From Stappia indica (GTDB lineage: Bacteria > Pseudomonadota > Alphaproteobacteria > Rhizobiales > Stappiaceae), in contig NZ_CP046908.1 of NCBI RefSeq assembly GCF_009789575.1, positions 3,191,001 through 3,255,000 of the forward strand: a stretch of 64,000 bases of DNA, written 5' to 3'. The stretch's first letter is position 1, and the number at the start of each line of letters is the position of its first letter. The notes under the pieces are model-generated. The model ran no database searches and had not been told where the DNA came from. It saw only the letters and a program-made list of their open reading frames with translations. Below are positions 1-64,000 of the stretch, piece after piece. The position numbers and the translations under genes were made by a program.

Positions 1-1
1 G

Positions 2-850
2 CCGCAAGGCGTCTTGTGGGCGGCCGTCGGCGGCTCGCTGTCGGTGATGCTGGCGGCGCGGTTTTCCTCCGCGCTGGTGCTGCAGCTCTACGGCGCGCGC
101 GAGGTGACGCCCGCCGCCTTTCCGCAAGCGCATTCGATCGTGCGGCTGCTGGCGCAGCGCGCCGGCCTGCCGCGCATGCCGAGGCTCTATCTGGTGCCAA
201 GCCGGATGGTGAACGCCTTTTCCACCGGCACCCGCGAGGACAGCGCCGTCTGCATCACCGAGGGGCTGCTCGCCCGCCTGACCCCGCGCGAGTTCGTCGG
301 CGTGATGGCGCACGAGCTCGCCCATGTGGCGCACGGCGACATCCACGTGATGGCGATGGCCGACGTGGTGGCGCGGATGACCGGCATCATGTCGGTGTTC
401 GGCCTGGTGCTGATGATGATCAGCCTGCCGGAGGCGCTGGCCGGCGGGGCCTCGGTGCCCTGGGCCGCGGTGCTGCTGCTGATCGTGGCGCCGACGCTGG
501 GCTCGGCGGTGCAACTGGCCCTGTCGCGCACGCGCGAGTTCGAGGCGGATCTGGGCGCCGCCTCGCTGACCGGCGATCCGGAAGGCCTTGCCAGCGCGCT
601 GATGAAGCTGGAGCGCATCCAGGGGCGCATGTGGGAGGCGGCGCTGCCGCAGGGCGCGCGCATCCCCGACCCGTCCGTGCTGCGCAGCCATCCGCAGACG
701 GGCGAGCGGGTGCGGCGGCTGCGCGCGCTGCGGGCCGCGCCCGAGCACTGGCTGGACACGGCCGCAATGCCGCATGTCGCGGGCCGCTCGCCCGTGCCCG
801 ATGCCGGCGCCCCGCGCCGCCGGCTGAGCCGCTTCGGGACCTGGTACTGA
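2..850 (+). CDS. M48 family zinc metalloprotease (HtpX-like), 5' end outside window
   Basis: The reading frame is open from the first bases of the window, so the true start lies upstream; 282 residues are visible. The HEXXH zinc motif (HELAH) is encoded at about 311-325 inside MAHELAHVAHGD, and the third zinc ligand is the Glu of FEADLGA about 75 residues later, as in M48 peptidases. Hydrophobic segments flank the motif, so it should be an inner-membrane protease with a cytoplasmic active site, the HtpX arrangement. It ends six bases before the convergent amidase gene. Whether it is HtpX itself or a paralogue cannot be judged without the N-terminus. Confidence 0.85.
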   Translation, partial: PQGVLWAAVGGSLSVMLAARFSSALVLQLYGAREVTPAAFPQAHSIVRLLAQRAGLPRMPRLYLVPSRMVNAFSTGTREDSAVCITEGLLARLTPREFVGVMAHELAHVAHGDIHVMAMADVVARMTGIMSVFGLVLMMISLPEALAGGASVPWAAVLLLIVAPTLGSAVQLALSRTREFEADLGAASLTGDPEGLASALMKLERIQGRMWEAALPQGARIPDPSVLRSHPQTGERVRRLRALRAAPEHWLDTAAMPHVAGRSPVPDAGAPRRRLSRFGTWY

Positions 851-856
851 CGCGCC

Positions 857-1951
857 CTATTCGGGCAGGCCGAGGAAGCGGAAGGGCTCGGCCTCGACGA
901 AGGACGCGGTCGCATTGCCGGAATAGATGTGATCCTGGTCCGGCCCCAGGTCGAGCTTGCGCACCGGCGCGCCCTTCGAGAGGTCGAGCTGGTTCAGGTC
1001 CACCCAGAACGTGTTGGGGGTGAGGGCGGATTCGAAGAAATACAGCAGTCGCTGGTGGTCGACGACCGTGCGCCAGCGGGTGGAGGAGATGTTCGGCTGG
1101 TCCGGCGTGGTGATGCCGAAGGGCACGGACACGTTGCGGATGACGCTGAAGACGCTGGCGATGGCGCGGTTGGGGTCCTCGGGCCGCGGGATCGCCTCCA
1201 CATAGAAGCTCGCCCGCGTGAAGCGGTCGGCGGCGCGGTTGGTGCCGGGCAGGAACACGGTGCCGCCGATGCCGCGCCAGTATTCGGCCAGCGCCAGCTG
1301 CTCGTCGAAGGTCGGCGAGTTGGTCATCACCGTGAAGCGGCGGTTGTGATGGATGACCTGGCGGCCGCCGATGTATTCGACGATGGCGCTGTCGCCGCTG
1401 GCATCGGACATGGACAGGTGCAGCGTCGCCAGCCGGTCCTCGCCGGGCACATTGTCGGTGACGATGGTGAAGGGCTCGGTCTCCAGCGCCGCGACCGCTT
1501 CGGCGACGCTGGCGAAATTGTCGAGCACATACTGGCCCCAGGCGGCGATGGTCAGGCCCGGACGGTCGCCTTTCATCTCGGGATATTCGGACTCGGCCAG
1601 CCACAGAAGGTTGACGGCAAGGCCCTCCTCGTTGACCCCGTCCGTGGTCGACACGTCATAGCCCGAGGCGATGACGCTGCCGTATTTCGACGTCCATTTC
1701 AGCGAGTTCGGCCCGGCCTCGCCGCTGCGCTCCATGCCGCGCGGCATCGCCCACAGGTTGGTGGCGATCTCGGTCCTCCAGTCCATGGAACGGGCGGTGA
1801 TCACCGTGTCGCCGGCGCCGTGATAGACGAGGCGGGTGCAGGCCTCTGCAAGGGCGACACCGCCGGTGGCGATGAGCGCTGCGAGCGCGATACGCGCGCT
1901 CATGCGCGTGCCGAGGCGGCGGGCGCGGGCGGAAAACGGCGTGCGGGGCAT
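857..1951 (-). CDS. Secreted linear amide C-N hydrolase (choloylglycine hydrolase / penicillin V acylase family)
   Basis: A 364-residue protein with an N-terminal signal sequence (basic residues, then a hydrophobic stretch ending ALAEA) directly before Cys38. In this Ntn-hydrolase family the Cys exposed by processing is the nucleophile, here in ACTRLVYHG. The following motif ARSMDWR also fits the family. Members hydrolyse bile-salt amides, penicillin V or acyl-homoserine lactones; the substrate cannot be read from sequence. The ATG at 1951 has GAAAGG a few bases upstream; a downstream ATG (MSARIALAA) would still leave a signal peptide. It is probably its own transcription unit, since a strong hairpin lies between it and the upstream SDR gene. 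Confidence 0.85.
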   Translation of the reverse strand: MPRTPFSARARRLGTRMSARIALAALIATGGVALAEACTRLVYHGAGDTVITARSMDWRTEIATNLWAMPRGMERSGEAGPNSLKWTSKYGSVIASGYDVSTTDGVNEEGLAVNLLWLAESEYPEMKGDRPGLTIAAWGQYVLDNFASVAEAVAALETEPFTIVTDNVPGEDRLATLHLSMSDASGDSAIVEYIGGRQVIHHNRRFTVMTNSPTFDEQLALAEYWRGIGGTVFLPGTNRAADRFTRASFYVEAIPRPEDPNRAIASVFSVIRNVSVPFGITTPDQPNISSTRWRTVVDHQRLLYFFESALTPNTFWVDLNQLDLSKGAPVRKLDLGPDQDHIYSGNATASFVEAEPFRFLGLPE

Positions 1952-2007
1952 CGGGGGACCTTTCGGCGAGCCTTGTGGGGGGCGAATATGCCGCCCGGAA
2001 ACGGACG

Positions 2008-2034
2008 GCCGCCGCCATGGTAGATGGCGGCGGC
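2008..2034 (-). terminator. Perfect 11-bp hairpin, probable terminator of the SDR gene
   Basis: GCCGCCGCCAT and ATGGCGGCGGC form an 11-bp perfect stem with a 5-base loop, about 70 bases beyond the SDR stop codon on the minus strand. The following T-run is weak (CGTCCGTTTCC), so termination is inferred mainly from position and stem strength. Confidence 0.45.
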
Positions 2035-2105
2035 GAAGTCCGGCAAGCCGGTAAAAGCTGCGGCGCGGAAATGGCGCGTCCGTCAGGGGGGCGGTCAGGG
2101 GGCAG

Positions 2106-2918
2106 TCAGGGGGCGACGCAGGTCGCGGTGAGGCCGCCATCCACCACCAGCTCCTGCGCGGTGATGTAGCGCGCTTCGTCCGAGGCGAGGAACAGCGCCG
2201 CGTTGGCGGTGTCCCAGGCATCGCCCATGCGGCCCATCGGGCACTGCGCATCGCGCCGGGCGATCATCGCCTCCTCCCCGCCATAGGCGGCGGCGAGCGG
2301 CTTGCGGATCATCGGGGTGTTCATCAGCCCCGGCGAGACGCAATTGGCGCGGATGCCGAGCGGCGCATATTGCAGGGCGATGTTGCGGGTGAGCCCGACG
2401 ATCGCGGCCTTGGAGGCCGAATAGGCGGCATAGGGAAAGCCGATATAGCGGGAGGCGGCGATCGAGGCGACGTTGACGATGGCGCCACTTTTCTGGCGCT
2501 CCATCACCGGCAGCACATGCTTGCAGGTGAGGAAGACGCTGGTCTGGTTGATGGCGATCACCCGGTTCCAGCTCTCCTCGGAGGCCTCCACCGGCCCGCC
2601 GGTTTCCGAGATGCCGACATTGTTGTGCAGGATGTCGATGCGGCCGAAATGGGAAAGGCAGGCCTCGACCATCGCCGCGACCTCGGCGGAGTTTGCAACG
2701 TCGGCCCGCGCCGTCTCGCAGGTGCCGCCCTCGGAGCGGATGATGTCGCGGGTCTCGGCCGCCGCGCGCTCATTGCGGTCGACGGCGAGGATGCGCGCGC
2801 CGCTGCGCGCGAAAAGAACCGCCGCCGCCTTGCCGTTGCCCCAGCCTTCTCCCGAGGAGCCGGCGCCGACGACGAGGGCGATCTTGCCGGCCAGTCGGCC
2901 CGCTGAAGTCTCTGTCAT
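2106..2918 (-). CDS. Short-chain dehydrogenase/reductase (SDR family oxidoreductase)
   Basis: A 270-residue classical SDR. The nucleotide-binding motif near residues 18-30 is the variant GAGSSGEGWGNGK; NNVG follows at 99-102, the catalytic Ser at 152, and Tyr166-x-x-x-Lys170 in YSASK. The C-terminal VVDGG is typical. It should be a cytoplasmic NAD(P)-dependent alcohol or ketone oxidoreductase. It lies downstream of the GntR regulator and EctD-like dioxygenase, in the same direction, with a hairpin in the 120-base gap. An oxidation step after the dioxygenase is a reasonable inference but the substrate is unknown. The ATG at 2918 was chosen because the SDR core begins eight residues later; an upstream in-frame start would add 23 residues of non-family sequence. 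Confidence 0.88.
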   Translation of the reverse strand: MTETSAGRLAGKIALVVGAGSSGEGWGNGKAAAVLFARSGARILAVDRNERAAAETRDIIRSEGGTCETARADVANSAEVAAMVEACLSHFGRIDILHNNVGISETGGPVEASEESWNRVIAINQTSVFLTCKHVLPVMERQKSGAIVNVASIAASRYIGFPYAAYSASKAAIVGLTRNIALQYAPLGIRANCVSPGLMNTPMIRKPLAAAYGGEEAMIARRDAQCPMGRMGDAWDTANAALFLASDEARYITAQELVVDGGLTATCVAP

Positions 2919-2992
2919 GTGGGAACTGTCCGTTCTGCTGCCTTGACGTGCAAAGACCGGGACGGGTGGGCCCATCCCGGATCGCAAGGAAG

Positions 2993-3023
2993 GGCCGGAG
3001 CGGACGGGTCGCCCGCTCCGGCC
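2993..3023 (-). terminator. GC-rich hairpin after the EctD-like dioxygenase gene
   Basis: GGCCGGAGCGG pairs perfectly with CCGCTCCGGCC across a 9-base loop, starting 16 bases past the dioxygenase stop codon on the minus strand. The trailing sequence CCTTCCTTG is only weakly T-rich. It may terminate or attenuate transcription before the SDR gene. Confidence 0.45.
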
Positions 3024-3038
3024 TGCCGCGTTCGGCGG

Positions 3039-3839
3039 TTACTCGGCCGCTTCGCGCATGGACAGGGCGTAGCGCTGCAGCGCGTCGTCCTCGACCGGCT
3101 CGATCGGCGTGAAATCGCGATGGGCGATGTATTCCGGCCGGGTCGGCTTGCGGATCGCGTTGGAGACGGTGGAGAGCGTCAGGTAGACGATCTTGCGCGG
3201 GTAGGGCGTGATGTTGCCCGACGAGCCGTGCACCAGGTTGCCGTGGTGGATGAGCAACCCGCCCGCCTTGCCGGTCGGGGCGACGATGCCGCCCTTGGCG
3301 GCAAGCTCGGTCACCACCTGGTTGTCGAGCGTCCACAGCCCGTAGCTGGTGGTCGTGGTGTCGTATTCCGACTTGAGCTGGCCGTGGGTGTGCGAGCCGG
3401 CGATCAGCATGAGCGGACCGTTGATCGGCAGCACGTCGTCGAGGAACACGGAGATGTTCATCGCCCGCGGCTCGGGCATGCCGTCGTCCTTGTGCCAGGT
3501 CGGGAAATCCTGGTGCCACTGCCAGACGTCGCCGGTGAAGGCGGCCTTCGCGTTCACCTTGAACTGGTGCATGTACAGCTCTTCGCCGAAGATCTGGCGC
3601 ACCGGCTCGATGAGGCGGGGATGGCGGCCGAGCAGGCGGAACGCCTCGTTGTAGGTGTGGCAGGCAAAGGCCGTGCGCGGGGTGCCGTCCTTCTCGCGCC
3701 AGATCTCCTTGCGGTCCTCGTCGAAGATGCCGGACGCTGCCTCCCGCAGCACCTCGATCTCTTCCGGCGAGAAGGCCTCGGGCAGGAAGAGATAGCCCTG
3801 GCGGTTGAATTCGTCCTGTTGTTCCTGCGTCAGCTTCAT
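3039..3839 (-). CDS. EctD-like Fe(II)/2-oxoglutarate dioxygenase (phytanoyl-CoA dioxygenase superfamily)
   Basis: A 266-residue non-haem iron oxygenase. The iron ligands are visible as His109 and Asp111 in WHQDFPTWHKDDGMP and His204 in HGSSGNITPYPR; Arg215 should bind 2-oxoglutarate. These blocks closely follow the signature of ectoine 5-hydroxylase EctD and related L-proline hydroxylases. No ectABC gene is in the window, so ectoine hydroxylation is not supported by context. Instead the gene lies 28 bases downstream of a GntR regulator and opposite a phosphonate-type importer. Phosphonate oxygenases such as PhnY are also in this superfamily. The likely reaction is hydroxylation of a small polar, possibly amino-acid- or phosphonate-like, substrate brought in by that importer. 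Family is certain; substrate is open. Confidence 0.85.
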   Translation of the reverse strand: MKLTQEQQDEFNRQGYLFLPEAFSPEEIEVLREAASGIFDEDRKEIWREKDGTPRTAFACHTYNEAFRLLGRHPRLIEPVRQIFGEELYMHQFKVNAKAAFTGDVWQWHQDFPTWHKDDGMPEPRAMNISVFLDDVLPINGPLMLIAGSHTHGQLKSEYDTTTTSYGLWTLDNQVVTELAAKGGIVAPTGKAGGLLIHHGNLVHGSSGNITPYPRKIVYLTLSTVSNAIRKPTRPEYIAHRDFTPIEPVEDDALQRYALSMREAAE

Positions 3840-3867
3840 GTGGCGTTCCTCCTCTTGGCCACGGCCT

Positions 3868-4563
3868 TCAGGCCGTGTTCTTCAAAACCTGCATGGCGGT
3901 GAGGCGGGCCTCCGTCTCCTTGCCGGCATTTTCCGCGTGGGCCCTGGCGGCGCCTTCCGCGGCTGCGTCGCCGGCCGCGATGAGCCGGGCGATCTCGGTA
4001 TGGTGGTCCCAGGCGGTTTCGCGAAAACCCCCGATGTCGAGCACCAGCCGCATCGACCGCATCATGTGCGAGAACTGCGGCTCGAGCGTTTCGGCGATCC
4101 GGCGGTTGCCGGACATGACGATGACCTGGTTGTGGAAGTCGACGTCGAGCGCGATCCGCTCCGTGACGGGGGTGTCGTCGCCGAAGCTCTCGGCCTGGCG
4201 CAGGATCCCGGCGAGCGTCTTCAGCTCCGCCTCCGGCATGCGGCCGCCCGCGACCCGCGCGGCGGCAAGGCCGGCGGCCAGCCCGTCCAGCGCGGCGCGG
4301 ACCTGGTAGATCTCGCGAAGATGCGCCGGGTCGATCTCGGTGACCTTGAGCCCCTTGCGCCCGGTCTCCTCCACCAGCCCGTCGCGCTTGAGCAGCTGCA
4401 GCGCATGGCTGACCGGCTGGCGCGACACGCCGAGGCGGTCGGCAAGCTCGGCCTGGCGGATGCGCTCGCCCGGCGCCAGCTCGGCCAGCGCGATGGCCTG
4501 GCGCAGCCGCTCGTAGACGCGGTCCACCAGGATCGGGCTCTGGTCGATGAGTTCCATGGGCAT
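3868..4563 (-). CDS. GntR family transcriptional regulator, FCD subfamily
   Basis: A 231-residue regulator with an N-terminal winged helix (about 10-75, recognition helix around SRQPVSHALQLL) and an all-helical C-terminal FCD domain. The FCD metal/ligand residues are recognisable: Asp and His in ALDVDFHNQV, His in WDHHTEI and His in RAHAENA. Such regulators bind a small organic acid and usually control an adjacent catabolic operon. It precedes the EctD-like dioxygenase by 28 bases and faces the phn-type importer across a 1.18-kb spacer holding a pair of candidate operators. The ATG at 4563 has GGGAAGGACG upstream; an internal ATG two codons later is also possible. Confidence 0.9.
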   Translation of the reverse strand: MPMELIDQSPILVDRVYERLRQAIALAELAPGERIRQAELADRLGVSRQPVSHALQLLKRDGLVEETGRKGLKVTEIDPAHLREIYQVRAALDGLAAGLAAARVAGGRMPEAELKTLAGILRQAESFGDDTPVTERIALDVDFHNQVIVMSGNRRIAETLEPQFSHMMRSMRLVLDIGGFRETAWDHHTEIARLIAAGDAAAEGAARAHAENAGKETEARLTAMQVLKNTA

Positions 4564-5062
4564 GCCTTGCGTCCTTCCCCTCACGACCCTTACGGACATC
4601 GCAACGAAGCGCAGCCGGCGCGAAAGCACCCGGGCCGATCCCGGGGGCTGGGTGTGCGGCCTGTCCGGCGCGATGCCGCGACAAGCTGACGGATCGCGCG
4701 CGCCGCCGCAATGCACCGCAGGTATGACATGGGAGGCCTGTCGGCACACCCGGCAGCGCGCGTTCCGGGACGGACCTGTCCCTGACCTGGCCGGGACGGC
4801 CAGGTTCTCCGTAACCTCCGCTTGCCGGCTCGGCTCCGCGCCGTCCCGGAATGCCTCCGGCAGGGCGGGCAGCCGGACCGGCCGGCGGTCTGGCGATGGG
4901 GCCAACGGAGCCCTGAGTGCCGGTCTCCCGGCGAAACTTCCGGCCGGGTCTTTCCCCGGCGCCTGGTTGCGAAGGCGCTGTCGCCAGCCGTCTTGCAGGG
5001 CCGTCCCGCAGGGCGGGCTGCAGGGCGGGGCAGTAGACGACCGGGCCTCAACCTTCAAGGAA

Positions 5063-5142
5063 TTCGGAATTCCAAATTCCAACGAGACTCACCCTGCCCG
5101 ACGAAACCGGTCCTGTCAACATTTCGGAATTCCGAATTCCAA
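5063..5142. promoter_or_regulatory. Pair of 20-bp repeats 60 bp apart, candidate GntR operators
   Basis: TTCGGAATTCC(A/G)AATTCCAA occurs at 5063-5082 and 5123-5142, 19 of 20 bases identical, exactly 60 bp start to start. Each contains inverted GGAATTCC/GAATTCC elements: GGAATTCGGAATTCC at 5059-5073 and its reverse complement at 5126-5140. The local AT content contrasts with the GC-rich surroundings. Helically phased palindromic sites between a GntR gene and its divergent target are a typical operator arrangement; binding is inferred. Confidence 0.5.
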
Positions 5143-5660
5143 GAATCTATCCGAGCCGCATCCTCCAGCCGCCACGGCCGCGGCAGTTCCTTTGGCGTCC
5201 TCCCGGACGCAGGCGAAGCCGGAGATCCGGGATCGGCGAGCCGAGGGCCTGTCGGATGTGCTCCCGAAGGTCCTCTTGAGCGCGGTGGCTCCCCGGTCCC
5301 GGCTCGGCGCGGGCGTGCCGTCCGGGAAGACGCGGGGAGAGGCGGGGAGGGACATGCCGCAATGCGCCGCGTGCGGGGAAGATGATTTGCCGGCTCAATT
5401 GCCGGCATGCCGCAGAGGGAGGATTTGGCGCAAGGCGGCAAGGAGTTGCCCGTGCGGGTCGCCGCCAGGGTCCCGGCGCGCAGGGCACGGGAGGAATCTC
5501 CCAAGCGTCCTGCAAGTTGCCCATCGGCCTGCTCTGCGACGGCTCGCCTGCGGGTCGGCCGGGACCAGGCGAGAACAGCGGCCCGCCCTGGCCGGGAAGG
5601 GGTGGTCCCGCTCTGACTTAAAGGAAACTTCGCCGTCTCAAGGTCTTGACGCGACTGAGA

Positions 5661-5682
5661 ATGTCATCCAGCCTTCACCCAG
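5661..5682 (+). promoter_or_regulatory. Weak PHO-box-like repeat upstream of phnD
   Basis: ATGTCAT-CCAG-CCTTCAC-CCAG gives two 7-base units on an 11-base period, the spacing of PhoB boxes (consensus unit CTGTCAT). The first unit matches six of seven positions; the second only about four. It lies 62-84 bases before the phnD start. Phosphate-starvation control is plausible but weakly supported. Confidence 0.25.
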
Positions 5683-5744
5683 GACGCCTAACAGACATCC
5701 GGTCCAGAACGGATGCGCATCGCGCCCCAGTGGAGGAACGAAAG

Positions 5745-6719
5745 ATGACCATGCACCTGACGAAGCTCGCCGGAGCTGCGAGCATTGCTGCCTTGCTTGC
5801 CGGCCTCATCGCCGCAACGCCCGCGCAGGCCGAATTCAAGCTCGACAGCCGCTACACCGATGCCGACGGCGACCTGATCGCCGACATTCCCTCCGATCCG
5901 GCGCAGCAGATCGATCCCTCGACGCTGATCTTCGCCTATACCCCGGTCGAGGATCCGGCGGTCTATGCCGAGGCCTGGGCCGACTTCCTGGCCCATATGG
6001 AGAGCGTCACCGGCAAGAAGGTGCAGTTCTTCCCGGTCCAGTCGAACGCCGCCCAGATCGAGGCGATGCGTGCCGGCCGCCTGCATATCGCCGGCTTCAA
6101 CACCGGCTCCAACCCGCTCGCCGTCGCCTGCGCCGGCTTCCGCCCCTTCACGATGATGGCCAAGGCCGACGGCAGCTTCGGCTACGAGATGGAAATCATC
6201 ACCTATCCGGGCTCGGGCATCGAGAAGCCGGAAGACATCAAGGGCAAGACGCTGGCCTTCACCGCCGAGACGTCGAATTCCGGCTTCAAGGCGCCGTCCG
6301 CGCTGCTGAAGGCCGAGTACGGCCTCGTCTCCGGCACCGACTACGAGCCGGCTTTCTCCGGCAAGCACGACAACTCGATCCTCGGCGTCGCCAACAAGGA
6401 CTACCCGGCGGCCGCCATCGCCAACTCCGTCATGCACCGCATGATCGAGCGCGAGGTGATCAAGCCCGAGCAGGTCGTCAGCATCTACAAGTCGCAAACC
6501 TTCCCGACCACCGGCTACGGCGTTGCCTACAACCTGAAGCCGGAGCTGCAGGAGAAGATCAAGGAAGGCTTCGCCACCTTCAAGTGGGAAGGCTCGTCGC
6601 TGGAGAAGGAGTTCTCCAAGTCGGGCGAGGCGCAGTTCATCCCGATCACCTTCAAGGACAACTGGTCCGTCATCCGCCAGATCGACCAGGCGAACGACGT
6701 TTCCTACAACTGCCAGTAA
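5745..6719 (+). CDS. phnD: Phosphate/phosphite/phosphonate ABC transporter substrate-binding protein PhnD
   Basis: A 324-residue periplasmic binding protein. A signal peptide ends at TPAQA (residue 29). The mature part follows the PhnD family: FAYTPVEDP near the start, QSNAAQIEAMRAGRLHIAGFNTG, and the ligand-loop motif ETSNSGFKAPS. In PhnD such Ser/Thr-rich loops bind the phosphonate oxygens. The ATG at 5745 has a strong GGAGG eight bases upstream. It heads the run phnD-phnC-phnE-phnE-cupin. The ligand might be a phosphonate, phosphite or another oxyanion; with no C-P lyase nearby, and with an oxygenase group opposite, the substrate is uncertain. Confidence 0.88.
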   Translation: MTMHLTKLAGAASIAALLAGLIAATPAQAEFKLDSRYTDADGDLIADIPSDPAQQIDPSTLIFAYTPVEDPAVYAEAWADFLAHMESVTGKKVQFFPVQSNAAQIEAMRAGRLHIAGFNTGSNPLAVACAGFRPFTMMAKADGSFGYEMEIITYPGSGIEKPEDIKGKTLAFTAETSNSGFKAPSALLKAEYGLVSGTDYEPAFSGKHDNSILGVANKDYPAAAIANSVMHRMIEREVIKPEQVVSIYKSQTFPTTGYGVAYNLKPELQEKIKEGFATFKWEGSSLEKEFSKSGEAQFIPITFKDNWSVIRQIDQANDVSYNCQ

Positions 6720-6851
6720 GGCACGTACGGTAAGACCGCGACCGGCCGGACGGGGCGAGGGGGAGTGTCTCCGCCGCCCCGTCCGTGCCTGTTGCGCGCT
6801 GCCCTGACCCGAAAGACCCGGCCGCCCGGCCCTCTCTCCCCGGATCCCCGC

Positions 6852-7670
6852 ATGCTGACAGTCGAAGCGCTTACCAAGACCTACAAGACCGGCGACAAGG
6901 CCCTCAGGTCCGTCAGTTTCACCGTGCCGAAGGGGCAGGTCGTCGGCCTGATCGGTCCGTCCGGTGCCGGCAAGTCGACCCTCATCCGCTGCATCAACCG
7001 TCTGGTCGAGCCGACCGAGGGCCGGGTGCTGCTGAACGATCTCGACATCACCGGCCTGCCGGCGCGCGAACTGCGCCGCGCCCGCCGCCGCATCGGCATG
7101 ATCTTCCAGGAATATGCCCTGGTGGAGCGTCTGACGGTGATGGAGAACGTGCTGTCGGGGCGCCTCGGCTATGTCGGTTTCTGGCGCTCCTTCCTGCGCC
7201 AGTTTCCCGGCGAGGACGTGGAGAACGCCTTCCGCCTGCTCGACCGGGTCGGCCTGATCGACCATGCGGACAAGCGCGCCGACGCCCTGTCGGGCGGCCA
7301 GCGCCAGCGCGTCGGCATCGCCCGTGCCCTTGCCCAGGACCCCGAGCTGCTGCTGATCGACGAGCCGACCGCCTCGCTCGATCCCAAGACCTCGCGCCAG
7401 ATCATGCGCCTGATCCTGGAGATCTGCGCCGAGCGCGGCCTGCCGGCGATCATCAACATCCACGACGTGGTGCTGGCCCAGCAGTTCACCCAGCGCATCA
7501 TCGGCCTGCGGGCCGGCGAGGTGGTCTTCGACGGCACGCCGGACCTGCTCGACGAAAGCGTGCTCACCCGCATCTACGGCGAGGAGGACTGGACCGCCAT
7601 GCGCCGCGCGGCGGAAGAGGACGACCACGCCGAGCGCGACGCGGCCGAACGCATGGCCGGGATGGTCTGA
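6852..7670 (+). CDS. phnC: Phosphonate-type ABC transporter ATP-binding protein PhnC
   Basis: A 272-residue ABC ATPase with Walker [10 protein letters not shown] (35-43), Q-loop [14 protein letters not shown], signature [15 protein letters not shown] and Walker [14 protein letters not shown]. The motif [15 protein letters not shown] following the Q-loop is characteristic of PhnC proteins. It energises import through the two permeases encoded immediately downstream; its stop codon is three bases before the first phnE. The ATG at 6852 places the family start [14 protein letters not shown] correctly; an upstream in-frame start would add Pro/Arg-rich non-family sequence. Confidence 0.93.
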
Positions 7671-7673
7671 GCC

Positions 7674-8486
7674 ATGAGCGCGACCGCAAAGACCTATCCC
7701 CGTCGCTGGCGCCGCCCGGCGACGATGATCCCCGATCCGCGCTGGCGCTACGGGATCTATACCGCCCTTCTCGTCTATCTGGTGCTGGCCGTCGGCTCGG
7801 TCGAGGTCAACTGGATGCGCGTGTGGGACGGGCTCGACCGCGGCTGGCGTTTCGTCCAGGGCTTCCTGCAGCCGGACTTCACCAGCCGCTGGAAGGACAT
7901 CAGCGCCGGCATGATCGAGAGCCTGACCATGACGGTCACGGCGACGGTTGCCGGCGTGCTGATCTCCGTGCCGATCGGCATCGGCGCGGCGCGCAACATC
8001 GCCCCGCCCACGGTCTATTACATCTGCCGCGGCATCATCGCGGTGAGCCGGTCGCTGCAGGAAATCATCATCGCCATCCTGCTGGTCGCCATGTTCGGCT
8101 TCGGTCCCTTTGCCGGCTTCCTGACCCTGTCCTTCGCCACCATCGGCTTCCTGGCCAAGCTCCTGGCCGAGGACATCGAGGACATCGACGAGGCCCAGGC
8201 CGAGGCGGTGCGCGCCACCGGCGCATCCTGGTGGCAGCTGGTCAACTATGCGGTGCAGCCGCAGGTGATGCCGCGCCTGATCGGCCTGACTCTCTACCGC
8301 TTCGACATCAATTTCCGTGAAAGCGCGGTGATCGGCATCGTCGGCGCCGGCGGCATCGGCGCGACGCTGAACACCGCCATCGACCGCTACGAATACGACA
8401 GCGCCGGGGCGATCCTGCTGATCATCATCGGCGTGGTGATGTTCGCGGAATACTCCTCCAGCTATATCCGCAAGTGGGTGCAGTGA
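7674..8486 (+). CDS. phnE: Phosphonate-type ABC transporter permease PhnE (first copy)
   Basis: A 270-residue inner-membrane permease with about six membrane segments. The binding-protein-dependent permease signature, which contacts the ATPase, is in EAVRATGASWWQLVNYAVQPQVMPRLIG, and the PhnE-typical RFDINFRESAVIGIVGAGGIG follows. It starts three bases after phnC and ends one base before the second permease, so the four transporter genes are one operon. The two permeases probably form a heterodimeric channel. Confidence 0.93.
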   Translation: MSATAKTYPRRWRRPATMIPDPRWRYGIYTALLVYLVLAVGSVEVNWMRVWDGLDRGWRFVQGFLQPDFTSRWKDISAGMIESLTMTVTATVAGVLISVPIGIGAARNIAPPTVYYICRGIIAVSRSLQEIIIAILLVAMFGFGPFAGFLTLSFATIGFLAKLLAEDIEDIDEAQAEAVRATGASWWQLVNYAVQPQVMPRLIGLTLYRFDINFRESAVIGIVGAGGIGATLNTAIDRYEYDSAGAILLIIIGVVMFAEYSSSYIRKWVQ

Positions 8487-8487
8487 C

Positions 8488-9303
8488 ATGCCGGTGATCA
8501 AAACCGAAAACGGCCCGGTCTGGCTCCGCCGCACCCCGCGCGCCTCCTTGCGTCTGTGGGCCGCATGGTTCGTCTTCGTCGCCCTCACCGTCTGGTGCTG
8601 GCAGGTGATGACGAAGGACACGATCTGGGCCTTCGTCTATGACGCGCCGCAACAGGCGGCCGACATCGGCTCGCGCATGTTCCCGCCGCGGCTGAGCTAT
8701 ATCGAAAAGCTGCTCTGGCCCTTGTGGGACACGATCAACATGGCGACGCTCGGCACCATGCTCGGCGTCGTCATCGCAACGCCCGTCGCCTTCCTGGCCG
8801 CGCGCAACACGACGCCGAGCCTGCTGATCGCACGCCCCATCGCGCTGTTCATCATCGTCGCCTCGCGCTCGATCAACTCGCTGATCTGGGCGCTGCTGCT
8901 GGTCTCGATCCTCGGCCCGGGCCTGCTCGCCGGCATCATCGCCATCGCGCTGCGCTCCATCGGTTTCGTCGGCAAGCTGCTCTACGAGGCCATCGAGGAA
9001 ACCGAGCTGACGCAGATCGAGGCGGTGCAGGCGACCGGCGCCAGCGGCGCGCAGCTGCTCAACTACGGCTATTGGCCGCAGATCGCGCCGGCCTTCTGGG
9101 GCATCTCGGTGTTCCGCTGGGACATCAACATCCGCGAAAGCGCGGTGCTGGGCCTCGTCGGCGCCGGCGGTCTCGGGCTGCAGCTGCAGGCCTCGCTCAG
9201 CGTGCTGGCCTGGCCGCAGGTGACGACGATCCTGCTGGTCATCCTGGCGACCGTCGTGTTCAGCGAATGGGTCTCGGCCAAGGTCCGCCACGCCATCATC
9301 TGA
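8488..9303 (+). CDS. phnE: Phosphonate-type ABC transporter permease PhnE (second copy)
   Basis: A 271-residue permease paralogous to its upstream neighbour, with the same signature region (EAVQATGASGAQLLNYGYWPQIAPAFWG) and RWDINIRESAVLGLVGAGGLG. The N-terminus has a single hydrophobic helix followed by a periplasmic loop of about 40 residues. Paired phnE genes are common in phosphonate and phosphite import operons. A 100-base gap with a small GC hairpin (GGGGCGG/CCGCCCC near 9364-9384) separates it from the cupin gene. Confidence 0.92.
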   Translation: MPVIKTENGPVWLRRTPRASLRLWAAWFVFVALTVWCWQVMTKDTIWAFVYDAPQQAADIGSRMFPPRLSYIEKLLWPLWDTINMATLGTMLGVVIATPVAFLAARNTTPSLLIARPIALFIIVASRSINSLIWALLLVSILGPGLLAGIIAIALRSIGFVGKLLYEAIEETELTQIEAVQATGASGAQLLNYGYWPQIAPAFWGISVFRWDINIRESAVLGLVGAGGLGLQLQASLSVLAWPQVTTILLVILATVVFSEWVSAKVRHAII

Positions 9304-9406
9304 GGGCGAGGCGGCAGGGCGGGCTTTCCGGCGGCTCCCCTGCGGGGTTATGGATGGAGGAAGGGGCGGCAACGCCCCGCCCCAACCATTGCCCGGAGGA
9401 TCGCCC

Positions 9407-9919
9407 ATGGCCGACACGCCCGTTCACATACCCGTCCTGCGGCTCGCCGATCTCGACTGCGTCACCCAGGCGCATGGCGAGAGTTTCGAGGCGCATTTCG
9501 CCTCCATCGCCGCGCCGCTCGGCGCGCGCCGGCTCGGGGCCCGCTATGTGGAAGTGCCGGCCGGCAAGAAGGCCTGGCCGTTCCACTGCCACCACGCCAA
9601 TGACGAGATGTTCGTGATCCTGTCGGGCTCCGGCACGCTGCGCTATGGCGACAAGCGCCATTCCGTTGCCGGCGGCGATGTCGTCGTGTGCCCGGCCGGC
9701 GGGCCGGAGACCGCGCACCAGCTGATCGCCGGATCGGACGAGCCGCTGCGCTATCTCGCCGTCAGCACGATGAACGAGCCGGACGTGATGGAATATCCCG
9801 ACAGCGGCAAGGTCACGGTCTTTGCCGGTGCGGCGCCCGGCGGCGACAAGGCCGCGCGGCGGGTGGCGCTGTCGCTGCGCACCGACAGCGCCGTCGATTA
9901 CTGGGACGGGGAAGAGTAA
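9407..9919 (+). CDS. Cupin domain protein
   Basis: A 170-residue single-domain cupin. Motif 1 is recognisable as PFHCHHANDEMFVILSGSGTLRYGD, with His residues and Glu able to bind a metal; motif 2 lies in GGDVVVCPAGGPETAHQLI. GGAGGA precedes the ATG at 9407 by six bases. It follows the transporter operon in the same direction and may be co-transcribed, acting on the imported compound or a product as isomerase, dioxygenase or small-molecule binder. Cupins are too diverse to assign a reaction. Confidence 0.75.
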   Translation: MADTPVHIPVLRLADLDCVTQAHGESFEAHFASIAAPLGARRLGARYVEVPAGKKAWPFHCHHANDEMFVILSGSGTLRYGDKRHSVAGGDVVVCPAGGPETAHQLIAGSDEPLRYLAVSTMNEPDVMEYPDSGKVTVFAGAAPGGDKAARRVALSLRTDSAVDYWDGEE

Positions 9920-9936
9920 GCCGCGCGAGGGCGGCT

Positions 9937-10204
9937 TAGGTCGTGAACTCATAATTCTGACGAGAAACGGTATGCCCGAACCCGATCGGATACAAGGAGC
10001 AAGGCCGCAGGAAACCATCAGGTTTTCAAGGGTTTGCGACGCTGTTGCCGGCGGGTTCCGGCATACCCGAAGGGCGCCGTTCGAGCTTCGATCTGCGGCG
10101 TCGGATCGCTCGGCCGGGGGACCTGCCCCGGCCATCGCGCTCCTCCTGGCATATCATTGCCCGAACCGGCGCCGTTTCCGGCACAATTATGAGTCCACGA
10201 CCTA
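9937..10204. mobile_element. MITE-like element with 18-bp terminal inverted repeats and TA target duplication
   Basis: GGTCGTG(A/G)ACTCATAATT at 9939-9956 is matched in reverse complement at 10185-10202 with one mismatch, each flanked outside by TA (9937-9938, 10203-10204). Homology continues inward after a one-base slip: GAAACGG at 9964-9970 mirrors CCGTTTC at 10172-10178, so the ends are about 34 bp. TGCCCGAACC also occurs twice (9973, 10158). The interior has no plausible transposase frame. TIR sequence and 2-bp TA duplication recall IS5-family (IS427-like) elements, which would have to mobilise it in trans; that assignment is inference. Confidence 0.75.
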
Positions 10205-10852
10205 GCCCCGCCGCTCCAGCGCCAGCCGCAGCCCGAAGCCGATCAGCACCGCGCCGGTCAGCCCGTCCAGCGTGCGGGTGACCGCGGGGCGCTTGAGCAG
10301 GCCGGCGACGGGGCGGGTCGCCAGCGTCAGCAGCGCGAACCAGGCGATGCCCATGGTGGCATGGATCGCGGCCAGCCCCACGCTGAAGGCGACGACCGGC
10401 ACGCCCTCGGCCGTGAACTGCGGCAGGAAGCTGACATAGAAGACGCCGACCTTCGGGTTGAGCAGGTTGGTCAGCAGCCCGCGCCAGAACCAGCCGCGCC
10501 CGCTGGTGGTGCTGGCTCCTCTGGCGCTGGCCGCTGCCGCGAGCTTTTGCGCCCGCTCCGCCGACAGGGCCGCGCGCAGCATGCCGAAGCCGAGCCACAG
10601 CAGGTAGAGCGCGCCGGCGATGCGCAGCAGCGTATAGGCGGTTTCCGAGACGGCGAGCACCGCGCCGAGGCCGAGCGCGGCCATCAGGCCCCAGGCGAGA
10701 ACGCCGGTGGAGACCCCGGCGCCGGCCAGCATGGCGCGGCGCGGTCCTTCCACCGCGGCCGTGCGCAGCACCAGCGCGGTGTCGAGGCCGGGCGTCAGGG
10801 TGAGCAGCGCGGCGGCTATCGAAAAGGCGAGAACGGCGGAAAGCGGATCCAT
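10202..10852 (-). CDS. LysE/RhtB family amino-acid exporter
   Basis: A 216-residue inner-membrane protein with about six hydrophobic segments and the family N-terminus ending in the TPGLDTALVLRTA motif (TPGP-type). LysE/RhtB proteins export amino acids or homoserine-lactone-like compounds. The ATG at 10852 has AGGA about nine bases upstream; a start three codons earlier lacks a ribosome-binding site. The stop codon TAG is made by the right TA duplication of the adjacent MITE. Removing the element with one TA copy restores TAA at the same codon, so the protein is unchanged. Confidence 0.85.
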   Translation of the reverse strand: MDPLSAVLAFSIAAALLTLTPGLDTALVLRTAAVEGPRRAMLAGAGVSTGVLAWGLMAALGLGAVLAVSETAYTLLRIAGALYLLWLGFGMLRAALSAERAQKLAAAASARGASTTSGRGWFWRGLLTNLLNPKVGVFYVSFLPQFTAEGVPVVAFSVGLAAIHATMGIAWFALLTLATRPVAGLLKRPAVTRTLDGLTGAVLIGFGLRLALERRG

Positions 10853-11095
10853 CGGCAGCATCCTGGCGAAAGCGGCGCGGGAAAGGGCGCGGCATCCGCA
10901 AAGGGATGGCACGGCCCGGCCTGCCGGCCAAGCGGTTTCCCTTCACGCGGCGATGAGGTTCTTTCGCGACGGCCGGAGGCGTCGGAGCTCCCCTCAGCAG
11001 TTCTGCGTATTGCATGGCCACGGGGCGAGGGCCGATGCTTGCGCACCAACCAGATGCCCGCCTGCGGGCGGGCCTCCCGACACATGAGATCCGCG

Positions 11096-12850
11096 ATGAC
11101 CGCCACCGGACAGGATGCGCGCAAGGGATCGGCGCATCGTTCCGCCTCCGCTCCGGCCGCTCTCGACCCGGCCGCCCTGTTCACGCCCAAGCTGGTCACG
11201 GTCCTGCGCGAGGGCTACGGCCTTGCCGCCCTGCGCGCCGACGCGGTGGCCGGCCTGACGGTCGCCATCGTCGCCCTGCCGCTGTCCATGGCGATTGCCA
11301 TCGCCTCCGGCGTCACCCCGGCGCAGGGGCTCTACACCGCCATCATCGGCGGCTTTCTCGTCTCGGCCCTGGGCGGCAGCCGCTTCCAGATCGGCGGGCC
11401 GGCGGGCGCCTTCATCGTGCTGGTTGCCGCAACGGTGATGCAGCACGGCGTCGACGGGCTGATCCTCGCAACCTTCCTGTCGGGCCTGATCCTGGTCGGC
11501 GTCGGCGCCTTGCGGCTCGGCACCTATATCAAGTTCATCCCCTGGCCGGTGACCGTCGGCTTTACCGCCGGCATCGCCGTGATCATTCTCGCCTCGCAGG
11601 TGAAGGACCTGCTCGGCCTGACGCTGGACGGACCCGAGCCCGGCCCCTTGCTGGAAAAGCTGCCGGTGCTGTGGCGGGCCGTGCCGGGTCTCGATCCGGC
11701 CTCGGCGCTGCTCGCGGCCGGTACCATCGCGGTGATCCTCACCCTCAGGCGCTGGCGGCCGCACTGGCCGGGCCTGCTGATCGCCATCACGCTCGCCTCC
11801 CTCGCGACCTGGGCGGCCGGCTTGCCCGTCGCCACCATCGGCTCGCGTTTCGGCGGCATCCCGAGCGGGTTGCCGGTGCCGGCCCTGCCGGATCTGTCGA
11901 TGGACAAGATCCTCGCGGTGCTGCCGGCGGCCGTCTCCTTCGCGCTGCTCGGGGCCATCGAATCGCTGCTGTCGGCGGTGGTTGCCGACGGCATGAGCGG
12001 GCGCCGCCACCGCTCCAATTGCGAGCTGGTCGGCCAGGGCGTCGCCAATATGGGCTCGGCGCTGTTCGGCGGTTTCTGCGTCACCGGCACCATCGCCCGC
12101 ACCGCCACCAATGTGCGCGCCGGCGCCATCGGCCCGGTCGCCGGCATGCTGCATGCGCTGTTCCTGCTGGCCTTCATGCTGCTGGCCGCGCCGCTCGCCT
12201 CATACATCCCGCTGGCGAGCCTTGCCGGATTGCTGGCGGTGGTCGCCTGGAACATGGCCGAGCGCCACGCCATCGCCGTGCTGCTGCGCACCTCGCGCGG
12301 CGATGCGCTGGTCTTTGCGGTGACCTTCCTGCTGACGGTGTTCCGCGACCTGACCGAGGCCATCGTCACCGGCTTCGCGCTCGGCTCGGTGCTGTTCATC
12401 CACCGCATGTCGCAGATCGCCGGGGTGCGCCGCCTGCCGCTGGTCTCGGAGGACCGGGCGGACACCAGCGCCGATGGCGGGTTGCCCTATGACGGCTCGG
12501 CCGCCGATCCGCAGATCATCGTCTATCGCATCACGGGTGTGTTCTTCTTCGGCGCGGCCTCGTCCATCGGCTCGGTACTGGAAAGCATCTCCGATACGCA
12601 CCGGGCGCTGGTGGTCGATTTCTCGGCCGTGCCCTTCCTCGATTCCACGGCGGCGAACACGGTCGCCGGCCTTGTCGACAAGGCCTCACGCCGGGGTGTC
12701 GCGGTGGTGCTGTGCGGTCTGGAGGAGAGCTTGCGCCGCCCGCTGGAGGCGCAGGGCATCACCGAGCCGAAAGTGACCTTCGCCGCCGATGTAGAGGCGG
12801 CGCTCGCCATGCTGGGAGCCGGGCCGGACCTTCAGGAGGTGCGGCGGTAG
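11096..12850 (+). CDS. SulP family inorganic anion transporter with STAS domain
   Basis: A 584-residue SLC26/SulP transporter. The first transmembrane region carries LRADAVAGLTVAIVALPLSMAIAIASGVTPAQGLYTAIIGG, a family hallmark, followed by about ten further hydrophobic segments and a cytoplasmic STAS domain over the last ~110 residues, with the nucleotide-site-like DFSAVPFLDSTAAN. Substrates in the family are sulfate, bicarbonate or dicarboxylates. The start is uncertain among 11084 and 11096; GAG precedes the latter. Its 3' end overlaps that of the convergent pmtA gene by 19 bases. Confidence 0.88.
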   Translation: MTATGQDARKGSAHRSASAPAALDPAALFTPKLVTVLREGYGLAALRADAVAGLTVAIVALPLSMAIAIASGVTPAQGLYTAIIGGFLVSALGGSRFQIGGPAGAFIVLVAATVMQHGVDGLILATFLSGLILVGVGALRLGTYIKFIPWPVTVGFTAGIAVIILASQVKDLLGLTLDGPEPGPLLEKLPVLWRAVPGLDPASALLAAGTIAVILTLRRWRPHWPGLLIAITLASLATWAAGLPVATIGSRFGGIPSGLPVPALPDLSMDKILAVLPAAVSFALLGAIESLLSAVVADGMSGRRHRSNCELVGQGVANMGSALFGGFCVTGTIARTATNVRAGAIGPVAGMLHALFLLAFMLLAAPLASYIPLASLAGLLAVVAWNMAERHAIAVLLRTSRGDALVFAVTFLLTVFRDLTEAIVTGFALGSVLFIHRMSQIAGVRRLPLVSEDRADTSADGGLPYDGSAADPQIIVYRITGVFFFGAASSIGSVLESISDTHRALVVDFSAVPFLDSTAANTVAGLVDKASRRGVAVVLCGLEESLRRPLEAQGITEPKVTFAADVEAALAMLGAGPDLQEVRR

Positions 12851-13449
12851 ACCCACACGCGCGCGGGCGGCAGGTTCTTGAGGATCCACCCCGAGCGCTG
12901 CACGGAGAAAGCCTGCGGATCCGGCGCCACCGGCGGCACCAATGCGTAGGAAAACTGGATGAACGGGGCGCCAGGCTGCAGCAGGTCGAAGGCCTGCATC
13001 AGGAGCGCGCGGCGCTCTTCCTTGGGGCGCGAGAACAGCGGCATGGAGGAGACGACGCTCGCCAGCGTGCCCGGCTCGACATCGGCCAGGGTCTCGCGCA
13101 GCCGGTAGGCATCGCCCTGGACGATGGTCATGTCGCCATAGCGGCGCGCCAGCAGGCGGCAGAAATCGTCGCTGTATTCCAGCGCGATGACGCGGCTTTG
13201 CGGAATGCCGCGCTCCAGGATCGCATGGGTGACGACGCCGGTGCCGGGGCCGATCTCGAGGATCGGGCCGGGCCGCTCGATCTCCACGAAGCTCGCCATG
13301 CGGCGGGAGAGGTCGGGACCGGAGGGGCTGACCGCGCCGGTCGTCAGCGGCTTTTCCGCCCAGTTGCGCAGAAAACGGACCTCGTCGGCGAGCTTGGCCG
13401 AGAGGCCTTTGACCTTGCGGGCGGAAATGTCGAGCATGCTGAAATCCAT
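12832..13449 (-). CDS. pmtA: Phospholipid N-methyltransferase, PmtA type
   Basis: A 205-residue class I SAM methyltransferase. The SAM-binding motif I is ILEIGPGTGVVT, preceded by the family block EVRFLRNWAEKPLTTGAVSPSGPDLSRRMA seen in rhizobial PmtA. It methylates phosphatidylethanolamine stepwise toward phosphatidylcholine at the membrane. Position next to dnaJ agrees with Rhizobiales gene order. The ATG at 13449 is chosen; the ATG at 13437 (MLDISARK) is equally possible and has AAGGG at a better distance. A TTG further upstream seems unlikely. Confidence 0.82.
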   Translation of the reverse strand: MDFSMLDISARKVKGLSAKLADEVRFLRNWAEKPLTTGAVSPSGPDLSRRMASFVEIERPGPILEIGPGTGVVTHAILERGIPQSRVIALEYSDDFCRLLARRYGDMTIVQGDAYRLRETLADVEPGTLASVVSSMPLFSRPKEERRALLMQAFDLLQPGAPFIQFSYALVPPVAPDPQAFSVQRSGWILKNLPPARVWVYRRTS

Positions 13450-13627
13450 CCCTTTTGAAACGTAGAGGCTGGCCTGCAACCTGCTTCGACTGCGAAAGTG
13501 GTCCGGCCCCGTGGTTAAATCAAGGCAAGGCCCGGTTGTTCGGCCGGATTTATTCGGGCCCGGTCTTGTCCGGGCGCATGAAAACGAAGGCCAGCTTGTT
13601 GCCGGGGCCGCGCGAGCGGTCGCGGAA

Positions 13628-13660
13628 ACAGGCCGGTCCGCCTTGCGGATGCCGGCCTGT
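13628..13660 (-). terminator. Probable terminator of the fkbM-dnaJ transcript
   Basis: On the minus strand ACAGGCCGG pairs with CCGGCCTGT (9 bp) around an inner CCGC/GCGG helix, ending in TTTCC, about 20 bases after the dnaJ stop codon. Confidence 0.5.
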
Positions 13661-13679
13661 CAGGGCCTTTTCCGGCCAT

Positions 13680-14804
13680 TCACTTGCCGAGCGTGTCGAG
13701 GAAGTCCTTCACCCTGGAGAAGAAGCCGCTCGATTCGGGATGGGTTTCGCCGGAGGATTCCTGCTCGAACTCGGCCAGCAGCTCGCGCTGGCGGCGGGTC
13801 AGGTTGGTCGGCGTCTCCACAGTCACCTGGATATAGGCGTCGCCGAACTGCTGCGAGCGCATGACCGGCATGCCCTTGCCCTTGAGGCGGAACTGCTTGC
13901 CGGTCTGGGTGCCCTCCGGAACCTTGACCCGCATGGTCTCGCCGCTGAGCGTCGGCACCTCGAACTGGCCGCCGAGCGCGGCCGTGGTCATCGAGATCGG
14001 CACCCGGCAGTAAAGGTCGGCGCCGTCGCGCTGGAAGAAGGCGTGCGGGCGGATCGACAGGAAGATGTAGAGATCGCCGGACGGGCCGCCGCGCACGCCG
14101 GCCTCGCCCTCGCCGCCGAGGCGGATGCGGGTGCCGTCCTCGATTCCGGCGGGAATGTTCACCGACAGGGTGCGGTTGACGGTCTTGCGGCCGGCGCCCT
14201 GGCAATCGGGGCAGGGATCGGCGATCACCTGGCCGCGGCCCTGGCAGGCGGTGCAGGTGCGCTCCAGCGTGAAGAAGCCCTGGGAGGCACGCACCCGGCC
14301 CGAGCCGCCGCACATGCGGCAGATGGTCGGCGAACTGCCGGGCTTGGCGCCGGATCCGGTGCAGGTCTCGCAGGTGATCGAGGTCGGCACCTCGATCTCC
14401 ACGGTCTTGCCGGCAAAGGCCTCTTCCAGCGAGATCTCGAGATTGTAGCGCAGGTCCGCACCGCGATCGCGCCCGCCGCGCCGCCCGCCGGACATGCCGA
14501 AGAACTCGTCGAAAATGTCGGACATGGCCGAGGCGAAGTCGCCGGGCCCGCCGCCGCGTGCGCCGCCGAAGCCGCCGTTTTCGAAGGCGGCATGGCCGAA
14601 GCGGTCATAGGCGGCGCGCTTCTGCTCGTCCTTCAGCGTGTCATAGGCTTCGCTGACTTCCTTGAAGCGGTTCTCCGCCTCCGCGTCTCCCGGATTGCGG
14701 TCCGGGTGATACTGCATGGCCAGCTTGCGGTAGGCGCTCTTCAGCACCGTGCCGTCCGCGTCGCGGGCAACGCCGAGGACCTCGTAGTAGTCGCGCTTTT
14801 CCAT
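13680..14804 (-). CDS. dnaJ: Molecular chaperone DnaJ (Hsp40)
   Basis: A 374-residue type I DnaJ. The J domain has HPD at 33-35, followed by a Gly/Phe-rich linker ([14 protein letters not shown]) and four CxxCxGxG zinc repeats ([36 protein letters not shown]), then the substrate-binding C-terminal domains. It delivers clients to DnaK and stimulates its ATPase. Its ATG overlaps the stop codon of the upstream fkbM-like gene (TGATG), so translation is probably coupled to that gene rather than directly to dnaK. Confidence 0.97.
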
Positions 14805-15679
14805 CAGGATGTCCCATCACTTCGCCCCGCGCGAAGGCGCAGCAGGGCGTTCAGCCGCGTGCGGCTGGCAAGTTCGTAGCCGTTGTCGAGGCACAGGCGG
14901 ACGACGGCAGGTAGCTCCTCGCGCTTGCCGGCTTCCACCACGATCATCCGCGGCCACAGGCCGGCGGGAGCCGCCGCGAACATGCCGCGCAGGGCCGCCT
15001 CGTCATGGCCCTCCAGATCCACCTTCATCGCGTCGATGCGGACAATGCCGCGCCGGGCGCAGATCTCGTGGATCGGCAGGATCTCGAACGTGTCGGCCTC
15101 GCCCTCGCCGGCGGCGCGCACCTGGTGCTCGCCGCGATTGCCCTCATGCGCCAGCATGGCGCCGCGCCCGGCATGCTCGCCGACGGCACAGGCCGCCACC
15201 ATGACGCTGTCGAGCGCATCGGAGGCCGCGATATTGGCCTCCAGCCGCGACCGCGTGCCGACGTCCGGCTCCACCGCCAGCACCACCACTTCGCGCGACA
15301 GCATGCGCGCGACACTGACCATCCACAGGCTGTAGAGGCCGACATTGGCGCCGAGGTCGAGGAAGACGAAGGGGCTCGAGGGGGAGGCGGCGAAGGCCTC
15401 GCGCAGGGCCTCGCGCTCGGCCCGGTCGAACAGCTGCGGGCCGGCGACGGCGCGCTTTTCGCAGCGGTTGCCGGCCGGGTAGAGCCGGGCGCGGACATGG
15501 GGGAAGACGTCGACGTCGAACGGGCCGGGCTTGCCGCCCGTCACGATCCGGCGCAGCAGCGAGACGCCGATGCGGCCGAGCCGATTGCCCGGCAGCACGC
15601 CGGCAAGGCGGCGTGCCGCGGTGCCGAGCGGCGGCAGCGCATGGGTGCCGTAAGGCGGTTCGAGCGTCGGCTGCCTCAT
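14804..15679 (-). CDS. FkbM family methyltransferase
   Basis: A 291-residue protein with a SAM-binding fold: motif I in [18 protein letters not shown] and the acidic motif in [17 protein letters not shown], followed by the FkbM-type block [19 protein letters not shown]. FkbM proteins O-methylate sugars or polyketides. It is inserted between dnaK and dnaJ on the same strand: 225 bases after dnaK and overlapping dnaJ by one base. That placement is unusual, since dnaK and dnaJ are normally adjacent. The true target is unknown; cell-surface glycans are a common substrate for the family. Confidence 0.85.
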
Positions 15680-15778
15680 GCCCGGATGTCACTCTCCAGC
15701 GTCTTGGTCGCGCCGGCAGGCACCGGCGGGGGGAAGGTCCGCCGCACTGGCCGACCGGATCGGAGTCCGTTGAATAAC

Positions 15779-15816
15779 GGCAAGGGCAGCCGGACGAAAG
15801 GCCCGCTGCCCTTGCC
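15779..15816 (-). terminator. 12-bp stem-loop between dnaK and fkbM, candidate attenuator
   Basis: GGCAAGGGCAGC and GCTGCCCTTGCC form a perfect 12-bp stem with a 14-base loop, 89 bases past the dnaK stop on the minus strand. The following sequence GTTATT has few T residues, so it may stabilise the dnaK 3' end or only partly terminate, lowering fkbM-dnaJ expression relative to dnaK. Confidence 0.4.
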
Positions 15817-15904
15817 TGCAGTCCTTGGCGGCCGGGAACCGGGTCCCGGCAGGCCGGCGGCACGCGCGTCCCGCAAAAGGACGCCGCGCCGCCGGTCAGT
15901 CAGG

Positions 15905-17827
<1,923 letters not shown>

Positions 17828-18256
17828 ATTGCCCTCTCTTTCCAGCAAGCCGGTCGGACCCGTTACGGCATCGGACCGGCCCCTCTTTTCGGTTCATTGT
17901 GACGAGCCGCCGCGGGGCGAACCCGCATGTCGGAACACGTCGGCAGAACGTGACCGCTATATATGTTGGGCGCTTGCGCATCGCAAGGCTGGCGCGCCGG
18001 GCAGATCCATCGTGCTTTTCGCCGCCTTCCGGCCCCGCCTGCCGCGCGCCGGACCTGCAAATGGCGACGACCGGCCGATGTTGCAATGCAGCGCAAACCT
18101 CCGTAAAAGTCCCGCTACGTAGTCCGCCGAAGGGCCGCCTTGCATCCCTTGCGCCCTGCTGCGCCATTTCGCGGATGCCGCCGGACCCTTTTCGACCAGC
18201 AAACCATCTGCATGGCCGCGCCTGCCGCGCTGCCCGGCACCAGACCGGATGGCCTG
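17828..18256. other. Divergent intergenic region between dnaK and the second sulP gene
   Basis: About 430 bases. The left part holds the dnaK leader and its candidate heat-shock promoter. I see no CIRCE element (TTAGCACTC-N9-GAGTGCTAA). The right part, toward the transporter, contains a CTACGTAG palindrome near 18112 and two in-frame alternative starts for the transporter; no further gene is supported. Confidence 0.5.
17957..17987 (-). promoter_or_regulatory. Candidate heat-shock (RpoH) promoter of dnaK
   Basis: On the minus strand CTTGCG (17982-17987) is followed after 16 bases by CATATATAG (17957-17965). CTTG with a C-Y-TAT-type minus-10 is the alphaproteobacterial sigma-32 pattern. It lies 130 bases upstream of the dnaK ATG, leaving a 5' leader of about 120 bases. 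The TATATA core could also serve the vegetative sigma factor. Confidence 0.5.
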
Positions 18257-19741
18257 ATGTTTTCTTTGTCCGCCTATGCGCAGGACTGGACCGGCAACGT
18301 CCGCAAGGACCTGCTGGCCGGCCTCGTCGTCGCGCTCGCCCTCATTCCCGAGGCAATCGCCTTTTCCATCATCGCCGGCGTCGACCCCAAGGTCGGCCTC
18401 TATGCGTCCTTCTCCATCGCCGTGATCACCGCCATCGTCGGCGGCCGCCCCGGCATGATCTCGGCCGCAACGGCCGCGACCGCGGTTCTGATGGTGACGC
18501 TGGTCAAGGAGCACGGCCTGCAATACCTGCTCGCCGCCACGGTGCTGGCGGGCCTGCTGCAGATCCTCGCCGGCCTGCTGCGGCTCGGCGCGGTGATGCG
18601 CTTCGTCTCGCGCTCGGTGATGACAGGCTTCGTCAACGCGCTCGCCATCCTGATCTTCATGGCGCAGCTGCCCGAGCTGATCGGCGTCACCTGGCTGACC
18701 TATGTGATGGTCGCAGCCGGCCTTGCCATCATCTACCTGTTCCCGCGCCTGACGACGGCGGTGCCCTCGCCGCTGGTCTGCATCCTGGTGCTGACCGCGC
18801 TGACCCTGGCGCTGGGCCTCGATGTGCGCACCGTCGGCGACATGGGCGCGCTGCCCGACACGCTCCCCGTCTTCCTGATCCCCGACATTCCGCTGACCCT
18901 CGAGACGCTGCTGATCATCCTGCCCTATTCGGCGGGCGTCGCGGCCGTCGGCCTGCTGGAATCGCTGATGACCGCCTCGATCGTCGACGATCTCACCGAC
19001 ACGCCGAGCGACAAGAACCAGGAATGCATCGGCCAGGGCATCGCCAACACGGCGACCGGCTTCATCGGCGGCATGGCCGGCTGCGCCATGATCGGCCAGT
19101 CGATGATCAACGTGAAGTCGGGCGGCCGCGGGCGCCTGTCGACCTTCGCCGCCGGCGTGATCCTGCTGTTCCTCATCGTCGTGCTCGGCGAATGGGTGGG
19201 GCGGATCCCGATGCCGGCGCTGGTGGCGATCATGATCATGGTGTCCATCGGCACGTTCAGCTGGTCCTCGATCCGCAACCTCAAGGACCATCCGCGCTCG
19301 TCCTCCATCGTCATGCTGGCGACGGTGGCCGGTGTGGTGCTGACCCACAACCTCGCCATCGGCGTGCTGATCGGCGTGCTGCTGTCGGGCATCTTCTTTG
19401 CCTGGAAGATCGCGCAGATCTTCCGCATCACCTCCAGCCTGTCGGCGGACGGGCGTACCCGCACCTATGTGGTGGAGGGACAGGTGTTCTTCGCCTCGGC
19501 CGAGGCCTTCACCAACGCCTTCGACTTCCGCGAAGTGCTGGAAAAGGTGATCATCGACGTCAGCCGGGCGCATATCTGGGACATCTCGGCGGTGGCCTCG
19601 CTCGACATGATCGTGCTGAAGTTCCGCCGCGAGGGGGCCGAGGTCGAGATCGTCGGCATCAACGAGGCGAGCGAGACCATCGTCGACAAGCTCGCCATTC
19701 ACGACAAGCCGGGCGCGCTCGAACGCCTGATGGGCCATTGA
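18257..19741 (+). CDS. SulP family anion transporter, SLC26/bicarbonate-type clade
   Basis: A 494-residue transporter with the hallmark [34 protein letters not shown] near the start, about ten membrane segments, and a short C-terminal STAS-like domain ([14 protein letters not shown] ... [15 protein letters not shown]). It is a different subfamily from the sulP gene at 11096, which starts with a longer hydrophilic tail. The ATG at 18257 ([11 protein letters not shown]) matches the family start; an ATG at 18212 would add 15 residues. It is followed after 19 bases by a tandem universal-stress-protein gene, suggesting an operon. Confidence 0.85.
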
Positions 19742-19760
19742 GCCGAGCGGAGGACACCCC

Positions 19761-20621
19761 ATGACCAAACTGATCGCGCTGGTGGACGGCTCCGTCTATT
19801 CCCGCAGCGTCTGCGAGCATGCCGCCTGGATTGCGGCGCGCGCCGGCGAGGGGGCACGCGTCGAGCTGCTGCATGTGCTCGGCCGGCGCCAGGCGGAAGG
19901 CGGGGCGGCGAACCTCTCGGGCAACATCGCGCTCGGCGCCCGTACGGCGCTGCTCAACGAACTGGCCGAGCTCGACGAGCGGGCGGCGAAGCTTGCCAAG
20001 GCCCGCGGCCGGGCGATCCTCGACGATGCGGCCAAGGTGCTGGACGAGGCCGGCGTTGCGGATGTCACGACGCGGCTGCGCTCCGGCGATCTCGTCGAGA
20101 CGCTGGCGGAGATGGAGGCGGATGCCGATCTCGTCATCGTCGGCAAGCGCGGCGAGGCGGCGGATTTCGCAAAGCTCCATCTCGGCTCCAACCTGGAGCG
20201 GATCGCCCGCAGCGCCCGCAAGCCGATCTTCGTGGCGGCCCGCGCCTTTCGCCCGATCAAGCGGCTGCTGATCGCCTATGACGGCGGCGCCAGCGCGCTG
20301 AAGGCGGTCGACCATATCGCCCGCGGCTCGATCCTTTCCGGTCTCGACTGCCATCTGCTGATGGTGGGCGAGGAGACGGCGGAAGGCCGCCGCAGCCTGG
20401 ACGGGGCGGCGGCGATGCTGAAGGGCGGCGGCTTTGCCGTCACCGCCGGGATCCGCTCCGGCCAGGCGGAGACGGTGATCGCGGAAGCGGTGGAACAGGA
20501 CGGCATCGACCTTCTCGTCATGGGCGCCTACGGCCATTCGCGGATCCGCTCGCTGATCATCGGCTCGACGACGACCGAGATGATCCGCTCCTGCAAGATC
20601 CCGGTCCTGCTGTTCCGCTAA
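19761..20621 (+). CDS. Universal stress protein with two UspA domains
   Basis: A 286-residue protein built of two UspA folds, roughly 1-155 and 165-286. The second ends in LLVMGAYGHSRIRSLIIGSTTTEMIRSCKIPVLLFR, containing the G-2x-G-9x-G(S/T) ATP-binding pattern; the first has the related VIVGKRGEAADFAKLHLGSNLERIARSARKPIFVA. GGAGG sits four bases before the ATG. Tandem Usp proteins are cytoplasmic stress or nucleotide sensors. The 19-base gap to the SulP transporter suggests it modulates that transporter. Confidence 0.88.
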   Translation: MTKLIALVDGSVYSRSVCEHAAWIAARAGEGARVELLHVLGRRQAEGGAANLSGNIALGARTALLNELAELDERAAKLAKARGRAILDDAAKVLDEAGVADVTTRLRSGDLVETLAEMEADADLVIVGKRGEAADFAKLHLGSNLERIARSARKPIFVAARAFRPIKRLLIAYDGGASALKAVDHIARGSILSGLDCHLLMVGEETAEGRRSLDGAAAMLKGGGFAVTAGIRSGQAETVIAEAVEQDGIDLLVMGAYGHSRIRSLIIGSTTTEMIRSCKIPVLLFR

Positions 20622-20787
20622 GTCAGTTGCATCGCCCTGTTTCGGCGCCCTGCGATGCGCTGTCGCGGGAGGGCCGGCAGGGCTGTTGCGCGACTGGAAA
20701 AGCCGCCGGGCTGCGATATAAGGCATCGAGGGTGGGACACATATGTCCCGCCGCCCGACGGGTCCTGACAGGGAGAGGCACGAGGCC

Positions 20788-21423
20788 ATGAGCAGCGAGA
20801 CAGAGACGGCAGGGCGCGAGGATCTGGACGCGCAGGTCGCGGCGGGCGATCCCTTCGCGCTGTTCGGCGAGTGGCTCGAACTGGCAACGGCGAAGGAGCC
20901 GAACGACCCCAACGCCATGGCGCTGGCTACCACCGGCGCCAACGGGTTGCCGGACGTGCGCATGGTCCTGCTCAAGGGCTTCGACGAGCACGGCTTCGTC
21001 TTCTACACCAACACCCAGTCGCAAAAGGGCGGCGAGCTGGCCGAGAACATGCAGGCCGCCGGCGTCTTGCACTGGAAGTCGCTGCGCCGCCAGGTCCGCT
21101 TCCGCGGCCCGGCCGAGCTGGTGAGCGCCGAGGAGGCCGACGCCTATTTCGCCTCGCGGCCGCGCGACAGCCGCATCGGTGCCTGGGCGAGCCAGCAGTC
21201 GCGGCCGCTGGAAAGCCGTTTCGCGCTGGAAAAGGCGGTGGCGAAGCAGGCCGCGCGCTTTGCCATCGGCGAGGTGCCGCGCCCCGACTACTGGACCGGC
21301 TTCCGCATCCGCCCGGTCTATATCGAGTTCTGGATGGACCGGCCCTTCCGCCTGCACGACCGCCACGTCTTCCGCCGCGAGCGGCCCGAGGGCGGCTGGT
21401 CGACGCAGCGCCTCTACCCGTAG
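20788..21423 (+). CDS. pdxH: Pyridoxine/pyridoxamine 5'-phosphate oxidase
   Basis: A 211-residue FMN enzyme of vitamin B6 metabolism, forming pyridoxal 5'-phosphate from PNP or PMP. Recognisable blocks are [67 protein letters not shown] and the C-terminal [12 protein letters not shown]...RLYP. Length is normal for the family. The ATG at 20788 has GGGAGAGG nearby; an ATG at 20743 would add 15 residues and is less well placed. Confidence 0.95.
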
Positions 21424-21543
21424 GCGGCAGTTTCTCTCGATCTGCCAAGAAAGCACGGAACCTTTTCCAGGCCCGGCCGTTATCCCGCCAGCAACCCGAT
21501 GCGGCTGCCGGGATGAGCGGCCGCGCCAAGACTGGAGAGACCC

Positions 21544-22032
21544 GTGCGCCGCATGATCCGCCTCACCGGAACCGCCCTTCTCACCCTGCTTGTCTCCACC
21601 CCGATGGCAGTCGCGCAGGACAGCGCGCCGGGTGTCGAGATCGGCAAGCTCACCTGCGACGTGCAGGGCACCAGCAGCTTCATCATCGGCGGCACCAACG
21701 CGCTCACCTGCGCCTATGAGCCGGCCGACGGCGGCCCGGCCACCTTCTATCGCGGCGAAAGCCGGGAGTTCGGCCTCAACATCGGCTCCCTGACCGACGC
21801 GACGCTCGTCTGGGGCGTGTTCGCCCCGGCCGCCAATACCGATCCGGGCGCGCTGGCCGGCAGCTATGCCGGCGTGACGGCGGGCGCAAGCCTCGGCGCC
21901 GGGATCAAGGCCAACGCGCTGCTCGGCGGCCTCGACGAATCGATCGCCCTCAATCCCCTGAGTGTCGAAACCCAGACCGGCGCGAACCTGACGCTCGGCG
22001 TCACCTCGCTGGTTCTCGAACCCGCCGGCTGA
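21544..22032 (+). CDS. DUF992 domain exported protein
   Basis: A 162-residue protein with a signal peptide (hydrophobic core LTGTALLTLLVSTPMAVA, cleavage near VAQD) and a DUF992 domain: EIGKLTCDVQGTSSFIIGG ... LTCAYEP ... YRGESREFGLNIG ... GVTAGASLGAGIKANALLGG. DUF992 is common in Rhizobiales; its function is not known. Two Cys of the mature part could form a disulfide in the periplasm. The start could be the GTG at 21544 or the ATG at 21553; GGAGAG lies four or thirteen bases upstream respectively. Confidence 0.82.
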   Translation: MRRMIRLTGTALLTLLVSTPMAVAQDSAPGVEIGKLTCDVQGTSSFIIGGTNALTCAYEPADGGPATFYRGESREFGLNIGSLTDATLVWGVFAPAANTDPGALAGSYAGVTAGASLGAGIKANALLGGLDESIALNPLSVETQTGANLTLGVTSLVLEPAG

Positions 22033-22174
22033 CCAGGCCGGGGGCTGCCGGCCGAACCGGCACCGATCAGGGCGCGGTGGGCAGCAAATGCCTGCCGCGC
22101 CTCTTTTTCGTTTTCCCCGCGCTTGCGCGGGCTGCCTGATTTCTTCCCTGTCGCAAAGCGACTAGGCTCCCCCC

Positions 22175-22543
22175 ATGAGCAAGGATGACCAGACGGTCGG
22201 GGTGCGCCTGCGCCTCGTCTTCGAACCCGATGCGGCCCTGGGACCCGGCAAGGCGGATCTGCTGGAAGGCATCGCCGCGACCGGCTCCATCGCCGCCGCC
22301 GGCCGGCGCATGGGCATGAGCTACAAGCGCGCCTGGATGCTGGTCGAGCAGATGAACGCCATGTTCGCCGCGCCCCTGGTGGAAAGCTCGCGCGGCGGGG
22401 CGAGCGGCGGCGGTGCGCGGCTGACCGAAGGCGGGGAAGCGGTTCTGGAGCTCTACCGCGCGATGGAAGCAAAGGCGCGCGAGGCGGGCGCGGACGAGAT
22501 CGCCGGCCTGCGGGCGCTGCTGCGCGAGGCACCTGGCAGCTAG
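22175..22543 (+). CDS. modE: ModE-like molybdate regulator lacking the Mop domain
   Basis: A 122-residue winged-helix protein matching the N-terminal DNA-binding domain of ModE: LLEGIAATGSIAAAGRRMGMSYKRAWMLVEQMN, then a G-rich wing (SRGGASGGGARLTEGGEAVLELY). Classical ModE has a further ~140-residue di-Mop molybdate-binding domain, which is absent; the stop is followed directly by the modA promoter region with two Mo-box-like sites. Single-domain ModE proteins are known in alphaproteobacteria. How this one would sense molybdate is unclear. Confidence 0.85.
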   Translation: MSKDDQTVGVRLRLVFEPDAALGPGKADLLEGIAATGSIAAAGRRMGMSYKRAWMLVEQMNAMFAAPLVESSRGGASGGGARLTEGGEAVLELYRAMEAKAREAGADEIAGLRALLREAPGS

Positions 22544-22557
22544 GTCGTTTCGATCTT

Positions 22558-22628
22558 CGATATGTATGGTGGGAAATAACGCTTGCGTGCGTGTCGATGC
22601 CGAGCGATATTGCCGCTCGAACATAACG
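22558..22628 (+). promoter_or_regulatory. Two Mo-box (ModE-binding) sites upstream of modA
   Basis: CGATAT-N12-ATAACG occurs at 22558-22581 and again at 22605-22628, both with a spacer of exactly 12 bases and 47 bases apart. ATAACG is the complement of CGTTAT, so each is an imperfect palindrome with CGNTAT half-sites, as in ModE-box consensus. Both lie between the modE-like gene and the modA start at 22658, fitting repression of modABC when molybdate is ample. Confidence 0.65.
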
Positions 22629-22657
22629 CTTGTTCCTGCCGGAGAGGAAGATCGCCG

Positions 22658-23461
22658 ATGCCTTTCGCGTCTCGTCACAGGGTTTCCCTGCTGCTGCGCC
22701 CCGCAGCCCTGCTGCTCGCCGCCACGCTGTCGCTGACGGCCGGACAGGGCGCTGCCCGAGCCGAGGACATCCTGGTCTTCGCCGCCGCCAGCCTGAAGAA
22801 CGCCATGGACGAGATCGCGCCGGGCTTCGAGGCGGCGACCGGCGACAGGCTGGTGGTGTCGCTGGCCGGCTCCTCGGCGCTGGCGCGCCAGATCCAGGCC
22901 GGCGCCCCGGCCGATCTCTTCATCTCCGCCAACAAGAACTGGATGGACACGCTCGAGGCCGACGGCCTCGTGCAGTCCGGGACCCGCGTCGACCTGCTCG
23001 CCAACGCAATCGTGCTCATCGCCCACGGCAAGGACACCTCCCCCGTCGAGATCTCCCCCGCTCTCGACCTCGGCGCCCTGGTCGGCGAGGGCAGGCTGGC
23101 GATGGCGCTGGTCGACGCGGTGCCCGCGGGCGTCTACGGCAAGGCGGCGCTGGAGAGCCTCGGCCTGTGGGAGAGCGTGTCGCCGAAGGTGGCACAGGCC
23201 GACAATGTGCGCGCCGCACTCGCCCTCGTCGCCGCCGGAGAGGCGCCCTACGGCATCGTCTATGCGACCGACGCGGCCGCCGAGGACAATGTGACGGTCG
23301 TCGGCACCTTTCCCGCCGACAGCCATCCGCCGATCGTCTATCCTGCGGCCGTGATGGCGCAGAGCGACAAGCCCGCCGCGACCGCTGCCCTTGCCTATCT
23401 GCGCGGACCGGATGCCCGGGCCGCCTTCGAGAAGCAGGGCTTCGTCGTTCTGGGCGAGTGA
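22658..23461 (+). CDS. modA: Molybdate ABC transporter substrate-binding protein ModA
   Basis: A 267-residue periplasmic protein with signal peptide ending near GAARA and the ModA blocks ILVFAAASLKNAMDEIAPGFEA, LAGSSALARQIQAGAPADLFISANKNWMD and AALALVAAGEAPYGIVYATDA. The Ser residues of AAASLKN and GSSALA are those that hydrogen-bond molybdate in the family. GGAGAGGAAG lies upstream of the ATG at 22658. It is first gene of modABC and feeds molybdenum-cofactor enzymes. Confidence 0.95.
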   Translation: MPFASRHRVSLLLRPAALLLAATLSLTAGQGAARAEDILVFAAASLKNAMDEIAPGFEAATGDRLVVSLAGSSALARQIQAGAPADLFISANKNWMDTLEADGLVQSGTRVDLLANAIVLIAHGKDTSPVEISPALDLGALVGEGRLAMALVDAVPAGVYGKAALESLGLWESVSPKVAQADNVRAALALVAAGEAPYGIVYATDAAAEDNVTVVGTFPADSHPPIVYPAAVMAQSDKPAATAALAYLRGPDARAAFEKQGFVVLGE

Positions 23462-23488
23462 ACCGACCGGGGGCGGGGCCGCAGACGC

Positions 23489-24184
23489 ATGGAGTATCTC
23501 AGTCCGGAGGAATGGAGCGCTGTCGCGCTGTCCCTGCGCGTCTCCTTCTGGGCAACACTGGTCAGCCTGCCGCTCGGCATCCTCGTCGCCATGCTGCTCG
23601 CCCGCGGCAGCTTTCCCGGCAAGCAGCTGCTCAACGGCATCGTCCACCTGCCCCTGATCCTGCCGCCCGTCGTCACCGGGTATCTCCTGCTTGCCACCTT
23701 CGGCCGCCGCGCGCCCGTCGGCAGCTTTCTGTATGAGACGTTCGGCCTTGTCTTCGCCTTCCGCTGGACCGGCGCGGCGCTGGCCGCCGGGGTCATGGCC
23801 TTCCCGCTGATGGTGCGGGCGATCCGCCTCGCCATCGAGGCGGTCGACCCGAAGCTGGAACAGGCCGCCGGCACGCTCGGCGCCTCGCGGACGATGGTCT
23901 TCGCCACGGTCACCCTGCCGCTGATCCTGCCCGGCATCATCGCCGGCTCGGTGCTGGCCTTCGCCAAGGCGATGGGTGAGTTCGGCGCCACCATCACCTT
24001 CGTCTCCAACATTCCCGGCGAGACCCAGACCCTGCCCTCCGCGATCTATGCCTTCATGCAGGTGCCCGGCGGCGAGGCCTCCGCCGCCCGCCTCGTGCTG
24101 GTCTCGATCACCGTGGCGATGGCCGCCTTGCTGCTGTCGGAATGGGTGAGCCGGCTCGTCGCCCGCAGGATCCGCGGCGCATGA
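23489..24184 (+). CDS. modB: Molybdate ABC transporter permease ModB
   Basis: A 231-residue permease with five to six membrane helices and the ATPase-contact motif EQAAGTLGASRTMVFATVTLPLILPGIIAG. The block FGATITFVSNIPGETQTLPSAIY is diagnostic of ModB. It lies 27 bases after modA, and its stop codon overlaps the modC start as ATGA. Confidence 0.96.
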   Translation: MEYLSPEEWSAVALSLRVSFWATLVSLPLGILVAMLLARGSFPGKQLLNGIVHLPLILPPVVTGYLLLATFGRRAPVGSFLYETFGLVFAFRWTGAALAAGVMAFPLMVRAIRLAIEAVDPKLEQAAGTLGASRTMVFATVTLPLILPGIIAGSVLAFAKAMGEFGATITFVSNIPGETQTLPSAIYAFMQVPGGEASAARLVLVSITVAMAALLLSEWVSRLVARRIRGA

Positions 24185-25287
24185 GCCTGTCCGTCGCCCT
24201 CCGCCACGCCTTCCCGGGCTTCGCGCTCGACATCGCCTTCGAGGCGCCGGCCGGCGTCACCGCCCTGTTCGGCCGCTCCGGCTCGGGCAAGACCACGGTG
24301 GTCAACGCGCTCGCCGGGCTGATTGCGGTCGATGCCGGCCATGCCGGGGTCGACGGCGACACCCTGTTCGACACGCGCCAAGGCGTCTTCGTGCCGCCGC
24401 ACCTGCGCCGCATCGGCTATGTCTTCCAGGATGCGCGGCTGTTCCCGCACATGACCGTGCGCCAGAATCTCGGCTACGGCCGCTGGTTCGCCCGCCGCCA
24501 CGGGGCAGAGGTCGCTGAGATGGAAAGCGTCGTGGAGATGCTCGGCATCGGCGCGCTGCTTGCCCGCCGGCCGGGCACCCTGTCGGGCGGCGAGCGCCAG
24601 CGCGTCGCCATCGGCCGGGCGCTGCTCAGCGGCCCGCGCCTGCTGCTGATGGACGAGCCGCTCGCCTCGCTCGACGAGGCGCGCAAGACCGAGATCCTGC
24701 CCTATCTGGAACGGCTCAGCCGTGAGACGAAGGTGCCGATCCTCTATGTCAGCCATTCGGTCGCCGAGGTCGCGCGCCTGGCGACGACGGTGGTCGCCAT
24801 CGACGAGGGACGGGTGGTGCGCGCCGGCACGCCGAGCGAGGTGCTGAGCGATCCGCAGGCCGTGCCGACGCTGGGCATCCGCGATGCCGGCGCGGTCGTC
24901 GGTGCGACGGTCACCGCCCATCACGCGGACGGGCTGAGCGAACTGGCGATTTCCGGCGGGCGGCTGCTGCTGCCGCGTATCGCGGCGGGGCAAGGGGCGC
25001 GGGTGCGCGTGCGCATCCACGCCCATGACATCATGCTGTCGCTGACGCCGCAGGAGGGCATCTCGGCCCTGAACCAGCTGCCCGTGGAGATCGTCTCGCT
25101 GCGCCGGGGCGAGGGGCCGGGCGTCGTCGTGCAGCTGCGCTGTGGCAATGACCGGCTGCTCGCCCGCATCACCCGCCGTTCCGCCGAGGCGCTGGGCCTT
25201 GCGCCCGGCCTTGCCTGCCATGCCATCCTCAAGTCCGTGGCGGTGGCGCAGGAGGATGTGTGGATCGAGGAGAAGGACGGGCGCTAG
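24181..25287 (+). CDS. modC: Molybdate ABC transporter ATP-binding protein ModC
   Basis: A 368-residue ATPase: Walker A GRSGSGKTT, Q-loop YVFQDARLFPHMTV, signature LSGGERQRVAIGRALLS, Walker B LLLMDEPLASLD. The last ~65 residues form a Mop/TOBE molybdate-binding domain (ISALNQLPVEIVSL). The start is fixed by the ATGA overlap with modB. The 3' end carries an 18-bp tandem duplication (GAAGGACGGGCGCTA at 25272 and 25290), which duplicates the stop codon outside the frame end without changing the protein. Confidence 0.96.
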   Translation: MSLSVALRHAFPGFALDIAFEAPAGVTALFGRSGSGKTTVVNALAGLIAVDAGHAGVDGDTLFDTRQGVFVPPHLRRIGYVFQDARLFPHMTVRQNLGYGRWFARRHGAEVAEMESVVEMLGIGALLARRPGTLSGGERQRVAIGRALLSGPRLLLMDEPLASLDEARKTEILPYLERLSRETKVPILYVSHSVAEVARLATTVVAIDEGRVVRAGTPSEVLSDPQAVPTLGIRDAGAVVGATVTAHHADGLSELAISGGRLLLPRIAAGQGARVRVRIHAHDIMLSLTPQEGISALNQLPVEIVSLRRGEGPGVVVQLRCGNDRLLARITRRSAEALGLAPGLACHAILKSVAVAQEDVWIEEKDGR

Positions 25288-25321
25288 AGGAAGGACGGGC
25301 GCTAAAGGAAGGCCGCGCGGG

Positions 25322-25903
25322 TTACCCGCGCAGCTTCGCCTCTTCGATCAGCCGGTCGACCATGTCCTGGACCATGCCGGCGGCGCGCTCGTTGGTCAGC
25401 TCGCCATGCTCGTCGAAGGCCGAGCCGCCATTGGGCACGGTCGCCATGTTCGGGATCACCAGCGCGCCGAGACCGATCTCCATGATCGTGCGCAGGCCCA
25501 TCAGGCCGCGCATGCCGCCGAGCGCGCCGGTGGAGGCGGCGCCGAGCGCGAAGACCCGGTTGCGGAAGGCGGCTGCCGGCGGCTCGCCCTCGTCCGACAG
25601 GCGCGAGACCCAGTCGAGCGTGTTCTTCAGCAGGGGCGTCACGGCGGTGTTGTATTCCGGCGAGGCGATGAAGACGCCGTTGTGCTGCTGGAACACCGCC
25701 TTCAGCTTGCGCGCGTTCTCCGGCACGCCCTTCTCGGCCTCCAGGTCGCCGTCGTAGATCGGCAGCGGATAGTCGGCGAGGGAGATCTGAGTCACCTTGG
25801 CATCGGCCATGGCGGCGTATTTGGCGACCAGCGCGGCGAGCTGCGTGTTGTAGGATCCGGTGCGAATCGAACCGGACAGCACGAGAATGCGGACGTCTTT
25901 CAT
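25322..25903 (-). CDS. NAD(P)H-dependent FMN reductase family protein
   Basis: A 193-residue flavodoxin-like reductase. ILVLSGSIRTGSYNTQLAALVA is the FMN-phosphate loop, and NGVFIASPEYNTAVTPLLKNTLDWVSR is the second FMN-binding block shared by chromate and azo reductases. It should be a cytoplasmic homodimer or tetramer reducing quinones or other acceptors. The ATG at 25903 has AAGGGG upstream. It is convergent with modC, only 34 bases away. Confidence 0.88.
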   Translation of the reverse strand: MKDVRILVLSGSIRTGSYNTQLAALVAKYAAMADAKVTQISLADYPLPIYDGDLEAEKGVPENARKLKAVFQQHNGVFIASPEYNTAVTPLLKNTLDWVSRLSDEGEPPAAAFRNRVFALGAASTGALGGMRGLMGLRTIMEIGLGALVIPNMATVPNGGSAFDEHGELTNERAAGMVQDMVDRLIEEAKLRG

Positions 25904-26038
25904 CGGTACCCCTTGGCATGTTTCTTGTGATCGACCCGCGGCGGGCGTCGTGTCCCGCACGCGTGTCATCCTGTCGCCCGAGCATATATGGTTGCAGACG
26001 CCGCTGGCCAGTGCGGCCCGGAAAGCGGGAGGCGAGGG

Positions 26039-26404
26039 ATGATGGCATTGAGCCGGGCCGAGTTCGACGAAGCCTGCGCCGCCCTGCCGGCCACGACCCA
26101 TGTGGAGCAGTGGGGCGGGGCCTCCGTGTGGAAGGTCGGCGGCAAGATCTTCGCGATCTGCTCGTCCTGGGGCGAGGGGGCGAATGACGCCATCGCCTTC
26201 AAGTGCTCGGACCTGACCTACCGCATCCTGACCGAACTGCCGGGCGTGGTGCCGGCGCCCTATCTCGCCCGTGCCTCCTGGGTACAGGTGCGCGCCGGCG
26301 CCGAACTCGATGGGGAGGACATCCGCGCCCATCTCGCTGAAGCGCACCGGCTGGTCGCCGCGAAACTGACCCGCGCCCTGCGCCGGGACCTGGGACTGGA
26401 GTGA
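26039..26404 (+). CDS. MmcQ/YjbR family protein
   Basis: A 121-residue single-domain protein with the YjbR pattern: ALSRAEFDEACAALPATTHVEQWGGASVWKVGGKIFAI near the start, then FKCSDLTYRILTELPGVVPAPYLARASWVQV. The family has a CyaY-like/DNA-binding-like fold of uncertain role. Tandem ATG codons (26039 and 26042) follow GGGAGG; either may be used. It converges with the Lrp regulator gene with three bases between stop codons. Confidence 0.85.
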   Translation: MMALSRAEFDEACAALPATTHVEQWGGASVWKVGGKIFAICSSWGEGANDAIAFKCSDLTYRILTELPGVVPAPYLARASWVQVRAGAELDGEDIRAHLAEAHRLVAAKLTRALRRDLGLE

Positions 26405-26407
26405 GGC

Positions 26408-26860
26408 CTACCCCGGCAGCACCTGCGAGTGCTTGACCGTGCCGAAGGCGAAGCTCGATTCCAGCGAGGCGATGCAGGGGATCTTGTGGATCCGCCGGCG
26501 GATGAAGCTCTCGTAGTCGGCGAGCGAGGCGACCACCACCTTGAGCAGGTAGTCGCGGTCGCCGGCCAGCAGGTAGCAGTCCATGATTTCCTCGATGCCG
26601 GCCACCGCCTGCTCGAAGGTCGCCACCGTTTCCTGGGTGTGGGGAGAGAGCTTCACCTGCAGGAACACGGTGACGGGAAGCCCATAGGCCTGCGGGTCGA
26701 CCACCGCCGCATAGCCGGAAATGATGCCGGCCTTTTCCAGGTTGCGCACCCGCCGCAGGCAGGGCGAGGGCGACAGGCCCACTCTTTCGGAAAGCTGCTG
26801 GTTGGTCAGGCGGCCGTCCTTCTGCAACTCGCGCAAGATGCGGCGGTCGATATCGTCCAT
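26408..26860 (-). CDS. mdeR: Lrp/AsnC family regulator, probable MdeR
   Basis: A 150-residue Lrp/AsnC protein: N-terminal helix-turn-helix (DIDRRILRELQKDGRLTNQQLSERVGLSPSPCLRRVRNLEKAGII) and a RAM/AsnC ligand domain (DCYLLAGDRDYLLKVVVASLADYESFIRRRI). It is divergent from methionine gamma-lyase and its downstream E1 gene. That is the mdeR-mdeAB arrangement known from Pseudomonas putida, where MdeR activates the operon in response to methionine. A palindrome sits 15 bases upstream of its start. Confidence 0.9.
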   Translation of the reverse strand: MDDIDRRILRELQKDGRLTNQQLSERVGLSPSPCLRRVRNLEKAGIISGYAAVVDPQAYGLPVTVFLQVKLSPHTQETVATFEQAVAGIEEIMDCYLLAGDRDYLLKVVVASLADYESFIRRRIHKIPCIASLESSFAFGTVKHSQVLPG

Positions 26861-26874
26861 TTATCGGCTCCATG

Positions 26875-26891
26875 TTGGCAGGATCTGCCAA
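26875..26891. promoter_or_regulatory. Palindrome TTGGCA-N5-TGCCAA, candidate MdeR operator
   Basis: A perfect 6-bp inverted repeat with a 5-base spacer, in the 170-base divergent region between mdeR and mdeA, 15 bases from the mdeR ATG. Size and symmetry fit a dimeric Lrp-type site; the closeness to mdeR suggests autoregulation. Confidence 0.45.
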
Positions 26892-27030
26892 TCTGATGGG
26901 ATCTTGCGGCAAACTACGCCAGAAACCGCCTGCCGGGAAACCCTAGACTGCCCTCAGCCGTTCGGGAGAGACGAGGGGGCGATGCCGCCCGCGCTCTCGC
27001 CGCCCGCCATCCGGTAGAGGAGCCTTCGCC

Positions 27031-28239
27031 ATGACCCGCAGCAATCGTCCGCTCGGCTTTGCCACCCGCGCCATCCATCACGGCTACGATCCGCTCGCCA
27101 ATGAGGGCGCGCTGACGCCGCCGGTGCACCTGACCTCGACCTTTGCCTTCGAGACCGCGGAAGCGGGCGGCGAGATGTTCGCCGGCGAGCGGGCGGGCCA
27201 TGTCTACAGCCGCATCTCCAACCCGACGCTCAGCCTGCTGGAAGAGCGCATGGCGGTGCTGGAAGGCGGCGAGGCGGCCATTGCCTTCGGCTCCGGCATG
27301 GGCGCGATCACCGCGGTGATGTGGACCCTGCTGTCGCCGGGCGACGAGATCCTGGTCGACAAGACGCTCTACGGCTGCACCTTCGCCTTCTTCCGCCACG
27401 GGCTGGCGAAGTTCGGCATCACCGTCACCCATGTCGACATGCGTGACCCGGAAAACGTCGCGGCCGCGATCTCGTCGCGCACCCGCATCGTCTATTTCGA
27501 GACGCCGGCCAATCCGAACATGCGCCTCGTCGACATCGCCGCCGTGTCGCGGATCGCCCGCGCGGCCGGCGCCCGCACCGTGGTCGACAACACCTATGCG
27601 ACGCCGGTGCTGACCCGGCCGCTGGAACTGGGCGCCGACATCGTCGTCCATTCGGCCACCAAGTATCTCGGCGGCCATGGCGACCTGATCGCCGGCATCG
27701 CCGTCGGCTCAGCCGAGGACATGCACCAGGTGCGGCTTGTCGGGCTGAAGGACATGACCGGTGCGGTGATGGCGCCGCTGACCGCGCATCTGATCATGCG
27801 CGGGCTGAAGACGCTGGAGCTGCGGATGGAGCGCCACTGCGCCAGCGCGCAGGCTGCTGCGCAGCTGCTGGAGGATCATCCCGCGGTGGCCGCCGTCCAC
27901 TATCCGGGCCTGGCGAGCTTTGCCCAGCATGGGTTGGCCGCGCGCCAGATGCCAGGCTTCGGCGGCATGATTGCCTTCGAACTGGTCGGCGGCATGCGGT
28001 CCGGCATCGCGTTCCTGGATGCGCTGGTGCTCGCCCGCCGCGCCGTGAGCCTCGGCGATGCGGAAACGCTGGTCCAGCACCCAGCCAGCATGACGCACTC
28101 GACCTACACGCCGCAGGAACGGCAGGAGCATGGCATTTCCGACGGGCTGATCCGCCTGTCGGTCGGGCTGGAGACGCCGCAGGACATTCTCGCCGACCTT
28201 GCCCAGGCGCTCGACAAGGTCTGGCGTGTGGCCGCCTGA
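27031..28239 (+). CDS. mdeA: Methionine gamma-lyase
   Basis: A 402-residue Cys/Met-metabolism PLP enzyme. The PLP lysine is Lys211 in SATKYLGGHGD. The motif LYGCTFAFF places Tyr114 and Cys116 at the same numbering as Pseudomonas putida methionine gamma-lyase; Cys116 separates these from cystathionine gamma-lyases and O-acetylhomoserine sulfhydrylases. It splits L-methionine to methanethiol, ammonia and 2-oxobutyrate in the cytoplasm. The next gene encodes the enzyme expected to use 2-oxobutyrate, and the divergent gene is an Lrp-type regulator. Confidence 0.92.
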   Translation: MTRSNRPLGFATRAIHHGYDPLANEGALTPPVHLTSTFAFETAEAGGEMFAGERAGHVYSRISNPTLSLLEERMAVLEGGEAAIAFGSGMGAITAVMWTLLSPGDEILVDKTLYGCTFAFFRHGLAKFGITVTHVDMRDPENVAAAISSRTRIVYFETPANPNMRLVDIAAVSRIARAAGARTVVDNTYATPVLTRPLELGADIVVHSATKYLGGHGDLIAGIAVGSAEDMHQVRLVGLKDMTGAVMAPLTAHLIMRGLKTLELRMERHCASAQAAAQLLEDHPAVAAVHYPGLASFAQHGLAARQMPGFGGMIAFELVGGMRSGIAFLDALVLARRAVSLGDAETLVQHPASMTHSTYTPQERQEHGISDGLIRLSVGLETPQDILADLAQALDKVWRVAA

Positions 28240-28421
28240 GCGGGCGATTCCGACAGGCGAAGCTCCGGCAGGTCGGGCAATTTTTGCATCGATTTTGGCC
28301 CGCCGGAGATCAATTTCGGAAAGATTTTGGCGCAGAAAAGAAAAAAGCGAACAAAATTCGCCTGATGCTGCCCTTATGTTGGGCGTACTCCGCGGTACGC
28401 AAGCGCAAAGGCAAGGCAGTG

Positions 28422-30812
28422 ATGGACAGCACCCGCAAGGCCGAATTGAAGGCCATCGAGAAGAAACTCCTGTGGCTCGCCTGCTGGACGATCCACAACG
28501 CCAACCACCTGAGGGAAAAGGGCGACGGCATGAAGGTCGGCGGCCACCAGGCCTCCTGCGCCTCGATGGTGTCGATCATGACCGCGCTCTATTTCGACTG
28601 CCTGCGCCCGCAGGACCGGGTGGCGGTGAAGCCGCATGCCTCGCCCGTCTTCCACGCCATGCAGTATCTGGCCGGCAACCAGACGCGCGAGAAGCTGGAG
28701 GCGTTCCGCGCCTATGGCGGCGCGCAGTCCTATCCCAGCCGCACCAAGGACATCGACGACGTCGATTTCTCCACCGGCTCGGTCGGCCTCGGTGTCGCCA
28801 TAACCGCCTTCTCCTCGATGGTGCAGGACTACCTCGCCGCCAAGCCCTGGGCGGCGAAGCGCCCCGAGGGGCGGATGATCGCGCTGGTCGGCGATGCCGA
28901 GCTCGACGAGGGCAATATCTACGAGGCGCTGCAGGAGGGCTGGAAGCACGGCCTGCGCAACACCTGGTGGATCATCGACTACAACCGCCAGAGCCTCGAC
29001 GGCGTCGTGCGCGAGGGGCTGGCCGGGCGGATCGAGGCGATCTTCGGCGCCTTCGGCTGGGACGTGGTGCGGCTGAAATACGGCGCGCTGCAGAAGGCGG
29101 CCTTCGAGGAGCCGGGCGGCGAAGCCCTGCGCAGCTGGATCGACGGCTGCCCGAACGCGCTCTACTCGGCGCTCGCCTTCCAGGGAGGCGCTGCCTGGCG
29201 CAAGCGCCTGCTCGACGATATCGGCGACCAGGGCGATGCAACGGCGCTGATCGAGCGGCGGAGCGATGCCGAGCTGCAGGAGCTGATGACCAATCTCGGC
29301 GGCCATTGCCTGGAGACGCTGGGCGAGACCTTCGCCGAGCAGGCGCGCCACGACCGCCCGACCGCCTTCGTCGCCTACACGATCAAGGGCTGGAACACCC
29401 CGCTCGCCGGCCACAAGGACAACCATGCCGGCCTGATGACGCCCGGCCAGATGGAAGAGTTCCGCGCCACCATGAAGGTGCGCGAGGGGCACGAATGGGA
29501 CTACGCCGAGGGCCTCGACATCGACGAGGCGGCGCTGCGCGAGGCGGTGCTGTCGACGCCGTTCTTCGCCGCCGGCCGTCGCCGACACCATGCCGAGCCG
29601 GTGGCGACCACCGGCCCGGTTGCGCTCGACGACAAGGTGCTGTCGACCCAGGCCGGCTTCGGCAAGATCCTCGACCAGATCGCCCGCTCGGATTCGAAGC
29701 TCGCCGAGCGCATCGTCACCACCTCGCCGGACGTGACCGTTTCCACCAATCTCGGCCCCTGGGTGAACCGGCGCGGCCTGTTCGCCCGCGACGCGGTGGC
29801 CGACACGTTTCGCGACGAGCGGATCCCGTCCGCGCAGAAATGGGCCTTCTCGCCGGAGGGCCAGCATATCGAGCTGGGCATCGCCGAGATGAACCTGTTC
29901 CTGCTCCTGGGTGCGGCCGGCCTGTCGCACTCGCTGTTCGGCGAGCGGCTGATCCCGGTCGGCACGCTCTACGATCCGTTCATCTCGCGCGGCCTCGATG
30001 CGCTGAACTATGCCTGTTACCAGGATGCCCGCTTCCTGCTGGTGGCAACGCCCTCGGGCGTGACGCTGGCGCCTGAGGGCGGCGCGCACCAGTCGGTGGC
30101 AACGCCGCTGATCGGCATGAGCCAGGACGGGCTCGCCTCGTTCGAGCCGGCCTGGCTGGACGAGCTGTCGACCATCATGGACTGGAGCTTCGACTATCTG
30201 CAGCGCGGCGGCGAGGGCGATCCGGACGAGCGCACCTGGCTGCGCGACGAGACCGGCGGCTCGGTCTATCTGCGCCTGTCGACGAGGGCGCTGGAGCAGC
30301 CGATGCGCCGGGACGACGAGGCGTTCCGCCGCGGCGTCATCGACGGCGCCTACTGGCTGCGCGAGCCCGGCCCCAATTGCGAGGTGGTGATCGCCTATCA
30401 GGGCGCGGTCGGCCCGGAAGCCATCGAGGCGGCAGGCCGCATCGGCGGCGACCGCCGCGACATCGGCGTGCTGGCGGTGACCTCCGCCGACCGGCTCAAC
30501 GCCGGATGGCACGCGGCGATGCGCATGCGCAAGCGCGGCCATCGCGGCGCCATGAGCCATATCGAGCGGCTGCTGTCGCCGTTGCCGGCGCATTGCACGA
30601 TGATCACGGTGATCGATGGCCATCCGGCGACGCTCGCCTGGCTCGGCTCGGTCTGCGGCCACCGCACGGCGGCGCTGGGCGTCGAGCATTTCGGCCAGAC
30701 CGGCACCGTTGCCGACCTTTACCACCACTTCGGCATCGATGCGGATGCCATCGTCGCCGCCGCCTCGGAATTGGCGCCGGGGCGCCCGGTGCGGCTAGTC
30801 AATCCGCTCTGA
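28422..30812 (+). CDS. mdeB: AceE-like homodimeric 2-oxoacid dehydrogenase E1, probable 2-oxobutyrate dehydrogenase MdeB
   Basis: A 796-residue thiamine-diphosphate enzyme of the homodimeric E1 (AceE/transketolase-like) type. ThDP binding is seen in [24 protein letters not shown]...IIDYNRQS; the pyrimidine half has [45 protein letters not shown]. It is shorter than E. coli AceE (about 890). Directly after methionine gamma-lyase it matches MdeB of P. putida, an E1 preferring 2-oxobutyrate, giving propionyl units. No E2/E3 genes are adjacent, so it would share those of the housekeeping complex. The 180-base leader is AT-rich with a GCGAA-N5-TTCGC palindrome at 28347-28361. Confidence 0.85.
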
Positions 30813-30863
30813 GGCGGGCGCGCCGCCTGCACCGACTTTCCTGTTGCCTGCAAGGCGCCTGTA

Positions 30864-30893
30864 GCGGGCGGGGGATTTGCATTCCCCGCCCGC
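30864..30893 (+). terminator. Terminator-like hairpin after mdeB
   Basis: GCGGGCGGGG pairs with CCCCGCCCGC (10 bp) over a 10-base loop, 52 bases after the mdeB stop and about 100 bases before hslV. The tail CTGCTTACAT is only partly T-rich. Confidence 0.5.
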
Positions 30894-30994
30894 CTGCTTA
30901 CATAGGCAGACCGGAGGGGCGCTCCGGGGCCGGTCCGGCAGGTCCGGCCTTTCGTGCCCCGCGCCCCGAACGACCTGGCAGGAGACGACAGCGC

Positions 30995-31552
30995 ATGCAG
31001 GCACAGCACGATCCCACGGGCTGGCACGGCACCACCATCCTCAGCGTCCGCAAGGGCGGCAAGGTGGTGATCGCCGGCGACGGGCAGGTCTCCCTCGGCC
31101 AGACCGTGATCAAGCATACGGCGCGCAAGGTGCGTCCGCTCGCCAAGGGCGAGGTGATTGCCGGTTTTGCCGGTGCCACCGCCGACGCCTTCACCTTGTT
31201 CGAGCGGCTCGAAGCCAAGCTGGAGCAGTATCCGGGCCAGCTGATGCGCGCCTGCGTCGAGTTGGCCAAGGACTGGCGGACCGACCGCTACCTGCGCCGC
31301 CTCGAGGCGATGATGCTGGTGGCCGACAAGTCGGTGTCGCTGGTGCTGACCGGCACCGGCGACGTGCTGGAGCCGGAAGGCGGCGTCATGGGCATCGGCT
31401 CGGGCGGCAACTACGCGCTGGCCGCCGCCCGCGCGCTGGCGGACTCGGAGCTCGACGCCGAGACCATCGCCCGCCGGGCCATGGCGATCGCCGCCGAGAT
31501 CTGCGTCTACACCAACGGCAACCTCACCATCGAGACGCTGGATGCCGATTGA
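30995..31552 (+). CDS. hslV: ATP-dependent protease HslVU peptidase subunit HslV
   Basis: A 185-residue proteasome-like peptidase. The catalytic nucleophile is Thr13, exposed after removal of a 12-residue propeptide ([24 protein letters not shown]). GGAGACGACAG precedes the ATG at 30995. It forms a dodecamer capped by HslU hexamers for stress-related proteolysis. hslU is 1.2 kb downstream; a mini-ORF and a membrane-protein gene lie between, each overlapping or abutting the next. Confidence 0.97.
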
Positions 31553-31643
31553 TCCGCAGCGCATCGGCGTGACGCCGGTCGCGCGTCTTGCCGGCCCGCT
31601 GATCATGGAACATGTCGCAGACGCCGGGGAGGTCCGCCCATGA
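31542..31643 (+). CDS. Possible 33-residue ORF bridging hslV and the next gene
   Basis: An ATG inside the last codons of hslV opens a 33-codon frame, [20 protein letters not shown] and 13 more residues, ending in a TGA that overlaps the ATG of the downstream membrane-protein gene (ATGA). The 11-base overlap with hslV and 4-base overlap downstream are what one expects of translationally coupled genes, and the frame exactly fills the gap. I recognise no family. It may instead be chance or the remnant of a larger gene. Confidence 0.3.
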
Positions 31644-32746
31644 CGGCCAGGCTCGACCCCGCGCGGCTGGAGGCGGCCGTAAGTCTCGGCATCCTGACGC
31701 GGCCGCAGGCGGATCGCCTCGCCGACTTCTGGGCGGCACCGCTGCAGCAAGCCGGCGCCCCGACGACGGCGGACATGGCCGCGGACAGTCAGGACGGCAT
31801 TGCCCATGCGGATGCGGAGGAAGTCCGCTTCGCGCGCGGCTTCCACGACGTCTTCATCTCCATCGGCATCGTCGTGTTCCTGTTCGGCCTCGTCTACGGC
31901 CTGCGCAACGAAGGCCCGTCCTATCTGGTGGCCGGTGCCGCCGCGGCGGCGGTCTGGGGCCTGTCGGAAATCTTCGCGAAGCGGTTGCGGCTGGCGCTGC
32001 CGTCCTTCCTGCTGACGGTGGCGTTCGCGCCGCTGCTGCTGATCGCCTGCACCGGTTTCGTCACCGGCGACGATCCGCTGTTCGGCCAGCCGATGGCGGA
32101 GGCCGACCTGCCGCTCTACATGATCTTCCCGACCCTTCTGGGCATTGCCGGAGGGGCGCTGCACTACTGGCGCTTCCGGGTGCCGGTCGGTATCGCCATC
32201 GTCGCCGGTACCGTGCTGTTTCTCGCCGGCCTCACGGTCGAGACGGCCGTGCCCGGCCTGCTGCTGGGGCAGGGGATGGCGTGGTTCTCGCTGGCCATGG
32301 GCCTTGCGGTCTTCGCCGTCGCCATGCGCTACGATGCGCGCGATCCGCAGCGGCTGACCGTGGCGAGCGACAAGGCGTTCTGGCTGCACCTGCTGGCGGC
32401 ACCGCTGGTCGTGCATTCGGTCCTGCTGCTGGCGACCGACGGAGTGGAGACGATGGGATCCGCCGATGCGATCGTTGCGATCTGCCTGTTCGCGGCGCTG
32501 GCCTTCGTTGCCGTCGTCGTCGACCGACGGGCGCTGCTGGTCTCCGGGCTCGGCTATTTCGGCATCGCCATCGGCCGGCTGATGAGCGAGGCGCAGGTCT
32601 CCGGCGAAACCAGCCTCGCCGTCACTCTGATCCTTCTTGGCTGCTTCATCCTGTTGCTGGGTTCGGCCTGGCGGGCGGTGCGCCGGGCGCTATGTCGCCC
32701 CTTGCGCGGCACGGCTTTTGCCCGGATCGTCCCGGCCTTCGACTGA
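31640..32746 (+). CDS. Uncharacterised polytopic membrane protein in the hslVU cluster
   Basis: A 368-residue protein with a soluble N-terminus of about 65 residues ([30 protein letters not shown], helical) and then roughly eight to ten hydrophobic segments, e.g. [18 protein letters not shown] and [14 protein letters not shown]. It resembles poorly characterised DUF2157-like membrane proteins in layout, but I cannot assign a family firmly. GGGGAGG lies upstream of the ATG at 31640, and the stop is 25 bases before hslU. Co-transcription with hslV and hslU is likely. Confidence 0.7.
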
Positions 32747-32771
32747 GCTTCATCGAGAGAAAGACACGGCT

Positions 32772-34076
32772 ATGACCACTTTGTCCCCACGCGAGATCGT
32801 CTCCGAGCTGGACCGCTACATCGTCGGCCAGAAGGACGCCAAGCGCGCCGTCGCCATCGCCCTGCGCAACCGCTGGCGCCGGCAGCAGCTGGACGACAGC
32901 CTCCGCGAGGAGGTGATGCCGAAGAACATCCTGATGATCGGCCCGACCGGCGTCGGCAAGACGGAGATCTCCCGCCGGCTGGCCAAGCTGGCGAACGCGC
33001 CCTTCGTCAAGGTCGAGGCGACCAAGTTCACGGAAGTGGGCTATGTCGGCCGCGACGTGGAGCAGATCGTTCGCGACCTGGTCGAGGCGGGCATCGCCCT
33101 GGTGCGCGCCGCCAAGCGCAAGGCGGTCGAGGCCAAGGCCCATCTGCAGGCCGAGGAGCGGGTGCTGGAGGCGCTGGTCGGCAAGGGCGCAAGCCCGGCC
33201 ACCCGGGACAGCTTCCGCAAGAAGCTGCGCGAGGGCGAGCTGGACGACAAGGAAATCGAGATCCAGGTGCGGGCCGCCCCGCAGATGCCGAGCTTCGAGA
33301 TGCCCGGCATGCCCGGCGGCAGCGTCGGCGTGATGAACCTCTCCGACATGCTGGGCAAGGCGTTCGGCGGCCAGACCAAGCCGCGCCGCGTCTCCGTGCG
33401 CGAGAGCTACCAGATCCTGCTGGAGCAGGAGGCCGACGCGCTGCTCGACGAGGACAAGGTGGTCGAGGAAGCCATTCACCTGGTGGAGAATGCCGGCATC
33501 GTCTTCCTCGACGAGATCGACAAGATCTGCGCGCGCGGCGAGCGGATGGGCGGCGACGTCTCCCGCGAGGGCGTGCAGCGCGACCTGCTGCCCTTGATCG
33601 AGGGCACGGTCGTCGCCACCAAGCACGGGCCGGTCAAGACCGACCACATCCTGTTCATCGCCTCGGGCGCCTTCCATGTCGCCAAGCCCTCCGACCTCCT
33701 GCCGGAGCTGCAGGGCCGTCTGCCGATCCGCGTCGAGCTGAAGGCGCTGACCAAGGACGATTTCCGCGCGATCCTGACCGACACGGAAGTGAGCCTGATC
33801 AAGCAGTATGTCGCCCTGCTGGCGACGGAAGAGGTGGAGCTGACCTTCACCGACGACTCCATCGAGGAGATCGCCTCCATCGCCGTCGACCTCAACTCCA
33901 CCATCGAGAACATCGGCGCGCGCCGGCTGCAGACGGTGATGGAGCGCATCCTCGACGAGGTGTCCTTCGCCGCGCCCGACATGACTGATCGCCAGGTGAC
34001 CATCGACGGGGCCTATGTGCGCGAGAATATCGGCGAGCTCGCCAAGAACGTCGACCTGTCGAGGTTCATCCTGTGA
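32772..34076 (+). CDS. hslU: ATP-dependent protease ATPase subunit HslU
   Basis: A 434-residue AAA+ unfoldase. N-terminal [39 protein letters not shown], Walker [10 protein letters not shown], pore motif GYVGRD, I-domain in the middle, Walker [11 protein letters not shown], sensor 2 near [16 protein letters not shown]. The C-terminus DLSRFIL inserts into HslV pockets to activate it. It unfolds substrates for HslV. Confidence 0.98.
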
Positions 34077-34146
34077 TCCGCATCAGGGTTTTTCCCGCGA
34101 CCGCTTGGCGCTTGCCGCGCTGCGGCGGCAATGGCAGCATGCGCCC

Positions 34147-34641
34147 ATGGTAGCGATCCGCAAGAGTTTCGAGGAAGGCCACAGGCGCAAGTTTCTCGTC
34201 GTCGTCGACGAGACGGCCGAGTGCGACCGGGCCATCGTCTATGCCGCCAAGCGCGCAGAGCGCACCGGCGGCGTCGCCACGCTGCTCTATGTGATCGCGC
34301 CCGGCGACTTCCAGCACTGGATCGGCGTGGAGGACATCATGCGCGCCGAGGCCCGCGAGGAGGCGGATGCGTGCCTTGCCCGTGCGGCCGACCGGGTGCG
34401 CGCCGTCGCCCGCACCACCCCGGAACTGGTGGTGCGCGAGGGCAACCGCTCGGATGAAATCCTGCAGCTGATCGAAGAGGATGCGGACATCGCCATCCTG
34501 GTGCTGGCGGCCGGCAGCGGCACGGAAGGGCCGGGCCCGCTCGTCACCGCCATCGCCGGCAAGGGGGCGGGCAGTTTCCCCATTCCGGTGACCATTGTGC
34601 CGGGCACGCTGGACGACGAATCGATCGCGGCGCTCGCCTGA
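34147..34641 (+). CDS. UspA-like universal stress protein
   Basis: A 164-residue single Usp-fold protein: RRKFLVVVDETAECDRAIVYAAKRAERTGGVATLLYVI at the start and ADIAILVLAAGSGTEGPGPLV...FPIPVTIVPG at the end. The ATP-loop glycines are less regular than in canonical UspA. It follows hslU by 70 bases in the same direction, so both may respond to protein stress. The ribosome-binding site is weak. Confidence 0.8.
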   Translation: MVAIRKSFEEGHRRKFLVVVDETAECDRAIVYAAKRAERTGGVATLLYVIAPGDFQHWIGVEDIMRAEAREEADACLARAADRVRAVARTTPELVVREGNRSDEILQLIEEDADIAILVLAAGSGTEGPGPLVTAIAGKGAGSFPIPVTIVPGTLDDESIAALA

Positions 34642-34660
34642 GCGCAACAAAAGCAAAGAC

Positions 34661-34705
34661 TGGAACCATTCCAATCTGGAAACGCGGTCCCTGCCGCTGT
34701 ATATT
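34661..34705 (+). promoter_or_regulatory. Candidate promoter of the nfu gene with overlapping palindromes
   Basis: TGGAACCATTCCA (34661-34673) and TTCCAATCTGGAA (34669-34681) are overlapping inverted repeats. TGGAAA (34677-34682) and TATATT (34700-34705), 17 bases apart, could be the minus-35 and minus-10. A palindrome over the minus-35 suggests repression, perhaps by an iron-responsive regulator given the iron-sulfur gene downstream; the regulator is not identified. Confidence 0.4.
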
Positions 34706-34867
34706 AGGGTCAAGACCGCAGCTGATGCAGGCCATGGTGGCTCTTGCGGCGCGACGCGAGACCGTATGCAAGACCTGCGGCCGCGCGCTCCTGCAAGGGC
34801 CGGGCCGGCAGGGACAGGCCTGCGAGGGCGCGGCCCTGGGCCACGTCCCCTAACAAGGAAGACCGAC

Positions 34868-35422
34868 ATGTTCATTCAGACAGAGGCGACGCCGAACCCG
34901 GCGACCCTCAAGTTCCTCCCCGGCCGGATCGTCCTGCCGGAAGGCACCATGGACTTCCGCAAGAGCGAGGATGCCGGCACGTCTCCGCTGGCGCAGACCC
35001 TGTTCCAGGTGGACGGCGTGGAAGGCATCTTCTTCGGCCACGACTTCATCTCGGTGACCAAGGGCGATGTCGACTGGCAGCACATCAAGCCGGCGATCCT
35101 CGGTGCCATCATGGAGCACTTCATGTCCGGTGCGCCGGTCATGGCCAGCGAGATGTCCGACGAAAGCGACGAGGAGTTCTTCGAGGAAGGCGACGAGGAA
35201 ACCGTCGGCACCATCAAGGAACTGATCGAGACGCGCGTGCGCCCGGCCGTGGCGCAGGACGGCGGCGACATCACCTTCCGCGGTTTCCGCGACGGGATCG
35301 TCTACCTGTCGATGCGCGGCGCCTGCTCGGGCTGCCCGTCCTCGACCGCAACGCTGAAGCACGGCATCCAGAACCTGCTCCGGCATTTCGTGCCGGAAGT
35401 CGAGGAAGTCCGCGCGATCTGA
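34868..35422 (+). CDS. nfu: Nfu-type iron-sulfur cluster scaffold/carrier protein
   Basis: A 184-residue protein with an N-terminal Nfu_N domain (MFIQTEATPNPATLKFLPGR ... GVEGIFFGHDFISVTKG) and a C-terminal NifU-like domain carrying Cys153-x-x-Cys156 in GACSGCPSSTATLKHGI. Two such motifs in a dimer hold a [4Fe-4S] cluster for transfer to target enzymes such as MiaB or LipA. The acidic linker ESDEEFFEEGDEE joins the domains. It is monocistronic: promoter upstream, hairpin downstream. Confidence 0.93.
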   Translation: MFIQTEATPNPATLKFLPGRIVLPEGTMDFRKSEDAGTSPLAQTLFQVDGVEGIFFGHDFISVTKGDVDWQHIKPAILGAIMEHFMSGAPVMASEMSDESDEEFFEEGDEETVGTIKELIETRVRPAVAQDGGDITFRGFRDGIVYLSMRGACSGCPSSTATLKHGIQNLLRHFVPEVEEVRAI

Positions 35423-35442
35423 GCCCGATGGCGTGATCCGAA

Positions 35443-35475
35443 GGGCGGTCCGGTCGCCAGACGGCCGGGCCGCCC
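35443..35475 (+). terminator. Terminator after nfu
   Basis: GGGCGGTCCGG pairs with CCGGGCCGCCC (11 bp including one wobble) over an 11-base loop, 20 bases after the nfu stop, followed by TCGCGTTTC. Confidence 0.5.
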
Positions 35476-35580
35476 TCGCGTTTCACGGACCGCTTGCGGA
35501 GCCGGCACGAGCCGTGCAGGTGTGCCGTCTTAGCCTTTGGTTTTGTCGACTTCTCTTGCGGCCCACGGTTTAGTGATCCC

Positions 35581-36249
35581 ATGCGACTGCTTGCCATCGA
35601 TACCGCGCTCGACGCCTGTTCGGTCGCCGTCCATGACGGCAGCGGAGAGGTGCTGCGCCTGACCTCGGCCAGCGAGGTGCTGGGCCGCGGCCATGCCGAG
35701 CGGCTGATGGGCATGATCGGCGAGGTGATGGTCGAGGCGAGCCTGCCCTTCGCCGCGCTCGACCGGATCGCGGTCACCGTCGGCCCCGGTTCCTTTACCG
35801 GCCTCAGGGTCGGCCTGTCCGCCGCCCGTGGCATCGCTCTCGTGGTCGGTGCGCCGGCGGTCGGCGTCGGCACCCTGGAAGCGCTCGCCGCCAGCCTGTC
35901 GGCCGGAGAGCCGGTCCACGCGGTGCTGGCCGCCAAGGGCGGGGAGATCTACGCACAAGGATTTGCCGCCGACGGGACGCCGCTCGAGGCGCCGCAGGCC
36001 GTCGATGCCGCCACCTATGGCGCGGCCTTGTCTCCGGGCGCAGCGCTCTACGGCAGCGGTGCGGCCAAGCTGGTCGCGGCGAGCGGGCGCGAGGATCTCA
36101 GGATCCTCGGCGAGGCCGGCTGGCCGGACATTGCCGCCGTGGCGCGGCTCGGCGCCACCGCCGAAATCGGCAGCCATCCGCCCGAGCCGCTCTATCTGCG
36201 CCCGCCCGATGCGGCGCCCGCGCGGCGCGACATGCGGTTGCTGGCATGA
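35581..36249 (+). CDS. tsaB: tRNA threonylcarbamoyladenosine biosynthesis protein TsaB
   Basis: A 222-residue ASKHA-fold protein: LLAIDTALDACSVAVHD (phosphate-1-like), GRGHAERLMGMI, and TVGPGSFTGLRVGLSAARGIALV are the TsaB signatures. It acts with TsaD and TsaE to form t6A37 in tRNAs decoding ANN codons. It overlaps rimI by ATGA. Confidence 0.94.
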   Translation: MRLLAIDTALDACSVAVHDGSGEVLRLTSASEVLGRGHAERLMGMIGEVMVEASLPFAALDRIAVTVGPGSFTGLRVGLSAARGIALVVGAPAVGVGTLEALAASLSAGEPVHAVLAAKGGEIYAQGFAADGTPLEAPQAVDAATYGAALSPGAALYGSGAAKLVAASGREDLRILGEAGWPDIAAVARLGATAEIGSHPPEPLYLRPPDAAPARRDMRLLA

Positions 36250-36734
36250 ATTCCTGGTGGTTCCTGCCCTCGCCGCCGGTGGTGGAGGAGGCGGCGCCCT
36301 CCGACCATGCGGTGCTGGCCGAGATCCACGAGCGCTCCTTCCCCAGCGGCTGGGGCGACGACGACCTTTCCGCGCTCGCCCGCCAGCCGGGCGTCACCAT
36401 CCTGCAGGCCCGCCGCTCCAGCCTGTTCGGCAGCCGCTCCATCCTCGGTTTCGTGATCCTGCGCGTTGCCGCCGACGAGGCGGAGGTGCTGACGATTGCC
36501 GTGGATCCGCGTCAGCGCCAGCGCGGCGTCGGGGCGCTGCTGATGCGCCATGCCCTCTCCCGCCTTTATGCCGATCGGGTGGCGTCGCTGTTTCTCGAGG
36601 TCGATGCGGCCAACGCTCCGGCGCTGGCGCTTTACCGTCGCCTCGGCTTCCGCAAGGTGGGCGAACGGCGGGGCTATTATCGCGACAGCGCGGGCGATGG
36701 CGGTGCGCTTGTCATGCGGGTCGATCTGGCGTAA
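36246..36734 (+). CDS. rimI: Ribosomal protein S18 alanine N-acetyltransferase-like GNAT (RimI)
   Basis: A 162-residue GNAT enzyme. The acetyl-CoA loop is VDPRQRQRGVGALLMRHAL, preceded by AEVLTIAV, and followed by FLEVDAANAPALALYRRLGFRKVGERRGYY. Genetic coupling to tsaB (ATGA overlap) supports RimI, which acetylates the N-terminus of S18, although the exact substrate of alphaproteobacterial homologues is less sure. Confidence 0.9.
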   Translation: MNSWWFLPSPPVVEEAAPSDHAVLAEIHERSFPSGWGDDDLSALARQPGVTILQARRSSLFGSRSILGFVILRVAADEAEVLTIAVDPRQRQRGVGALLMRHALSRLYADRVASLFLEVDAANAPALALYRRLGFRKVGERRGYYRDSAGDGGALVMRVDLA

Positions 36735-36803
36735 TCGGCTTGGCGGTATCGCGACGGCCTGCAAGCCGGGGGCGTGAGCCGAGGCGCGAGAAGGAGAGGC
36801 GAG

Positions 36804-37274
36804 ATGACCGATTCCGGCAGCCGCAAGGACGCCGAGACCGCGGCCGAGCAGCCGGCTGCCTCGCTGGAGGAGCAGTGCGTTGCCAAGGGCATGCGCATGA
36901 CCGAGCAGCGGCGCATCATCGCGCGGGTCATCGAGGGCGCCAGCGACCACCCGGACGTCGAGGAGCTCTACCGCCGCGCCGTCCAGAACGACCCGCGCAT
37001 CTCCATTTCCACCGTTTATCGCACGGTGAAGCTGTTCGAGGATGCCGGCATCATCGAGCGCCACGATTTCCGGGACGGGCGTGCCCGCTACGAGACCGTG
37101 CCGGAAGAGCATCACGACCACCTGATCGACCTGAAGAGCGGCAACGTCATCGAGTTCCGCAACGAGGAGATCGAGCGGCTGCAGGAGGCCATCGCCCGCA
37201 AGCTCGGCTACCGGCTGGTCGATCACCGGCTGGAGCTCTACGGCGTGCCGCTGTCGCCGAACGACCGGGAATGA
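36804..37274 (+). CDS. mur: Fur family metalloregulator, Mur-like
   Basis: A 156-residue Fur-fold repressor: winged helix (MTEQRRIIARVIEGASDHPDVEELYRRA ... ISISTVYRTVKLFEDAGII) and dimerisation domain with the metal motif HHDHLIDLKSGNVIEF. The CxxC pairs of structural-zinc Fur proteins are absent. Lack of the Cys pairs, LVDHRLELYGVPL near the C-terminus, and position after tsaB-rimI match the rhizobial Fur ortholog Mur, which senses Mn(II). The ATG at 36804 follows AAGGAGAGGCGAG; a start at 36774 would add ten residues. Confidence 0.88.
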   Translation: MTDSGSRKDAETAAEQPAASLEEQCVAKGMRMTEQRRIIARVIEGASDHPDVEELYRRAVQNDPRISISTVYRTVKLFEDAGIIERHDFRDGRARYETVPEEHHDHLIDLKSGNVIEFRNEEIERLQEAIARKLGYRLVDHRLELYGVPLSPNDRE

Positions 37275-37278
37275 TCCG

Positions 37279-38145
37279 ATGATGCGCCTGCGCGCCGCGA
37301 CCGTCCTGGCGACCCTGACCGTGGTGACGCTGCCGCTGATCCCGGTGCAATGGCTGGCGCTGCGCCTCAAGGGCGGGCTGAAGCGCTCCCTGCCCGTCGT
37401 CTGGCACCGCATCGCCTGCCGCACCGTCGGCATCCGCGTGCGCGAGATCGGCCGGCCGGCCCGCGAGCGCCCGCTGCTGATCGTCGCCAATCACGTGTCC
37501 TGGCTCGATATCACCGTGCTCGGCAGCCGCATGCCGCTGTCCTTCGTCGCCAAGACCGAGGTCGCGTCCTGGCCGGTCTTCGGGCTTTTCGCCAAGCTGC
37601 AGCGCTCCGTCTTCGTCGACCGCCAGCGGCGCAGCGCGACCGGGCGCACCGCCGAGGAGCTGGGCACCCGCCTTGCCTCGGGCGATGCCATGGTGCTCTT
37701 CGCCGAAGGCACGTCGAACAGCGGCAACGAGGTATTGCCGTTCCGCTCGGCGCTGATCGGGGCGGCGCGCCACGCGCTGGCCGGCGAGGACGGGGAGATG
37801 TGGATCCAGCCGCTGGCGCTCGCCTACACCCACCTGCACGGGTTGCCGATGGGGCGCCAGTTCCGCCCGCATGTCGCCTGGTACGGCGACATGGAGATGG
37901 TGCCGCATTTCATGAATGTGGTCCGCCAGGGGGCGGTCGATGTGGCCGTGGTCTGGGGCGAGTCGATCCGGGTGCGGCCGGACATGGACCGCAAGACCCT
38001 GACGCGGCTGCTGGAAGACGAGGTGCGCCGGCTTGCGGGCAATGTGCGCGCCGGCCATCCGCCGGCCGGACCCGACTTGCCGCCCGCCGCCCTGCCGGCT
38101 GACGATGACGAGCCCGCTATTCTCAACGCGGCCGAAAACGGCTAA
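37279..38145 (+). CDS. plsC: 1-acyl-glycerol-3-phosphate (lysophospholipid) acyltransferase, PlsC/OlsA type
   Basis: A 288-residue membrane acyltransferase. An N-terminal hydrophobic helix precedes motif I NHVSWLD (HX4D), motif II around FVAKTEVASWPVFG, and motif III FAEGTSNSG. It acylates a lysophosphatidate or lyso-ornithine-lipid acceptor at the inner membrane. The tail after about residue 255 is Pro/Ala/Asp-rich and probably disordered. It begins four bases after the mur stop, so the two are co-transcribed. Confidence 0.87.
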   Translation: MMRLRAATVLATLTVVTLPLIPVQWLALRLKGGLKRSLPVVWHRIACRTVGIRVREIGRPARERPLLIVANHVSWLDITVLGSRMPLSFVAKTEVASWPVFGLFAKLQRSVFVDRQRRSATGRTAEELGTRLASGDAMVLFAEGTSNSGNEVLPFRSALIGAARHALAGEDGEMWIQPLALAYTHLHGLPMGRQFRPHVAWYGDMEMVPHFMNVVRQGAVDVAVVWGESIRVRPDMDRKTLTRLLEDEVRRLAGNVRAGHPPAGPDLPPAALPADDDEPAILNAAENG

Positions 38146-38286
38146 AGCAGGCACGATCGGCGAGCGGCCGGGCGCGCATTGCCTTGCGTGTCGCCGTCAT
38201 CGCAACCTTGACACAATCCGCCGGCAAGACCTCAGCCATTGGCTGCCGGACGGCATGCGGCGCGGCAGACCCCGCGCGGAGACAGG

Positions 38287-39768
<1,482 letters not shown>

Positions 39769-39814
39769 GGTCCGCGCAAGGGGTTTCAGGAGGCAGGATG
39801 CCAGGAGAAGCTGC

Positions 39815-40921
39815 TTGACCGGCGCCGGCCGGACACCCGGCCGGGGCGGTTACCGCGCCGCGGTCCCCGCTTCGGACATGACCCATGTGGTCCTGGCCTT
39901 CGACGACAACAGGCTCGTCGGCGACCTTTTCGGCCAGTTCGACCAGAATCTCGCGCTTATCGAGCAGCGCCTCGGCGTGGATGCGGTGGCGCGCGGCAAT
40001 CAGGTGATCATCAAGGGACGCCATTCCGGCTGCGAGCAGGCTCGCCGTGCGCTGGAATCGCTTTATGCGCGCCTGCAGCAGGGCTACGAGCTGCACCCGG
40101 GCGACGTGGAAGGGGCATTGCGCATGGCCGCAGCGGAAGAAGCGCAACTCGACCTGCCGACCATCGAGCCGCGCTCGCATCTGACCTATGCGCAGGTCTC
40201 GACCCGCCGCAAGACGGTGCTGGCCCGCACCCCGGCGCAGGATGCCTATATCCGAGCCATGGACCGGGCCGACCTCACCTTCGGCGTCGGGCCGGCCGGC
40301 ACCGGCAAGACCTTCCTCGCCGTCGCCTATGCGGCGGCGCTGCTGGAGCGCGGCGACGTGGCCCGGCTGATCCTGTCGCGCCCGGCTGTCGAGGCGGGCG
40401 AGCGGCTCGGCTTCCTGCCCGGCGACATGAAAGAGAAGGTCGATCCCTATCTCCGTCCGCTCTACGACGCGCTCTACGAGATGATGCCGGCGGAAAAGGT
40501 CGAGCGCGGGTTGCAGTCCGGCATGATCGAGGTGGCGCCGCTCGCCTTCATGCGCGGACGCACGCTTTCCAACGCGGTCGTGATCCTGGACGAATCCCAG
40601 AACACCACGACGATGCAGATGAAGATGTTCCTGACGCGCCTCGGCGAGAACTCGCGGATGATCGTCACCGGCGACCCGAGCCAGGTCGACCTGCCGCCGG
40701 GCCAGAAGTCGGGCCTGCGCGAGGCGCTGGGCCTGCTGGAGGGCGTCGAGGGCGTGGCGCAGGTGCGCTTCACCGAGGTCGACGTGGTTCGCCATGAGCT
40801 GGTCGCCCGGATCGTGCGCGCCTATGACGATGCGGGCCGCGAGGCGAGTGCCGAGCGCGATGCGGCCGAGGCTGCCGCCGAAGCGGCACGGCGTTCGCCG
40901 CGGCGGGGCCCGGCGACATGA
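39815..40921 (+). CDS. ybeZ: PhoH family ATPase (YbeZ-like)
   Basis: A 368-residue protein with a KH-like N-terminal part (QNLALIEQRLGVDAVARGNQVIIKG) and a P-loop ATPase domain: Walker A GPAGTGKTFLAVAYAAAL and Walker B VILDESQNTTTMQMKMFLTRLG. PhoH/YbeZ partners with the YbeY endoribonuclease, encoded next with an ATGA overlap. The start is taken as TTG 39815, four bases after AGGAGAAG; the first in-frame ATG is 39878 (MTHVVLAFDD), which also fits the family and lacks a clear ribosome-binding site. Confidence 0.92.
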   Translation: MTGAGRTPGRGGYRAAVPASDMTHVVLAFDDNRLVGDLFGQFDQNLALIEQRLGVDAVARGNQVIIKGRHSGCEQARRALESLYARLQQGYELHPGDVEGALRMAAAEEAQLDLPTIEPRSHLTYAQVSTRRKTVLARTPAQDAYIRAMDRADLTFGVGPAGTGKTFLAVAYAAALLERGDVARLILSRPAVEAGERLGFLPGDMKEKVDPYLRPLYDALYEMMPAEKVERGLQSGMIEVAPLAFMRGRTLSNAVVILDESQNTTTMQMKMFLTRLGENSRMIVTGDPSQVDLPPGQKSGLREALGLLEGVEGVAQVRFTEVDVVRHELVARIVRAYDDAGREASAERDAAEAAAEAARRSPRRGPAT

Positions 40922-41451
40922 GCCAGGGCGAAGGCGTGGTGCCGGAGATCGACGTTGCCGTCGAGGCGGGCGGCTGGCCGGGTGAGGACGAACTCGAAGC
41001 GCTCGTCGCGCGGGTCGTCGAGGTGGCGTGCACCGAGGCGGAGCTGGAGCTGGTCGAGGGCTCGGAACTGTCTGTCGTCTTTGCCGACGATGCCCGCGTG
41101 CGCGAGCTCAACCGCGACTGGCGCGACAAGGACGCGCCGACCAACGTCCTGTCCTTCCCGGGCGGCGACGAGGAGGAGCCGCCCTTCGGCCCGCTTCTCG
41201 GCGATATCATCCTCGCCCGCGAGACGGTGGCGCGCGAGGCCGAGGCGCTGGACATCACCTTTTCCGACCACGTGACGCATCTTGTTGCGCATGGATTCCT
41301 TCACCTTTTCGGTTACGATCACCAAATGGAGGACGAAGCCGAGGAGATGGAGGCCCTGGAACGGCGCATTCTGGCCGTTCTGGGTATTGCCGACCCTTAC
41401 CGGGACCCTCTGGTGTCCGGAACCGAAACGGAGAGCGAGACGCCCGTGTGA
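40918..41451 (+). CDS. ybeY: Endoribonuclease / rRNA maturation factor YbeY
   Basis: A 177-residue metalloprotein with the UPF0054 signature HLVAHGFLHLFGYDH, three His binding zinc, and the upstream block LNRDWRDKDAPTNVLSFPG. It matures the 3' end of 16S rRNA and takes part in ribosome quality control. It overlaps ybeZ by four bases and precedes the CorC gene. Confidence 0.96.
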   Translation: MSQGEGVVPEIDVAVEAGGWPGEDELEALVARVVEVACTEAELELVEGSELSVVFADDARVRELNRDWRDKDAPTNVLSFPGGDEEEPPFGPLLGDIILARETVAREAEALDITFSDHVTHLVAHGFLHLFGYDHQMEDEAEEMEALERRILAVLGIADPYRDPLVSGTETESETPV

Positions 41452-41469
41452 GCGGGCGTGAAAACCGAT

Positions 41470-42591
41470 ATGAATGATACAGAGGTCCGAAGTACGACCG
41501 ACACTCCGGCGTCGCAAGATGCGACAGCAGGAGCGGCGGCAGAAGCCGCCCAGACCGACGGCGAACCGCAGCGATCGCTGCGCAGCGTGTGGTCCGATGC
41601 CCTGAAACGGCTTGCCGGCCTGCGGCGGCCGGGCAACGGTGCGGGCACGCTGCGCCAGAATCTCCAGGACGAACTGGCCCGCGAGGCCGACGACAGCGCC
41701 AGCTTCACGCCCGAAGAGCGCATCCTGCTGTCCAACATCCTGCGCCTGCGCGAGGTGCGGGTGGAGGATGTGATGGTGCCGCGCGCCGATATCGATGCGG
41801 TGGAGGATACCGTCACCGTTTCCCGGCTGATGGATGTGTTCCGCGACAGTGGCCATTCGCGCATGCCGGTCTATCACGACGGGCTCGATGATCCGCGCGG
41901 CATGGTCCACATAAAGGACCTGATGGCCTATTTTGTCGGCCGAGCGACGCCGGACGAGAAGCGCAACGGCGAGGCTGCGGCGGCGGAGACCGGCGAGGCG
42001 CCCGCCAGCAACGAACCGCAACTCTTCGACCTGACCCGTGTCGACCTGTCGCTGCCGCTGGCCGAGGCCAAACTGATCCGCCCGGTTCTCTTCGTTCCGC
42101 CGTCCATGCCGGCAACGGACCTGATGGCGAAGATGCAGGCGGACCGCGTGCAGATGGCACTGGTGATCGACGAGTATGGCGGCACCGAAGGCCTTGTCTC
42201 GCTGGAAGACATCGTCGAGACCGTGGTCGGCGACATCGAGGACGAGCACGACGAGGACGAGGAGGCGATGATCCAGAAGGTCGCCGATGGCGTCTGGGTC
42301 GCCGATCCGCGGGTGCCGGTGGAAGAAGTCGAGGAGGCGCTCGGCACCGACTTCCAACTCGGCGACCTTGCCGAGGAGATCGATACGCTGGGCGGCCTGG
42401 TCTTCACGCTGGTCGGGCGGGTGCCGGTGCGCGGCGAGCTGCTCGCCGCCCGCGAGTTCCCCGGCTACGAGTTCGAGGTTCTCGATGCCGACCCGCGGCG
42501 CATCAAGCGGCTGCGGATCCGGGCAAGGCGTCCCGAGGCCCGCCTCACGGAAACGCGCCGGCGCCTGCGGCGGCCGGAGTCCGCCAACTAG
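41470..42591 (+). CDS. corC: HlyC/CorC family CBS-domain protein
   Basis: About 373 residues. Order: acidic disordered N-terminus, helical region (RQNLQDELAREADDSASFTPEERILLSNIL), a CBS pair starting VRVEDVMVPRADIDAVEDTVT and ending VALVIDEYGGTEGLVSLEDIVE, then a CorC_HlyC domain (VADGVWVADPRVPVEEVEEALGTDF ... LGGLVFTLVGRVP). Members are linked to magnesium/cobalt homeostasis. It is soluble, lacking the DUF21 membrane domain. A GTG at 41458 would add four residues; neither start has a clear ribosome-binding site. Confidence 0.9.
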   Translation: MNDTEVRSTTDTPASQDATAGAAAEAAQTDGEPQRSLRSVWSDALKRLAGLRRPGNGAGTLRQNLQDELAREADDSASFTPEERILLSNILRLREVRVEDVMVPRADIDAVEDTVTVSRLMDVFRDSGHSRMPVYHDGLDDPRGMVHIKDLMAYFVGRATPDEKRNGEAAAAETGEAPASNEPQLFDLTRVDLSLPLAEAKLIRPVLFVPPSMPATDLMAKMQADRVQMALVIDEYGGTEGLVSLEDIVETVVGDIEDEHDEDEEAMIQKVADGVWVADPRVPVEEVEEALGTDFQLGDLAEEIDTLGGLVFTLVGRVPVRGELLAAREFPGYEFEVLDADPRRIKRLRIRARRPEARLTETRRRLRRPESAN

Positions 42592-42648
42592 GGCGCAGCC
42601 AGGACCTAACGAGCGCGCGAACACGCAATCGTCTCCTCACCCCTTGCG

Positions 42649-42686
42649 AGCCGCAGCCATGCCCCGTCCGGTCCATGGCTGCGGCT
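42649..42686 (+). terminator. Terminator between corC and lnt
   Basis: AGCCGCAGCCATG and CATGGCTGCGGCT form a perfect 13-bp stem with a 12-base loop, 58 bases after the corC stop, followed by TCCGCTTTACTT. It ends the miaB-corC operon. Confidence 0.55.
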
Positions 42687-42780
42687 TCCGCTTTACTTGA
42701 CCGGCGCCGGGGCGCCGGGAATGGTCCGGTGACGGGCGACTGATTCGCCCTTCCGTTGACGCATCGCCGACGTTTCGCGC

Positions 42781-44400
42781 ATGCGCAAAGCAGGAGCCGA
42801 TACCGTGCTGCGCCTCGCACAGGTCTTCCTTCTCGCTCACGGCTGGCGGCGCTGGCTGCTGGCCGCCTTCGCCGGTGCCCTTGCCGCGCTTGCCATGCCG
42901 CCCTTCGGCCTGTTTCCGGTCCTCGCCCTGTCGATGCCGGCGCTGGTCTGGCTGCTGGACGGCGCGATCTCGGACGAGACGGGCTGGGCGCGGCGCCTGC
43001 GGCCGGGGTTCGCGATCGGCTGGTGGTTCGGCTTCGGTTTCCATCTGGCGGGCCTGTGGTGGATCGGCCGGGCATTCCTGGTCGAGGCGGATGTCTTCGC
43101 CTGGATGATCCCCTTCGCCGTGGTGCTGCTGCCGGCGGGCCTGTCGCTGTTCACCGGCCTGGCGACCCTCGTTGCCGGTCTTGCCTGGCGCGACGGGCCG
43201 GACCGGCTGCTGCTGCTGGCACTGGTCCTGACGCTGGCGGACTGGCTGCGCGGTCATGTGCTGACCGGCTTTCCCTGGAACCTGTGGGGCTACGCCTTCG
43301 GCGACTACACGGTCCTGATGCAGCCGGCGGCGCTGGTCGGCATCTATGGGCTGGGTCTTCTCGTGGCGACGATCTTCTGCGGGCTTGCCGGATTTGCCGA
43401 CGGAACCCGCGGTGGACGGCGCATGGGCACCGCGTCCCTGCTGCTGCTGGCCCTGGTTGCCGGCTATGGTGCCGCGCGCCTTTCACTCGCTCCCGTGTCG
43501 CAGGGCGAGGAAATCGCGATCCGGGTGGTACAGCCGTCCATCCCGCAGGAAGAGAAGTGGCAGCCGGAGAACCGGGCGCGGGTGTTCCAGACCTATCTGG
43601 AGGCGAGCCGCGCCCCCTGGCAGGGGGCGGAGGCCGATGCCGAACTGCCCCGCCTGGTGATCTGGCCGGAATCCGCGCCGCCCTTCCTGTTGACCGAGGC
43701 GCCGGAGGCGCTTGCCGCCATCGCCGACCTGTTGCGCGGCGAGGATACGCTGGTGACCGGGGCGATCCGCGCCAGCGTCGAGGATGCGGGCAACCGGGTG
43801 TTCTACAACTCCGTCTTCGTCATCGACGGAGAAGGCGCGGTTCGCGATGCCTACGACAAGGTGCGCCTCGTGCCCTTCGGCGAATACCTGCCGCTTGGCG
43901 ACCTGCTGGAGAAGATCGGCCTGACCAAGCTGGTGGACCTGCCCGGCACCTTCCGTGCCGGCTTCCGCCCTCGTACGCTGGAGCCGGTGGCCGGACCGTC
44001 GTTCCTGCCGTTGATCTGCTACGAGGCGATCTTTCCGCAAGCCGCGACTTCGCGCGACGGCCGGCCCGGTTTCCTGCTCAACGTCACCAACGATGCCTGG
44101 TTCGGCGATACGCCGGGACCCCGCCAGCATTTCGTGCAGGCGCGCATGCGTGCGGTCGAGCAGGGGCTTCCGGTTGTGCGCGCCGCCAACACGGGCATAT
44201 CAGGAGTTGTCGATGCTTATGGCCGCGTGCTGGACATGCGCCCGCTGATGGAGGCCGGAACGATCGATATGCGACTCCCGTCTGCGATTTCCGCAGGGGC
44301 ATTCGCGCGATACGGGCAAAGTGCCTTGTCAATTTTCCTGATAGTTTTTCTTGGCACCCTTCTGATAACGCGTTACTTAGGTTATGCGCGTAATGATTGA
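42781..44400 (+). CDS. lnt: Apolipoprotein N-acyltransferase Lnt
   Basis: A 539-residue inner-membrane enzyme with about six N-terminal membrane helices, a periplasmic nitrilase-like domain and a final C-terminal helix (LSIFLIVFLGTLLITRYL). The catalytic triad is visible as Glu297 (WPESAPPF), Lys360 (YDKVRLVPFGEYLPL) and Cys413 (LICYEAIFP). It adds the third acyl chain to lipoproteins. A smaller shadow frame overlaps the start; the ATG at 42781 gives the complete family N-terminus. Confidence 0.96.
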   Translation: MRKAGADTVLRLAQVFLLAHGWRRWLLAAFAGALAALAMPPFGLFPVLALSMPALVWLLDGAISDETGWARRLRPGFAIGWWFGFGFHLAGLWWIGRAFLVEADVFAWMIPFAVVLLPAGLSLFTGLATLVAGLAWRDGPDRLLLLALVLTLADWLRGHVLTGFPWNLWGYAFGDYTVLMQPAALVGIYGLGLLVATIFCGLAGFADGTRGGRRMGTASLLLLALVAGYGAARLSLAPVSQGEEIAIRVVQPSIPQEEKWQPENRARVFQTYLEASRAPWQGAEADAELPRLVIWPESAPPFLLTEAPEALAAIADLLRGEDTLVTGAIRASVEDAGNRVFYNSVFVIDGEGAVRDAYDKVRLVPFGEYLPLGDLLEKIGLTKLVDLPGTFRAGFRPRTLEPVAGPSFLPLICYEAIFPQAATSRDGRPGFLLNVTNDAWFGDTPGPRQHFVQARMRAVEQGLPVVRAANTGISGVVDAYGRVLDMRPLMEAGTIDMRLPSAISAGAFARYGQSALSIFLIVFLGTLLITRYLGYARND

Positions 44401-44607
44401 CGTGCTGGCAGGCGGCACGGCATCATAACAACCGGGACATCCTGTTGCGTAGAACAGGTTGCAACCCTGTGAACCGGCGTCGGTTCTTCCACGATGTTCT
44501 GGTGTTCGGATGCACGCATCCGGCGAAGACGTCTTGGGTCGAGCGAAGAAACGCTGGGTAAAACAAGTATGGTCACAGCATTCGAAAGATCCGGAAAGAA
44601 GACGACA

Positions 44608-45015
44608 ATGAGCAGCAAGAAAGCACCGAACCCCATCGACGTGCATGTTGGCAGCCGCGTGCGACTGCGCAGGATGATGCTTGGAATGAGCCAGGAGAAG
44701 CTTGGCGAGAGCCTTGGCATCACATTTCAGCAGATTCAGAAGTATGAAAAAGGCACCAACCGCATCGGCGCCAGCCGGCTGCAGCACATCGCCACGATCC
44801 TGAAGGTGCCGGTCGCCTTCTTCTTCGAGGATGCGCCGGGCACGCCGGACGATGCGAGCGGCTTCGGCGAGGCCAAGCCGGCATCCTATGTGGTCGATTT
44901 CCTGTCTTCCTCGGAAGGCCTGTCGCTGAACAAGGCCTTCGTGCGGATCGAGGATGCCAAGGTGCGGCGCCGTGTCGTCGACCTCGTCCGCGCCCTGGCC
45001 GGCGAAGAGGTCTGA
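44608..45015 (+). CDS. Cro/CI-type (XRE) helix-turn-helix regulator
   Basis: A 135-residue regulator: HTH in VGSRVRLRRMMLGMSQEKLGESLGITFQQIQKYEKGTNRIGASRLQHIATIL, then a C-terminal helical part (GLSLNKAFVRIEDAKVRRRVVDLVRALAG). It lies between lnt and metK, so SAM-metabolism control is conceivable, but I cannot name its ligand. The 207-base leader before it is AT-richer than average. The ATG at 44608 has GGAAAGAAG upstream; an ATG at 44569 would add 13 residues. Confidence 0.88.
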   Translation: MSSKKAPNPIDVHVGSRVRLRRMMLGMSQEKLGESLGITFQQIQKYEKGTNRIGASRLQHIATILKVPVAFFFEDAPGTPDDASGFGEAKPASYVVDFLSSSEGLSLNKAFVRIEDAKVRRRVVDLVRALAGEEV

Positions 45016-45222
45016 TACCCGGATTTCATGATGCGGACGGACGGCGAAGGCCTTGCCTTCTCCGCCCGGTCCGCAGGTCCTGCCGGACTGCGGTACAACC
45101 GCGCCGTTGCCGGTTGCGGTCCCGCATGGCTTGACGAGCCGTCGTCTTCGCTGGCATGTGTCGTGCGTGGCGGCGGGGGTCCCTGCCGCTTCTTTCTATT
45201 CTTCCCAGAAGGACGGTTGAAC

Positions 45223-46395
<1,173 letters not shown>

Positions 46396-46430
46396 CATCG
46401 TGCCGGGCCGAAAGGCCGCGGCTTGCCATC

Positions 46431-46456
46431 CCGCCCGGCACCCTGGTGCCGGGCGG
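46431..46456 (+). terminator. Strong hairpin after metK
   Basis: CCGCCCGGCACC and GGTGCCGGGCGG form a 12-bp palindrome around two bases (probably 11 bp with a 4-base loop), 36 bases past the metK stop, followed by ACGTCGTTTCC. Confidence 0.45.
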
Positions 46457-46519
46457 ACGTCGTTTCCGCTGCCCCGCGACGTGTCGCCCAAGGGCATAGA
46501 GTGCCGGACCTGCACGCAT

Positions 46520-47206
46520 ATGACCGACCACAGCAAGGGCTCCTTCTTCGGCCGCCGCGTCGGCAAGCCGCTTCGCGCGCAGCGCCGCGAAGTCTTCGAA
46601 AGCGCCCTTGAGCGCCTGCAGCCGGACCTGTCGCAGCCGGCGCCGCAAGACGTGCGCGAGCTGTTTGCGGGCAAGGTCGAGACGGTGTGGATGGAGATCG
46701 GCTTCGGCGGCGGCGAGCACCTTTTGCACGAGGCAAGGCGGCTGCCGCAGACCGGCTTCATCGGCGTCGAGCCTTTCGTCAGCAGCCTCGCCAAGGCGGT
46801 GGTCGAGGTGGAGACGGAGGAGCTCGCCAATGTCCGGGTCTATGGCGACGACGCGATCAAGCTGCTTGACTGGCTGCCGGACGCCTCGCTCGACGGCATC
46901 TACCAGCTCTACCCCGACCCCTGGCCCAAGCGCCGGCACTGGAAGCGCCGCTTCGTCAATCCGGTCAATCTGGACCGCATGGCACGCGTGCTGAAGCCCG
47001 GTGCGCTCTACCGCTTCGCCAGCGACATCGACACCTATGTCGACTGGACGCTGGCCCGCCTGCTCGCCCATCCCGCCTTCGAATGGACGGCGGAAGCTGC
47101 GCCCGACTGGCTGGTTCCCTGGCAGCCCTGGTCGGGCACGCGCTACGAGGCAAAGGCCTATCGCGAGGGCCGCAAGGGCCACTATCTGGAGTTCCGCAAG
47201 GTCTGA
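46520..47206 (+). CDS. trmB: tRNA (guanine-N7)-methyltransferase TrmB
   Basis: A 228-residue SAM methyltransferase forming m7G46 in tRNA. Recognisable: [25 protein letters not shown] motif [13 protein letters not shown], and the TrmB-specific [24 protein letters not shown]. The ATG at 46520 fits the family N-terminus [13 protein letters not shown]. It follows metK in the same direction across 124 bases including a hairpin. Confidence 0.96.
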
Positions 47207-47243
47207 TACGGGGCGGCGGAATCCGGGCAAGCGGCGAATTTTC

Positions 47244-47271
47244 TTGCGTTTGGCGGCTATCGGCGTATAGT
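47244..47271 (+). promoter_or_regulatory. Probable sigma-70 promoter of the rimP-nusA-infB operon
   Basis: TTGCGT (47244-47249) and TATAGT (47266-47271) with a 16-base spacer, starting 37 bases after trmB. Transcription would begin near 47278, just ahead of the attenuator-like leader. Confidence 0.6.
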
Positions 47272-47277
47272 GACGCT

Positions 47278-47349
47278 ACTCAAATTCTCTATCGGCTCGC
47301 ATGAGCAGTATGAGAGTGGGCCCTCCCGAGGACCCGCTCTTTTTGTTTT
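47278..47349 (+). ncRNA. rimP leader: attenuator-like 5' UTR with intrinsic terminator
   Basis: Downstream of the promoter, AGAGTGGGCCCTC pairs with GAGGACCCGCTCT (47313-47340; one wobble, one C-A mismatch) and runs into TTTTTGTTTT, a good rho-independent terminator lying 35 bases before the rimP start. A small GCTC-GCAT-GAGC hairpin (47295-47306) precedes it. A terminator within the leader of rimP-nusA agrees with the alphaproteobacterial rimP-leader attenuator described computationally; NusA could feed back on its own operon here. Confidence 0.6.
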
Positions 47350-47383
47350 GGCGGCCACCCTTCCGCCCCACGGGGAGACAGAC

Positions 47384-47962
47384 TTGCAGGACCAGGAAAC
47401 GCGGATCGTCCGGGAAAACGGACTCGAAACCCGTATCGCGGCCATGGTCGAGCCGGCGATCGCCGATCTCGGCTTTCGCCTCGTGCGCGTCAAGCTGTCC
47501 GGCGTCAACGGACTGACCCTGCAGATCATGGCCGAGCGCCCCGACGGCACGATGACCGTCGATGATTGCGAGGCGGTGAGCCGCGCGGTGACGCCGGTTC
47601 TCGATGTCGAGGACCCGATCGACAGCGAATACCATCTGGAGATTTCCTCGCCCGGCATCGACCGGCCGCTGGTGCGCGCCATCGATTTCGAGCGCTGGCG
47701 CGGCCATCTGGCCAAGCTGGAGCTTGCCGTGCCGCGCGACGGCCGCAAGCGGTTCCGCGGTGAGATCCGCGCCGTCGAGAACGGCGAACTCGTGCTGCGC
47801 CTCGAGGACCTGCCGGACGACGGCGAGCCCGATGTGCGCCTGCCGCTGGCCGACATGGCCGAGGCGCGCCTGATCCTGACCGATGCGCTCGTCGAGGCGT
47901 CGCTGAAGGCGGACAAGGCGGCTCGCCGCAAGGCGTCCACCAACGGGGCCGACAAGGCCTGA
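47384..47962 (+). CDS. rimP: Ribosome maturation factor RimP
   Basis: About 192 residues. The RimP blocks are [53 protein letters not shown] and [23 protein letters not shown]. It binds 30S pre-ribosomes. The start is inferred as TTG 47384 ([13 protein letters not shown]), preceded by GGGGAGACAGAC; in-frame starts further upstream would lie in the terminator of the leader. First gene of rimP-nusA-rnpM-infB. Confidence 0.92.
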
Positions 47963-48065
47963 TCCGCTCCCTTTGGGGCGAGAAACGAAATTCCGAGGGA
48001 AGCGGCCATGCCCTTCCAGATGACAGGAAGCGCCGGCGAGACCGGCGCGAGAGGAGTGGACTGAG

Positions 48066-49709
48066 ATGGCAATCAGTGCGAACCGGCTGGAGCTGCTGCA
48101 GATCGCGGATGCGGTCGCGCGCGAAAAGACGATCGATCGCGGCATCGTGATCGCGGCGATGGAAGACGCGATCCAGAAGGCCGCGCGTTCGCGCTACGGC
48201 TCTGAAACCGAAGTGCGCGCCGAGATCAATCCGCGCACCGGCGAGATCAAGCTGCAGCGCCTGCTGCTGGTCGTCGACAGCGTCGAGAATACCTCGACCG
48301 AGATCGACAAGGCAGAGGCGCTGCGCCGCAATCCGATGGCGCAGATCGGCGATTACATCGCCGAGCCGCTGCCGCCGCTGGACTTCGGCCGTATCGCCGC
48401 CCAGTCGGCCAAGCAGGTGATCGTGCAGAAGGTGCGCGAGGCCGAACGCGACCGCCAGTACGACGAGTTCAAGGACCGCATCGGCGAGATCGTCAACGGC
48501 GTGGTCAAGCGCGTCGAGTACGGCAATGTGATCGTCGATCTCGGCCGCGGCGAGGCCATCGTGCGCCGTGACGAACTGATCCCGCGCGAGCTGTTCCGTA
48601 ATGGCGACCGCATCCGTGCCTATGTCTACGACGTGCGGCGCGAGCAGCGCGGCCCGCAGATCTTCCTGTCGCGCACCCATCCGCAGTTCATGGCGAAGCT
48701 GTTCGCCCAGGAAGTGCCGGAAATCTACGACGGCGTGATCGAGATCCGGGCGGTTGCCCGCGATCCGGGCTCGCGCGCCAAGATCGCCGTCATCTCCAAG
48801 GACAGCTCCATCGATCCGGTCGGCGCCTGCGTGGGTATGCGCGGCAGCCGTGTCCAGGCGGTTGTCGGCGAGCTCCAGGGCGAGAAGATCGACATCATTC
48901 CGTGGAACCCGGATCACGCGACCTTCATCGTCAACGCACTGCAGCCGGCCGAGGTGGCCAAGGTCGTCCTCGACGAGGATGCCGAGCGCATCGAGGTGGT
49001 GGTTCCGGACGAGCAGCTGTCGTTGGCCATCGGCCGCCGCGGTCAGAATGTGCGCCTTGCCTCGCAGCTGACCGGCTGGGCGATCGACATCATGACCGAG
49101 CATGACGAGTCCGAGCGTCGCCAGAAGGAATTCACCGATCGCACCCAGCTCTTCATGGAAGCGTTGAACGTCGACGAGGTCGTCGGACAGCTTCTCGCCT
49201 CCGAAGGATTTGCCTCGGTGGAAGAAGTGGCGTATGTCGAGCGCGAAGAGGTCGCCACGATCGAGGGCTTCGACGAGGAGACCGCCGATGAGATTCAGGC
49301 GCGCGCCCGCGAATATCTCGAGGAAATCGAGGCGAAGCTCGACGAGGAGCGTCGTGAACTTGGCGTTTCCGACGACCTCAGGAACATCAATGGCCTGACC
49401 ACGGCCATGCTGGTCGCGCTCGGCAAGGACGGTGTCAAGTCCGTCGAGGACCTGGCCGGTTGCGCCACCGACGATCTCGTCGGCTGGACCGAGCGCGCCA
49501 ATGGCGAGGTGACCCGTCATGAAGGTGCGCTGACCGGGTTCGATGTCAGCCGTACCGAGGCCGAGGAAATGATCATGGCCGCGCGCATCGAGGCGGGCTG
49601 GATCACCGAGGCGGATCTTGCCGTCGAAGACGAGGCCGCAGAGGCCGAGGGCGAGGCGGACGAAAACGAGGCGGGCATCGTTGCGACCGGCGTGGTGCAC
49701 GAGGCCTGA
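48066..49709 (+). CDS. nusA: Transcription termination/antitermination protein NusA
   Basis: A 547-residue protein: N-terminal RNA-polymerase-binding domain (1-125), S1 domain (around IGEIVNGVVKRVEYGNVIVDLGRGEAIVRRDELI), two KH domains (SIDPVGACVGMRGSRVQAVVGELQGEKIDII; LAIGRRGQNVRLASQLTGW), two acidic C-terminal repeats and a very acidic tail (AEAEGEADENEAG). It modulates pausing, termination and antitermination. The ATG at 48066 follows GAGAGGAGTGGACTGAG. Confidence 0.98.
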   Translation: MAISANRLELLQIADAVAREKTIDRGIVIAAMEDAIQKAARSRYGSETEVRAEINPRTGEIKLQRLLLVVDSVENTSTEIDKAEALRRNPMAQIGDYIAEPLPPLDFGRIAAQSAKQVIVQKVREAERDRQYDEFKDRIGEIVNGVVKRVEYGNVIVDLGRGEAIVRRDELIPRELFRNGDRIRAYVYDVRREQRGPQIFLSRTHPQFMAKLFAQEVPEIYDGVIEIRAVARDPGSRAKIAVISKDSSIDPVGACVGMRGSRVQAVVGELQGEKIDIIPWNPDHATFIVNALQPAEVAKVVLDEDAERIEVVVPDEQLSLAIGRRGQNVRLASQLTGWAIDIMTEHDESERRQKEFTDRTQLFMEALNVDEVVGQLLASEGFASVEEVAYVEREEVATIEGFDEETADEIQARAREYLEEIEAKLDEERRELGVSDDLRNINGLTTAMLVALGKDGVKSVEDLAGCATDDLVGWTERANGEVTRHEGALTGFDVSRTEAEEMIMAARIEAGWITEADLAVEDEAAEAEGEADENEAGIVATGVVHEA

Positions 49710-49765
49710 TCCGGCAGGGTCCGATCCGACAGGGTCGGGCCGACAGGACCGGCGGAGCGATACGG

Positions 49766-50446
49766 GTGCCGAAACGAAACGAGCCGTTGGAACGAAGCTG
49801 CGCGCTGACCCGCGCGGTACGTCCGGTGGATGAACTGATCCGTTTCGTTGCGGGCCCGGACGGCATCATCGTCCCCGACCTGCGGCGCAGGCTGCCGGGC
49901 CGGGGCGTCTGGATCACGGCGAGCCGCCAGTCGGTCGCCGAGGCCCAGAAGAAGAAAGTGTTTTCGCGCGCGCTCAAGGATGGGTCCGTGCGGGTGGAGG
50001 GCGACCTGACGGATCAGGTCGATGCCCTCATCGAGCGGTCCGCGCTCAACGCGTTGTCGCTGGCCCGCAAGGCCGGCGAGATCGTCAGCGGTTTCTCCAA
50101 GGTGGAGGCGGCGGTGCGCGGGCAGGATATCATTGGTCTCGTCCAGGCGCGCGATGGCGGCGACGATGGGGCCAGAAAGCTCGCGGCAATCGCGCGGGCG
50201 CGCTTTGCCGATACCGGCGGTTGTCGGATCATCGGCTGTTTTACGTCGGCTCAATTGGATTTGGCATTGGGTCGGTCAAATGTGATACATGCTGCACTGC
50301 TTGCAGGCCGGGCAGGCGAGAACGCTCTCGTCCGGGTTGAGGAACTGGAGCGTTTCCGTACCGGTTCCGTCAGTGACCCGGTTGCCGGAACGCTGGACGA
50401 TCCGGTTGCGAATGACGGTGCGGGCAGTGCGGTGATCCAGGACTGA
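49766..50446 (+). CDS. rnpM: YlxR/RnpM-type RNA-binding protein with L7Ae-like domain
   Basis: A 226-residue protein. The N-terminal YlxR fold has [46 protein letters not shown] (normally a CxxT/S-R nucleic-acid site). The second half ([40 protein letters not shown] ... [24 protein letters not shown]) is L7Ae/L30e-like. This fusion is the usual alphaproteobacterial form between nusA and infB. The start is GTG 49766 after GGCGGAGCGA. The last 30 residues are acidic and probably disordered. Confidence 0.9.
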
Positions 50447-50453
50447 AGGCGAT

Positions 50454-53123
50454 ATGAGCGAAACGAAAAATCCCGGCGACAAGACGATCAGCATGGAGCG
50501 CAAGACACTGGGCCTGAAACGCTCCGGCGTGGAACAGGGCACGGTCCGTCAGAGCTTCTCCCATGGCCGCACCAAGGCGGTCGTGGTGGAGAAGAAGAAG
50601 CGCCGCGTCGTCCTGCCGGGCGAAGGCGGCAAGCCTGAGGCCGAAGCCGAGGCGCCGCGCGCCCCGGCTCCCCAGCAGCGTCGACCCGACATCGAGTCGC
50701 ACGTTCCGCAGCGCCGGGCCGAGCCGGCACCGCAGCGCCCGCGCGGCGGCAACATCCTGCGCACGCTTACCGAAGACGAGGCTGCTGCCCGCCAGCAGGC
50801 ACTCATCGAGGCACAGCGCCGCGACGCCGAGGACAGCAAGCGGCGCGCGGAAGAAGAGCGCCTGCGTGCCATCGAGGAAGAGCGCCGCAAGGTCGAGGAG
50901 GCGGAGCGCGCCAAGCAGGAGGCCGAAGAGGCTGCCCGCCGCGCCGCCGAGGAGGCCGAGCGCAAGAAGAGCGACGATGGCCGCGAGAAGGTCTCGGCCT
51001 CGGACGCGGCCGACGCGATCGCCGCCGCAGTCGGCGAGGCTGCGCCTGCAGCCTCCGCTCCGGCCGCCCGTGACGAGAGCGCTCGCAAGCCGGCTGCTGC
51101 CGCACCTGCAGCCACTCCCGCGCGCCGTGCCGGCGAAGAAGACGACGACGCCCGCAAGGGCGGCGTGAAGGCCGTCAAGCGCGCCAAGGTCGCGCCGGCG
51201 CGCCCGCCGGCAAAGACCCCCGGCGCCGACGACCGCCGCCGTTCGAAGCTGACCATCTCCTCCGCCACCGGCGACGACGAGGGGCGCAGCCGTTCGCTCG
51301 CCTCGCTGCGCCGCCGCCGCGAGAAGGAGCGTCGGGCCGGCCAGCAGGTGGTGCGCGAGAAGATCTCCCGCGAGGTGATTCTGCCCGAGGCGATCACCAT
51401 CCAGGAACTCGCAAACCGCATGGCCGAGCGTGCCGTCGACGTGATCAAGCTGCTGATGAAGCAGGGGCAGATGCTCAAGATCAACGACGTGATCGACGCC
51501 GATACGGCGGAACTGATCGCCTCCGAGATGGGCCACACGGTCAAGCGCGTGTCGGAATCCGACGTCGAGGAAGGCCTGTTCTCGGCCGCCGACTCGGACG
51601 ATGTGCTGGAGTCGCGTCCGCCGGTCGTCACGATCATGGGCCATGTCGACCACGGCAAGACGTCGCTGCTGGATGCACTGCGCCGCTCCAACGTGGTGCA
51701 GGGCGAGGCCGGTGGCATCACCCAGCATATCGGCGCCTATCAGGTCGATCAGGGCGGTCACAAGATCACCTTCATCGACACGCCGGGCCACGCAGCCTTT
51801 ACCCAGATGCGTGCCCGCGGCGCCAAGGCCACGGATATCGTCATCCTGGTGGTGGCAGCCGACGACGGCGTGATGCCGCAGACCAAGGAAGCCATCGCCC
51901 ATGCGAAGGCGGCCGGTGTGCCGATCATCGTGGCCATCAACAAGATGGACAAGCCGTCGGCCGATCCGAGCCGCGTGCGCACCGACCTTCTGCGCGAGGA
52001 TATCGTGGTGGAGTCGATGGGCGGCGACGTGATCGACGTCGAGGTCTCGGCGCTGAAGGGGCTCAACCTCGACAAGCTGCTGGAGATGATCCTGCTGCAG
52101 TCCGAGGTTCTCGAGCTCAAGGCCAACCCGCTCCGCACCGCCGAGGGCATCGTCATCGAGGCGCAGCTCGACAAGGGCCGTGGTCCGGTGGCGACCGTCC
52201 TGGTCCAGAAGGGCACGCTGAAGGTCGGCGACATCCTGGTGGCCGGCTCCGAGTGGGGCCGCGTGCGCGCCATGCTCGACGAGAACGGCCAGCAGGTGAA
52301 GGAGGCTCCGCCCTCCAAGCCGGTCGAGGTCCTCGGCTTCAACGGCACGCCGGCTGCCGGCGACATGGTCGCCGTCGTCGAGAACGAGGCCCGTGCCCGC
52401 GAGATCGTCGACTATCGCCAGCGCCAGAAGCGCGACAAGGCGTCGGTCCTGGCCAGCGGTGCCCGCGGCTCGCTCGAGCAGATGATGAACCGTCTGCAGC
52501 AGAGCGGCCACAAGGAGTTCCCGCTGGTCATCAAGGGCGACGTGCAGGGCTCGGTCGAGGCCATTGCCAGTACGCTGGACCAGCTCGGTACCGACGAGGT
52601 CAAGGCGCGCATCCTGCATGCAGGCGTCGGCGGCATCACCGAGAGCGACGTGACACTGGCGACCGCCTCCAGCGCGCCGATCATCGGCTTCAACGTCCGC
52701 GCCAACAAGCAGGCGCGCGATGCAGCCGAGCGCGAGGGCATCGAGATCCGCTACTACAACATCATCTACAACCTGGTGGATGACGTTAAGGCAGCGATGT
52801 CGGGCCTGCTGTCGCCGGAGCGCCGCGAGACCTTCCTCGGCAATGCGGAGATCCTCGAGATCTTCAACATCACCAAGGTCGGCAAGGTGGCCGGTTGCCG
52901 CGTGACCGAAGGCGTCGTCGAGCGCGGCGCCCAGGTGCGCCTGATCCGCGACAACGTCGTGATCCACGAAGGCAAGCTCGGTACGCTGAAGCGCTTCAAG
53001 GACGAGGTGAAGGAAGTGAATGCCGGCCAGGAATGCGGCATGAACTTCGAAAACTACCAGGATATGCGCCCGGGCGACATCATCGAGTGCTACCGGGTGG
53101 AAGAGGTGGCCCGCACCCTCTGA
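50454..53123 (+). CDS. infB: Translation initiation factor IF-2
   Basis: An 889-residue GTPase. A long charged N-terminus (Glu/Arg/Ala-rich, coiled-coil between about 100 and 180) precedes the IF2_N helix ([32 protein letters not shown]). G domain: GHVDHGKT at 396-403, [15 protein letters not shown]-terminal IF-2 domains follow to [12 protein letters not shown]. It places initiator tRNA on the 30S subunit. The start is eight bases after the rnpM stop, with GAAGG upstream. Confidence 0.98.
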
Positions 53124-53146
53124 CGGGGGCGGCCGCACGGATTACG

Positions 53147-53174
53147 CGCCGGCGGGACTCTCCCGCCGGCGTTT
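53147..53174 (+). terminator. Terminator after infB
   Basis: CGCCGGCGGGA and TCCCGCCGGCG form a perfect 11-bp stem with a 3-base loop, followed by TTTGTCGTTT, 23 bases after infB. It may only attenuate, since rbfA-truB-rpsO continue in the same direction. Confidence 0.65.
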
Positions 53175-53260
53175 GTCGTTTGGTCCGGACACAGGGCCGG
53201 GCGCGCCGGGAAACCGCCGCCTGTCGACCCTGGTGATCCGGCAAGAGGTGGACCGGTTCC

Positions 53261-53713
53261 ATGGCCCCGAACAACAGACATCCCGTGGGAATGCCGTCGC
53301 AGCGTCAGCTGCGTGTCGGCGAGCTGGTGCGCAAGGAAGTCTCCGACATCCTGGCGCGCGGCACGTTGGCCGATCCGGTGCTCGACGGAACGATCATTTC
53401 CGTGCCGGAAGTGCGCATGACGCCCGACCTGCGCCTTGCCAGCTGCCTGGTGATGCCGCTCGGCGGCCGCGATGCCGACCGGGTGCTCGAGGCGCTCAAC
53501 CGCAGCGCCCGCACGATCCGTCGTGAACTGGCGCGCCGGATGACCATGAAGTTCCTGCCCGACCTGCGCTTCGTGCTCGACACCCGCTTCGACGACGACG
53601 ACCGGATCACCGCGCTTCTGTCCCGCGACGAGGTGCGCCGCGATCTTGACGAGGACGACGACGAGAAGCTCGACGAAGCCCCTGATGTGGCCCCTGATGA
53701 GGATGGACGTTAG
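53261..53713 (+). CDS. rbfA: Ribosome-binding factor A
   Basis: A 150-residue KH-fold protein: SQRQLRVGELVRKEVSDILARGTLADPVL, ISVPEVRMTPDLRLASCLVMPLG, and LARRMTMKFLPDLRFVLDTRFDDDDRI are RbfA blocks. It helps 16S 5'-end maturation and cold adaptation. The C-terminal tail is acidic (DLDEDDDEKLDEAPD). It is followed by truB three bases after its stop. Confidence 0.96.
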   Translation: MAPNNRHPVGMPSQRQLRVGELVRKEVSDILARGTLADPVLDGTIISVPEVRMTPDLRLASCLVMPLGGRDADRVLEALNRSARTIRRELARRMTMKFLPDLRFVLDTRFDDDDRITALLSRDEVRRDLDEDDDEKLDEAPDVAPDEDGR

Positions 53714-53716
53714 GGC

Positions 53717-54691
53717 ATGGGGCGACGCAAGAAGGCGAACCGCAACCGCATCGACGGTTGGCTGGTGCTCGACAAGCCCGTCGGCATCACCTCCAACGAC
53801 GCGTTGACGCGGCTGAAGAAGATCCTTCACCCCGAGAAGGTCGGCCATGCCGGCACGCTCGACCCGCTCGCCTCCGGCCTGCTGCCGGTGGCCTTCGGCG
53901 AGGCGACCAAGACCGTCTCCTTCGCGATGGACGGGCGCAAGGTCTACCGTTTCACCGTGCGCTGGGGCGAGGCGACGGAGACGGACGATACGGAAGGCGC
54001 GGTGGTCGCCACCAGCGACGCGCGTCCCGCTGCGGACGAGATCGCGGCCGTGCTGCCGGACTTCACCGGCACGATTTTCCAGGTTCCGCCGAAATACTCG
54101 GCCATCAAGGTGGACGGCGCGCGCGCCTATGACCTTGCCCGTGGTGGCGAGGAGGTCGAACTGGCCGCGCGCGAAATCGATGTCCATCGGCTCGAGCTGG
54201 TGGAGTGCCCGGACCGCGACCACGCGGTTTTCGAGGCGGAATGCGGCAAGGGCACCTATGTGCGCGCGCTCGCCCGCGACATCGCGGAGCGGCTCGGCAC
54301 CTGCGGCCATGTTGCCGCCTTGCGGCGCCTTGTCGTCGGTCCTTTCGACGAGGAGGACATGATTCCGCTGGAAACTCTTGAGGAGTTGGGGCAATGTGCG
54401 CCCGGCATGGGCCTGACCGAGGCCCATGCCGACTTCATTCTGCCTGTAGAGACCGCGCTGGACGACATCCCGGCGCTGGCCGTCAGCCGGCAGGATGCCG
54501 CCCGCCTCCGAAGGGGGCAGGGCGTTTTGCTGCGCGGGCGGGATGCCCCGGCGTTTTCGGGCCTCGTGTCAGTGACCACTCAGGGAGAACTGGTGGCGAT
54601 CGGCGAGATCGAGCGCGGAGAACTCTTGCCGCGGCGCGTGTTCAATCTCGCTCCGGACACGTCCGGGGCGGTTATCGTTGAAAGGACATGA
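53717..54691 (+). CDS. truB: tRNA pseudouridine-55 synthase TruB
   Basis: A 324-residue enzyme. GWLVLDKPVGITSNDALTRLKK is the family N-terminus, and the catalytic Asp49 is in GHAGTLDPLASGLLPV. Also visible: VPPKYSAIKVDGARAYDLARGG and CGKGTYVRALARDIAERLG. A PUA-like C-terminal domain ends the protein. It isomerises U55 in the T-loop of tRNAs. The stop is three bases before rpsO. Confidence 0.97.
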   Translation: MGRRKKANRNRIDGWLVLDKPVGITSNDALTRLKKILHPEKVGHAGTLDPLASGLLPVAFGEATKTVSFAMDGRKVYRFTVRWGEATETDDTEGAVVATSDARPAADEIAAVLPDFTGTIFQVPPKYSAIKVDGARAYDLARGGEEVELAAREIDVHRLELVECPDRDHAVFEAECGKGTYVRALARDIAERLGTCGHVAALRRLVVGPFDEEDMIPLETLEELGQCAPGMGLTEAHADFILPVETALDDIPALAVSRQDAARLRRGQGVLLRGRDAPAFSGLVSVTTQGELVAIGEIERGELLPRRVFNLAPDTSGAVIVERT

Positions 54692-54694
54692 CCG

Positions 54695-54964
54695 ATGTCG
54701 ATTACCGCTGAACGCAAAGCGGAACTGATCAAGGAATACGCGATCAAGGAAGGGGATACGGGCTCTGCCGACGTGCAGGTCGCCATTCTCTCCGAGCGGA
54801 TCGCCAACCTGACCGAACACTTCAAGAGCCACGGCAAGGACAACCACTCCCGCCGCGGTCTGCTGAAGATGGTGAGCCAGCGCCGGTCTCTTCTCGACTA
54901 CCTGAAGAAGACCGAAGAAGGCCGCTATCAGGACCTGATCAAGCGCCTCGGCCTGCGCCGTTAA
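54695..54964 (+). CDS. rpsO: 30S ribosomal protein S15
   Basis: An 89-residue S15, full length: [32 protein letters not shown]...[34 protein letters not shown]. It binds the 16S central domain and commonly regulates its own mRNA. A hairpin follows and then the long leader of pnp. Confidence 0.98.
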
Positions 54965-54977
54965 CCGGTACGGGCAA

Positions 54978-55004
54978 CGCGGCGTCCGCAAGGGCGCCGC
55001 GTTT
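54978..55004 (+). terminator. Terminator/attenuator between rpsO and pnp
   Basis: CGCGGCG pairs with CGCCGCG (7 bp) across a 10-base loop, then GTTTGCG, 13 bases after rpsO. The stem is modest, compatible with partial read-through into pnp. Confidence 0.45.
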
Positions 55005-55041
55005 GCGCATCTGCCGCCCGGACTGGCGGCGAAAGACGGTC

Positions 55042-55118
55042 ATGGGGCAGGATAGCAGGTGGCTTGAACGCACCGGCAGCACGCCGGGCGGGCACGAGCC
55101 ACCTGCTGTCTTGCCCAT
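55042..55118 (+). promoter_or_regulatory. Long RNA stem-loop in the pnp leader, probable RNase III site
   Basis: 55042-55064 (ATGGGGCAGGATAGCAGGTG then GCT) pairs with 55097-55118 (AGCCACCTGCTGTCTTGCCC then AT): 22 base pairs with one bulged G and two G-U wobbles, closing a 32-base loop, ending 110 bases before the pnp start. In enterobacteria a comparable leader stem is cut by RNase III so that PNPase can destabilise its own mRNA. Position and shape suggest the same autoregulation here. Confidence 0.6.
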
Positions 55119-55227
55119 GGCGCGTCGCTTGAATGGCGCAGATGGCACGATGCCGCCTCCGCCTGCCCATGGGAGCACCCCGGGCCGCATATGGATGCGG
55201 GCCGGGTGACCGAAATAGGATGACACA

Positions 55228-57345
55228 ATGTTCGATATTCATCGCGTGGAAGTGGATTGGGGCGGTCGCCCGCTGATCCTGGAGACGGGCAAGATCGCCC
55301 GCCAGGCCGACGGCGCCGTGCTCGCCACCTATGGCGAGACCAAGGTTCTGGCCACGGTGGTTTCCGCCAAGGAGCCGAAGCCCGGCCAGGACTTCTTCCC
55401 GCTGACCGTGAACTACCAGGAAAAGGCCTTCGCCGCCGGCAAGATCCCGGGTGGCTACTTCAAGCGCGAAGGCCGTCCGTCCGAGCACGAGACGCTGACC
55501 TCGCGTCTGATCGACCGGCCGATCCGCCCGCTCTTCGTCGCCGGCTTCAAGTGCGACACCCAGGTGGTCGCAACCGTCCTGTCGCATGACATGGAGAATG
55601 CACCGGACATCGTCGCCATGGTTGCGGCCTCCGCCGCCCTGACGATCTCCGGCGTGCCGTTCATGGGCCCGATCGGCGGCGCCCGCGTCGGCTATGTGAA
55701 CGGCGAATACGTGCTGAACCCGCTGGTCGACGACATGCCGGAATCGGCGCTCGACCTGATCGTCGCCGGCACCGGCGAAGCGGTTCTGATGGTCGAGTCC
55801 GAGGCCAAGGAGCTGGACGAGAACATCATGCTCGGCGCCGTGATGTTCGGCTTCAAGGGCTTCCAGCCGGTGATCGAGGCGATCGTCAAGCTGGCCGAGA
55901 CCGCCGCCCGCGAGCCGCGCGAGCTCAACCTGCCGGATCACTCCGTGCTTGCCGGCCGCATCAAGGAGCTGGCTGCCGGCGACCTGACGGCCGCTTATGC
56001 CATCCGCGAGAAGACCGACCGCCGCAACGCCATCGACGCGGTCAAGGCCAAGACGGTCGAGACGCTGGCCGCCGAGGCCGGTGACGCCGGCATCGACAAG
56101 GTCGTCGTCGGCGGCCTGTTCAAGGACCTGGAGGCGGAGATCGTCCGCGGCGCCATCCTCGACAAGGGCGAGCGCATCGACGGCCGCGACCTGAAGACGG
56201 TCCGTCCGATCGTCTCCGAGGCCGGCATCCTGCCGCGCACCCACGGTTCGGCCCTGTTTACCCGCGGCGAGACCCAGGCGCTCGTCGTCGCGACGCTCGG
56301 CACCAACGAGGACGAGCAGTTCGTCGACGCACTGGAGGGGACCTACAAGTCCACCTTCATGCTGCACTACAACTTCCCGCCCTACTCGGTCGGCGAGACC
56401 GGCCGCATGGGTTCGCCCGGCCGCCGCGAGATCGGCCATGGCAAGCTCGCCTGGCGCGCGGTGCACCCGCTCCTGCCGGCGCATCACGAGTTCCCGTACA
56501 CGCTGCGTGTCGTTTCCGAGGTCACCGAGTCCAACGGCTCCTCGTCGATGGCGACCGTCTGCGGCACCTCGCTGGCCCTGATGGATGCCGGCGTGCCGCT
56601 GAAGGCGCCGGTGGCCGGTATCGCCATGGGCCTGATCAAGGAAGACGACCGTTTCGCGGTGCTCTCCGACATCCTCGGCGACGAGGATCACCTCGGCGAC
56701 ATGGACTTCAAGGTGGCGGGCACCACGACCGGCATCACCTCGCTGCAGATGGACATCAAGATCGATGGCATCACCGAGGAGATCATGCGTGTCGCGCTCG
56801 ACCAGGCGCGTGACGGCCGTATCCACATCCTCGGCGAGATGTCGCAGGCCCTGTCCGAGGCCCGCGCCGAGCTCGGCGAGCATGCCCCGCGCATCGAGGT
56901 CCTGAAGATCCCGGTCGACAAGATCCGTGAAGTCATCGGCTCGGGCGGCAAGGTCATCCGCGAGATCGTCGAGAAGACCGGCGCCAAGGTCAACATCGAG
57001 GACGACGGCACCGTCAAGGTGGCCTCTTCCGACGGCAAGGCGATCAAGGCCGCGATCAACTGGATCAACTCCATCGCCGCGGAGCCGGAAGTGGGCGTGA
57101 TCTACGAGGGCCGCGTCGTCAAGACCGTGGACTTCGGCGCTTTCGTCAACTTCTTCGGCGCCAAGGACGGTCTCGTCCACATCTCGCAGCTGGCCCCGCA
57201 GAAGGTTGCCAAGACCACCGACGTGGTCAAGGAAGGCGACAAGGTCTGGGTGAAGCTGATGGGCTTCGACGAGCGCGGCAAGGTCCGCCTGTCGATGAAG
57301 GTCGTCGACCAGGAGACCGGCCAGGAGATCGCTGCGGAGGCCTGA
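55228..57345 (+). CDS. pnp: Polyribonucleotide nucleotidyltransferase (PNPase)
   Basis: A 705-residue phosphorolytic 3'-5' exoribonuclease: two RNase PH domains ([30 protein letters not shown] in the first; [14 protein letters not shown] and [13 protein letters not shown] in the second), an alpha-helical linker, a KH domain ([31 protein letters not shown]) and S1 domain ([31 protein letters not shown]). It degrades mRNA and processes small RNAs. Its leader has a long candidate RNase III stem; a strong terminator follows. Confidence 0.98.
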
Positions 57346-57386
57346 GGCCTTCCGGCGCACTCCGCCGTTCGACACCGACATGAGGA

Positions 57387-57412
57387 AACGGGCCGGATTA
57401 TTCCGGCCCGTT
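57387..57412. terminator. Bidirectional terminator between pnp and the GGDEF-EAL gene
   Basis: AACGGGCCGG-ATTATT-CCGGCCCGTT is a perfect 10-bp hairpin, followed on the plus strand by TTCGTTT and on the minus strand by TCCTCATG. It sits between convergent genes, 42 bases after pnp. Confidence 0.75.
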
Positions 57413-57441
57413 TTCGTTTGCGGAGCAGCGTGGAGCGAGGA

Positions 57442-60213
57442 TCAGTTGGTGGCGGTGCGCCGCGGCCGCGACGAGCCGTCATGGGCCTCGAGATATTCGC
57501 GGAACCGGTCGTCCGGCATCGGCCGGCCGAGATAGAAGCCCTGGATGCGGGTGCAGCCGAGCCGGTCGAGCAGCGCGCACTGGCCTTCGGTCTCCACACC
57601 CTCGGCGACGACGGTGATGCCGAGGCTGGAGGCCATCGCCACGATCGCCTCGACCAGCGCGCGGTCGTCCCGGTCGGTCTCCAGGTCGCGGATGAACGAA
57701 CGGTCGATCTTCAGGACATCGATGGGAAACCGCTTCAGGTTGCTCAGCGAGGAAAATCCCGTGCCGAAATCGTCGAGCGACAGGCGGATGCCGAGCCGGC
57801 GGATCGCGTTGAGCGTCTCGACAGGGTCGCTGCCGGTCTCGTCGAACATGACGCTCTCGGTAATCTCCAGATGCAGCCGCTCCGGCGGCATGCCGGTACG
57901 CTCGACCGTCTCGCGGACGAGCTCGACGAAATTCTCGTCGCGGCACTGGCGCGGCGAGACGTTGACGCTGATGCCTGGCAGGTCGAGCCCCTGTTCGCTG
58001 CAGCGTCGATAGAACAGGCAGGCCTCCTCCAGAACGAAGGCGCCCAGCGGCACGATCAGTCCCGTGGTCTCGGCGATGGGAATGAAGTCGGCCGGCGGGA
58101 TAGGCCCGCGCTCGGGATCGGTCCAGCGGACCAGGGCCTCGCAGCCGGCGATCCGGTTGTGTGCGATATCGATCACCGGCTGATAGTTCAAGGTGAACTG
58201 GCGTCGTTCCAGCGCCTTGCGCAGGGCGCTTTCAGTTTCCAGCGCCCGCGCCACCTGTTCGTTCATGTGGGCGGAGAAGAAGCGCAGCTTGTTACCTCCT
58301 TCCGCCTTGGCGTGATACATCGCCGTATCGGCCTGGCGCAGAAGGAGTTCGTCATCGCGCCCGTCGCTGGGAAACACGGTGATGCCGATGCTGGTGGTCG
58401 CAAACACCTCGACGCCGTCGCCAAGGACCAGCGGGCGGGCCAGGTGGGCGAGCAGGCGGGCTGCCGTCATCTCCACGTCCATCACGCTGCGGACATTGCT
58501 GAGAATGACGGCGAATTCGTCGCCGCCCAGACGCGCTACCGTATCGTGATCGTCGAGGACCGCGCCGATGCGGACCGCCGTCTCCTTGATCAACTGGTCG
58601 CCGATGCTGTGCCCGAGACTGTCGTTGATGTTCTTGAACCGGTCGAGGTCGAGGAACAGCAGGGCGACGATGTTGCCGTCCCACTGCGCCCGCGACATCG
58701 CTTGGACGAGGCGGTCACGGAACAGGGTGCGGTTCGGCAGGCCGGTCAGTCCGTCGAAATTGGCTTGGCGGACGATCAGCTCTTCCTGGCGCTTGCGCTC
58801 GGAAATGTCGGTGATGGTGACGTGATAGGCACCGGCGCCGTTCCAGCGGGTCTGACGCAGGTACACTTCCACCCAGACCCGCTCTCCGGTTCGCGACAGG
58901 GCCCGCGCCTCGTAGACGTCTGGTGCGGAAGCCCCGGAGGTGCGGGCCCGTGCATAGGATTTCATGCGTTCGTGCTCTTCCGGCGCGAACAGGTCCAGCA
59001 CCGGCAAGCCGATCACATTGTGCCGATCCTCGCTCTCGCGGCCGAGCAGCTGCAGCAGCGCATCGTTGATGTAGAGAACCCGCTGGTTGGAGTGGATGCA
59101 CACGCCCTGCAGGGACTCGTCGATGAGTGCCCGGAACTGCGCATCCGACTCCTTGAGGTCGCGAAACGCTTCCTGCAACGCGACACCGACGGCGTTGAAC
59201 TCGCGGATCTTGCCAGGTCTGTAGGTCAGGTCGGACGTGTCCTGACGGATCCGCGCGGCATACTTGACGAGGCGCTCCAGCGCCGGGCTGGTAAAGCGGT
59301 GCAGGATGTAGGCGCCGAGCACGGAGCCGGCCAGAACATAGAGCAGGAACGGCGTGAACAGCGTCTGATAGGTCGCATCGATATTGTCGATGGTCTCGCC
59401 CGGCCGATCGCTGACCAGGTAGAGCGGCCGGCTGGCCGGGGCCTCCTCCAGCAGGGAGCGGATCAGCAACCGGTCGTCTGCAAGGACATGGTCGACCTGG
59501 CCGAGTTGCTTCAGGGGCGCGCGGCCGCTGCGTACGGCATCCCGCAATTCGCCGCTGGCCGAGATCACCCGCTCGTCGAGAAACAATGCGAGACTTTCCG
59601 TGTCGAGAGCCTTGGCCAGATCGTCCAGGAGGTACTTGCTGTCGTTGAAGACGTAGCCGCCGGTCAACTGGCCGACCACGCGGCCGTCGATGTCGTCCAC
59701 CAGCGGAATGGAGAGGGCTGCAAGCAGCACGGGCGCGGTATTGCCGCTGGCCTCCCCGCCGGTGAACAGATGCCACTGACCGACCGGCATGCGCGAACGC
59801 AGGGCCGGGGTGAGGATCTGGTCGAGATCGTAGAGCGAGGCGCCGGCATCCACCCAGTTCGGCGCGTCGGGCTGGTCGATCCTGAGAAGCTCGAACTGCG
59901 CCCCGATCGGCTGACGGGCGGCATCGGACAGGATCTGCAGAACGAGCCCTTCGTCGCGGGACCAGACGGCACGCCTGAGTGCGGAATTCTCGGACAGTGC
60001 CCGCAGATAGGTGTCGAGCCGGCTGAACGTCTGGTCGAAGACGAGGCGGGCAAGCGTCGCCTCCTTGCGGGCGAAGCGCTTCAGCTCCTGATCTGCGATG
60101 GACAGGCTGCCGACATAGCTGATTGCGAAAAGCACGGCCGACGTCGTCAGCAGCGCGACTGCAAACAGGCCGAGCACGAAGCGGTTGAAGCGGAAGTCGG
60201 CCCTGCGTGTCAT
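57442..60213 (-). CDS. Membrane GGDEF-EAL protein with periplasmic sensor and PAS domain
   Basis: A 923-residue c-di-GMP enzyme. Layout: membrane helix 12-33, periplasmic domain about 35-283, second helix about 286-305, linker, PAS domain about 355-475, GGDEF domain about 485-645 with an intact active site (GGDEF 563-567), EAL domain about 660-905 with EAL at 692-694 and conserved NVSPRQ, EITES, DDFGTG, KIDRSFI, AEGVE and QGFYLG motifs. The inhibitory I-site Arg (RxxD five residues before GGDEF) is replaced: residues 554-557 are DDHD. Both synthesis and hydrolysis of c-di-GMP look possible. Its ATG overlaps the stop of a periplasmic binding protein (ATGA), implying the two form a sensor pair. 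Confidence 0.92.
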   Translation of the reverse strand: MTRRADFRFNRFVLGLFAVALLTTSAVLFAISYVGSLSIADQELKRFARKEATLARLVFDQTFSRLDTYLRALSENSALRRAVWSRDEGLVLQILSDAARQPIGAQFELLRIDQPDAPNWVDAGASLYDLDQILTPALRSRMPVGQWHLFTGGEASGNTAPVLLAALSIPLVDDIDGRVVGQLTGGYVFNDSKYLLDDLAKALDTESLALFLDERVISASGELRDAVRSGRAPLKQLGQVDHVLADDRLLIRSLLEEAPASRPLYLVSDRPGETIDNIDATYQTLFTPFLLYVLAGSVLGAYILHRFTSPALERLVKYAARIRQDTSDLTYRPGKIREFNAVGVALQEAFRDLKESDAQFRALIDESLQGVCIHSNQRVLYINDALLQLLGRESEDRHNVIGLPVLDLFAPEEHERMKSYARARTSGASAPDVYEARALSRTGERVWVEVYLRQTRWNGAGAYHVTITDISERKRQEELIVRQANFDGLTGLPNRTLFRDRLVQAMSRAQWDGNIVALLFLDLDRFKNINDSLGHSIGDQLIKETAVRIGAVLDDHDTVARLGGDEFAVILSNVRSVMDVEMTAARLLAHLARPLVLGDGVEVFATTSIGITVFPSDGRDDELLLRQADTAMYHAKAEGGNKLRFFSAHMNEQVARALETESALRKALERRQFTLNYQPVIDIAHNRIAGCEALVRWTDPERGPIPPADFIPIAETTGLIVPLGAFVLEEACLFYRRCSEQGLDLPGISVNVSPRQCRDENFVELVRETVERTGMPPERLHLEITESVMFDETGSDPVETLNAIRRLGIRLSLDDFGTGFSSLSNLKRFPIDVLKIDRSFIRDLETDRDDRALVEAIVAMASSLGITVVAEGVETEGQCALLDRLGCTRIQGFYLGRPMPDDRFREYLEAHDGSSRPRRTATN

Positions 60214-61325
60214 TGCGAGTAGCGGAACGCCCTCCGTTTCAGCTCTTCGATACGCTGCGGCGCGTCTTCCGACGACACGAGGGCGAACGATCCGGAGAAG
60301 ACGAGGGGAACCTCCTCCGTGCGATCCTGACGGTCGAGCGAGATCGCCTCGGCCATCGCCACGCCGTTGTCGTCGTTGATGCGCATGGCCGTCGCCTCGA
60401 GACGGCCCCCGATCAGATAGTCGAGTTCCGCACTGCCGCCGCCCCAGCCGTTGGTGGCGACCCTCCCCGTCAGGCCCGCGGCTTCTATGGCATCGGCAAC
60501 GCCGAGCGCGATGTCAGTGGAGCAGGAATAGATGAAACCGAGGTCCGGATGTCGCTGCAGCAGCTCAGCGGCCGCCTCGCGGGCCTTCTCCCGATCGAAG
60601 CCGACATAATAGGACGCGACCAGTCGTTTCCCCGGCTGCTCCGCCATGGCAAGCCGGAACGGTTCGCCGCGGGCGTGGCTGACATAGCCCTTCAGGCCGT
60701 AGAAGATGGCGAAGGACTCCGGCTGCGGCCGCGTTTCCAGGACATGATCAGCCAGCAGGCGCGCACCGGTGGCATGGTCGAAGCCGACATAGAGGAACGG
60801 CTGGTCCCGGCCCCAGGCGCGCAGCGGCGTGGTGATGTTCTGAAGGATGACCTTCGGGCGGCCGCGGGCAATGAGGCGCTCCACGAGAACCTTGTGGCGC
60901 AGGGCGTCCAGCGTGAAGATCAGATAGTCGGGATCGGACTTCAGCACCTCGACGATCTGCCGGGTCTGTTCGCGGATTTCCTGACCCGGCAGTGTGAACT
61001 GGGACGTCACCTCGTAGCGGATGCCGAGCTCGTCCAGCCGGCGCTCCAGCGCCACGATGCTGCGCCGCCAGTAGTCAGAGGCCTGGATGGCGGGATAGAC
61101 GACGGCGATGCGCGCCTTGCCGAGCGGGGCGCTGGCGGGGACCGCATCACCCTGCACCCGCTGGGTGAACCGTGCGCTCAGTTCGCGCTGCTCAGGGAAT
61201 TCCTTAAAAAAATCGGGAAGTTCCCAGAATTCGGCGAGAGAGTTGCGGCCGAAGTCGGATCTGGCGATACCGGGCGGGAGCATCGCCAAGAAGAGAAGGA
61301 GGAGAACCGGAAAGAGCAGTCGCAT
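60210..61325 (-). CDS. Periplasmic binding protein (LuxP / sugar-binding-like) coupled to a GGDEF-EAL sensor
   Basis: A 371-residue secreted protein with signal sequence MRLLFPVLLLLFLAMLPPGIARS and a type-I periplasmic-binding-protein fold: KARIAVVYPAIQASDYWRRSIVALERRLDELGI, then DPDYLIFTLDALRHKVLVERLI, YVGFDHATGARLLADHVL, GFIYSCSTDIALGVADAIEAAGL and VATNGWGGGSAELDYL. These follow the ribose/autoinducer-2-binding type. There is no ABC permease or ATPase nearby; the next gene, overlapping by four bases, is a membrane GGDEF-EAL protein. It probably presents a ligand to that protein's periplasmic domain, like LuxP-LuxQ or NspS-MbaA. The start is inferred from the signal peptide. Confidence 0.85.
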   Translation of the reverse strand: MRLLFPVLLLLFLAMLPPGIARSDFGRNSLAEFWELPDFFKEFPEQRELSARFTQRVQGDAVPASAPLGKARIAVVYPAIQASDYWRRSIVALERRLDELGIRYEVTSQFTLPGQEIREQTRQIVEVLKSDPDYLIFTLDALRHKVLVERLIARGRPKVILQNITTPLRAWGRDQPFLYVGFDHATGARLLADHVLETRPQPESFAIFYGLKGYVSHARGEPFRLAMAEQPGKRLVASYYVGFDREKAREAAAELLQRHPDLGFIYSCSTDIALGVADAIEAAGLTGRVATNGWGGGSAELDYLIGGRLEATAMRINDDNGVAMAEAISLDRQDRTEEVPLVFSGSFALVSSEDAPQRIEELKRRAFRYSQ

Positions 61326-61608
61326 TCTTCTCACGGTAGCATTCCGATGCGGCAGCCGTTTCCAGAAGTCTGTCTGATTGGCCAGACACATGCAAGGGAT
61401 CATCATACGATTGAGAAACCGTGAAAAATCCACTTTGATTGTGTCCGCACATGAGGTGTTTCCACGGCCGTAAGGTGTCGCGCGACCGTGGGCCTTCCAC
61501 CCCTGCGGACGTTCGGGCGGGCCTGCAGCGTTGCGCGAGCCGGTCAACCTGCTATACCGCGCGCAAGGACCGGATCAGGTTCCGGCAGATCACGAGCGGA
61601 GTTGCGGA

Positions 61609-62421
61609 ATGAGCGAAATGCGCCTGACGGTGGTAGGGGCTGCCGGTCGCATGGGCGGAGCGCTGATCCGCGCGATTTCGCAGATGGATGGTGTCCGGTT
61701 GTCGGCCGCGGTCGAGCGGGCCGATTCCCCCGCGATCGGGCAGGATTGCGGCGTGCTGGCTGGCCTGCCGGCGAGCGGCATCACCGTAACGGACGACGCG
61801 CTCGCAGCCTTTGCGGCAACGGACGGGGTTCTCGATTTCACGGCGCCTGCCGCCTCGCGGCATTTTGCCGAGCTGGCCGCGCAGGCGCGGATCGTCCATG
61901 TGATCGGCACGACCGGCCTCGGCGACGAAGATCTTTCCGCGATCCACCCGGCCGCCCGGCACGCCCGCATCGTCCAGTCGGGCAACATGAGCCTTGGCGT
62001 CAACCTGCTGGCGGCGCTCGTCCGCCGCGCAGCCGCGGCCCTGGACGAGGATTTCGACATCGAAGTGCTCGAGATGCATCATCGTCACAAAGTCGACGCG
62101 CCGTCCGGCACCGCCTATCTCCTGGGCGAAGCTGCGGCGAAAGGCCGAGGCCTCGATCTCGCCGAGCGCAGCGTGCGCAGCCGCGACGGGTTCACCGGCG
62201 AGCGTCCGCGCGGCGACATCGGTTTCGCAACCTTGCGCGGCGGTACGGTCATCGGCGATCACAGCGTCGTCTTCGCCGGACCGCTCGAGACGATCACCCT
62301 TTCTCACCACGCCCAGGACCGGCAGATCTTTGCCCGGGGCGCGGTGAAGGCGGCCCTGTGGGCCCGCGACAGGAAGCCCGGCTTCTACACGATGGAGGAT
62401 GTGCTCGGTCTGCGCGACTGA
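61609..62421 (+). CDS. dapB: 4-hydroxy-tetrahydrodipicolinate reductase DapB
   Basis: A 270-residue enzyme of lysine/diaminopimelate synthesis. NAD(P)-binding [16 protein letters not shown], then [41 protein letters not shown] and the catalytic block [29 protein letters not shown]. The C-terminal dimerisation segment [27 protein letters not shown] is complete. The ATG at 61609 gives the normal length; an upstream TTG or GTG would add 26 residues without family character. Confidence 0.97.
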
Positions 62422-62460
62422 GCCGCATCTTCCGGCATCCGATCTGGAGACAGTCTCGCA

Positions 62461-63081
62461 ATGGAACATCTTCTTGTGCTCGTGCGCCACGGGCAGAGCG
62501 AATGGAACCTGAAGAACCTTTTCACCGGCTGGAAGGACCCCGGCCTGACAGAGAAGGGGATCGCCGAGGCGCGCGCTGCCGGCGGCAAGCTGCGCGACCT
62601 GAAGCTCGCCTTCGACATCGCCTTCACATCCGATCTCAGTCGTGCCCAGAACACCCTCAAGCTGATCCTGGAGGAACTGGGTCAGGAGGACCTGGAGACG
62701 GTGCGCGATCAGGCTCTTAACGAGCGCGACTACGGCGACCTCACGGGGATGAACAAGGACGAGGCGCGCGAGAAGTTCGGCGAGGAGCAGGTGCATGTGT
62801 GGCGCCGCTCCTTCGACGTTCCCCCTCCCGGCGGCGAAAGCCTCAAGATGACCGCCGAGCGCGTGCTGCCCTATTACCGGTCCGAGATTCTGCCGCAGGT
62901 GATTGCCGGCAAGCGGGTGATCGTCGCCGCCCACGGCAACTCGTTGCGGGCGCTGGTGATGGAGCTGGAAGGCCTGTCGCCCGATGAGATCCTCAAGCGC
63001 GAGTTGGCGACCGGCGCGCCGATCGTCTACCGGCTGACGGACGAGGGCAAGGTCGCCTCCGTCCAGGATCTCTCCGACTGA
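62461..63081 (+). CDS. gpmA: 2,3-bisphosphoglycerate-dependent phosphoglycerate mutase
   Basis: A 206-residue histidine phosphatase-fold mutase. The phosphorylated His10 is in [45 protein letters not shown] and [17 protein letters not shown] hold the other catalytic Glu and His. It interconverts 3- and 2-phosphoglycerate. The length is the short form usual in Rhizobiales. It is 39 bases after dapB, probably one operon, and ends at a very strong terminator. Confidence 0.96.
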
Positions 63082-63094
63082 AACGACCTCTTTC

Positions 63095-63158
63095 GCCGCA
63101 GGTCAAAAAGAAACGGCCGCGCCCTTAGGAGCGCGGCCGTTTCTTTTTGACCTGCGGC
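63095..63158. terminator. Bidirectional terminator with 28-bp perfect stem
   Basis: 63095-63122 is perfectly complementary to 63131-63158 around the loop CCTTAGGA. Each arm holds an A5/T5 tract (GGTCAAAAAGAAACGG / CCGTTTCTTTTTGACC), so the RNA from either strand has a GC core followed by a U-run. It lies between convergent gpmA (13 bases away) and the PfkB kinase (20 bases away). Confidence 0.85.
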
Positions 63159-63177
63159 AGGAAGACGCGTCAGGCGG

Positions 63178-64000
63178 TCACAGACCGAAGCCCTGCTGCT
63201 CCGCCAGCTGCTTCAGCGAGCGCTCCGGGCGGGCGCCGACATGGCCGATGACTTCCGCCGCACACAGGCAGCCGAGCTCGGCCGAGGTGGTGAAGTCGAA
63301 ACTGCGGGCCTGGCCGAGCAGGAAGCCGGAGGCGAACAGGTCGCCGGCGCCGGTCAGATCAACGACATCGGTCACCGCGGCGGCGGGAACCCGCACGGTC
63401 TCCTCGCGCGAAATCGCCATCGCACCATGGGCGCCGAGGGTGAGCGCGGTGGTCGGGCAGTCCCCGCGAACGGCCGCGATCGCCGTATCGAGGTCGGCGG
63501 TCTCGTACAGCGCCTTCAACTCGTGCTCGTTGGCGAACAGCAGGTCGATCGTGCCATCGCGCATCATGCCGAGGAACTCGGAGCGGTAGCGGTCGACGCA
63601 GAAACTGTCGGAAAGCGTCAGGCTGACCTTACGGCCGTGCGCATGGGCGATCTCGGCAGCCTTGAGGAAGGCCGCCTTGGCCGCGGGCGGATCCCAGAGA
63701 TAGCCTTCCATATAGGTGATCGCCGAGGCCGCGACCGTGTCCGCATCGATGTCCTTTTCGGACAGCTCGACGCAGGCGCCCAGATAGGTGTTCATGGTCC
63801 GCTCGCCATCCGGCGTGATCAGGATCATCGAGCGCGCCGTGGGTGGGCCGTCGACGAGGACCGGCGTTTCGAAATGCACGCCGGTGCCGCGCATGTCATG
63901 GCGAAAGGCGCTGCCGAGTTCGTCTTCTGCGACCTTGCCGAAATAGGCGGAGGCCCCGCCGAGCACGGCAACGCCGGCTGCCGTATTTCCGGCGCTGCCG
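63178..64000 (-). CDS. PfkB family carbohydrate/nucleoside kinase, 5' end outside window
   Basis: The last ~274 residues of a ribokinase-fold kinase; the frame stays open to the window edge. Visible: GSAGNTAAGVAVLGGASAYFGKVAEDELG (PfkB signature 1), ANEHELKALYE, and DVVDLTGAGDLFASGFLLG (signature 2 with the catalytic Asp of GAGD). Adenosine-kinase-like PfkB proteins are close, with SEKDIDADTVAASAITYMEGYLWD in the middle. The substrate could be a sugar or nucleoside. The C-terminus SLKQLAEQQGFGL is intact. Confidence 0.9.
   Translation of the reverse strand, partial: GSAGNTAAGVAVLGGASAYFGKVAEDELGSAFRHDMRGTGVHFETPVLVDGPPTARSMILITPDGERTMNTYLGACVELSEKDIDADTVAASAITYMEGYLWDPPAAKAAFLKAAEIAHAHGRKVSLTLSDSFCVDRYRSEFLGMMRDGTIDLLFANEHELKALYETADLDTAIAAVRGDCPTTALTLGAHGAMAISREETVRVPAAAVTDVVDLTGAGDLFASGFLLGQARSFDFTTSAELGCLCAAEVIGHVGARPERSLKQLAEQQGFGL

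Follow-up and report, generated by a model that had tools for sequence, protein, structure and literature searches.

A LuxP-LuxQ-type receptor front joined to a GGDEF-EAL enzyme in Stappia, with autoinducer-2 as the predicted ligand

What does a periplasmic binding protein do when its gene overlaps that of a membrane GGDEF-EAL enzyme and no transporter is encoded beside it? The question is raised by a two-gene unit on the minus strand of the window analysed here, a stretch of 64,000 nucleotides (3191001-3255000) of the 5.12-Mb single-contig Stappia genome (Table 1). An initial annotation of this DNA had pointed to the ATGA overlap and to the lack of transporter partners, and both observations are borne out: the pair is flanked by dapB upstream (divergent) and by pnp downstream (convergent), and no permease or ATPase gene adjoins it among the immediate neighbours inspected. 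A sigma-70 promoter scan returned no match, and a terminator scan returned about as many matches as arise by chance. As developed below, the unit is very likely a LuxP-LuxQ-type receptor for autoinducer-2 (AI-2) that has been re-plumbed to c-di-GMP, a reading in which we infer AI-2 binding, contact between LuxP and the enzyme, and modulation of the latter.

Table 1. Features of the luxP-enzyme unit, in window positions.
Feature	Position	Strand	Evidence
luxP homologue encoding a periplasmic binding protein of 371 aa, predicted to be an AI-2 receptor	60210..61325	-	Pfam, phmmer, Foldseek
Predicted N-terminal, hydrophobic Sec signal (approximately residues 1-22)	61260..61325	-	read from sequence MRLLFPVLLLLFLAMLPPGIARS
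Predicted AI-2 pocket region, Peripla_BP_4 residues 73-325	60351..61109	-	alignment to LuxP; contact list PMC9687752
ATGA stop/start overlap coupling both genes	60210..60213	-	sequence; -4 overlap kept in 20/20 LuxP-bearing Stappiaceae genomes
LuxQ-front GGDEF-EAL enzyme, 923 aa	57442..60213	-	Pfam, NCBIfam, motif check
LuxQ-type periplasmic domain, residues ~33-285 (PF09308 at 36-220)	59359..60117	-	Pfam, profile, Foldseek
PAS domain, residues 370-472, homologous to LuxQ PAS region	58798..59106	-	PAS_9 46 bits; BLASTP to V. campbellii LuxQ
GGDEF domain, residues 484-642; GGDEF motif 58513-58527 (residues 563-567)	58288..58764	-	154 bits, motif check
I-site without Arg, DDHD, D554-x-x-D557 (Asp in place of Arg)	58543-58554	-	motif check
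EAL phosphodiesterase domain, residues 663-898; each catalytic residue tested is present	57520..58227	-	252 bits, motif check

Judged by sequence and predicted fold, the binding protein is homologous to LuxP over its full length, which sharpens its earlier description as "LuxP/sugar-type". It matches Peripla_BP_4 at 83 bits in a Pfam scan, and TIGR02955 TorT, the partner of TorS, is absent among its family matches. In a phmmer search of all PDB sequences, its first match is LuxP (E about 5e-97, residues 30-370), the next non-LuxP match following at E 3e-15, and identity to V. harveyi LuxP reaches 46% over the full length. The AlphaFold2 model of the protein (pLDDT 93.5) has LuxP as all of its best eight Foldseek matches, with 1JX6 first (TM 0.93, rmsd 1.5) and the first non-LuxP match at E 4e-20. 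The closest relatives come from Stappia, the binding protein of Stappia sp. WLB 29 being 94% identical.

The likeness to the Vibrio receptor extends into the front half of the enzyme. Its periplasmic domain, previously sized at about 250 residues and here recognized as LuxQ type, matches PF09308 (LuxQ-periplasm) at 53 bits against a cut-off of 25.7, and NCBIfam LuxQ_Vibrio matches residues 19-397 at 88 bits, well under the full-length cut-off of 1200. The six best Foldseek matches of the AlphaFold2 model of this domain (pLDDT 82.5, low over the last 50 residues) are LuxQ structures, and LuxQ is the sole significant PDB match (E 4e-33) of a profile built from 72 related domains. Additionally, pairwise BLASTP against V. 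campbellii LuxQ reveals similarity that starts at the first membrane helix and takes in the PAS domain; the luxP and luxQ genes of that species overlap too. A Pfam scan (E up to 1) gave no dCache_1 match in the enzyme. On these sequence and model comparisons, the periplasmic domain, transmembrane region and PAS domain are homologous to LuxQ, with the kinase half replaced by GGDEF-EAL. What the initial annotation had offered as an analogy to LuxP-LuxQ is thus homology, in the binding protein as well as in the enzyme's front half.

The GGDEF and EAL motifs of the output half had been read as intact, and they are (Table 1). The I-site Arg had been read as missing, which also stands, but the weight placed on its absence does not: relatives carry D, G, E, Q, R or K at this position, which makes the missing Arg a trait of the family that counts for little. 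Every relative that aligns across the EAL domain retains the EAL catalytic residues, apart from one truncated ORF, and the GGDEF domain is degenerate in three relatives; of the two outputs, phosphodiesterase activity thus seems the more constrained. The genome also has eight PilZ matches, putative receptors of c-di-GMP.

A conservation survey, advised in the initial annotation, found the pair co-localised with the identical 4-base overlap in 14 of 14 Stappia and in 6 Roseibium/Labrenzia genomes; as every LuxP-bearing Stappiaceae genome examined has this -4 overlap, it is no chance event. Within the family the pair always lies between pnp and dapB, dapB or pnp being unrecovered within the stretch examined in a few genomes. 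LuxP was further found with a LuxQ-periplasm-GGDEF-EAL protein at 12 gammaproteobacterial loci (in Oceanospirillum, Marinobacterium, Neptuniibacter, Pontibacterium, Halomonas, Oceanisphaera and Zobellella), and most other LuxP homologues are adjoined by LuxQ-periplasm histidine kinases. GGDEF-EAL output appears in three clades of the LuxP tree, with three changes, and a single origin was neither rejected nor shown (p-AU 0.32).

In eighteen Roseibium genomes the enzyme gene occupies the same locus but LuxP is missing, which implies at least two losses of LuxP. These genomes hold neither a binding-protein gene upstream nor a significant LuxP remnant by tblastn, ruling out a partner swap and pointing to simple loss. 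Relaxed constraint on the periplasmic domain once LuxP had gone, sought as proof of interaction, was not seen in them; the enzyme can therefore serve without LuxP, and its periplasmic domain may have another input in these strains. The retention of enzyme and domain would fit an arrangement in which the enzyme itself senses, via its periplasmic or PAS domain, and LuxP is a dispensable modulator, as would the fold, which falls in the Cache clan, where other members bind ligands directly (PMC4822843; PMC7584622). Nevertheless, we regard self-sensing as unlikely, given that LuxP is kept in overlap in all Stappia genomes surveyed and that the domain resembles that of LuxQ, which senses through LuxP.

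If LuxP is the sensor, its pocket speaks to the ligand, which the initial annotation had left unknown. In 1JX6, AI-2 is hydrogen-bonded by Gln77, Ser79, Trp82, Asn159, Arg215, Thr266 and Arg310 (PMC9687752), and by alignment all seven contact residues are present in the Stappia protein: Q81, S83, W86, N163, R219, T270 and R315 equal Q77, S79, W82, N159, R215, T266 and R310 of V. harveyi LuxP, whose numbering was set by the offset fitting all seven contacts (exactly one did). D136, S265, D267, W289 and S293 of V. harveyi LuxP are likewise kept, making the pocket residues inspected the same in 12 of 12 cases. Stappia keeps the contacts, both arginines included, as do 97 of the 105 sequences aligned; the exception in Stappia, L102, keeps the gene pair and has a LuxP without equivalents of N159, R215, T266 and R310. 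As a control, three alignable Peripla_BP_4 proteins of the same genome from outside the LuxP group match one of the seven contacts, in rough alignments. The ABC-linked LuxP-like paralogue of this genome has six of the seven, so LuxQ-linked proteins are not alone in carrying the contact signature. In the laboratory, AI-2 was bound by three of three randomly picked LuxP-type proteins (PMC12268683). Because the protein is a LuxP homologue with all seven contacts kept, and its partner has a LuxQ-type periplasmic domain, AI-2, probably borated, is a strong candidate ligand of Stappia LuxP.

The host itself apparently cannot make AI-2: luxS is absent from its genome and from 87 of 87 Stappiaceae genomes searched, and it is present in 10 of the 12 gammaproteobacterial carriers. 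Stappiaceae would therefore be AI-2 listeners. The genome additionally has an lsr-like operon that encodes LsrK (801 bits versus a curated cut-off of 528), LsrR-like and LsrG-like proteins (both under the cut-off), an RbsD-like protein, an ABC transporter and a LuxP-like binding protein. LsrK occurs in 3 of 14 Stappia genomes, exactly those with this second, ABC-linked binding protein, and some Stappia may thus both sense and consume the AI-2 of others.

The same architecture and mechanism could also respond to a different small sugar or sugar-borate. LuxP structures with 1-deoxy-xylulofuranose borate and with a formose-derived analogue (PDB 4yr7, 4yp9) make a related ligand possible in Stappia, and both the lack of LuxS-derived AI-2 in Stappiaceae and the pocket residues lost in L102 would be in keeping with one. 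Such a ligand seems rather improbable when set against the wide retention of the AI-2 contacts, with their two arginines, and against the AI-2 kinase and LsrG-like genes of the same organism. Least probable by far, and the objection foreseen in the initial annotation, is that LuxP passes its ligand on to an ABC transporter from another locus and is tied to the enzyme by genome position alone: LuxP does belong to the sugar-binding protein superfamily and an lsr-like transporter does exist, but the latter comes with a binding protein of its own and is found in 3 of 14 Stappia, versus 14 of 14 for the luxP-enzyme pair, whose enzyme bears the LuxP-docking LuxQ domain. Stappia LuxP is therefore a true orphan for transport. 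A direct transport role was likewise ruled out, no transporter adjoining the gene and the only transporter-linked LuxP-like protein being a separate paralogue.

We return to LuxP as a predicted controller of the membrane c-di-GMP enzyme, a role proposed from the outset and now supported by the conservation and co-localisation of the pair and by the LuxQ domain of the partner. Following the homology to LuxPQ, exported LuxP would dock on the dimeric LuxQ-type periplasmic domain and be closed by AI-2 from other species, likeliest in the borated form that is favoured in boron-containing seawater. Closed LuxP would rearrange the periplasmic dimer, and the signal would travel by way of the transmembrane helices, the linker and the PAS domain to the output half, where it would alter the balance of diguanylate cyclase (GGDEF) and phosphodiesterase (EAL) activity in a single step that needs no phosphorelay. 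That such a rearrangement could swing the enzyme between synthesis and degradation has a precedent in NspS-MbaA, where a ligand-bound periplasmic protein is established to switch a GGDEF-EAL enzyme (PMC8967002). Since decay never affects the EAL domain, AI-2 might move the enzyme towards phosphodiesterase activity and lower c-di-GMP, a guess held at barely better than even chance.

Compared with the LuxP-LuxQ system of Vibrio, the Stappia unit shares LuxP with its AI-2 pocket, the LuxQ periplasmic, transmembrane and PAS regions and the overlapping luxP-luxQ gene order. It differs in that GGDEF-EAL stands where LuxQ has its HisKA/HATPase/receiver half, so that no phosphorelay to LuxU/LuxO would operate and the pair, having no histidine kinase or receiver, is not classed as a LuxPQ kinase; its host also lacks luxS. 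NspS-MbaA (V. cholerae, S. meliloti) likewise places a membrane GGDEF-EAL enzyme under a periplasmic binding protein, and the corresponding genes are adjacent in Stappia, but NspS binds polyamines, whereas the Stappia pair has a LuxP-type Peripla_BP_4 protein and a LuxQ-type periplasmic domain.

Control of c-di-GMP enzymes by AI-2 is already known from dCACHE, GAPES1 and AsrK-AsrR systems (PMC7584622; PMC12834153; PMC11796354). The CahR-type dCACHE receptors, defined by a dCache_1 domain with R126/W128/Y144/D146/D173 and including the diguanylate cyclase rpHK1S-Z16, and GAPES1/YeaJ are similar in that AI-2 acts directly on the c-di-GMP enzyme, but there AI-2 binds to a domain of the receptor itself and no binding protein takes part (PMC7584622; PMC12834153). 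In V. furnissii, AI-2 lowers c-di-GMP through AsrK-AsrR (PMC11796354); this system differs in being a two-component relay to a phosphodiesterase response regulator, in responding to boron-free AI-2 and in having no LuxP.

Surveys have described LuxP as essentially confined to Vibrio (PMC524169; PMC2561040; PMC7584622), one of them placing it in a few species outside that genus, with a neighbour named as a PAS-containing transcriptional regulator (PMC2561040). LuxP has also been assigned to transport (PMC12268683), and a table in PMC4822843 counts, without naming it, a single protein that combines LuxQ-periplasm with a c-di-GMP domain. In the searchable literature, mostly open papers and with preprints excluded, no earlier description of a LuxP/LuxQ-front/GGDEF-EAL receptor was found.

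More broadly, it is reasonably likely that luxS-less marine lineages possess in the one-step LuxP-LuxQ/GGDEF-EAL receptor a dedicated circuit for eavesdropping on foreign borated AI-2, which perhaps arose up to three times by a swap of the kinase half. If so, a LuxP-LuxQ front wired to c-di-GMP would take the phosphorelay out of AI-2 quorum sensing and would offer a clean way to test how a single periplasmic receptor can drive either a kinase or a c-di-GMP enzyme, with Roseibium strains that have or lack LuxP serving as a natural experiment. Stappia probably turns the AI-2 of other species directly into a stick-or-swim decision, which would explain how foreign AI-2 could control the attachment of marine bacteria, such as Stappia and Roseibium, that do not produce it.

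An lsr-like operon, present in 3 of 14 Stappia, encodes LsrK (scoring above the curated cut-off) together with LsrR-like, LsrG-like and RbsD-like proteins and an ABC transporter. Its binding protein is LuxP-like, not LsrB, and keeps six of the seven AI-2 contacts, the sole mismatch being Q77 to E.

The Neptuniibacter LuxP partner is a GGDEF-EAL enzyme. For N. caesariensis, a survey of 2008 labelled the partner a PAS-containing transcriptional regulator (PMC2561040). Motilimonas contigs bear two LuxP-like genes apiece (L053/L080, L070/L081, L057/L083), and nothing within 400 bp of these genes was recognised as a LuxQ-type partner.

In Roseibium stretches L086, L092, L104, L105 and L107-L120, luxP is missing but the LuxQ-periplasm GGDEF-EAL enzyme is kept between pnp and dapB, the gene having been lost independently at least twice among these genomes. 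In the divergent Stappia LuxP, four of seven contacts are replaced, which may reflect ligand change or decay, yet the gene pair is retained. Finally, three enzymes combine a degenerate GGDEF with an intact EAL, which suggests phosphodiesterase-only versions.

Coordinates of the compared features
Feature	Location	Remark
Divergent LuxP	L102:1782-2945	Stappia genome G077
LuxQ-periplasm enzyme	L058:7167-10277	NADEF
LuxQ-periplasm enzyme	L064:7072-10194	NADEY
LuxQ-periplasm enzyme	L104:3326-6085	SGDEF
lsr-like operon	L122:3149-12559 = G000:C1:1988148-1997558	S. indica genome, without luxS
Neptuniibacter LuxP partner	L078:5914-10098	LuxQ-periplasm GGDEF-EAL enzyme
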